IMG/VR virus record: IMGVR_UViG_3300005613_000316 | Span: 1-29,190 of that record | DNA length: 29,190 nt | Direction: 5' to 3' (one strand) | Source: a virus | Shown: positions 1 through 29,190 of the stretch, one piece after another | Position numbering within the stretch: the first letter of the stretch is position 1 | Layout: every line of letters begins with the position of its first letter | Translations under genes and position numbers: made by a program | Notes under the pieces: model-generated | The model's database searches: none | What the model was told of the DNA's origin: nothing | What the model saw: the letters and a program-made list of their open reading frames with translations, nothing else

Positions 1-396
1 GAAGATATAAAAGAAAATAAATTACTTGTTCACAGCAACTACACACTTACACACGGACTTAAAAACTCAACAAAAACAAACAAGAAGAGAACAGTGCCTT
101 TAAACGAACGAAGTCAACAGATTCTGAAAGAACAACCTGAAATAAGTGAATATGTATTTCCTTACGACAGATACTCTTTTATGAGTTTTTTCTACGACAG
201 AGCAAAAGAACTTAAAGAAGCTGGCTTGATAACACATAGGTATCGTCCTTATGATTTAAGGCACACCGCTATAAGTCGTTGGCTTGAAGCGCAAATTCCA
301 GTGGCTCAAGCAGCAAAATGGGCTGGAAACAGCTCAGAAGTTATATGGAAGCACTACGTAAACGTAACACAAGACTACGAAATGCCTATTTTATAA
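1..396 (+). CDS. int: Tyrosine recombinase (phage integrase), 3' part
   Basis: The reading frame is open from the first base, so this is the last 131 codons of a longer gene cut by the window edge; the GTG at 94 is an internal valine. Seen: a beta-hairpin stretch TKTNKKRTVPL, where the catalytic lysine of the family usually sits, then the box II motif YDLRHTAISRW, then AKWAGNSSEVIWKHYVN ending in the likely nucleophile tyrosine (HY). The usual GH before the last box is GN, a histidine-to-asparagine change that I remember from other cyanophage integrases. Known role: site-specific insertion and excision of phage DNA through a 3'-phosphotyrosine intermediate. The gene converges on a virion gene and overlaps it by 11 bp (386-396). 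The family is clear; specificity is unknown because the arm-binding and core-binding domains lie outside the window. Confidence 0.93.
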   Translation, partial: EDIKENKLLVHSNYTLTHGLKNSTKTNKKRTVPLNERSQQILKEQPEISEYVFPYDRYSFMSFFYDRAKELKEAGLITHRYRPYDLRHTAISRWLEAQIPVAQAAKWAGNSSEVIWKHYVNVTQDYEMPIL

Positions 397-769
397 CGTA
401 AATAGGCGAAACAATTTCAATGTTAAGATTTGTTGTGGCGCTGGCTTTACCCACGCGGGTCAAGAAAGCGCCCGACGCACTAATAAGAGAGAAATCTGCT
501 GTCCAGTTGGTGTAGTCGTAAATCTGACCAGAAGTAGTCAGAGACAAAAAGTAATCAGTTCCAGGCGTTAAGCTACTGAGACTCGTACACTGAGCATCGA
601 CATCAACACGAGTCAAATTGCCTGAACTAACAGAGTCGATAGCAAAACCAACGACAGAAGCATTAGCTCTTTCAGTCCCAATACCTTTAAAAAGAACACC
701 GTTCGACTCAACAAATACAGCATCACCTGCCGTAATGTCTTCACCAGCGTAAAAAGAAGCGATTGCCAT
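386..769 (-). CDS. Small virion-type protein, possible head decoration or fibre
   Basis: 127 residues, starting MAIASFYAGEDITAGDAVFV. The composition is rich in Ser, Thr, Gly, Ala and short beta-strand-like segments, with no signal peptide or membrane segment. The opening pattern (AGEDITAGDAVFV followed by a stretch on changing values) resembles small head-decoration or capsid-fibre proteins such as DUF2190-type proteins, but this is a resemblance, not a family assignment. It is the last gene of the left - strand block, tail-to-tail with the integrase; its TAG at 386-388 lies inside the end of int. A role in the virion is inferred from composition and neighbours. Confidence 0.75.
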   Translation of the reverse strand: MAIASFYAGEDITAGDAVFVESNGVLFKGIGTERANASVVGFAIDSVSSGNLTRVDVDAQCTSLSSLTPGTDYFLSLTTSGQIYDYTNWTADFSLISASGAFLTRVGKASATTNLNIEIVSPIYVIK

Positions 770-793
770 ATCGACCTAAACAATATTTATAGT

Positions 794-913
794 TTAGCGT
801 CCCTGGCCGATTCTTTTCTTCCTGCCGTGGTTAGGAAGGCTGTTTCGTCCTTGCCCCTGACGGGTTTTCTTAGGCTTGCGTTCGATCAATTGAGCGTTCT
901 TAGGCTTGGACAT
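794..913 (-). CDS. Very small basic protein, 39 aa
   Basis: A complete short frame with ATG at 911-913 and stop at 794-796. The product is almost entirely Lys, Arg, Gly, Gln, Asn and Pro: it opens MSKPKNAQLIERKPKKTRQG and closes HGRKKRIGQGR. The duplicated GQGR signature and strong positive charge make it look like a nucleic-acid-binding or virion-packaged peptide. I remember similar small basic proteins (QGKGR...RKRYRGQG type) in T4-like cyanophages. It fits tightly between two - strand virion genes. No known function. Confidence 0.7.
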   Translation of the reverse strand: MSKPKNAQLIERKPKKTRQGQGRNSLPNHGRKKRIGQGR

Positions 914-938
914 AGGTCGAAACGTTGACGGCTAGATT

Positions 939-1727
939 TTAGGTTGAAATCCAGTTCGTGCCATCCCACACCTTCAAGGCGCTGGTTAAGCTGTCATACC
1001 AGCCCTGTCCATCGACACTCGGAGAGGGTGATGCTTCACCATATGCAAAGCTCCTAACAGGTCCAGTTTCGTACCACCCACTTGTAGTCGCGTCGTAGAC
1101 AAAAAGGTTTCCAAGCAATTGATTGAACCAAAGAGTTCCGTCTCTAGGAGGTGCATTGAGTCCAGTGCCGGATGGAGGAACCTCACTCTTAAGTGCAATA
1201 GCTTCAGCATTCGTTTGATACCAATCAGGATTCTCTACACCATTACCTGAGGCATAAACAAAAAGACGCCCTTGATTCGTATCAAACCACATGCTGCCGG
1301 GTACTACGTTATCCCCAGGCCCACCTGATATAACAGTTTTTGTGCTTTCTTCCCCAGAAATAGTTATAAAACTACCCGAGTAGTTGATACCGACAGAACC
1401 CTGAGCGATTGTTCCTACATTGACAACAGAGGTGCCTCCACTAACAGTAATGTATATACCAGAGCCACCTACGACACCAGAAACAACTGCAGAGGCTTCT
1501 GTAGATATGCCGGATATGGTTGTATTTAAATCTTCCAGTATGCGTACAACACCCTCGAAAGAGTAGGGATACCCCTGAGGGCATCTTGAATAACTTACTG
1601 TGCCCACGCCGCTTACCGTGCTGAGAATGTTTTCAATGACTTGTACGATCCCTTCAAAATTATGTGTGTGAAGAGACCGAGGAGGAGATCCGTGAGTAGG
1701 GCACGGAGGACTATTTATCTCGGGCAT
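939..1727 (-). CDS. Tail-fibre-like protein with WFD/LFVY repeats
   Basis: 262 residues. The first about 75 residues contain a duplicated unit (HNFEGIVQVIENILSTVSG and YSFEGVVRILEDLNTTISG), each followed by a beta-rich Gly/Ser stretch. The C-terminal half has three copies of a short motif: GSMWFDTNQGRLFVY...DWYQT, DGTLWFNQLLGNLFVY...GWYET and GQGWYDSLTSALKVWDGTNW. Such G-x-W-[FY]-[DN]...L-x-V-[YW]...W modules are common in phage tail-fibre and structural proteins, and a related copy (GETWVDSS...LSVWNGSSW) occurs in the protein at 8717-9340. Its start overlaps the end of the upstream small gene by 17 bp, which suggests coupled translation. Fibre function is inferred from repeats and composition. 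Confidence 0.8.
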   Translation of the reverse strand: MPEINSPPCPTHGSPPRSLHTHNFEGIVQVIENILSTVSGVGTVSYSRCPQGYPYSFEGVVRILEDLNTTISGISTEASAVVSGVVGGSGIYITVSGGTSVVNVGTIAQGSVGINYSGSFITISGEESTKTVISGGPGDNVVPGSMWFDTNQGRLFVYASGNGVENPDWYQTNAEAIALKSEVPPSGTGLNAPPRDGTLWFNQLLGNLFVYDATTSGWYETGPVRSFAYGEASPSPSVDGQGWYDSLTSALKVWDGTNWIST

Positions 1728-1905
1728 CTAGATACATACCTCCAACCTCCACTTTAACTGATTCTGGAGTTTCTTTTTCTTCTAAAAGTTCGTGTATTCC
1801 CAGGTCTTCAGCTAAAAGCCAGGCAGGCATGCCTAGAGAATTAGCTCGTTCTCTTAGTGCTGACCAGGTTTTTGGTCTAACAGCTTGCCGTGACATGAGA
1901 CCCAT
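1711..1905 (-). CDS. Small hypothetical protein
   Basis: About 64 residues. The frame can be extended to a TTG at 1914, but ATG codons at 1905 and 1896 (MGLMSRQAVRP / MSRQAVRP) are better starts; none has a clear Shine-Dalgarno sequence, so the start is uncertain. The body is helical (TWSALRERANSLGMPAWLLAEDLGIHELLEE) with an acidic end. It is the first gene of the left - strand block and overlaps the downstream fibre-like gene by 17 bp. The overlap and codon pattern make it likely real. No family recognised; a chaperone or structural accessory role would be a guess. Confidence 0.6.
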   Translation of the reverse strand: MGLMSRQAVRPKTWSALRERANSLGMPAWLLAEDLGIHELLEEKETPESVKVEVGGMYLDARDK

Positions 1906-2184
1906 GATACCCAAGTTGTTAGCTGAATTTTAAACCATTATGGAATACTTCGCTAGCCACGCAGTCGTCTGAGATAATCCACTTGAAAACAAATTCTTAG
2001 AGCGCCTACTTTTTGTAGGAAATGTCGCCAAATTCGTTTATTTATACTGATATTAAATAATTAATTAGGGTAAATACTGATTTTTGGTTCAATTGTCGTT
2101 TGGTCTCTTTAGTTAAATTGCGTTGTCTTGCGCCAATCCCATCGAAAAACTCCTTTAGATAGAAAAGTCTTCTACCTAGGAAAA
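1906..2184. other. AT-rich intergenic region between divergent blocks
   Basis: About 280 bp separate the left - strand virion block from the + strand cassette starting near 2185. The stretch around 2035-2095 is very AT-rich and must hold the divergent start signals, yet I could not pair convincing -35 and -10 boxes at a normal spacing on either strand. A short hairpin, CCTAC-TTTTT-GTAGG, lies at 2005-2019 without a following T-run. I saw no tRNA-like segment that would mark an attachment site. Confidence 0.5.
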
Positions 2185-2346
2185 ATGACCGACACTACAC
2201 TTGTATGCGCTCTAGGCGCTCTGTGTGCTAGTCTTACGGGACAAGAACAAGAACAACACTTATGGACACGCGCCACACCAGGGCAGCCGCGTTGCTTGGC
2301 TTGTTGGAGCCTTCGCTACCTGACCCGCCTTCAGGTAAACCAGTAA
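2185..2346 (+). CDS. Small hypothetical protein, 53 aa
   Basis: The frame starts upstream with a TTG at 2128, but the ATG at 2185 is better placed: it has AGGA four bases before it. Product begins MTDTTLVCALGALCASLTG and ends near PRCLACWSLRYLTRLQ. The CxxC in PRCLACW could be half of a metal site. The last 85 bp overlap the HNH-like gene at 2262 in another frame. No family recognised; it may be a short leader gene coupled to the endonuclease, or a spurious frame. Confidence 0.4.
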   Translation: MTDTTLVCALGALCASLTGQEQEQHLWTRATPGQPRCLACWSLRYLTRLQVNQ

Positions 2347-2948
2347 GTACCGATAGACGAGGACACTGGAGTGTTGAGCACTTCGCCACGGTTGTGCGTT
2401 GGTCTTGTCTGTGCGGTCGATCAGAGCCATTCCTTTTGCTCCCGGAGGACTCAGCTCTTGTCAGGCTTCCTTTAGACGGGATCCATTCCTGCGAGGTCTG
2501 TCGGACTGAGCTTTTCGCTGCTCGTACAAAAACTCAACGACTGTCAGCTTGGATCAACCAACACCGTGCCTGCCTAAAGGAAGACTCTTGTTTAGAGTTT
2601 CCAGACTTAGACTTAAACTGCAAAACTCCAGTCAGAGAAAGGCTTTCTCGCAGGCGCCGGTTTATCTACGAGCAGTTTTGGAAGAAAACAGTGCGCTCAG
2701 ATACATACGTGCACCTGAGTTGCCAGAATGACTTGTGTATCAATCCCTACCATCTATGTCTGACAAAATCACCAGCAACGAAATTGACGGAGGAAGCTCG
2801 CAGGCTTATTGTGACCTTGGCTTCCAAAGGGATATCGACCTGTACGATTCAAGCAATCTTGCAAGAGCAGCACTTTATAAAGCTGTCCGTGAGATCGATA
2901 CAAAGAACGATAAAAGACATAAACAGATTCAGCAGTTGCGTTTCTTGA
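2262..2948 (+). CDS. HNH-like endonuclease with C-terminal helix-turn-helix
   Basis: 228 residues. Seen: a first half with paired cysteines (CLC 49-51, CEVC 77-80) that may bind zinc, then VHLSCQNDLCINPYHL at about 150-165, matching the H...C-x4-C-x-N-P-x-H core of His-Me-finger (HNH) nucleases (H151, C154, C159, N161, H164). Residues about 175-220 (TEEARRLIVTLASKGIS... SVRSIQRTIKDI) look like a helix-turn-helix, a common partner domain in phage HNH proteins. Known role of the family: DNA nicking or cleavage, often as free-standing homing enzymes. Neighbours on both sides overlap it out of frame. ATG at 2262 has no clear Shine-Dalgarno sequence, so the N-terminus is provisional. Confidence 0.7.
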   Translation: MDTRHTRAAALLGLLEPSLPDPPSGKPVSTDRRGHWSVEHFATVVRWSCLCGRSEPFLLLPEDSALVRLPLDGIHSCEVCRTELFAARTKTQRLSAWINQHRACLKEDSCLEFPDLDLNCKTPVRERLSRRRRFIYEQFWKKTVRSDTYVHLSCQNDLCINPYHLCLTKSPATKLTEEARRLIVTLASKGISTCTIQAILQEQHFIKLSVRSIQRTIKDINRFSSCVS

Positions 2949-3172
2949 TTTATGAATTAAAGTCTTTGCAACCTGCTGATCTTAATGAAATTTCGGAGTC
3001 GCTTGGTCAGTCCCACACTGTGACCTTGCGGCAGTTGAAGAAATTAAGAAAGCTTGATCTCGTCGTTCGCACGAGATTTGAACATCACACTTTGTACTGC
3101 ATCAATGGCGATTTCAACCAGTTCATCGAAGACATCCTTGAATCTTTCTACTTCGGAAACGAAGTCTATTAA
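2936..3172 (+). CDS. Winged-helix DNA-binding protein (ArsR-like fold)
   Basis: The frame is open back to an ATG at 2735, but that would overlap the HNH-like gene by 214 bp in another frame, and the extra N-terminal residues look unlike a protein domain. TTG codons at 2936 and 2945, the latter overlapping the upstream TGA, are more economical starts; the choice is uncertain. The supported part, LRFLIYELKSLQPADLNEIS through LRKLDLVVRTRFEHHTLYCI, has the helix - helix-turn-helix - beta-wing order of ArsR/MarR-like regulators (ADLNEISESLGQSHTVTLRQLKKLRKL as recognition region). Likely a small transcription regulator of the early or lysogeny region. The operator is unknown; the palindromes at 3571-3677 are nearby candidates. 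Confidence 0.65.
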   Translation: MRFLIYELKSLQPADLNEISESLGQSHTVTLRQLKKLRKLDLVVRTRFEHHTLYCINGDFNQFIEDILESFYFGNEVY

Positions 3173-3566
3173 AGAACCTCTATGGGATTCACGTTTCATT
3201 ATTCCTAACCTCCCGCCTTGGATTTACTCGGATAATGAGCCTCCTATTTCTGTAACCGATTGTGTAGCAAAGATATCTGCTCTTGAATACACGATTGTTG
3301 ATATCGATTTACAGATCGATATAAGGCAGTCGGAAATGTCTATGGGCAACAGCCGATATCAAAACTCCTATGACTTTGAAAAATGGCGTTGTCAAGCTCT
3401 TAAAGCTAAACAGTCACAATACTACTTACTTAACGCATACAAGTACTGGTTAATACTGAATGATCCCAAGACCCTTGACGAACCCTCAAAGCTCGATAAA
3501 CTGATCGAGTTGTTGATCGAGGAACCTTCCGACTTCGTCCAGCAAGCCCAAGCACTTCTAGACTAA
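3105..3566 (+). CDS. Hypothetical protein with helical core
   Basis: The frame is open from an earlier ATG at 3054, but the ATG at 3105 gives a smaller overlap (68 bp) with the winged-helix gene; the first about 25 residues are Ser/Thr-rich and the true start could lie still later. The core, KISALEYTIVDIDLQIDIRQ through KAKQSQYYLLNAYKYWLI, is predicted helical and coiled-coil-like, with a conserved-looking W-R-C-Q-A-L-K-A-K segment. I remember proteins of this type in cyanophages, usually of unknown function. Followed by the hairpin-rich gap at 3571-3701. Confidence 0.65.
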   Translation: MAISTSSSKTSLNLSTSETKSIKEPLWDSRFIIPNLPPWIYSDNEPPISVTDCVAKISALEYTIVDIDLQIDIRQSEMSMGNSRYQNSYDFEKWRCQALKAKQSQYYLLNAYKYWLILNDPKTLDEPSKLDKLIELLIEEPSDFVQQAQALLD

Positions 3567-3570
3567 AAAA

Positions 3571-3598
3571 GTTGACCAGTAAGAAGGGTCTGGTCAAC
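3571..3598 (-). terminator. Inverted repeat, intrinsic-terminator-like on the minus strand
   Basis: GTTGACCAG (3571-3579) and CTGGTCAAC (3590-3598) form a perfect 9-bp stem with a 10-nt loop. On the - strand the stem is followed by six T (complement of A 3565-3570), the layout of a rho-independent terminator; on + no T-run follows. No - strand gene is evident just upstream, so it would end an antisense or unannotated transcript. It could instead be an operator for one of the adjacent HTH proteins. Confidence 0.5.
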
Positions 3599-3701
3599 GT
3601 TAGGGGTGCTGGTATCCTTTTCACCCTTTCGGACCAGCGGTAACTCGCCCAGTCTGCCTGGATCCAGGTGGTCAACGGGGAGCCCCTTTGCTTTAAAAAT
3701 T
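3599..3701. promoter_or_regulatory. Repeat- and palindrome-rich leader before the HTH gene
   Basis: This gap contains a second inverted repeat, GCTGGT (3608-3613) with ACCAGC (3633-3638), a perfect 12-bp palindrome CCTGGATCCAGG (3657-3668), and the 9-mer TGGTCAACG at 3669-3677, a repeat of 3591-3599 in the first hairpin. GACCAG also occurs at 3574 and 3632. The density of symmetric elements suggests an operator region, a structured leader RNA or a recombination site. Which of these it is cannot be decided from sequence alone. Confidence 0.5.
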
Positions 3702-4028
3702 ATGTTTGCCGAAAATCTAAAAAGAGAACTCAAGATTATTTCAGACACACTCAGCAGTATTGATGTTTCACTTCAAATGCTTGCGGCCAAGGACACAGGA
3801 ACTCCCACGATGCTTGTCGGCAAAAAAATTGTTGCTCAACGACTCGGGGTTCCAGCTATAGCTGTAGACAAATTAATTCACCAAGGAGTTGCATCCAGGG
3901 GAAAATCAGGCTTAATCGAAGGAAGACACTACTGCAAGCTTGATCCGGATGAGAACAACCCTTCTAAATTCTTGTATGATGCTAATGAAATTCTTCAATC
4001 GGCTTGGAGCAACTTTATTTATGACTGA
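3702..4028 (+). CDS. Excisionase-like helix-turn-helix protein
   Basis: The ATG at 3702 (MFAENLKRELKII) is preferred to the upstream ATG at 3606, whose extra residues are translated from the hairpin-rich gap. 108 residues: a helical N-terminus (ELKIISDTLSSIDVSLQML) that could dimerise, then KKIVAQRLGVPAIAVDKLIH as an HTH, then GLIEGRHYCKLDPDENN, the turn and wing typical of small phage excisionase or AlpA-type proteins. In a phage with an integrase this could be the directionality factor or a small repressor. It overlaps the next gene by 8 bp (ATGACTGA), so the two are probably co-translated. Confidence 0.65.
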   Translation: MFAENLKRELKIISDTLSSIDVSLQMLAAKDTGTPTMLVGKKIVAQRLGVPAIAVDKLIHQGVASRGKSGLIEGRHYCKLDPDENNPSKFLYDANEILQSAWSNFIYD

Positions 4029-4437
4029 GTTTTCTAAGAACGCTAAAAAGATTCAAGCTCTTTTTCAAGGCAACGAAGCGGAGCGAATGCTTTCCGCAAG
4101 TGTTATCCGCACTATTTTGTCGGACATGATACGTCTTTATTTTGAGAATAGAAAAGCTAAAGGCAAAGGATGTTTAGTTTTTAATCCTGATGAACCCGAG
4201 ACAAGTAAGTATATAACTGTCAGAGAACTTGAGCAGGATTTAGCCATTGCTCAAGAAGCTATGGATCGAGAGATTACTAATATGTTTGAAAAAATTATCA
4301 AGGTTATTGAAAAAGAAGATAACGACGAACAAGCCATTGTCTCAATGGTGTCTGATGAAGGTTTGCACATTCATCTGATCGATGCAGACGAAGCAAACAA
4401 ACGAATCGATGAAGCAGCTAACGGATTGATTCTCTGA
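4021..4437 (+). CDS. Hypothetical acidic helical protein
   Basis: The ATG at 4021 overlaps the end of the upstream HTH gene (ATGACTGA); the longer frame to 3940 is unneeded. 138 residues, strongly charged: SKNAKKIQALFQGNEAERML, a helical middle (RELEQDLAIAQEAMDREITN) and an acidic stretch (EKEDNDEQ) near residue 105. No catalytic motif seen. Its stop shares bases with the next start (TGATG at 4435-4439). Membership in a tightly packed + operon supports it as a real gene. I do not recognise the family. Confidence 0.7.
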   Translation: MTEFSKNAKKIQALFQGNEAERMLSASVIRTILSDMIRLYFENRKAKGKGCLVFNPDEPETSKYITVRELEQDLAIAQEAMDREITNMFEKIIKVIEKEDNDEQAIVSMVSDEGLHIHLIDADEANKRIDEAANGLIL

Positions 4438-4706
4438 TGCCACGCAAAAAACGACCGGAACCGAAACCAAAATTTAAAATTGGTGATCGAGTTAAAGACA
4501 GAAACCGACTGTCTTATTGTTTCTCCAGTCCTAACGCTGCCGAGTGTCAAAAACTATACGGTGAGATTAGAACAGGAGTTATCGAAGATGTAGTTATGAA
4601 AACAATAGCGAACGGAACAAGGCATATTTATTACGAAGTTATCTGGGACGATAAGAAAACACCAAGCCAACACAGTCAAATGCGATTGGTTTTGGTCGAA
4701 GACTAG
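4437..4706 (+). CDS. Small SH3/KOW-like beta-barrel protein
   Basis: 89 residues. After a basic, proline-rich leader (MPRKKRPEPKPK) comes KFKIGDRVKDRNRL, then GVIEDVV...YYEVIWDD and QMRLVLVED. Alternating GDRV / G-x-I-x-D / Y-x-V-x-W-D strands are typical of small SH3-like barrels found in phage and plasmid genomes. Such proteins often bind nucleic acid or a partner, but the substrate here is unknown. Start overlaps the previous stop (TGATG); the MTase-like gene starts 6 bp after its stop. Confidence is good for the gene and modest for the fold. Confidence 0.75.
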   Translation: MPRKKRPEPKPKFKIGDRVKDRNRLSYCFSSPNAAECQKLYGEIRTGVIEDVVMKTIANGTRHIYYEVIWDDKKTPSQHSQMRLVLVED

Positions 4707-4712
4707 ATACTG

Positions 4713-5291
4713 ATGGTCTTAGCCTCTAAAGATTTTGTCTCTCCTCCAGAATTAGTTGCTACAACAACTGCTTTTTTAGGAGGAGAAATTTTTTTAGATC
4801 CAGCTTCAAGTGAACACGCAAACGCAGTTGTTCAGGCAACTAGATATTTTGATTGGAAAAATAATGGGCTAACTCAAGAGTGGAAAGGTAAAAATATTTA
4901 TTTATATCCACCCAGAGACATATCAATAAAAAATGAGCAGCCTAAGTCCACGCGGTTATTTGAAAAATCTAAATACTTTAAGAAGTCAAACCAAAGAATC
5001 TGGCTTGAGCTTGCCTACGCTAAATGGTTAAGAAAAGAGTTTGACGAAGGAATTGTATTTATTACGTCTACAGAAGTTGCTTTACTCGTGACGCAGAAAG
5101 CAGGAATCGATCTCCCGGTTTGCATACTTAAAGATCACCCAAAACTTTTAACAGACGACAAAACTTTAAAACCTTTAAAACAGTCAAGAGTTTTTGGATT
5201 TGTTTTTTATTTGCCTTCAGTTACAGACTATCAACGTCGAATCCATGATTTTCGCCAACAATATAGTGATCTCGGTCGTGTATATTTCTAA
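4713..5291 (+). CDS. Phage Dam-like (N6-adenine) methyltransferase family, altered catalytic motif
   Basis: 192 residues. Seen: SPPELVATTTAFLGGEIFLDPASS (residues 10-33), matching the substrate/AdoMet-binding opening of phage Dam-like methyltransferases (Phage_Methyltransf type: ...LGGIDLDPASS...A..YF...NGL...W.G). GLTQEWKGKNIYLYPPRD (52-69) aligns with their W-x-G...NPPY segment, but the catalytic tetrapeptide NPPY/DPPY reads YPPR (65-68). That change suggests lost or altered methylation chemistry. The rest (WLELAYAKWL, GIVFITSTEVALLV, RVFGFVFYLPS) keeps the family's strand order. It may be a DNA-binding remnant, a mimic or an enzyme with unusual residues. Its end overlaps the convergent gene at 5221-5532. 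Confidence 0.72.
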   Translation: MVLASKDFVSPPELVATTTAFLGGEIFLDPASSEHANAVVQATRYFDWKNNGLTQEWKGKNIYLYPPRDISIKNEQPKSTRLFEKSKYFKKSNQRIWLELAYAKWLRKEFDEGIVFITSTEVALLVTQKAGIDLPVCILKDHPKLLTDDKTLKPLKQSRVFGFVFYLPSVTDYQRRIHDFRQQYSDLGRVYF

Positions 5292-5532
5292 GATCTTCAC
5301 GAGACTCCCAAGATTCGTCAGGACCATAAGGATGGCGCTCGCCAAATCCAAAACCAACGGGACGACTTTTTTGTAGGGATTGTCTTAGCTCTCGCTTGTA
5401 TTGTTGTTTCTCGTTTGCGCCAGCAAAAATACGACCCGCTAGACGAAAAGCAGGGTTTTTTTCGACGTGGTATTCACGACGAAAAATACTTGAATAACCC
5501 CTTCTTTCAGCAGGGCGCCTGCCTAAAGACAT
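5221..5532 (-). CDS. Small charged hypothetical protein
   Basis: 103 residues, rich in Arg, Glu and Gly, starting MSLGRRPAERRGYSS; the middle reads RLAGRIFAGANEKQQYKREL. It fills the gap between the Dam-like gene and the glycine-rich virion gene, sharing 71 bp with the former tail-to-tail. Its start codon lies in one copy of a 26-bp tandem duplication (5525-5576), and no Shine-Dalgarno sequence is visible. It could be a minor virion or assembly protein at the end of the late block. Family not recognised; the long convergent overlap lowers certainty. Confidence 0.55.
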   Translation of the reverse strand: MSLGRRPAERRGYSSIFRREYHVEKNPAFRLAGRIFAGANEKQQYKRELRQSLQKSRPVGFGFGERHPYGPDESWESREDLRNIHDRDHYIVGENHGFDVDSL

Positions 5533-5576
5533 TTTATTAGTAAATCGAGTAAAGACATTTTATGAGTAAGTCGAGT
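5525..5576. repeat. 26-bp tandem duplication at a gene junction
   Basis: Two adjacent 26-base units, 5525-5550 and 5551-5576, each starting AAAGACATTTTAT and ending TCGAGT, differ at only two positions. They span the last codons of the glycine-rich virion gene and the start of the next one on the - strand, so the start region (complement of CAT) is duplicated. The second ATG, at 5558, is in a different frame and opens only an 11-codon ORF. Confidence 0.85.
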
Positions 5577-6399
5577 AAGTCATGAAATCTTTTTTAGCTT
5601 TATCGCCGCCGTAATAATCGGTCATTGCCTGGCGCGTATATTGTTGTTGAGGTTTATAACCTTCATTTTTAGGGTTTAAAAATGCTTGAGTCTGAGGGCC
5701 TGAATAATCAAACATTTCTCCTGTTTTTGCAGCTTCCATATATTTATTTATTTGCGCATCGTATCGACTAGGGTCGACAGAAACCACTGGGGGATTTTTA
5801 GCAAGCTCCATGCTCTCACGACTAAAAGGAGAGTATGAATCTAAAACACCTCGCAGATCACTTACTTCTTTCGAATAATCTAATTTACCAAAACCTGCTG
5901 CCGTTTCAGGAGTAGCTGCCATCCCAGCAATCCTAGGCGTAGCGCCGTAAGCACGAAGAGGACCTTCATCGTAATAAGTGCCTGGATAACCCAATAGAGC
6001 AGTATATTCTTCTGCTGATGTCTGACCGGTTACACTATATGTAATGTCCTGGAGAATACCGCGAGTTTGATCTGCAGTGGTGTCGCTTAAAGAATTTGTA
6101 TAATCAGCAACTTCTTGAGTGCCCGCAAAGATAGCATCGAAGCCATAAGGGTCGCCGCTAAATGCACGAACAACATTACCGGCTGCATCTAAGTACTCAG
6201 GAATTCGTGCCCACCAAGGGGTAGATCCTCCGGACGACCCGCCAAAGACATTAGAAGTAGCGGGTAAATTTGTATAATCACCTACTGTGTTCCACCCTGT
6301 ATTAAAAACAGATGAGCCACCACCAAAAATATCTCCACCTAAATTAAAATCACTAGGGTTTGCGACACCTCCAAATCCACCAGGAGCACCAAAAGTCAT
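5560..6399 (-). CDS. Glycine-rich virion protein
   Basis: 279 residues. The first about 60 residues are Gly/Ser/Phe-rich (FGAPGGFGGVANPSDFNLGG), followed by a mixed region (TPWWARIPEYLDAAGNVVRAF) and an extended C-terminus with Tyr, Pro and Gln (GYKPQQQYTRQAMTDYYGGD). No membrane segment, enzyme motif or known domain is visible. Composition and position between other virion-type genes suggest a minor structural or internal protein. The final codons STYS lie in the tandem duplication, so the duplication may have remodelled its C-terminus. Function unknown. Confidence 0.75.
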   Translation of the reverse strand: MTFGAPGGFGGVANPSDFNLGGDIFGGGSSVFNTGWNTVGDYTNLPATSNVFGGSSGGSTPWWARIPEYLDAAGNVVRAFSGDPYGFDAIFAGTQEVADYTNSLSDTTADQTRGILQDITYSVTGQTSAEEYTALLGYPGTYYDEGPLRAYGATPRIAGMAATPETAAGFGKLDYSKEVSDLRGVLDSYSPFSRESMELAKNPPVVSVDPSRYDAQINKYMEAAKTGEMFDYSGPQTQAFLNPKNEGYKPQQQYTRQAMTDYYGGDKAKKDFMTYSTYS

Positions 6400-6443
6400 T
6401 AGTTCTACAAGCGTTACCTAAATTATACTTCTAAAGCAAAAAA

Positions 6444-7223
6444 TCAACGCTGGAAAGCTTTCATAGCTTGTACTAATGCGTTACTAACATTGCTGGAAAA
6501 ATTATTTTGCTGCTTACCCAACCTTTGTCGAGCTAAGGCAGAGGGATCATACGTACTTGTTTGATCTGCTTTGTCCTCTATGTAGGTAGGTTGATTTAAC
6601 TCTGCTCTGCCGCGAGCGGCTACATCGCTCAGACCTGATCGTTGATTTAAAAGACCTCCTAGAAGACCTAAAGCATCCATTACGAATGCAAGTTCATTTT
6701 TAGCTTCAGTTGATTTTGGATCTACTTCAGTTTTATTAGTAGGGTTTGCAGCGTAATTAACATCACCGCCAGAAGAAGGTGCACCAGCAGCTTGCTGTAC
6801 ACGAGAGAAAGAAACGACGGGTTGACCGTAGTAACTTTTTCCTGCAAGCGTTGGAAGTGAGGCCCACTCGGGAGCTAACTTCGCCACATTCTCTGGAGTA
6901 ATCGCTGCTGTGTCGATATCCACGCCGCGCCGCTTGGCAAGATACCTAGCAGCGAGATCTTGAGATAAAGGTCCAAAATCTTTGAGATTTAAAGCTCTCG
7001 CTGCCTCTCCCCAAGTAGCGGGCATGAACTGATACGCGCCTGCAGCAGCACTCGCATATTCAGGAGTACGGATGACCTTGTCAGGGTGCTTGCTTAAATC
7101 CCCAAACGTTCCTCCGCCAAACATGATGTTGTAGCCGATTTGGCCGTCGCGAAGAGTACCCTCCGCATCAGCTATAGCGCGCAACCAACGTCTAGCGTTT
7201 TCGTTAAGGACTGACGAGGTCAT
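6444..7223 (-). CDS. Lambda-R-like lysozyme/lytic transglycosylase with C-terminal extension
   Basis: 259 residues. Residues about 10-145 follow the pattern of phage lambda endolysin (GH104-type lytic transglycosylase): DAEGT with the likely catalytic Glu at 21, GYNIMFGGGTF, DLSKHPDKVI, AAGAYQFMPATWGEAARAL, LKDFGPLSQDLAA and PEWASLP...YYGQPV. Known chemistry: cleavage of the MurNAc-GlcNAc bond of peptidoglycan with formation of a 1,6-anhydro ring. The last about 110 residues are low-complexity and extended, unlike lambda R, so it may be bound to the virion for local wall digestion at entry, or be the lysis enzyme. No signal peptide. The start ATG overlaps the stop of the NblA-like gene (TAATG), implying translational coupling. 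Confidence 0.88.
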   Translation of the reverse strand: MTSSVLNENARRWLRAIADAEGTLRDGQIGYNIMFGGGTFGDLSKHPDKVIRTPEYASAAAGAYQFMPATWGEAARALNLKDFGPLSQDLAARYLAKRRGVDIDTAAITPENVAKLAPEWASLPTLAGKSYYGQPVVSFSRVQQAAGAPSSGGDVNYAANPTNKTEVDPKSTEAKNELAFVMDALGLLGGLLNQRSGLSDVAARGRAELNQPTYIEDKADQTSTYDPSALARQRLGKQQNNFSSNVSNALVQAMKAFQR

Positions 7224-7453
7224 TACTCTTCGTCTGATTCATCGAATATATCTATATTAGGATCAACAACCACACCGAGTTCGTCGATTACGAATTTGAA
7301 AGCACGTTCGCGGCAGACAAGTCGAACGATACGATCCCATAGATATCTTTCACGCTCTTTACCTTTTAACTCGTGTGCGCCGTTTTTGATTCGAGTGAGA
7401 GTGAACTCGTCTTCGAGAGTCAGACTGAGACTAACGAACTCAGAGCCGTTCAT
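7223..7453 (-). CDS. nblA: NblA-like phycobilisome degradation adaptor (candidate)
   Basis: 76 residues. The core from residue 10 to 58 can be laid on Synechococcus NblA, as I remember it, without gaps over 49 positions: SLTLEDEFTLTRIK matches the NblA opening [FL]-S-L-x-x-E-Q-Q-F-x-L, and RLVCRERAFKFVID matches the closing helix with R-x-x-x-x-E-x-x-F/Y-K. By that memory about 10 positions are identical and many others conservative. NblA is a short helical-hairpin dimer that brings phycobilisome proteins to the Clp protease; several cyanophages carry it. Here an acidic tail (DPNIDIFDESDEE) is added. It is coupled to the lysozyme gene and preceded by its own promoter-like sequence. Alternative: an unrelated small helical lysozyme accessory. 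Confidence 0.62.
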   Translation of the reverse strand: MNGSEFVSLSLTLEDEFTLTRIKNGAHELKGKERERYLWDRIVRLVCRERAFKFVIDELGVVVDPNIDIFDESDEE

Positions 7454-7455
7454 AG

Positions 7456-7493
7456 CTGACTTGCGATTGTAAATAGTCTAAGTCAGGAATCAA
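7456..7493 (-). promoter_or_regulatory. Promoter with overlapping inverted repeat upstream of the NblA-like gene
   Basis: On the - strand TTGATT (7488-7493) and TACAAT (7466-7471) are 16 bp apart, a good sigma70-type pair. The -10 box ends 12 bp before the ATG at 7453, so the transcript would have a leader of only a few bases. The inverted repeat CTGACTT (7456-7462) / AAGTCAG (7480-7486) lies across the promoter and could be an operator. Its sequence is direct; activity is inferred. Confidence 0.5.
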
Positions 7494-7516
7494 AAATAAA
7501 CGATGTCATTATATGA

Positions 7517-7768
7517 TCACCATGCCTTGCAAGACCAGTATCCAGCGGTTAACTTAGATTTCTTTTCATCGCAATTGTGCCGAGCGCGGAAGTTTTTGCG
7601 ACGCTCCGGATTGTCCCTTTTAATCTCCATATTTGCATCACCAAAGCGCACTAAGCGCACAGTGTCACCCTCTTTGGCGGCTACAGCAAACTTTTTGCCG
7701 CCTTGCTTATCGCGCTTAGGTTTGTTGTAACCTGAGAACACTTCTCCAGCAATGCGGATCTTTGCCAC
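7517..7768 (-). CDS. Small basic Cys/His-containing protein conserved in marine phages
   Basis: 83 residues with a GTG start (GTG GCA AAG). An IRIAGEVFSGYNKPKRDKQG leader is followed by EGDTVRLVRFGDANMEIKRD, then NPERRKNFRARHNCDEKKSK and YWSCKAW at the end. I remember this FGD-x-N-M-x-I-K-x-D-x-P-E-R-R-K-x-F-R-A-R-H-x-C ... YWSC-x-x-W signature from many marine phages and cyanophages, where it has no proven role. The two Cys and the His could bind a metal; strong basic charge fits a nucleic-acid or assembly partner. It sits divergently from the HTH/Dps pair, with a 140-bp gap between. Confidence 0.85.
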   Translation of the reverse strand: MAKIRIAGEVFSGYNKPKRDKQGGKKFAVAAKEGDTVRLVRFGDANMEIKRDNPERRKNFRARHNCDEKKSKLTAGYWSCKAW

Positions 7769-7846
7769 GGGGCTGTAACGGTTAAATACATTCTAGACTT
7801 CGAATCCTGAAGCAAAAATAAAAAAAGATTTTTTTGAGCTTTGAAC

Positions 7847-7874
7847 TTGCACATCCTGTTTTTCCTGCTAATCT
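7847..7874 (+). promoter_or_regulatory. Candidate promoter for the HTH-Dps pair
   Basis: TTGCAC (7847-7852) and TAATCT (7869-7874) are 16 bp apart on +, about 33 bp before the ATG at 7908. Both boxes match sigma70 consensus at four or five of six positions. An A-tract/T-tract stretch (about 7815-7834) lies just upstream and could bend the DNA. No clear operator was seen. Confidence 0.45.
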
Positions 7875-7907
7875 TTTGACGTTGAGATCATCTAACACTC
7901 TTCTCGC

Positions 7908-8174
7908 ATGGAATCCCAGAAGCTGCTCACAATTGCACAGACCGCTGAGCTGCTGAATTGCTCTGCTGGCTTCGTACGCAAGCGCATTTCTCTTACTGAG
8001 TCCCGTCAGCCCGGTGGCTGGCCTAAAAGCACTTACGTGAACCTGCAGCCCAACGGCGCCAAGTCTCTGTTCAGGATCAACAAGGAAGCCCTGCAGGAGT
8101 ACCTGAAGGGTCAAGAAGAACAGGCTAAAGTAGTTACCGAGACTCCTTGCAGCACTGGTCAGTGCCCTGTTTGA
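7908..8174 (+). CDS. Small helix-turn-helix DNA-binding protein
   Basis: 88 residues. KLLTIAQTAELLNCSAGFVR (residues 5-24) is a MerR/excisionase-type HTH, followed by a wing-like NLQPNGAKSLFRINKEALQE, then a short polar tail with CSTGQC. Proteins of this kind act as excisionases, AlpA-like activators or local repressors. It starts the first + strand island and ends 4 bp before the Dps-like gene, so it may control that gene or itself. Codon choice (CTG, GGC, AAC, ATC) resembles the capsid genes rather than its AT-rich neighbours, hinting at high expression. The exact role is unknown. Confidence 0.75.
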   Translation: MESQKLLTIAQTAELLNCSAGFVRKRISLTESRQPGGWPKSTYVNLQPNGAKSLFRINKEALQEYLKGQEEQAKVVTETPCSTGQCPV

Positions 8175-8178
8175 AAAA

Positions 8179-8724
8179 ATGACTTCCTCTAACATCGAAC
8201 AGATCTTCCAGGCTGCTGGTGCAGCGCCAACAGAAGAGTTGATTACCGAGGAAGTCGTTATTGTTAAAGAGGCTAATGTCGACAATCTGATTTATCGGAT
8301 GGTTGAATTAGCCTCATATCTTTATCATTTAAATATTCAAGCGCATCTCATTCATTTAAATTACGAAAATTCTAATTTTCTGGCTGTCCACGAGTTTTTA
8401 AAAGAACAATACGAACAACACGTAGAAGACTTTGACACTATCGCAGAGTTAGTCCGCTCTATGGATTATCTGCTTCCCATGTGTCAAAAAGGACTTCTAA
8501 GCGCTCACAAGAATTTCAAAACTACAAAAACATACGAACCTGAAGCAAGTCTTATTCAGTACACAAAAAATTTAGAGGAAGGTGGCTTTCTAGCAAAAGA
8601 CGTATTCAAGTTAGCCCAAGAAGTTGAAGCTCCTGACGTAGAGAACGAGGTTGCCACGGTGGTTGGCCACTTGTTTAAAGGAGCTTGGATGCTAAAGGCA
8701 ACAATCAGGAAAGGCTCTAAATAA
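8179..8724 (+). CDS. Dps-like ferritin with one altered ferroxidase ligand
   Basis: 181 residues. After a 35-residue extension, the chain follows Dps: SYLYHLNIQAHLIHLNYENS (46-65), FLAVHEFLKEQYEQHVEDFD (67-86), TIAELVRSM, and a last helix HLFKGAWMLKATI. Spacing of the inter-subunit ferroxidase ligands is exact: H59, H71, D86 and E90 correspond to Dps H51, H63, D78 and E82 (E. coli numbering), but the fourth ligand, D67 in E. coli, is K75. Known role: a dodecameric shell that oxidises and stores iron with peroxide and can protect DNA. The lysine suggests weaker or different iron oxidation. It is co-oriented with the HTH gene and overlaps the convergent fibre gene by 8 bp. Confidence 0.82.
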   Translation: MTSSNIEQIFQAAGAAPTEELITEEVVIVKEANVDNLIYRMVELASYLYHLNIQAHLIHLNYENSNFLAVHEFLKEQYEQHVEDFDTIAELVRSMDYLLPMCQKGLLSAHKNFKTTKTYEPEASLIQYTKNLEEGGFLAKDVFKLAQEVEAPDVENEVATVVGHLFKGAWMLKATIRKGSK

Positions 8725-9340
8725 GAGCCCAACCGCCGTTCACTGCAACATAAAGACCGCTAGGACTGTCATTTTTATAAGCGAGCGTTCCTGATTCAGC
8801 GACTGCGGGGAAGCTTCCTGTAAAGACAGTCGCAGAAGGTACTCCAGCAGCACTCACAACACCGGAAGCCAAGTCAGCTCCATCAGCGTGTAGTGAGCCT
8901 GAAGATAATATGGCGCCAAGAGCACCTGAAGCTAAGATTGCGCCGAAAGCACCAGAAGCAACAATAGCGCTATTAGCGACAATAGCTCCAGAGGCAATTG
9001 TTACCGTAGCAGTTGCGGCAGCATCAGCAAACGCCGCACCTATTTTTTGCCAACTAGAACCGTTCCAAACACTTAAGTAATAAGAAGAAGTAGATGAATC
9101 TACCCATGTCTCGCCTACTGAGTTACCCGTCTGACCGACAGCGCCAACATTAGGAGCCGTGGTTGCGTAGTGAGTACCAGTAACTTTCCTAATATTTCCA
9201 GCAGAATCTTTAAAGTAGAGGCCGTTGTCTGCGGCAGCAAAATTAATCGCTAACTCACCGACTTGAACAGTCGTAGATAACGGCCTGTCTGAGGAGTTAC
9301 CAGAACGTTTGGATAGAAAAGTAACCGGTGTAGAAGTCAT
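8717..9340 (-). CDS. Tail-fibre/structural protein with Ala-Ser-Gly repeat
   Basis: 207 residues. The N-terminus (TFLSKRSGNSSDRPLSTTVQ, VGELAINF, GLYFKDSAGNIRKV) is the common attachment module of cyanophage fibre-type proteins. It is followed by GETWVDSSTSSYYLSVWNGS, one W...VW repeat, then about 40 residues of VASGAFGAILASGALGAILS-type repeats that could form a beta-helix or trimeric stalk, and a short C-terminal cap (GLYVAVNGGWALI). Start: GGAGGT ten bases upstream, located in the last codons of the preceding gene. Likely host-contact or decoration role. Confidence 0.82.
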   Translation of the reverse strand: MTSTPVTFLSKRSGNSSDRPLSTTVQVGELAINFAAADNGLYFKDSAGNIRKVTGTHYATTAPNVGAVGQTGNSVGETWVDSSTSSYYLSVWNGSSWQKIGAAFADAAATATVTIASGAIVANSAIVASGAFGAILASGALGAILSSGSLHADGADLASGVVSAAGVPSATVFTGSFPAVAESGTLAYKNDSPSGLYVAVNGGWALI

Positions 9341-9475
9341 TTAATAAGTACCTCCATTAATTGAAGGGCGGAAAAGAGGAGGAAGCCCTGAACCATTTAA
9401 GTAGTCGCCACCATCATAAATAATTAAAGGACTAATACCACTAACCACGGTTCCATTTAAATAAGTTCCTCCATC
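9338..9475 (-). repeat. Three degenerate DGG-Y-LNG coding repeats ending in a gene junction
   Basis: Units at 9454-9475, 9394-9415 and 9338-9358 (read on -) share the pattern GG-GG--ACTTA--TTAAATG; spacing is 60 then 56 bp. The last unit is 21 rather than 22 bases: one T is missing, so the reading frame meets TAA directly followed by the ATG of the downstream gene. Confidence 0.85.
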
Positions 9476-10912
9476 CGCTATAGGTGTATTTTCTGGAGGG
9501 ACTGGTTGCAGAGGGTTAAATTGATCGATGTCAAACATCGAGAATCCGCTAGGCACTAACGGACTGACTTCACCTGACGCCAGTGTGTCAAAATTTAAAA
9601 CTTTGACCAGTGTCGGATTCATATCCGAATAAAGCATGTTATCAGGAACACTGTCCTTAGTGGGCGAATACTGTTCCCACCAATTAAGGCTTTGAACTTT
9701 AGTTAGAAACTTATTTTGTTTTTCTAAATTTCTATCAAAATGTTCTCTATAACGCTCATCCAGAGGTTCATCAGTTGGTTGAGCTAGATAAGCATCTAGG
9801 TAAGAATAATTCGTAAACCTATTTTGCATATCCCACCAAGTTGCGTATATGTGTTTACAAAATCTTGGCTGAAAATATAAAAGATTAGGATCAGAGTAAG
9901 AAGAAGCAGCGTCATCTCTGTAAGAAGGAAGACCTAAAAGTCGCTTTGTATAAATAAAACCAAAATCACGAACAAAACCTGGGAAGTCTCTTAACTGAAC
10001 AGGACGATCGCCGTCAAAAGTATTAGTACCTGCGTCATAAATACCAGGTTTTAAATCTTGAGGTTGTGTATAAGGGTAACTACGTTGGTCAGAATATTTA
10101 TAAAGATTAAAATCTTCTCTAGCTAAATAATCAGGGCAGTTGCAACCAAACCGCATAGCTGTAGTCAGGTACTCACCCACGGTGGGATTTGAAACAGCAG
10201 GTGCGGTGAAACTTTGATCTTCAATAGAAGTCCAACTGGTGTCGGCGGTAACCGAGAGGAAAAGTGTGTCTTGGAAAGGTGCGGGAGTAGGAACTGCTGG
10301 GCCTCCTGCTTTGGTTCCCACAGCGACTACCGTGTAGTTGTTGTACGTAGTTTTTTCGCTACCGTCGGCGGCAAAGCGATCAGATAAGACTTCTCCCGTA
10401 AAAAATGAGATGGGAGCACCAAAATTACTAGACAGCTCTACCCCGATAATGTTATTAGTAGTGTCGTAATCAAATACACTCTTAATCGAGTAACCGAAGT
10501 CAAGAAAGTTAAAACTATCCCTAGGTCGTATTACGACCATTCGCATACCCATGTCTTGATCAGACGAGGGGTACATATAACAAAGACCAGGAAGTTCTAC
10601 TCCTCCAGAACCCGCTTGGCCGTTAATTGCGTATCTAAAAGTGTAGTTAAGACCAAGCAGAGCTTGATTAGTGTACTGATAAAGTTCGTATCCTCTTCTC
10701 CACCGCGTCCACATCGACGCATAGTTGTAATCAAAAAGAACACTAAAGTCTTTTAAATTTTGGTCGGGTCTAAATTTATTCTTCCAGGGCATCGGTCGGT
10801 TTAATGCCGACTGTTTGCTCGCCCCTGTTATTTTATTAAACGAAAAGTCAGACTTCTTGGGTGAGTGGTTATCCCACCCAAAATGATCTAAACCTTTGCG
10901 TCGTTTGCTCAC
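9341..10912 (-). CDS. Large virion protein with SWIM-like Cys/His motif and DGGxYLNG repeats
   Basis: 523 residues. An N-terminal basic segment (MSKRRKGLDHFGWDNHSPKK) leads to a Tyr/Trp/Asp-rich body. CNC at 257-259 and CKH at 352-354 give the C-x-C...C-x-H order of SWIM zinc fingers, although the 92-residue gap is long. The segment between includes YLAREDFNLYKYS. The C-terminus has repeats DGGTYLNG, DGGDYLNG and a final NGGTY that ends the gene. No enzyme motif seen. Its place beside the fibre gene suggests a tail or head-tail structural protein, and I have the impression of long cyanophage structural proteins with this pattern. The last repeat carries the Shine-Dalgarno sequence of the next gene. 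Confidence 0.8.
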   Translation of the reverse strand: MSKRRKGLDHFGWDNHSPKKSDFSFNKITGASKQSALNRPMPWKNKFRPDQNLKDFSVLFDYNYASMWTRWRRGYELYQYTNQALLGLNYTFRYAINGQAGSGGVELPGLCYMYPSSDQDMGMRMVVIRPRDSFNFLDFGYSIKSVFDYDTTNNIIGVELSSNFGAPISFFTGEVLSDRFAADGSEKTTYNNYTVVAVGTKAGGPAVPTPAPFQDTLFLSVTADTSWTSIEDQSFTAPAVSNPTVGEYLTTAMRFGCNCPDYLAREDFNLYKYSDQRSYPYTQPQDLKPGIYDAGTNTFDGDRPVQLRDFPGFVRDFGFIYTKRLLGLPSYRDDAASSYSDPNLLYFQPRFCKHIYATWWDMQNRFTNYSYLDAYLAQPTDEPLDERYREHFDRNLEKQNKFLTKVQSLNWWEQYSPTKDSVPDNMLYSDMNPTLVKVLNFDTLASGEVSPLVPSGFSMFDIDQFNPLQPVPPENTPIADGGTYLNGTVVSGISPLIIYDGGDYLNGSGLPPLFRPSINGGTY

Positions 10913-10915
10913 AGA

Positions 10916-11470
10916 TCAATAGAAGCCACCTTGAGCCCAGACAGTAATACCTGAGGCGCTCAGACCGCCAGACTCAGCAACAGGGGAATCGCCTAAGTAA
11001 CCCACGGCAAGAATGTAACCTTTTTCAAGGTACATCGATTCGTTTGCTCCTAATTCGACTGGGCGGTTTAAGTTAGTGTCACCGACAGCAGGAACAGGAG
11101 CGATACTCTTAGGCAATTCGATGCGTTGAATCAATCCCTCAGTGTCTCCCGAAAGACCGACAGTTACCTTGTTGATCAGAAGCGAAGAAGCTGTCGAAGG
11201 ATTAGCTTGGTTAGGAGCATAGACGTAGATTCCTAATGCGCAGGCTCGAACCCCACCATCGTTGGGATAACCTTCGTTAGAAACAATAAACAAATCTTCA
11301 ACAATGGCGGCGTCCTCAGATGGCACATCACCAACGCGAACAAGCTGAACTAAGTTGCCAAAAGAAGGATTAGTAGGACTTACTGTTGCAGTAGCACTGG
11401 TAATCGACGCACCCCTTAAGAAAGGGCGGTCAATCATCATTGGTTGCTTGTTGGTCGACGTTGAGCTCAC
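10916..11470 (-). CDS. Structural protein, beta-rich
   Basis: 184 residues, starting MSSTSTNKQPMMIDRPFLRG. Contains many short strands (FGNLVQLVRVGD, ALGIYVYAPN, SLLINKVTVGLSGD, YILAVGYLGD) and ends GITVWAQGGF. The strand-rich, Ser/Pro/Gly composition and the place just before the 523-residue virion gene suggest a head-tail or tail component. No signal peptide or enzyme motif seen. The name of the family is not known to me. Confidence 0.8.
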   Translation of the reverse strand: MSSTSTNKQPMMIDRPFLRGASITSATATVSPTNPSFGNLVQLVRVGDVPSEDAAIVEDLFIVSNEGYPNDGGVRACALGIYVYAPNQANPSTASSLLINKVTVGLSGDTEGLIQRIELPKSIAPVPAVGDTNLNRPVELGANESMYLEKGYILAVGYLGDSPVAESGGLSASGITVWAQGGFY

Positions 11471-11536
11471 TTCCGCTGTTTCCTCAAAAACGCCTTTTGT
11501 GTTAGGCTCTGTGAGCCCGGATCTCTACCAATCCTA

Positions 11537-12220
11537 ATGCAGAATACGTTTTTGTGTTCCAAATGCGGCCAGCCTTTCTCTAGCAACTGGCCTGCCACGA
11601 TTCGATATCGACTTAAGACAAAAGGTGCTGTGTACTGCTCTAAGACCTGTGCGGCCTTAGAGCACGGAATGTTTAACACACCTGAATACGGATCTTGGCA
11701 AGCGATGAAAAACAGATGCAACAATCCCAGCTTTAAAAACTACGATCGCTATGGTGGCCGAGGTATTACCTATGACCCAGCGTGGGATGACTTTAAAAAC
11801 TTTCTAAAAGACATGGGAGAAAAGCCCACCCCCAAACACCAGCTAGAAAGAGTAGATAATGATAAAAACTACAACAAAGAAAACTGCATCTGGGCTACGC
11901 GAAAAGAACAGACACGAAACCGTGGGGGCGGTAGGGCCACGAGGCTTTACACCTATGATGGTAAAACCATGTGTATAAAAGATTGGGCTAAAGAGGTAGG
12001 AATAAGCAATACCAGTATGCAGAAGCGGCTTAACAAAGGTTGGCCTCTAGAAAAAGCCTTTTCAAAAGAGAGGCATGACAGCCCGCAGCGCTACACTTTC
12101 GAAGGCAAAACAATGTCTTTAACCGAGTGGTCTAAATATTTAGGCATTAAACGACCTACTTTAGTTACACGACTTAAAAAAAATCTGCCGCTCGATAAAG
12201 TTTTTTTAGCGAAAAGATAA
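11537..12220 (+). CDS. HNH homing endonuclease with duplicated C-terminal DNA-binding repeats
   Basis: 227 residues. Two Cys pairs, CSKC (7-10) and CSKTC (34-38), form a probable zinc ribbon. YGGRGITYDPAWDDFKNFLK (72-91) and HQLERVDNDKNYNKENCIWA (101-120) make the HNH core seen in phage homing enzymes, with catalytic His101 and N111/N116 as candidates. Then two similar units follow, YTYDGKTMCIKDWAKEVGIS and YTFEGKTMSLTEWSKYLGIK, each continuing into R-L-x-K-x-x-P-L-x-K-x-F; these resemble NUMOD-type DNA-binding repeats. It lies alone on + between two - strand virion genes, the usual pattern of a free-standing intron-less homing endonuclease. Known effect: it cuts a recipient genome lacking it and spreads by repair. 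Confidence 0.9.
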   Translation: MQNTFLCSKCGQPFSSNWPATIRYRLKTKGAVYCSKTCAALEHGMFNTPEYGSWQAMKNRCNNPSFKNYDRYGGRGITYDPAWDDFKNFLKDMGEKPTPKHQLERVDNDKNYNKENCIWATRKEQTRNRGGGRATRLYTYDGKTMCIKDWAKEVGISNTSMQKRLNKGWPLEKAFSKERHDSPQRYTFEGKTMSLTEWSKYLGIKRPTLVTRLKKNLPLDKVFLAKR

Positions 12221-12224
12221 ATTG

Positions 12225-12653
12225 CTACTGAGTAAACATTACTTGAGTTCCGTCGGGCTTGACGTACCCTGTTAGCTTGCCAGTGCCGTCGGTAAACACG
12301 CCGTAGCCCATAGCTTGAGCCTCTTCAACAGTTTTAGGTTGATAAGGCTCCACGGGTATCCGCGTGGGTTCCGATTTAAACTGTCCGACTGCTTGAGACA
12401 TTGCCTCTTCTGTGCCGCGCACAACACTATCGACCTCAGACCTAGAACCATCTTCATAAGAAGGAGGAGCAAACGCCTGAGTCTCGGGCGGAAGTAGATC
12501 AGCAGGGAGCATCCGACGCGGACGCCCTTGAAGAGCATCTACAACATTAGTACCAGTTCTAAATAAGTCGTACGCAAACTCGATGTAGTCGTCAACCGAG
12601 TTAAAGCCAGCGTCTTGAGAAGCGCCAGTTGAGTTAGCACCAGAATAACTCAT
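12225..12653 (-). CDS. Hypothetical virion-associated protein
   Basis: 142 residues. Ser/Gly/Ala-rich start (MSYSGANSTGASQDAGFNSV), a helical segment (DDYIEFAYDLFRTGTNVVDA), a proline-rich centre and a C-terminal turn (GKLTGYVKPDGTQVMF). Shares 4 bp with the upstream gene (12650-12653), so it is probably co-translated with it. No domain recognised. Likely a small virion or assembly factor by context. Confidence 0.75.
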   Translation of the reverse strand: MSYSGANSTGASQDAGFNSVDDYIEFAYDLFRTGTNVVDALQGRPRRMLPADLLPPETQAFAPPSYEDGSRSEVDSVVRGTEEAMSQAVGQFKSEPTRIPVEPYQPKTVEEAQAMGYGVFTDGTGKLTGYVKPDGTQVMFTQ

Positions 12654-14254
12654 CGCATAACACCCATGTTTTGACCTAGACGCACGTCACGAGCAAAATC
12701 TTCAGTGCGTTGCAGACTTGGATACTGAATAGGTCGTGCAGCATCGTATAAATCACCATAACCCTGTTTAAGATTAAACCTATCTAAAGGTGTATTGACA
12801 ATACGATCAACATCAAATTTGGCTACAGCACTTTCACCTTGACCTTGAGCGTTCGCAGCGTTGTCAGTACCTAAACTAGAACCCAAAGCACTAGAGGTTA
12901 AAGATTGACCAGTTTGTTGATTAGCGTTTGGGTAAGCGTTTTGAATACGATTAACTAATTCGTACGCAAGGGTCGGATTAGCGTCTGCCCATTGTTCGAA
13001 AGCTTGAGCCTGAGCTGCGTCTTGAGCTGTACCCATAATTGACTCCGTCATTTGACGAAGCGCGCCACTATCCATCATGCGGACATAATTAGCTCGATCA
13101 GTGTAATACTGTTTAATGCCACCGCGTTCGGGTGTGTAGTAAGAAGGATCACGTGGTGCCATTGCACTAGCTATAGCTCCAGCAACGGGCGCTGATTGCT
13201 GCAACGCTCCTAAAGTAGTGCTTTGATACTCATTAAGGGCTGCAGACTGCTCAGGAGTAAGACTTTGTGCAGGCGGCACTGTACCAGCGCTTGGTAAAAC
13301 AACACCAGTACCGGGTGGGTTAGGGTCAGCAGCTAACGGAGTCGTAGAAGGATCGACAACAGTTTGCGAAGAAGGTTGTGCCGCGATGTCTAAAGAAGTC
13401 TCTGCTTGCTCTTGAGGAGTTTGAAATGCGTTATACAGACCGGCTGTACCTAAGACACCGACGCTCGCACCACCTAGCATGAGAGCTTTCTGCTGATCAG
13501 GCGTAAGCCTGGAAAACAACTCACCGAGATTACCAAGCTGTACGCCACGACCGGCTAAAACGTCAGGCACATCAGCGGATAAAGTGACTCGTGCAGGCAC
13601 CCCAGGAGCCTGCATCAAGGGTTGATCACCTAAGATCTGACGAGTCGGGCGAAAATCAATCTCCTGCTGCCCTTGTGGGATACGAGCAGGGGCGTCGGGA
13701 AGATCAACTAAACGTTCAGTTCCAGCAATTCGAGTTGTTTCGACATTACGAGGAGACGCCATAGATTCCGGCGTATAAGGGCGACCTCCTACATTTGTGC
13801 CCGCAGGGGTAGCGCGGCCACGGGTGCTTGTCGTCGGTGCTAAATTTTGAGAACCAGCAGGAAAACGAAAATCTAATCCAGGCTGGTAGTTATAAGCACT
13901 ACTAGAAGGACCTTCAGGAATATTGCTTCGAATCGCCGCAGCTAATTCCGGAGCCTGAGCTTCAATAGCGTCAGCAACCTGAACATTTGGGTTAGGGCGC
14001 CCAGTAAGAACACGCATCATATCAGGCATACGCGAAGCCCCTGCTGGTGCTCCCCAAGCGGGCTCCGGTGCGCGACGAGTCATAGTAGGCACATCGCGTG
14101 TGCCAATAATGCCAGTTTTAGGTGCTCGACTAGGAGCAGATTGCGCAGCTTCAGTGAGAACTTTTCTAGCTCCACTAAAACCAAGCATATCAGCTAAGGC
14201 TCTAGCAAAAGGCATTAAAACTTGAGCCCTAGGATCGTTAGCTTTAAGTCCCAC
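12650..14254 (-). CDS. Large proline/glutamine/alanine-rich virion protein
   Basis: 534 residues, low complexity. Starts MGLKANDPRAQVLMPFARAL and contains long Pro/Ala/Arg-rich linkers; a hydrophobic stretch LMLGGASVGVLGTAGLYNAF near the middle could be a membrane or fusion segment. A helical region near the C-terminus (FEQWADANPTLAYELVNRIQ) follows. Such proteins in podovirus-like genomes are often internal virion (ejection) proteins, and the single hydrophobic segment would fit insertion into the cell envelope during DNA entry. That role is inferred; there is no enzyme motif. Confidence 0.72.
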   Translation of the reverse strand: MGLKANDPRAQVLMPFARALADMLGFSGARKVLTEAAQSAPSRAPKTGIIGTRDVPTMTRRAPEPAWGAPAGASRMPDMMRVLTGRPNPNVQVADAIEAQAPELAAAIRSNIPEGPSSSAYNYQPGLDFRFPAGSQNLAPTTSTRGRATPAGTNVGGRPYTPESMASPRNVETTRIAGTERLVDLPDAPARIPQGQQEIDFRPTRQILGDQPLMQAPGVPARVTLSADVPDVLAGRGVQLGNLGELFSRLTPDQQKALMLGGASVGVLGTAGLYNAFQTPQEQAETSLDIAAQPSSQTVVDPSTTPLAADPNPPGTGVVLPSAGTVPPAQSLTPEQSAALNEYQSTTLGALQQSAPVAGAIASAMAPRDPSYYTPERGGIKQYYTDRANYVRMMDSGALRQMTESIMGTAQDAAQAQAFEQWADANPTLAYELVNRIQNAYPNANQQTGQSLTSSALGSSLGTDNAANAQGQGESAVAKFDVDRIVNTPLDRFNLKQGYGDLYDAARPIQYPSLQRTEDFARDVRLGQNMGVMR

Positions 14255-14285
14255 TGTTGCTCGCTATGTATTTACTGAAATCAGT

Positions 14286-14906
14286 TTAGCGCCAATTTGC
14301 GCGGAAGTATAACCGATCGGATCTTGATACATCAGGAGGCCCAGGTATAGCCTGAATGAATTCGCCACCTGAACGTTCGAAACGGTAACGGGAAGCAACA
14401 GGATCGCGATAGTTAGGCACATAAAGCATCTGAGCTAACCGATCACATTCGTAAAGATAATTTTCTCGCCACACGCGAGTCACTTCTCGCTTGTCTTGGA
14501 TGTTGATAGAACGACTAACATCACCAAGAATTGTTTCTTGTCGACTCGTGGCACGACCGGTTGCAAGCTCGGTCAAGCGTTCGGCTTCCTCGCAACGTTC
14601 AATTTGCTGAACGATTTTGTCGTTATAAAATTCGCTGGGTATGCTGTTACATGCTTCTAAAAGACGCGCATAATCACCAGCAGGTACAGTGGCGATATTA
14701 TATCCTAAATGGTAAGCTACACGACTAAAGTTAAAATCATCGAGTTTGTAACCAAAAACTTGTGCAGGGTTTCGGGTTATCTGATTAATTGCTGCATAGA
14801 TAACCTCACGCTTAGTAGCATCGGTTGTCGTTGCATTAAAAGCGACCCCTTGCTGAGCTAAGTAGCTTTGAATTTGTTCCAGCTCTTGCTGCGTAAGTTG
14901 GGCCAC
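14286..14906 (-). CDS. Probable head-tail connector or structural protein
   Basis: 206 residues, mostly helical: LTQQELEQIQSYLAQQGVAF, REVIYAAINQITRNPAQVFG, ERCEEAERLTELATGRATSR, then WRENYLYECDRLAQMLYV and a basic end. The length and helical content resemble small connector/adaptor proteins between portal and tail, though the gene is several genes from the portal. A Tyr/Arg-rich C-terminal part (RYRFERSGGEF) may contact DNA or a partner. No signature motif. A structural role is likely by context only. Confidence 0.72.
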   Translation of the reverse strand: MAQLTQQELEQIQSYLAQQGVAFNATTTDATKREVIYAAINQITRNPAQVFGYKLDDFNFSRVAYHLGYNIATVPAGDYARLLEACNSIPSEFYNDKIVQQIERCEEAERLTELATGRATSRQETILGDVSRSINIQDKREVTRVWRENYLYECDRLAQMLYVPNYRDPVASRYRFERSGGEFIQAIPGPPDVSRSDRLYFRANWR

Positions 14907-14926
14907 GATTCACCAAACATATATTC

Positions 14927-15379
14927 TTATTCTACGTAAACTTCTCCTGTAGCAAAAACTTCGTCCCAATCAATCCTTTTTACAGCTTTAAGCTGGTCGA
15001 GCTTGGCAAAACGCTCGCCAGGAAGACCTTGTTTTAGCTCGATAATTTCTTTAGCTGTCTTAATTCCCACACCGGGGAGCACTTGGGTCAGACCCTCAGC
15101 GGTCAGGTTATTAAGGTTGATTCTGTTGTCTACGGGTACTTGGGGTTTGACGACGACCTTTTCAGGCTTAGGAGTAGAAACTTTTCGACGTGAGCGTCGA
15201 TTTACGATGGGTTTGTCGTTGTTAATAGATTCTGTATCTACTAGATCCTGTAGTTGATCCTTGTGAGCAAAAAATACTTTAGCGGATGTATCAGAGCGAA
15301 CCATAAAGTACTCTCCTTCGTCATGAACAGAGAGAACAGTGACTTTGATTCCGCTAGGAGCGTAGATTTTCGTTGACAT
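14927..15379 (-). CDS. Helix-hairpin-helix (ComEA-type) DNA-binding protein
   Basis: The frame opens at 15391, but ATG at 15379 (MSTKIYAPSGIK) is the likelier start. About 150 residues. The first 60 are strand-rich (KVTVLSVHDEGEYFMVRSD), then a basic linker (RRSRRKVSTPKPEK), then the C-terminus INLNNLTAEGLTQVLPGVGI with KTAKEIIELKQ, the HhH fold that binds the DNA backbone without sequence specificity, as in ComEA and in many repair proteins. Sitting among virion genes it may help DNA handling at packaging or entry, or accompany a nuclease. Divergent from the unknown + gene at 15446. Confidence 0.83.
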   Translation of the reverse strand: MSTKIYAPSGIKVTVLSVHDEGEYFMVRSDTSAKVFFAHKDQLQDLVDTESINNDKPIVNRRSRRKVSTPKPEKVVVKPQVPVDNRINLNNLTAEGLTQVLPGVGIKTAKEIIELKQGLPGERFAKLDQLKAVKRIDWDEVFATGEVYVE

Positions 15380-15445
15380 AGCAATCACCATACGGACAGT
15401 AGTTTATATCAAATTTAGGTAGAATGCTATTACCGCGAGTTAATT

Positions 15446-15904
15446 ATGGGTATGCCTGGAATTCGAATGGCAGGTAACGTTGGAAAATACATTAAAAGAA
15501 ATCCACTTGCTGCTGGGGGTGATGCGCTAGCTGGAGCCGCGGAGACAATGAATCCTCACGAACCTGATCCAGTAAAAAAAGCACTTTTAACAGTAGGTGT
15601 ACCAATTTTAGGTACAGCGGCTAGCGCACTGACAAGAGGAGTCGACGTTATCCCTCAAGTTATGGATATTGCTGGAAGCCTTGGAGAAGAATATGGTTAT
15701 CCAGAACTACCGCCGATGTTACGAGACGCATTTGGCTGTGCTCCTCTCTTAAATGCTGACAATTACTCAAGACTGATGCTCGGGGCCACTGCTAGTCCCC
15801 AAATAAAAGAAAACCTCACCAGAGCAAAGGAATTTTGCGGAAGGTATAAAGAGAGAAGCCGAAACATTCCACGTCCGGCTACTTTGATTATGCCCGTTCG
15901 TTAA
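15446..15904 (+). CDS. Hypothetical protein with hydrophobic segment
   Basis: 152 residues. N-terminus MGMPGIRMAGNVGKYIKRNP is basic; residues 46-64 (ALLTVGVPILGTAASALTR) are moderately hydrophobic and may enter a membrane. The C-terminal half (MLRDAFGCAPLLNADNYSRL, TRAKEFCGRYKERS) is helical and basic. It is a lone + gene among - strand virion genes, and its TAA overlaps the stop of the next gene (TTAA at 15901-15904). A lysis-associated or entry protein is possible; no family recognised. Confidence 0.65.
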   Translation: MGMPGIRMAGNVGKYIKRNPLAAGGDALAGAAETMNPHEPDPVKKALLTVGVPILGTAASALTRGVDVIPQVMDIAGSLGEEYGYPELPPMLRDAFGCAPLLNADNYSRLMLGATASPQIKENLTRAKEFCGRYKERSRNIPRPATLIMPVR

Positions 15905-16191
15905 TCTTCAAAACCAAAAATTCCAGCATCCCACTGGGGGTTCATGCGCTGTTCGGCAACTTTTTCAAGGTTACCTAGGTACATCTCTCGCTTAGCCCAA
16001 GTATCCCCACCCTCAATCCCCTTTTTGGGGTTGATACATTCTGGTGAATTAGCTGTGTTACATACTAAACCGGCTAAATCCTCTTCTTTTGCTTTGACAC
16101 CCGTGGCCCAGTAAAGTTGTCCGTCAAGCCATCTTGCCCCGCATTTAGGACACTCGTCTCGTTTAATAACAAGTTCAGAAAGCTCAGGCAT
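15901..16191 (-). CDS. Small zinc-ribbon-like protein
   Basis: 96 residues. CPKCGARW near residue 14 and later cysteines (GLVCNTANSPECIN) suggest a four-cysteine zinc site. The rest has aromatic, charged loops (DTWAKREMYLGNLEKVAEQR). It lies just downstream of the intrinsic terminator at 16264-16290, so it probably uses its own promoter. It shares the TTAA stop with the convergent + gene. Function unknown; metal binding is inferred from cysteine spacing. Confidence 0.75.
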   Translation of the reverse strand: MPELSELVIKRDECPKCGARWLDGQLYWATGVKAKEEDLAGLVCNTANSPECINPKKGIEGGDTWAKREMYLGNLEKVAEQRMNPQWDAGIFGFED

Positions 16192-16263
16192 AGCATTAGA
16201 ACTATGATCAACACAGTTTAAGTAGCGAATAAATAAATAAAAGTATCTATTGTTAAATTAAGA

Positions 16264-16290
16264 CAAAAAAAGACCCCTCCGAAGAGGGGC
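16264..16290 (-). terminator. Rho-independent terminator after the capsid module
   Basis: CCCCTC (16274-16279) and GAGGGG (16284-16289) form a 6-bp GC-rich stem with the stable loop TTCG on the - strand, then T7 (complement of A 16264-16270). It lies 28 bp after the end of the gene at 16318-17196. It would end transcription of the highly expressed capsid genes. Confidence 0.9.
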
Positions 16291-16317
16291 TTCTTTGTAT
16301 TCACCAGACTCAGTATA

Positions 16318-17196
16318 TCACTGAGGGGAAGTGCTGGTGTAAACAGAGGACTCAACGAGGCCGTCGGGCTGGAGAGCCAGATCTTGACGCTCGGGAGCTT
16401 CATCAGGAACGATCCAGCAGACTTCGCAGATTGCGAGAGCCTTGTTATCGCCAGCCAGGCTGTTGGCAGCGGCGCGGGGATCGTAAACACCGGAACCTTG
16501 AGCCAGACCAGAAGCGGCAGCACCACCCAGATCGGTGGTAGTGAACAGCTTCCACTGAGTTTCGGAAGACAGAGCAGACAGAGAGCTGGAATCGATGATG
16601 TTGACAGAAGCAGAGCTTCCGTTAGCGATCCGGCTGTTAGAACCGGTCACTGACACACCGAATTGACCAGACACCACAGTGCCGTTGTCGCGAAGACCTT
16701 GGCCCACAGCGGGAACAAGAGTCAGCTCAGGAGTGGTATCGGCACCAGCAACGCCGCTGCTAACAAGGTCGCCACCGTCGATGCGCAGAGAAGCGCGATA
16801 GACGTAAGCAGAAGCGGGGACCTTGATGCCATCAGTGATATCAGCCCGGACATCCTTGTGGAAGTCAGGAGAAGGAATGATGACACTGCCGTTCAGGAAG
16901 GGCTGTTCAGCAGAGTTCTGACCAGAGCCGTAAGGACGGGTGTAGTAAGAGAGCTGATTGTTAGTGCCCAGAGCCTGATAGCTCATGTCCACGTAGCCGA
17001 CTGCCTGTTGGGCAATCCAGCCGGGACGGAACACAACACCGACAGGACCGCCGATAGGCTGGTTGGTCAGGTTGGTGGAAACACCGTTCGCGTTGTTGTA
17101 CTGAACGGTCTTTTCTTCGTGCCAGTAACGAAGAACGTTGGTGTAGTTGCCAGGATAGATCTTGGCAACGTGGAGCTGGTTAGAGTTAATAGCCAT
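16318..17196 (-). CDS. Major structural protein, probable capsid-associated or tail protein
   Basis: 292 residues: MAINSNQLHVAKIYPGNYTN, FRPGWIAQQAVGYVDMSYQA, YRASLRIDGGDLVSSGVAGA and a Ser/Gly/Ala-rich end. No cysteines until the last part, no membrane segment. Strong ribosome-binding site: GGAGGT (17205-17210) eight bases before the ATG, at the end of the capsid gene. High C/G use at third positions, like the major capsid gene, suggests abundant synthesis. A decoration or major tail protein is most likely; I cannot tell which. Terminator follows directly. Confidence 0.85.
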   Translation of the reverse strand: MAINSNQLHVAKIYPGNYTNVLRYWHEEKTVQYNNANGVSTNLTNQPIGGPVGVVFRPGWIAQQAVGYVDMSYQALGTNNQLSYYTRPYGSGQNSAEQPFLNGSVIIPSPDFHKDVRADITDGIKVPASAYVYRASLRIDGGDLVSSGVAGADTTPELTLVPAVGQGLRDNGTVVSGQFGVSVTGSNSRIANGSSASVNIIDSSSLSALSSETQWKLFTTTDLGGAAASGLAQGSGVYDPRAAANSLAGDNKALAICEVCWIVPDEAPERQDLALQPDGLVESSVYTSTSPQ

Positions 17197-17210
17197 TGTC
17201 AGTTACCTCC

Positions 17211-18326
17211 TCAAGCGTCGAAAGAGTAACCAACGGTCACGAAGTCTGCGTTAAGCAGTTCGAAACCAGCATACAGGCTCCAGATCATCATGATGAAACG
17301 TGAGAAGTCATCATTGTTGTTCAGGAGAACCTGAGCATTGTTGCCGCCGATGCCGACGCCAACAGACTGAGGACCGAAGAAGATACCGATTGCAGCGTTG
17401 TAGTCAGCGGTGCTGCTAGCAATCGTTGCGTTCTGAGTCTGGGAAGGCATGTTGGTGGATTCGAAGAATCGCACACCCTCGAAGACAAATCCAGTCGGCA
17501 TGATGGGCTCGCCAGCCACGAAGGTGGCTTGGCCGAAGCCTTGACCCATGTAGATGCTCGCGTTCGGCTGCATAGCCGACATGAGCGGGTTGATCTGACC
17601 ATTACCGGGGTAACGGGCCACCTCGCGGAAGTCGCTGTTCTGACGCAGGTGCATCAGGAAGGTGGGATCACAAACGCAACGGTAGAAACCGTCCTGGTAG
17701 GTAGGAGTGTTGCGCTTACGCAGGGACTTGACCACGCGGAGGAGGTCGTCCTTAACGTCGAACTTAGCTTGCTCGGCGTTGGTATAGGTGAGTGCGCCAG
17801 TGGCGAGATCACCAGGGAAGTAATAACCACCTTGGGAGTCAGAAGACTGACCCTTGGAGACAGCTTTCAGGAGTTCGTTGATGAACACCCGATCGCGCCA
17901 ACGGCGGTAATCGTCCAGCAGAGTCAGGCTGCCGATAGATTGATGGAAAGTATTTAAGTTTCCTGTATCTAACAGCAAGCGCTGCGCCGTGATTAAGGTC
18001 TCACGTGCAATCTTGAAAGTGCTGGGCTGAGTGGGGTCGGACGGGTCAGCAGGACCGGTGTACTCCTTAAGAGTCACCAGAACCTTGTCCTTCACAATAT
18101 TGCGGCTGTTTGCAGTACCGATGGTCTGCTCAGCGGTGCGCTCACGAGACTCCTTAGAGCCAGGGTTGCCGAAGAAACGGTAGCGATCTAACTGGACCGT
18201 CTGGCCGGGCTGTTTTGAGAAGTCGTGAACAACCACGGGTTCCGCAGCCATCTCGACGATGTATGCGGGGTGAGGACGGTAAAGTTCCGCACCGAGAATC
18301 TTCGGAAAATCATTATCGATAAACAT
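17211..18326 (-). CDS. Major capsid protein
   Basis: 371 residues. Features fit an HK97-fold capsid protein of the N4 gp56/P22-like kind: MFIDNDFPKILGAELYRPHP, RETLITAQRLLLDTGNLNTF with a long helix, DDYRRWRDRVFINELLKAVS, YRCVCDPTFLMHLRQNSDFR, PLMSAMQPNASIYMGQGFGQ, and an end rich in Asn/Asp/Phe (NNNDDFSRFIMMIWSLYAGF). Codon use is G/C-rich at third positions, consistent with very high expression. It is followed by GGAGGT and the second abundant virion gene, then a terminator, so the two form a capsid expression unit. No protease or extended delta domain was seen; scaffolding is supplied by the gene at 19838-20746. Identification rests on pattern and order. Confidence 0.85.
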   Translation of the reverse strand: MFIDNDFPKILGAELYRPHPAYIVEMAAEPVVVHDFSKQPGQTVQLDRYRFFGNPGSKESRERTAEQTIGTANSRNIVKDKVLVTLKEYTGPADPSDPTQPSTFKIARETLITAQRLLLDTGNLNTFHQSIGSLTLLDDYRRWRDRVFINELLKAVSKGQSSDSQGGYYFPGDLATGALTYTNAEQAKFDVKDDLLRVVKSLRKRNTPTYQDGFYRCVCDPTFLMHLRQNSDFREVARYPGNGQINPLMSAMQPNASIYMGQGFGQATFVAGEPIMPTGFVFEGVRFFESTNMPSQTQNATIASSTADYNAAIGIFFGPQSVGVGIGGNNAQVLLNNNDDFSRFIMMIWSLYAGFELLNADFVTVGYSFDA

Positions 18327-18408
18327 CGATAAAAGTTCCGTAGAAACTACAGATAAATCTTAGCTTTAAATAAGCTGTCTTTTACTACCTGCTGTCTTAT
18401 TTTTAGCG

Positions 18409-19221
18409 TTATGTATTCTTTTGATTTGAGCTATTCACGCTCGAACTAAAAGTACGCACTAAATTACGGACACCTTCGCCCAGTACACCATAAGCACCAC
18501 CATAGTTAGGTATATATCGTGACGACTTACCACGGTACATATTTCTGACGACCGTTCCCATTAAGCCTGGTAAATCAGATCGAACGGATTCAACCCAGGT
18601 TTCACAATAAACAGGTTGATGGTATTCCCAGGCCGCACGAGACCCAGAAGTATCGTTAGTTGGGTTAGTAATTGTCGGAAATTTTACGCGGGAATAAGAG
18701 TTTGGACCGCCTGTTATACCTTGAGCGGCTGTGTTAGAAGCAGGTGTGTAAAAAGGATCATAAAACTGATTATCAGGTGTTGCCGCACCAAACCATGTAA
18801 AAGCTCCTATGTCTTTTAAACCTGGTTGCGGGCCAAAAGCAGTTTGAACCGTGGAATTTGCCGTACTTATTAAACCTTGCCGCCTGTATCCGTCATAAAC
18901 AGTTAAGACTCCAGAAGAATGCGGATAAGCATCTGAATAATCGGTCCAATAACCTGAAATCGTTGGCGGTACTGCTCTCCACGCGGTTGAAAAATAACCA
19001 GAAACGTTGGGAGGGCCGGGAACAGTTAATCCAAAGTCAAATCCTTCATCTACTACAGAAAAATACGTCTGTTGTTCACCAGAAGACCAGATATAGCCGC
19101 TTGATACTGTTTGATAAGTATCTGTAAGATTTAAATTACTTCCGGTCCTCTGAGGACCCGATTGGATGTTGTGATATAAGTTTTTGTCGTATTTCCAGTT
19201 AGTTAAAGAAGCATATGTCAT
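18409..19221 (-). CDS. Virion structural protein
   Basis: 270 residues, rich in Tyr, Ser, Gly, Pro, Thr and Trp: MTYASLTNWKYDKNLYHNIQ, GYIWSSGEQQTYFSVVDEGF, YRRQGLISTANSTVQ. No Cys cluster, no enzyme motif. The C-terminal part (CETWVESVRSDLPGLMGTVV, RNMYRGKSSRYIPNYGGAYG) is more helical. Lies just upstream of the major capsid gene in the same orientation, so a head or connector role is likely. Family not recognised. Confidence 0.8.
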   Translation of the reverse strand: MTYASLTNWKYDKNLYHNIQSGPQRTGSNLNLTDTYQTVSSGYIWSSGEQQTYFSVVDEGFDFGLTVPGPPNVSGYFSTAWRAVPPTISGYWTDYSDAYPHSSGVLTVYDGYRRQGLISTANSTVQTAFGPQPGLKDIGAFTWFGAATPDNQFYDPFYTPASNTAAQGITGGPNSYSRVKFPTITNPTNDTSGSRAAWEYHQPVYCETWVESVRSDLPGLMGTVVRNMYRGKSSRYIPNYGGAYGVLGEGVRNLVRTFSSSVNSSNQKNT

Positions 19222-19289
19222 GTTTTTTTACCGTTTTCTCTACTCTAAGCTGATTTATTATTTAAGTAAGAGTTGGAGAGCAAGAAAGA

Positions 19290-19610
19290 ATGCTTGAAAG
19301 GTTGCTTTCTTTTCTTGCAATTGACTCCGACCTTGCCGGTAGTACGATTTCAGGCACCGTGGCAGAATCCTTAGTACATCCACGAAAAGGTAGGGCTTTT
19401 TTAAGTCATTTTGTGCGAGCTCTTTCGGTTGGCTGGCTTTTAGCTACCTTCGTAACACCAGCTATTTCAGAACGTCTTAATTTAAGCAAAGTTGAGTCAC
19501 TTGCAATTGCTTTTTTAGGCGGATATGCAGGTGTTCGACTGTTAGATACAGCCGAAAAAGTCGCTTTAGAAAAAATAAAAAGCTCGTCAAAAAATAATTC
19601 AGACAGTTAA
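19290..19610 (+). CDS. Holin-like small membrane protein (candidate)
   Basis: 106 residues. Two membrane segments, about 41-60 (FVRALSVGWLLATFVTPAIS) and 67-86 (KVESLAIAFLGGYAGVRLLD), with a charged N-terminal region and a lysine/serine-rich tail (ALEKIKSSSKNNSDS). This two-segment layout and length fit phage holins that permeabilise the membrane for the endolysin. The gene stands alone on +, convergent with the small gene at 19599-19760. A weak GGAGAG stands 11 bases before the ATG. It could also be another small membrane protein; the lysozyme lies 12 kb away. Confidence 0.68.
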   Translation: MLERLLSFLAIDSDLAGSTISGTVAESLVHPRKGRAFLSHFVRALSVGWLLATFVTPAISERLNLSKVESLAIAFLGGYAGVRLLDTAEKVALEKIKSSSKNNSDS

Positions 19611-19760
19611 ATCAATATCTTCCTCGAAACTTGAGGGTGTGTTGTCCTGTTGATTGTTTTCAGGCTCTGGAAGGTGTGTGGGCCCCGGATTACAACCCAC
19701 GCGGGGACGTTTTTCGTTATTTTCGCCGTTATTCGCACGACGATCACCTAAAGCTCTCAT
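19599..19760 (-). CDS. Small acidic/basic hypothetical protein, 53 aa
   Basis: Complete short frame with ATG at 19758-19760 and TGA at 19599-19601. MRALGDRRANNGENNEKRPR leads to GPTHLPEPENNQQDN and an acidic end (FEEDIDLTV). It overlaps the holin-like gene tail-to-tail by 12 bp. It lies just downstream of the terminator at 19791-19814. Low complexity; no known family. Could be an assembly or host-interaction peptide. Confidence 0.55.
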   Translation of the reverse strand: MRALGDRRANNGENNEKRPRVGCNPGPTHLPEPENNQQDNTPSSFEEDIDLTV

Positions 19761-19790
19761 AATTAACCTATTTTTTACTACTTTACCAAC

Positions 19791-19814
19791 AAAAAACCCC
19801 TCTTTACAGAGGGG
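19791..19814 (-). terminator. Rho-independent terminator after the portal-scaffold module
   Basis: On the - strand CCCCTCT and AGAGGGG (19797-19803 with 19808-19814) form a 7-bp stem with a 4-nt loop, followed by T6 (complement of A 19791-19796). It is 23 bp beyond the end of the scaffold-like gene. The stem resembles the one at 16274-16289. Confidence 0.9.
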
Positions 19815-19837
19815 CTTAGTCGTTTGTTACCGAGTTA

Positions 19838-20746
19838 TCAGGAAGGCTCCATGAAAAGAAGCTTAGAACGCAGGGCTTCAGGTCCCATTTGGCTCAGATA
19901 ACGCCAAGCATTTTCAGGAGAACGGTTCATAACCTCTCCAAAAGCCTCCCACTGGTTCTGTGGAGTCGCGGCTTGACGACCCGCAGTGTTAGCGGGAGGA
20001 GCAGGCATGTCGTAGTTGGGCTGATACTGCTGAGGAGCTTGAGTCTGAACATCGCCGTCGATATCCACGGGGACGACTTCAGTAAAGAAGCGATCAGTGT
20101 AATCAGCTAAGTAATCAGGATTGGTAAGGATTTTTTCCATACCACCTGCCCGCGCTGCAACAGCGTCAGTTTTTTGAGCCTGGTTAATCAGCATGTCCTC
20201 CAGCGCACAAGCGTAGGAGTTCAGGATTCCAGGAGCTTCAATACCGAAGTGCTTAACGACCTCGGCGCTGGCGTCGCTTAGACCCCGGCTGCTCTGGGCC
20301 GTAGAAGCCTGAGAGGAAGTCTGGGTCGGTGAGGCGCTGATAGGCGAGGTCTGCTGAACCGGCTGCTGGTAAGCCCAGGGCTGGACCGGTGAAGTCTGCT
20401 CGCTCTGTGTTGTAACCGGCTGTTGAACCGGGGTTTGATACTGTGCTGCCTGGTTGGGGGAAGGCAATTGGCCCAGCACCCTCTCCAGGGAACCCATCGC
20501 TGCCTCCCAAGGGTTGTTGGGGGAGGATTGATACGTTGACGGGCTGGACGGGCTGTTGATAGAAGGGACCGTAGCCGGTGCCACCTGCGATGGCGCTTGG
20601 GCTGTAGGCACCGAAGCTACCGCCGGGGTAGACGTTTGGGCCACCCATTGCGGGTAGGCGGTTGTTGAGCCCTGGTCGCTGGATACCGCCGGGGCTGCCG
20701 CCGGGGAGACCGGGCTCGGGGTCGAAGCTTGGATCTGCTGGCTCAT
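19838..20746 (-). CDS. Scaffold-like capsid assembly protein, overlapping portal
   Basis: 302 residues. The first about 164 are extremely Pro/Gln/Ser/Thr-rich (QASTPSPVSPAAAPAVSSDQ); residues 165-302 are more regular and helical (HFGIEAPGILNSYACALEDM, EAFGEVMNRSPENAWRYLSQ). The disordered N-terminal half followed by a helical domain, location between portal and capsid genes and large size fit an internal scaffold protein that guides procapsid assembly. The N-terminal half lies in the same DNA as the portal C-terminus, in another frame (494 bp). Start at 20746 has no strong Shine-Dalgarno sequence; an internal Met 84 start is possible. Ends before a strong terminator. Confidence 0.72.
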   Translation of the reverse strand: MSQQIQASTPSPVSPAAAPAVSSDQGSTTAYPQWVAQTSTPAVASVPTAQAPSQVAPATVPSINSPSSPSTYQSSPNNPWEAAMGSLERVLGQLPSPNQAAQYQTPVQQPVTTQSEQTSPVQPWAYQQPVQQTSPISASPTQTSSQASTAQSSRGLSDASAEVVKHFGIEAPGILNSYACALEDMLINQAQKTDAVAARAGGMEKILTNPDYLADYTDRFFTEVVPVDIDGDVQTQAPQQYQPNYDMPAPPANTAGRQAATPQNQWEAFGEVMNRSPENAWRYLSQMGPEALRSKLLFMEPS

Positions 20747-22472
20747 AGCTACCCGAGTAAGTTAGTTCTTCCGCAAGGTGATCAAACGTCCTATAAAGGA
20801 GCGGAGTGATATTCAGTCTAGGATCAGCCGCTAAGGGTTGATCAGGCGCAAGAGGATGCGGAGACTGCAACATCTGGTTTAATAATACCAGGAATTGCTG
20901 CATTGCCGACTGTACTTGTCCGACCATTCTGAAAGGAAAACCTTTCAGCATTTCGGCACGTTCAGACTCATTTTTGTCAGGAAATAAGTATTTCAAAGCT
21001 TCAACGCTTTCCACACCTAATTCCTGCATATTCCGCACTACCATTGACTTTTGAAGTACGTCGTAGGCAGTGTCCTCGTACACATCGCCTTGATAGCGAT
21101 AAGAGACTGAGCGGTCGCCATCTTCCGGAAGACCGATGACGCCGCGTGGAACTTTATTTTCTGATAATGCTTTCTTAATCTCTTCGTCAAGTTTCATTTC
21201 AAATCGCCGAGAAGCTTTTTGATATTTCTCGACAGATTCTTCTGTCATTTCTTCAGGTGGTTTAGGTTCTTTTAAGCCAGAAGCGGCAATAAAAGACTCA
21301 CGAAATATCACCTCTTGGTGATAAATCATCATTTCTAAAAGTCGACAAAAACCGTAAGTTAAGAAACTTTTGTTTTTGCGAGTAGCCGTGGCTTGAGCAC
21401 GGCCCATTAAGCCTTTAATTTCAGTGGCTGTAGCACCAGCCGAGATTGAAATTTCATCCACCCCGCCTAAAGCAGTGCGGATTTCTTCTCTTAAAAGAAG
21501 CGCATAGCGGTTCATGTCACCGCTAATCGGATCAGGTGTCATATAACCGACACGATCCGAAGGCTCCACGTTGGCGATGATGCGTGGGACGCGAAGACCG
21601 CCTCCCATAGCAGTACCAAACGGCTCGCTTACGCGAGTCGAAGGTGTGTCCCGACCACCGAAGCCACTTTGTGAGCTAATGGTGGGCCGGAAAGCATTTC
21701 CAGCATCAGCAGCCTCGACCAGATCAGATCGAGGACGGCTGGAAATAAGCGTAGGATTACCAAAAAACTCAATATTTTTAGAAATATTTTTGATCATGTT
21801 GTCATGAAGCACAATCTGCTCCATGAACGGATCAAAATCTCCTTCTCCTTCAGTGCCGCTAGCGTTGGGCTTATTTAAAACTTCAACTGCAGGGACAAAA
21901 CCTAAAGGGTTAGGTCTAGTTTTACCCGGTGTTAAAACTGCTCCAGGCTCTAACTCAAAACTAAGCTCTGTATCAGACTCAACTTCACTTATTTCGTCAG
22001 CAGTAATACCTAAACGTACATAACGCTTGTTTTGACCGTAAACATCGCTAGGTAAACCTAATGATGAATTCTTAACTTTATAGTCATAAAGAATAACTAC
22101 TTCTTCTACTTGACCGTTTATATCGTGATAAACACGGTATTGTTTTTTGTTGAAAAAATAAATTTGATATTTAAGTTTTTGATTAGGTCGGAAGTAAAAA
22201 AGTCCGCAACCGTCGATTAAAAAACTTCTAATAATCGCAGGAAAACGAATATCGAGTCGATTTAACTCGATAACGTCCCGCAAAAAGGAAGTTCGGCTTT
22301 TGTAAGTGTCTTGATCGCAGTAGAAAGAAAGACCCTTTTTGATCATTAAAAGAGTCATCTGCTGCAGATGGCTTAACACCACCATGGTTGCAGCTTGATT
22401 TGATCGATCTTGAGTGCGGGCAGCCTCTAAGATCTCCTCAAATTGGTTACGAATCTCTGTAGAGGCTGTCAT
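20253..22472 (-). CDS. Portal protein
   Basis: 739 residues. An N-terminal helical part (QFEEILEAARTQDRSNQAAT) leads to the portal-type core: RFPAIIRSFLIDGCGLFYFR, YDYKVKNSSLGLPSDVYGQN, EISISAGATATEIKGLMGRA, ATRKNKSFLTYGFCRLLEMM and QEVIFRESFIAA. The last about 165 residues are Gly/Pro-rich with a basic end (KRRQRRGR) and overlap the scaffold-like gene. Known role: a dodecameric ring at one capsid vertex through which DNA is packaged and ejected; it also anchors the tail. The gene follows small gene 22482-22625 in the same direction. The family is inferred from pattern, length and neighbours. Confidence 0.85.
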   Translation of the reverse strand: MTASTEIRNQFEEILEAARTQDRSNQAATMVVLSHLQQMTLLMIKKGLSFYCDQDTYKSRTSFLRDVIELNRLDIRFPAIIRSFLIDGCGLFYFRPNQKLKYQIYFFNKKQYRVYHDINGQVEEVVILYDYKVKNSSLGLPSDVYGQNKRYVRLGITADEISEVESDTELSFELEPGAVLTPGKTRPNPLGFVPAVEVLNKPNASGTEGEGDFDPFMEQIVLHDNMIKNISKNIEFFGNPTLISSRPRSDLVEAADAGNAFRPTISSQSGFGGRDTPSTRVSEPFGTAMGGGLRVPRIIANVEPSDRVGYMTPDPISGDMNRYALLLREEIRTALGGVDEISISAGATATEIKGLMGRAQATATRKNKSFLTYGFCRLLEMMIYHQEVIFRESFIAASGLKEPKPPEEMTEESVEKYQKASRRFEMKLDEEIKKALSENKVPRGVIGLPEDGDRSVSYRYQGDVYEDTAYDVLQKSMVVRNMQELGVESVEALKYLFPDKNESERAEMLKGFPFRMVGQVQSAMQQFLVLLNQMLQSPHPLAPDQPLAADPRLNITPLLYRTFDHLAEELTYSGSYEPADPSFDPEPGLPGGSPGGIQRPGLNNRLPAMGGPNVYPGGSFGAYSPSAIAGGTGYGPFYQQPVQPVNVSILPQQPLGGSDGFPGEGAGPIAFPQPGSTVSNPGSTAGYNTERADFTGPALGLPAAGSADLAYQRLTDPDFLSGFYGPEQPGSKRRQRRGR

Positions 22473-22481
22473 TCACGAAAC

Positions 22482-22625
22482 TTACTTTTTGTCTTTGTAT
22501 GCGCGGGCTTTTTCCTTAGCTCGCTTCTGTTTACCCATCTTAACCTCGTCACCGCTAGGAGCTTTTCGTTCTTCGCGATCTTTTTGGAACTTGGCTAAGA
22601 CCTCTGCGGGCATCTTGTCAGCCAT
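22482..22625 (-). CDS. Tiny highly charged protein, 47 aa
   Basis: ATG at 22623-22625, TAA at 22482-22484. Product is almost only charged residues: MADKMPAEVLAKFQKDREER then KMGKQKRAKEKARAYKDKK. It overlaps the end of the glycosyltransferase gene by 8 bp (ATGGCTGA) and precedes the portal, so it is probably co-translated with both. A helical, Lys/Glu/Arg-rich peptide of this sort may bind DNA or another virion component; function is unknown. Confidence 0.7.
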   Translation of the reverse strand: MADKMPAEVLAKFQKDREERKAPSGDEVKMGKQKRAKEKARAYKDKK

Positions 22626-23430
22626 CGGGAAGTAAATACTTACGAATTCTCTCTATTCTAAGGGCACCAGAGGGAAGTTTATCCAAAGGATACGAAGTAA
22701 TAAGGTGATCTTGTCGGCCAAGCATATCAGTTTTACCTTCTTCGGGCTCAAAATTATCGCACAGTTCTTGAACTTCGGGTTTATCCCAGATGTAATACTC
22801 TGCGATAGAGCGCAGCTTAGTACGACGCTTATCAGCGTCCCCCATCCAACTTAGATGCCATCCAGCATTTCTGTTACCAATGTAGTAGTTGTTTGTAGAG
22901 GCTCTCAGAGCAGAAAGCGTACCAAAATCTTTAAGTTGTCCCACAGTGCTTGCGGTGCCACACCGCCAATCGAATTTTTCGCCTTCAGGAGATTGAAGCT
23001 GCCTATCGGCTCGACCATAGTGCATAGACATACTCATGCGTACTACTTTATCTGAGTGCTCTAAAACAGCTTCTTTTATTTCGTTAATCTTCTCGGGGTT
23101 AGTGATCTCGTCGCAGTCCGAGCAGATGAAAAACGTGTCGTCAGGTAGTTGAAACAAGCCCACACTCAGAGCGTCTCGTTGTCCTCGCTCTCGCACCCAG
23201 GGGTCGGGCGCTTCTTCATACGAAGGTAACTCGACATGAAGGACTTGGACCTTATCTTCCGGTAGTCCAAGCTCTCTGAGAGTATTAACGCAACTAAATT
23301 CTTTAGGTTCGCCCCTGTGCGTATAATTCGCATCAGTAATCAGAAAACCATCTACGTGGTCATAGAGTGTATCAATTCTTAACTCCAGGAGCTCTTTCTC
23401 GTTGAAGTAAGGAAAGCAGTCGATTAACAC
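22618..23430 (-). CDS. GT17-family-like glycosyltransferase
   Basis: 270 residues with GTG start (GTG TTA ATC GAC TGC). MLIDCFPYFNEKELLELRID (1-20), followed by THRGEPKEFSC and FFICSDCDEI (101-109), matches family GT17 (beta-1,4-N-acetylglucosaminyltransferase-like), where an early D-x-F-x-[FY]-N-E-x-x-x-L-x-x-R and a D-x-D-type site occur; DCDE (105-108) would bind the metal and nucleotide sugar. The remaining part (GWHLSWMGDADKRRTKLRSI) is typical of the family's acceptor half. Likely transfers a sugar to a phage or host glycan. It lies directly upstream of the small gene and portal. Confidence 0.85.
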   Translation of the reverse strand: MLIDCFPYFNEKELLELRIDTLYDHVDGFLITDANYTHRGEPKEFSCVNTLRELGLPEDKVQVLHVELPSYEEAPDPWVRERGQRDALSVGLFQLPDDTFFICSDCDEITNPEKINEIKEAVLEHSDKVVRMSMSMHYGRADRQLQSPEGEKFDWRCGTASTVGQLKDFGTLSALRASTNNYYIGNRNAGWHLSWMGDADKRRTKLRSIAEYYIWDKPEVQELCDNFEPEEGKTDMLGRQDHLITSYPLDKLPSGALRIERIRKYLLPDG

Positions 23431-23462
23431 TGGGAGCTAAAAATCAATAGCAGTATACTAAC

Positions 23463-23756
23463 TCAATCCTCAAAAGAAGCCACCTGATTTAAGCGGTCTT
23501 TTGAAATTTTTAAAAGATAATCTTTAGTTTGCTCTACTTGTTGATCTACACCAGGATCGAATTGTTGTTCTTGAGCCCCCATCGAGGATGGCTGTGGTGG
23601 GGTAGGCGCATCAACCTGAGTATTTTCACCATTAAATACTTGATCGTGAAAATGTTCTTCGACACCCCTGTCGCGAACACGCTGTTGCTCAGCAGCATCT
23701 ACAGCTCGGTTGTACCGATCGGAAAAAATATTGCCGAATTCAGAAAAGTTAGCCAT
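23463..23756 (-). CDS. Hypothetical protein, disordered centre
   Basis: 97 residues. N-terminus MANFSEFGNIFSDRYNRAVD is helical and charged, followed by a Pro/Gln-rich centre (DAPTPPQPSSMGAQEQQ) and a helical end (QTKDYLLKISKDRLNQ). Located between the GT17 gene and the 24050 gene in the same orientation. The layout suggests a small assembly or tether protein in the virion region. No family recognised. Confidence 0.7.
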   Translation of the reverse strand: MANFSEFGNIFSDRYNRAVDAAEQQRVRDRGVEEHFHDQVFNGENTQVDAPTPPQPSSMGAQEQQFDPGVDQQVEQTKDYLLKISKDRLNQVASFED

Positions 23757-23759
23757 AGA

Positions 23760-24050
23760 TCAATACAGAACAAAAGCGCCAGGAAGATTTCCGCTAATGA
23801 CGGCTGTACAAGAGATTGGAAAAATTTGATTACCAGCTATTTCAATAGCAGAAGCTACCTGACCAGGAGCATCTGCAAGCTCAACAGCTAAGTAACCTTT
23901 GTTCTGGTTAGAGTCTGCCTCCACAAAAATGGCTCGGCAGGCTGGAAACCGAACAGTGCTCATATCGCCAGACAAAGAAACACCAAAACCGCTTCCATAA
24001 GGAAGTTGGGCGGTCTGTCCGTAATAAGATCCGAAAGCGCGAACGTCCAT
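23760..24050 (-). CDS. Small beta-rich protein, possible decoration protein
   Basis: 96 residues, strand-rich: MDVRAFGSYYGQTAQLPYGS, TVRFPACRAIFVEADSN, YLAVELADAPGQVASAIEIA, then an ending FPISCTAVISGNLPGAFVLY. Regular short strands with Gly turns, no charge clusters, resemble small capsid decoration or tail-tip proteins. Only 3 bp separate it from the next gene, so it is in the same operon. No motif gives a firm name. Confidence 0.7.
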   Translation of the reverse strand: MDVRAFGSYYGQTAQLPYGSGFGVSLSGDMSTVRFPACRAIFVEADSNQNKGYLAVELADAPGQVASAIEIAGNQIFPISCTAVISGNLPGAFVLY

Positions 24051-24065
24051 TTTTAAATCTTTTTG

Positions 24066-24359
24066 TCAGTCTAGCTCACTAAGCTCAATAAGCTTTTCCA
24101 AGTACCATTTTGCTTTTTTTAAGTCCTCAACACCATTTTTATACTGAAACCTCCAAATATATTTAAAACATGAAAGCTGGCAAAAGTTTTTAACGGCCTC
24201 AGACCCAGCCGAAGCCAGCATTGCATCAAAACACTCAACTCCTCCTTGGTTGTAATGACTCGGGTGATTCACGCGATCAGAAGCTTTCTTATTTTCGTCT
24301 AAAAAACAAGGAGGATCTACCATGTCAAACTCAGGCGCACCGTCAAAAAAATTTTTCAT
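24066..24359 (-). CDS. DUF3310-family protein
   Basis: The frame starts at 24389, but the ATG at 24359 (MKNFFDGAPEF) follows the stop of the upstream glycosyltransferase by one base and is preferred. 97 residues. NHPSHYNQGGVECFDAM (31-47), then FCQLSCFKYIWRFQYKNG and DLKKAKWYLEKLIEL, is the DUF3310 pattern. The family is widespread in phages, and members have been annotated as nucleotide kinase-like, though the function is unproven. Located in the late block beside the terminase and glycosyltransferase genes. Confidence 0.88.
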   Translation of the reverse strand: MKNFFDGAPEFDMVDPPCFLDENKKASDRVNHPSHYNQGGVECFDAMLASAGSEAVKNFCQLSCFKYIWRFQYKNGVEDLKKAKWYLEKLIELSELD

Positions 24360-24360
24360 G

Positions 24361-25233
24361 TCAGTATGCGAACATTGTTTCCGTGTCAATAATACTCTCT
24401 TTTTGTAAAAGAGTAGAGGAATATTTTGAATCTAAGTGCTCAACTAGCGCATAGTCTGGGATAGTAATTTTATTATCTATTCGCACGGTTGGAACGACAC
24501 GTCGATGCTCTTGTTCCAGAAGTAAATTTTCAAAAGCTAAACCCATAGAAGAACGATCGGCAATAGGCCAATTTCGCTTTCCAGTTTTCAAATAACTTTT
24601 ATTCGGATCACAACTATCGCTAGTTATATATTTATCTGCTTGATCTTGATCTAAAACCATCAAACCAGCGTAAGGATTACCCAGTGACACAAAGCCAAGA
24701 ATCGAAGAATCTAAAGGAGTTGCTATAAAACTTCCGTTATGTGAAATATTCCCCCAACAGTTCTCAGTGGGACCTAAAAGATTCCACTTTCTGTAATTAT
24801 CAAAAGGTATCTTTTTACCACCACACCGCTCAAAACGACAAAAACCTGGTTCTAGATTTTTACGTTTTAAAACATCTTTGTATTTAAACCAGTAATTAAA
24901 ATGAATATCTTTAAAAACCATGTCGTTTTCTGAGTACATATAAAAACTGTGCTCACGATTTTTTACCTTTTTTATAAAATTTGGTTTGTGAGCCCAGCAT
25001 AAATAATACCCTGTAAACTCAGGAGAAGCAACAATGTATTTTATGTTTTTTAGTTTAGTATGTGAGTCAACTATGTAGGAAAGTTCATCGACGTCTTCAG
25101 CATGATCATTATCTACAAAAATTTCTACTTCAGTATTTAAAGGAAGAGATTCGTAACCCTCCAGCACTTTTAAAGTTGTTTTTAACCTGTTTAACGGGTT
25201 GTGGGCTGTAATAGCTATGTAAATAGATGACAT
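24361..25233 (-). CDS. Putative glycosyltransferase, GT-A-like fold
   Basis: 290 residues. YIAITAHNPLNRLKTTLKVL opens like GT2-type sugar transferases; TEVEIFVDNDHAEDVD provides a first acidic site (D41/D43) and FYMYSENDMVFKD (about 97-109) a likely metal/nucleotide-sugar site in place of DxD. The C-terminal region has aromatic and Asn/Gly residues that could hold the acceptor. Exact family and donor cannot be set. Overlaps the terminase stop by 1-3 bp, so it is part of the same transcript. Confidence 0.78.
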   Translation of the reverse strand: MSSIYIAITAHNPLNRLKTTLKVLEGYESLPLNTEVEIFVDNDHAEDVDELSYIVDSHTKLKNIKYIVASPEFTGYYLCWAHKPNFIKKVKNREHSFYMYSENDMVFKDIHFNYWFKYKDVLKRKNLEPGFCRFERCGGKKIPFDNYRKWNLLGPTENCWGNISHNGSFIATPLDSSILGFVSLGNPYAGLMVLDQDQADKYITSDSCDPNKSYLKTGKRNWPIADRSSMGLAFENLLLEQEHRRVVPTVRIDNKITIPDYALVEHLDSKYSSTLLQKESIIDTETMFAY

Positions 25234-26753
25234 TAGTATTCAACAGAAAAATTACCGCGTCTCTGTAAAAATGTCATAAGCCAAGTGTAAGCATCCAAAA
25301 GGTCGTCATGCGAAGTCGCTCCTACATTAATTAACTGATCAACAAGAGCATCAAATTTTCGGTATTTATTAAAAACAACTTTTTTATTTTCAAGCAGACC
25401 AAGTGTGCCCCTAAAGCGAGCTACTTTATCGCCTCTAAAACCTTTAACTTCATGGATATGAATGTTACCTAACCCACGCTCTTGCAAAAGGACTCGCCTA
25501 AGATCTGCCGCTAGAGATGCTTGATAAGCGACAGCTTCGACCACTAACGTAACGGTCGAATACGTAGGGAAATATTCATCACCCTGAGTCTGTAGTATTC
25601 CCCACTCTACTAACATATCGCACAGCATATCAATTTTTTCAAGATTACCTATAGAACGCACTTGATGTGAATCAATAATATAGTAGTTGTCCTTTAATCG
25701 TCCTCCTAAAACAAACGCTGTGTAGTCTGAAGTCTCATTTTTACTAGCTGAGAGATCGATACCCACTGCGAGAGAATCGAACTCAGTAACTACTTCTCCT
25801 TTAATAATTAGATCAGGAGATAAAACTAAGTCCGAGGTCATCACTGGTTGTTGCTGATACTGATAAGCAAAAGCAACCGGATCCAGCTCTTTTTGTCCTA
25901 GTAAGTACTCGACAGACCACTGCTCAGGCCAGTAACTAACAGGTTCGCCATTTTTATCGTATGTAAGAGCTTCTTGCGCGACCTGTTTCCAGCCTTTTTG
26001 CGGTACAAACATAGTTTTATGGATATCAAGCGGATGGAAACGAGTACCTAGACAGATCGAACGCCCACCCTCAAAGACAATCGGCGCAATAACTGACGAC
26101 CAGTTACTGTTCATTTCGTCTCGAATGGCTGGGTTCTTAATGTCCGAGCTTGATTTAATAGGGTCATCGACGATAACTAAGTGAGCACGTTTTGAAGTAA
26201 TCGAGCCTCTCAACCCAGCAGCCCTGAGCGTAAATTCCTCATCGCCCACGCGGGGAATCCCTGCGTAATCGAAGTCAATCGACCAACCGATATCGCTCTG
26301 CATACCGGCCTTTAACTTCACCCGAGGAAATATTTTTTTAAAAGATGAAGAATCAATAATTTGTTTAATAATCCGACTTTTGGGGATAGCTGTAGCGATG
26401 TTGTAAGAACAGTAAATAATTTGAAGAGGACGCTGAGCAGTTGTGTGGCGACCAATAACCCAAGCCGTAAACAGGTTGAGCACCGTGCTCTTAGCGCTTC
26501 CACGGGGGCTCAGAATATCAAGGTTCGGCCCTGCAATATCTAATAAGTATTTGTTGCTTTCCCCTGTAATCAACTCCCGATGCCATTCGAGCATGTGTCT
26601 AGCAGGCGGCTTATCAAGAAGCGTACAGAACGTCATAAAGTCATTCTGTGCTCTTGAAAAAACATTATCAATACCAGTATCTTCCTTGTCAATAGCTTTC
26701 TGAGCGCGAAGCTTTAAAGCTCGTCGATAAGCAAAAGTCTCTCTGCTGGGCAT
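25233..26753 (-). CDS. terL: Terminase large subunit
   Basis: 506 residues from the ATG at 26753 (MPSRETFAYRR); the frame extends to 26804 but that would overlap the divergent gene start. Walker A SPRGSAKST (82-90), Walker B LVIVDDP (192-198), the coupling segment RAAGLRGSITSKRAH just before it, and the RNase H-like nuclease AVGIDLSASKNETSDYTAF and TLVVEAVAYQ, ending with HDDLLDAYTW. Known role: the ATPase motor that drives DNA into the procapsid through the portal and cuts it. No small subunit was recognised nearby. Very good identification. Confidence 0.96.
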   Translation of the reverse strand: MPSRETFAYRRALKLRAQKAIDKEDTGIDNVFSRAQNDFMTFCTLLDKPPARHMLEWHRELITGESNKYLLDIAGPNLDILSPRGSAKSTVLNLFTAWVIGRHTTAQRPLQIIYCSYNIATAIPKSRIIKQIIDSSSFKKIFPRVKLKAGMQSDIGWSIDFDYAGIPRVGDEEFTLRAAGLRGSITSKRAHLVIVDDPIKSSSDIKNPAIRDEMNSNWSSVIAPIVFEGGRSICLGTRFHPLDIHKTMFVPQKGWKQVAQEALTYDKNGEPVSYWPEQWSVEYLLGQKELDPVAFAYQYQQQPVMTSDLVLSPDLIIKGEVVTEFDSLAVGIDLSASKNETSDYTAFVLGGRLKDNYYIIDSHQVRSIGNLEKIDMLCDMLVEWGILQTQGDEYFPTYSTVTLVVEAVAYQASLAADLRRVLLQERGLGNIHIHEVKGFRGDKVARFRGTLGLLENKKVVFNKYRKFDALVDQLINVGATSHDDLLDAYTWLMTFLQRRGNFSVEY

Positions 26754-26775
26754 AATCGAAAACTGTCTGTATACT
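26747..26775 (+). promoter_or_regulatory. Candidate divergent promoter
   Basis: TATACT (26770-26775) is a strong -10 box 22 bp before the ATG at 26798; TGGGCA (26747-26752) lies 17 bp upstream and matches TTGACA at four of six positions. It overlaps the start of terL on the other strand, so transcription in one direction may affect the other. Confidence 0.4.
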
Positions 26776-26797
26776 GATAGCGAAAGTCTACATCCGT

Positions 26798-27970
26798 ATG
26801 GCAAAAATTCTCTGGTATGGTGACGGTGTTTCTAACACGGGATTTGCTCGTGTGACACACAGTGTATTAGAACAACTTAGTAAAAATCCTGAGAATGAAA
26901 TTGTTCTGTATGCAATCAATTATAACGGAGATCCTCATCCCTATAATTTTAAAATTTATCCCGCCGCTGCTCACAATCCGCAAGATCGTTTTGGTATTAG
27001 TCGGATTCAGCAAATCGTAGAAACAGAGAAACCTGATTTTTTTATCTGTTTAAATGACATATGGATCGTAAACCAAGTTTGGGAAAGAATTCACTTATTA
27101 AAGTCAGCGATTAATTTTAAATTTATTGCTTACTTCCCAACAGACTCAGAGTGGTATCCGCTCTCGATGCTTCGTTTTTTAAAAGATTGGGATTTTGCAA
27201 TTACTTTTACAATCGAGCAAGCGCAGCGATTGATGGCTCACGGGGTTAAACCCAAATTAATGGGCGTTATACCACACGGAATTGACAATCAGAAGTTTTA
27301 TCAAATTGATCAAGCCCAAGCTCGTAAAACTTTAGGGCTGCCGGAAGATAAATTTATTGTTTTTAACGGCAACAGGAATCAACCGCGAAAGCTTATTGAT
27401 CAGACGATCAAGGCGTTTGCTGAGTTTGCACAAGGCAAGCAGGATGTTTTGCTTTACCTGCACATGGGTGAGAAAGATCTTGGTTGGGCAGTTAAAGAGA
27501 TTTTTGAAACTGAGATGAGAAGGCGAGGCGAAGATCCAACAGCAAAACTTTGTATGTCACCAGATATTAACTATTTATGTGCACCGTCTGACGAACATCT
27601 AAACCTTATATATAACGCTGTTGATGTAGGAATTAATACGGCTAACGGCGAAGGCTGGGGATTAGTTCCATTCGAACATGCGATGTGTAAAAAGCCTCAA
27701 CTGGTTCCTAACCACACTTCTTGCAAAGATATCTGGAAAGAAAAAGGTCTTTTAATCAATGTCGCAGCTTGGTTTACCGACAAAGACTTAGGAGTGGAAA
27801 GAGGAATTATCGACTACAAACATGCGGCGCAACTGCTTCAGGAGTTATATGAAGATGAAACTTATCGCCAGCATGTAGCCGAAAAATGTTTTGAAGTCAC
27901 GCAAAACCCTTCTTACCGTTGGGACAAAATTGCTGAAGGTTTCAGCAACGCAATGGAGGCTCTTTCATGA
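26798..27970 (+). CDS. GT4-family-like glycosyltransferase
   Basis: 390 residues, GT-B two-domain architecture. N-terminal domain: MAKILWYGDGVSNTGFARVT with a Gly-rich loop, FFICLNDIWIVNQVW and AYFPTDSEWYP. C-terminal domain: IPHGIDNQKF (158-167), FNGNRNQPRKLID (189-201) and NGEGWGLVPFEH (283-294), which matches the GT4 E-x-x-G-x-x-x-x-E donor-binding signature. It probably transfers an activated sugar to a glycan or protein. Stop overlaps the start of the next gene (ATGA at 27967-27970). Family is well supported; sugar and acceptor are not known. Confidence 0.9.
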   Translation: MAKILWYGDGVSNTGFARVTHSVLEQLSKNPENEIVLYAINYNGDPHPYNFKIYPAAAHNPQDRFGISRIQQIVETEKPDFFICLNDIWIVNQVWERIHLLKSAINFKFIAYFPTDSEWYPLSMLRFLKDWDFAITFTIEQAQRLMAHGVKPKLMGVIPHGIDNQKFYQIDQAQARKTLGLPEDKFIVFNGNRNQPRKLIDQTIKAFAEFAQGKQDVLLYLHMGEKDLGWAVKEIFETEMRRRGEDPTAKLCMSPDINYLCAPSDEHLNLIYNAVDVGINTANGEGWGLVPFEHAMCKKPQLVPNHTSCKDIWKEKGLLINVAAWFTDKDLGVERGIIDYKHAAQLLQELYEDETYRQHVAEKCFEVTQNPSYRWDKIAEGFSNAMEALS

Positions 27971-29061
27971 CCATTCAACACATTCGTCACAGTACTTCTT
28001 TAAGCTACGTACAACATCCAGTAAACATACGTCCTAAAACTGGGTATCCCAGTGTCTATCAACAAGCGGAAGATATCGGCGGTGTCTTCACTCGAATCAA
28101 TCGAGGCTTGCCCGACCAAGCAATTGCTAATTTCAGTCCTTGTTTATTACATCACAAAGGGCATCGTCTTCTTTCTTTTAGAAGCCAACCAGAGCCTTTT
28201 GTTTTTAGACACGATCATAAATACTTTTACTACAACAACACGCCCACGGATATTTATGTAGGTGAGCTTATTTCTGACGACACAGTCGCAGGAGCTCAAA
28301 AAATTAGACGTGGGCCGCACAGGCTCAGCTACGAAGATGCGCGTTTGTTTAAAGCACCTGACGATGAGCTTTATATTCAATTCATAACTAGCTCATACGC
28401 GAGTAAATGGGACTCTTCAAATCATTTGTTAGTAAACCAACCTAAGGTGTGTGTAGGAAAACTAAACGAGTTTGGGGAAGCCGAAGATTGCGTGTACCCA
28501 CCTGCCGGTCAAAACTTACAAAGAAACAAGCCTGAAAAAAACTGGTGTTTCTTTTCGGATAAAGGAAAACTTAAACTCCTCTATTCGACGATACCCATCG
28601 TAATTAAGACACCGGGACAAGAAGATAAAAATATTGATTCTTCGTCTTTAAAAAAAGTTGTAAGTGATTATCCTACTTTTAACTCTACGGCGCCTATAAA
28701 CATTGGCGATGAGTGGCTTGTATTCTTCCATTGGAAGTACATGGCTTATGACGCTTCAAAACAAATTACATTCCTCTTATATCATTTAGGAATGTATACG
28801 CTAGATAAAGACATGACTAAAATTACCAGACAATGCACAGAGGCACTATTTAGTGGGTCAACGCACGATAATCTTATCTGGTGGACCGACTGCACAGGTC
28901 AGCCCGTATCTAAACAACCCGCTTGCATCTTGCCTTTTGGCGGAGATTACGTCGAAGAAGACGACACAATTGAACTAGCTATCGGAGTCAATGACTCTTT
29001 TATGGGTATTTTTAAGTGCCCGCTTGTAAACCTTCTCGGGTTACTGGAGCCGGTAAAATGA
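27967..29061 (+). CDS. Beta-propeller glycoside phosphorylase-like protein (GH130-like)
   Basis: 364 residues. LPDQAIANFSPCLLHHKG, RLSYEDARLF (119-128), LYIQFITSSYASK and KPEKNWCFFSDKGKLKLLYS (188-207) reproduce the blade pattern of GH130 and similar five-bladed beta-propellers, with E-D-[PA]-R and [EK]-x-[ND]-W signatures. GH130 enzymes cleave beta-mannosides, most with phosphate and a catalytic Asp; the Pro to Ala change in EDAR may alter the loop. No signal peptide. Coupled to the GT4-like gene, so it may shape or turn over the same glycan, or be a non-catalytic sugar-binding protein. Fold moderately supported; activity inferred. Confidence 0.72.
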   Translation: MTIQHIRHSTSLSYVQHPVNIRPKTGYPSVYQQAEDIGGVFTRINRGLPDQAIANFSPCLLHHKGHRLLSFRSQPEPFVFRHDHKYFYYNNTPTDIYVGELISDDTVAGAQKIRRGPHRLSYEDARLFKAPDDELYIQFITSSYASKWDSSNHLLVNQPKVCVGKLNEFGEAEDCVYPPAGQNLQRNKPEKNWCFFSDKGKLKLLYSTIPIVIKTPGQEDKNIDSSSLKKVVSDYPTFNSTAPINIGDEWLVFFHWKYMAYDASKQITFLLYHLGMYTLDKDMTKITRQCTEALFSGSTHDNLIWWTDCTGQPVSKQPACILPFGGDYVEEDDTIELAIGVNDSFMGIFKCPLVNLLGLLEPVK

Positions 29062-29190
29062 TGCTGGATTCTTACAAGCAACAACGCTACGAACGCTTAG
29101 CTGAAACACTCGATGAATATATCGGGTGCTCTGGTGACGAATGCGGAATGGATTTCTTTATAAGAGACGTAAAGAAAGCACTCTTAGATA
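29058..29190 (+). CDS. Partial hypothetical protein, cut by window end
   Basis: ATG at 29058 (or 29061) overlaps the preceding stop (ATGATG...). The visible 44 residues start MMLDSYKQQRYERLAETLDE and include GCSGDECGMDFFIRDVKKAL. The frame stays open to the last base, so the gene continues beyond the window. Two Cys with acidic residues between (C-S-G-D-E-C) may hold metal; no family can be named from the fragment. Confidence 0.7.
   Translation, partial: MMLDSYKQQRYERLAETLDEYIGCSGDECGMDFFIRDVKKALLD

Follow-up and report, generated by a model that had tools for sequence, protein, structure and literature searches.

NblA is a homodimeric helix-loop-helix adaptor that delivers phycobilisomes to the Clp protease, its N-terminal motif binding ClpC and its C-terminal part binding phycobiliproteins (PMC7966870, PMC4103541, PMC7760959). 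Phage-encoded NblA, including nblA genes that lie among virion genes, is already known. NblA of phages from marine metagenomes and freshwater is reported, according to a summary in PMC9602691, to cause loss of phycobilin on expression in cyanobacteria, and viral NblA is treated in a 2025 paper (Nature 648:434, as cited in PMC13386980). For the lineage of phage S-EIV1, a 2017 survey put the share in the genome abundance of ocean cyanophages at about 3%; hli and ptoX were listed for the lineage, and nblA was not (PMC5332604). The gene described here comes from that lineage, adjoins a lysin gene and encodes a protein that resembles NblA.

Phage lineage and the NblA-like gene

The window (i.e., the whole stretch of DNA that was analyzed) is a 29-kb virus record. 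Three of its genes were used as lineage markers:

17211..18326 (-): major head protein; matches S-EIV1 only (69.5% over 99%)
20253..22472 (-): portal-like virion protein, phrog_20475; matches S-EIV1 only (42.5%)
25233..26804 (-): terminase large subunit, phrog_38; 51% to S-EIV1, as against less than 30% for every other record listed

S-EIV1 was the only phage record to match the major head protein, the portal-like protein or the Dps-like protein of the window. The window most probably derives from a larger cyanophage genome of the S-EIV1 lineage, because the major head protein, portal, terminase and ferritin-like protein are all best matched in S-EIV1 and because related contigs that carry the family A gene (see below) are of similar size, reaching 80-86 kb (S-EIV1: 79 kb). 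Kinship with S-EIV1, and this only, suggests Synechococcus as the host. A glycosyltransferase group 1 gene (26798-27970, +) adjoins the terminase gene.

The initial annotation had called a 76-residue frame in front of the lysozyme gene. The gene and its parts are as follows:

7223..7453 (-): NblA-like gene; 76-codon ORF, 76 aa, ATG start; conserved family with profile similarity to NblA
7403..7423 (-): LTLEDEF, residues 11-17; gapless alignment with the N-terminal LSLEQQF of NblA; fully or almost fully conserved across 48 sequences
7376..7417 (-): helix 1 as predicted by AlphaFold2, residues 13-26; NblA control helix 9-22, offset 4
7277..7363 (-): helix 2 as predicted by AlphaFold2, residues 31-59; NblA control helix 27-55, offset 4
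7226..7276 (-): C-terminal extension, residues 60-76, with the acidic end DESDEE; conserved in the family, low model confidence

Family A is used here for the 7223-7453 protein and its IMG/VR relatives, and family B for the S-EIV1 protein AHV82245 and its relatives. A direct search with the 7223-7453 protein yielded relatives at 32 IMG/VR loci; with an alignment as the query, 110 candidate loci were obtained, of which 80 were kept, and 55 distinct proteins were read from these. The gene occurs in one copy per phage record. In an alignment of 48 sequences LTLED, F17, L19, R21, A26, L29, W39, E49, R50, G60 and F70 are invariant, and pairwise dN/dS, considered only where synonymous sites were unsaturated, was 0.05-0.14. 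The conserved family, the invariant residues, the low dN/dS and a single conserved gene order (see below) show that 7223-7453 is a real gene and that its protein, conserved as such in the IMG/VR relatives, is under purifying selection. The acidic tail past the normal NblA end, which had also been noted at the outset, is equally genuine, as residues 60-76 are conserved across family A, with D64 and N66 nearly invariant alongside G60 and F70. No cellular copies of family A were found in 292 cyanobacterial genomes (in a search without a positive control). In 18 contigs with the family A gene, neither psbA nor hli was detected, and a search for alternative oxidase (PTOX) gave one match, below the cut-off and with an internal stop.

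Similarity to NblA in sequence and predicted fold

Single-sequence searches with the 7223-7453 protein returned nothing (Pfam, PHROGs, PDB and phage records), and no match to PF04485 even at E 10; these negative results were set aside because the sensitivity of such searches is too low here. The search with the PF04485 model, proposed with the initial annotation, was thus negative for this protein alone, to which one half of the refuting condition named there therefore applies, and positive for the family: when each family A member was compared singly with the whole of Pfam, NblA was the top family for 31 of 48, with a best E-value of 4e-4. Relatives scored individually against PF04485 reached 20.2-20.6 bits, the match being gapless over model positions 2-47 of 50, and all members stay below the curated Pfam cut-off of 25 bits. 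Imm51, CLAG and CTK3 were rejected as the Pfam identity of family A, as they were hit by fewer members and with weaker E-values than NblA. NCBIfam and PHROGs gave nothing relevant to NblA for family A.

Profile comparisons were more sensitive. With hhalign, family A matched a set of aligned, diverse cellular NblA sequences (among them one freshwater-phage NblA, from Ma-LMM01) with a probability of 86.7 and a score of 32.4 over 53 gapless columns, whereas none of 60 column-shuffled alignments exceeded 14.8 and the reversed one scored 9.8; against Nostocales NblA only, the probability was 77.7. Among 177,635 PDB sequences the family A profile placed Anabaena NblA (1ojh) at rank 1, with an E-value of 0.12 and in the same register. 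In an unfiltered search of 11,355 phage ORFs with the NblA profile, 83 of 84 family A ORFs were matched, at 7.3-22.3 bits (10.4 bits and E 0.38 for the 7223-7453 protein itself), and family B scored 17-32 bits, whereas all other ORFs scored at most 7.9 and reversed ORFs at most 9.8. Identity of family A to NblA in the profile alignments is roughly 16-19%.

That the protein aligns without gaps to the core of NblA, as put forward in the initial annotation, was confirmed by these profiles, and the match exceeds the shuffled and reversed controls; at the family level the similarity covers the whole core and is specific with respect to shuffled, reversed, ORF and PDB controls. The N-terminal NblA motif is kept (LTLED and F17 are invariant and lie on LSLEQQF), and the CRERA(F/Y)K motif in predicted helix 2 aligns with (V)REATYQ of NblA. 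In the C-terminal region, to which phycobiliprotein binding by NblA is ascribed, the RExxF/Y pattern is retained, but the LLKHxWG end of NblA is replaced. At 76 aa with a 17-residue extension, the protein departs from the usual NblA length of about 60 aa, with an end just after helix 2. Family A is very probably homologous to NblA. We do not assign it to NblA proper, because its scores stay under the Pfam cut-off and its length is not the usual one.

An AlphaFold2 model of the 7223-7453 protein, built with 18 relatives, has helices at residues 13-26 and 31-59, a mean pLDDT of 71 and a disordered tail; genuine NblA (the 1ojh sequence, locus L114) gave helices at 9-22 and 27-55 with the same procedure. 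Predicted helix and loop lengths are equal in the two proteins and are shifted by four residues, the offset at which the sequences also align (L11/E14/F17 on L7/E10/F13; R48-E49 on R44-E45). The short-then-long helix-loop-helix of NblA is thereby found, at matching positions, in the predicted monomer, as the initial reading would have it. A Foldseek search of the model against PDB and BFVD returned no NblA and no significant match; because a model of NblA itself likewise failed to find NblA, this result was uninformative and was discarded. The proposal of a phage-encoded NblA-like protein is supported at the level of homology, through the family A profile, and at the level of the predicted fold. 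Two further weak matches, one between the Hsp104 N-domain and the second helix plus tail of family A (alignment A2, residues ~22-65; non-significant, E 0.59) and one between alignment A3 and ClpA (E 1.8), are probably due to chance.

S-EIV1 itself encodes an NblA-like protein, the hypothetical protein AHV82245 (L033:36363-36683 (+), corresponding to KJ410740 73902-74222), with an extension of its own and a long acidic tail. Its similarity to NblA is stronger (hhalign probability 96.5; best PDB match 1ojh, E 0.0067), and its relatives were found at 31 IMG/VR loci. Families A and B never occurred in one record (18 records with A only and 6 with B only among those tested). The direct comparison of the two profiles was not significant, so the families may be orthologous or may have been acquired independently; their relation rests on the common similarity to NblA, the position and the mutual exclusivity.

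Pairing with lysin genes and proposed function

The genes adjoining the NblA-like gene are:

6444..7223 (-): lysozyme/endolysin, phrog_90 endolysin, E 2.9e-29; position conserved, enzyme family variable
7517..7768 (-): small conserved protein, phrog_7595, DUF5754-like, upstream of the NblA-like gene; conserved block
8179..8724 (+): ferritin-like/Dps protein, PF00210 (E 2e-8), phrog_3636, 46% to the DNA-binding ferritin-like protein of S-EIV1; conserved block
8717..9340 (-): minor tail protein, phrog_356, E 1.4e-16; synteny, conserved block
9341..10912 (-): late protein without assignment, with a weak S-EIV1 homologue; synteny, conserved block

The NblA-like gene and the lysozyme gene share one base, where the stop codon of the former runs into the ATG of the latter (TAATG), and this overlap at 7223 makes translational coupling of the two genes plausible. 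At the loci that hold the stretch, the order is kept from the 9341-10912 gene through the tail protein, the ferritin-like protein (opposite strand) and the phrog_7595 protein to the NblA-like gene. The start of the gene that follows, chosen by script, lies at most 70 bases away in 36 of 37 loci (in the remaining one a distant start was picked mechanically), and at most loci the spacing to the hydrolase is an overlap or a gap of a few tens of bases. All 10 following genes that were compared with Pfam are peptidoglycan hydrolases (SLT, SLT_3 lysozyme-like, phage tail lysozyme and M23 peptidase), and others at family A loci match the phrog_90 endolysin, like 6444-7223. A peptidoglycan hydrolase thus follows at every profile-checked locus, and the enzyme families are unrelated; because the family varies at one constant position, the enzyme is exchangeable, whereas its pairing with the NblA-like gene is constant. 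The lysin neighbour pointed out in the initial annotation is in this sense real and conserved throughout the lineage. The corresponding S-EIV1 block consists, in this order, of a phrog_7595-like gene (L033:35190-35495; also present in related family B loci), a lysozyme of another family and AHV82245.

Several observations concern the neighbours themselves. The lysin slot (6444-7223 and the matching positions in L001-L113) is a replacement hot spot between conserved genes. The ferritin-like/Dps gene lies inside the late block and keeps its place next to the NblA-like gene across the lineage; S-EIV1 has it at another position. It may serve phage iron or oxidative-stress handling. The phrog_7595 protein, whose gene always precedes either the NblA-like gene or the lysozyme gene, is 64% identical to a Roseobacter phage protein and occurs in phages of very different hosts.

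The best explanation, which we regard as reasonably probable, is that the 7223-7453 protein is a diverged NblA-like adaptor of the phage, made late together with the lysin, by which phycobilisomes are brought to the Clp protease of the host. Given homology to NblA, it is likely that family A acts on phycobilisomes, and because of that homology the same action as that of NblA is the most likely one for the 7223-7453 protein. The protein would form an NblA-type homodimer, with LTLEDEF docking on the host ClpC chaperone and the second helix binding phycobiliproteins; phycobilisomes would be dismantled and fed to the Clp protease, by which amino acids would be freed and light harvesting cut, in line with the recycling of host pigment protein suggested in the initial annotation. 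Synthesis together with the lysin suggests that the protein would act late in infection. The C-terminal extension would probably adjust target choice or docking, and target choice may differ from that of NblA, because the N-terminal motif is near-invariant and the client-facing end is divergent and extended. The explanation is supported by S-EIV1 itself, with an NblA-like protein beside the lysozyme in the corresponding block; counting against it are the lack of an NblA match for the 7223-7453 protein alone, scores of members below 25 bits, the non-significant A-B comparison, the model pLDDT of 71 and the absence of psbA and hli from the 18 contigs. More tentatively, and with considerable doubt, the lineage, a widespread one, may pair phycobilisome dismantling with lysis by means of an NblA-like adaptor with its own extension in a late lysin gene pair; with psbA and hli undetected, light harvesting would be stripped and not sustained, and the timing would be set by the late operon.

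The lysin link is tight, so a role in lysis or in the virion could be meant instead, the NblA fold having been repurposed. The protein would then leave phycobilisomes untouched and be either a partner of the lysin, as its regulator, chaperone or timing factor, or a small part of the virion. Such a role would agree with the adjoining hydrolase at all loci tested, mostly with overlaps or short gaps, with the unrelated lysozyme next to the NblA-like gene of S-EIV1, and with the position of the block among virion genes. A specific lysin partner is disfavoured, however, because the hydrolase switches family (phrog_90 type, SLT, SLT_3, M23 and the other endolysin of S-EIV1) while the small protein is conserved; its most conserved part is the NblA N-terminal motif, as expected for an NblA-type interaction, and marine T4-like phages have nblA among virion genes where no lysin adjoins. 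The last point also corrects the initial annotation, in which the location among virion genes was held to be unusual, as annotated nblA is so placed in both S-SCSM1 and S-SCSM2R. Repurposing is considered unlikely.

An NblA-like adaptor with another client, whose ClpC-binding end would steer other host proteins to the Clp protease, is less probable than repurposing. This alternative would fit a nearly invariant N-terminal motif, for which ClpC binding has been reported (PMC4103541), and a divergent C-terminal part, the reported site of phycobiliprotein binding, with a new conserved tail; no evidence for any other client was obtained, however, and the phycobilin loss ascribed to phage NblA from marine metagenomes and freshwater phages (summarized in PMC9602691) argues for the usual client. 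Convergence, i.e., an unrelated small two-helix phage protein with a chance likeness to NblA, is slightly less probable still, since, prone as short helical proteins are to weak matches and with a single sequence that gives no significant match and Pfam cut-offs that are not reached, the shuffled and reversed profiles, the 11,355 ORFs, all of Pfam and all of PDB nevertheless point to NblA in one gapless register, and the independent structural register is the same.

Under the preferred reading as an NblA-like adaptor for phycobilisomes, the findings matter because phage NblA alters the light harvest of infected picocyanobacteria. If the two unannotated families of the S-EIV1 lineage are active, nblA-bearing phages are being undercounted, and the lysin neighbour, being conserved, offers a handle on when the antenna is dismantled during infection. 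S-EIV1 has been isolated and its host is in culture, so that the family B protein of this phage is directly testable.

Comparison with known NblA proteins

Cellular NblA (PF04485; Anabaena 1ojh, S. elongatus 3cs5) has the same predicted helix lengths and spacing as family A and shares the N-terminal LxLExxF and the RExxY/F motifs in one gapless register, but does not have the 17-residue, acidic-ended C-terminal extension; at ~16-19% identity, family A falls below the Pfam cut-off. The freshwater phage proteins (Ma-LMM01 gp005 and those of MaMV phages) are phage-borne with the same core as family A, but unlike family A are readily recognizable (tblastn E 3e-5 to 6e-5 with a cellular-type query), and the Ma-LMM01 gene adjoins nrdA, whereas the family A gene adjoins a lysin.

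Marine phage NblA (T4-like S-SCSM1/S-TIM5 and T7-like S-RIP2) resembles family A in comprising divergent Synechococcus phage proteins and is not recognized by the family A profile. In S-SCSM1 and S-SCSM2R nblA shares the location among virion genes but not the lysin neighbour. The NblA-like ORF of S-RIP2 (NC_020838; L279:29005-29286, -), in a stretch without an annotated gene, scored 26.9 bits with the NblA profile, as compared with at most 22.3 for family A; the NblA annotated in S-SCSM1, found with HHpred by the authors of that record, was not among the listed matches of the same profile.

Family B (AHV82245) is closest in context, with the same lineage, an NblA-like core, a C-terminal extension and a lysozyme neighbour; it differs in being located after the lysozyme gene (family A lies before the lysin), in its longer acidic tail and in its stronger similarity to NblA (96.5). 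The viral NblA papers of 2019 and 2025 may already include family A or have noticed family B; with that reservation, two things appear to be new: in the S-EIV1 lineage, an unannotated and strongly diverged family whose C-terminal extension is conserved and whose gene constantly adjoins a lysin gene, and, in S-EIV1 itself, a second unannotated NblA-like family.
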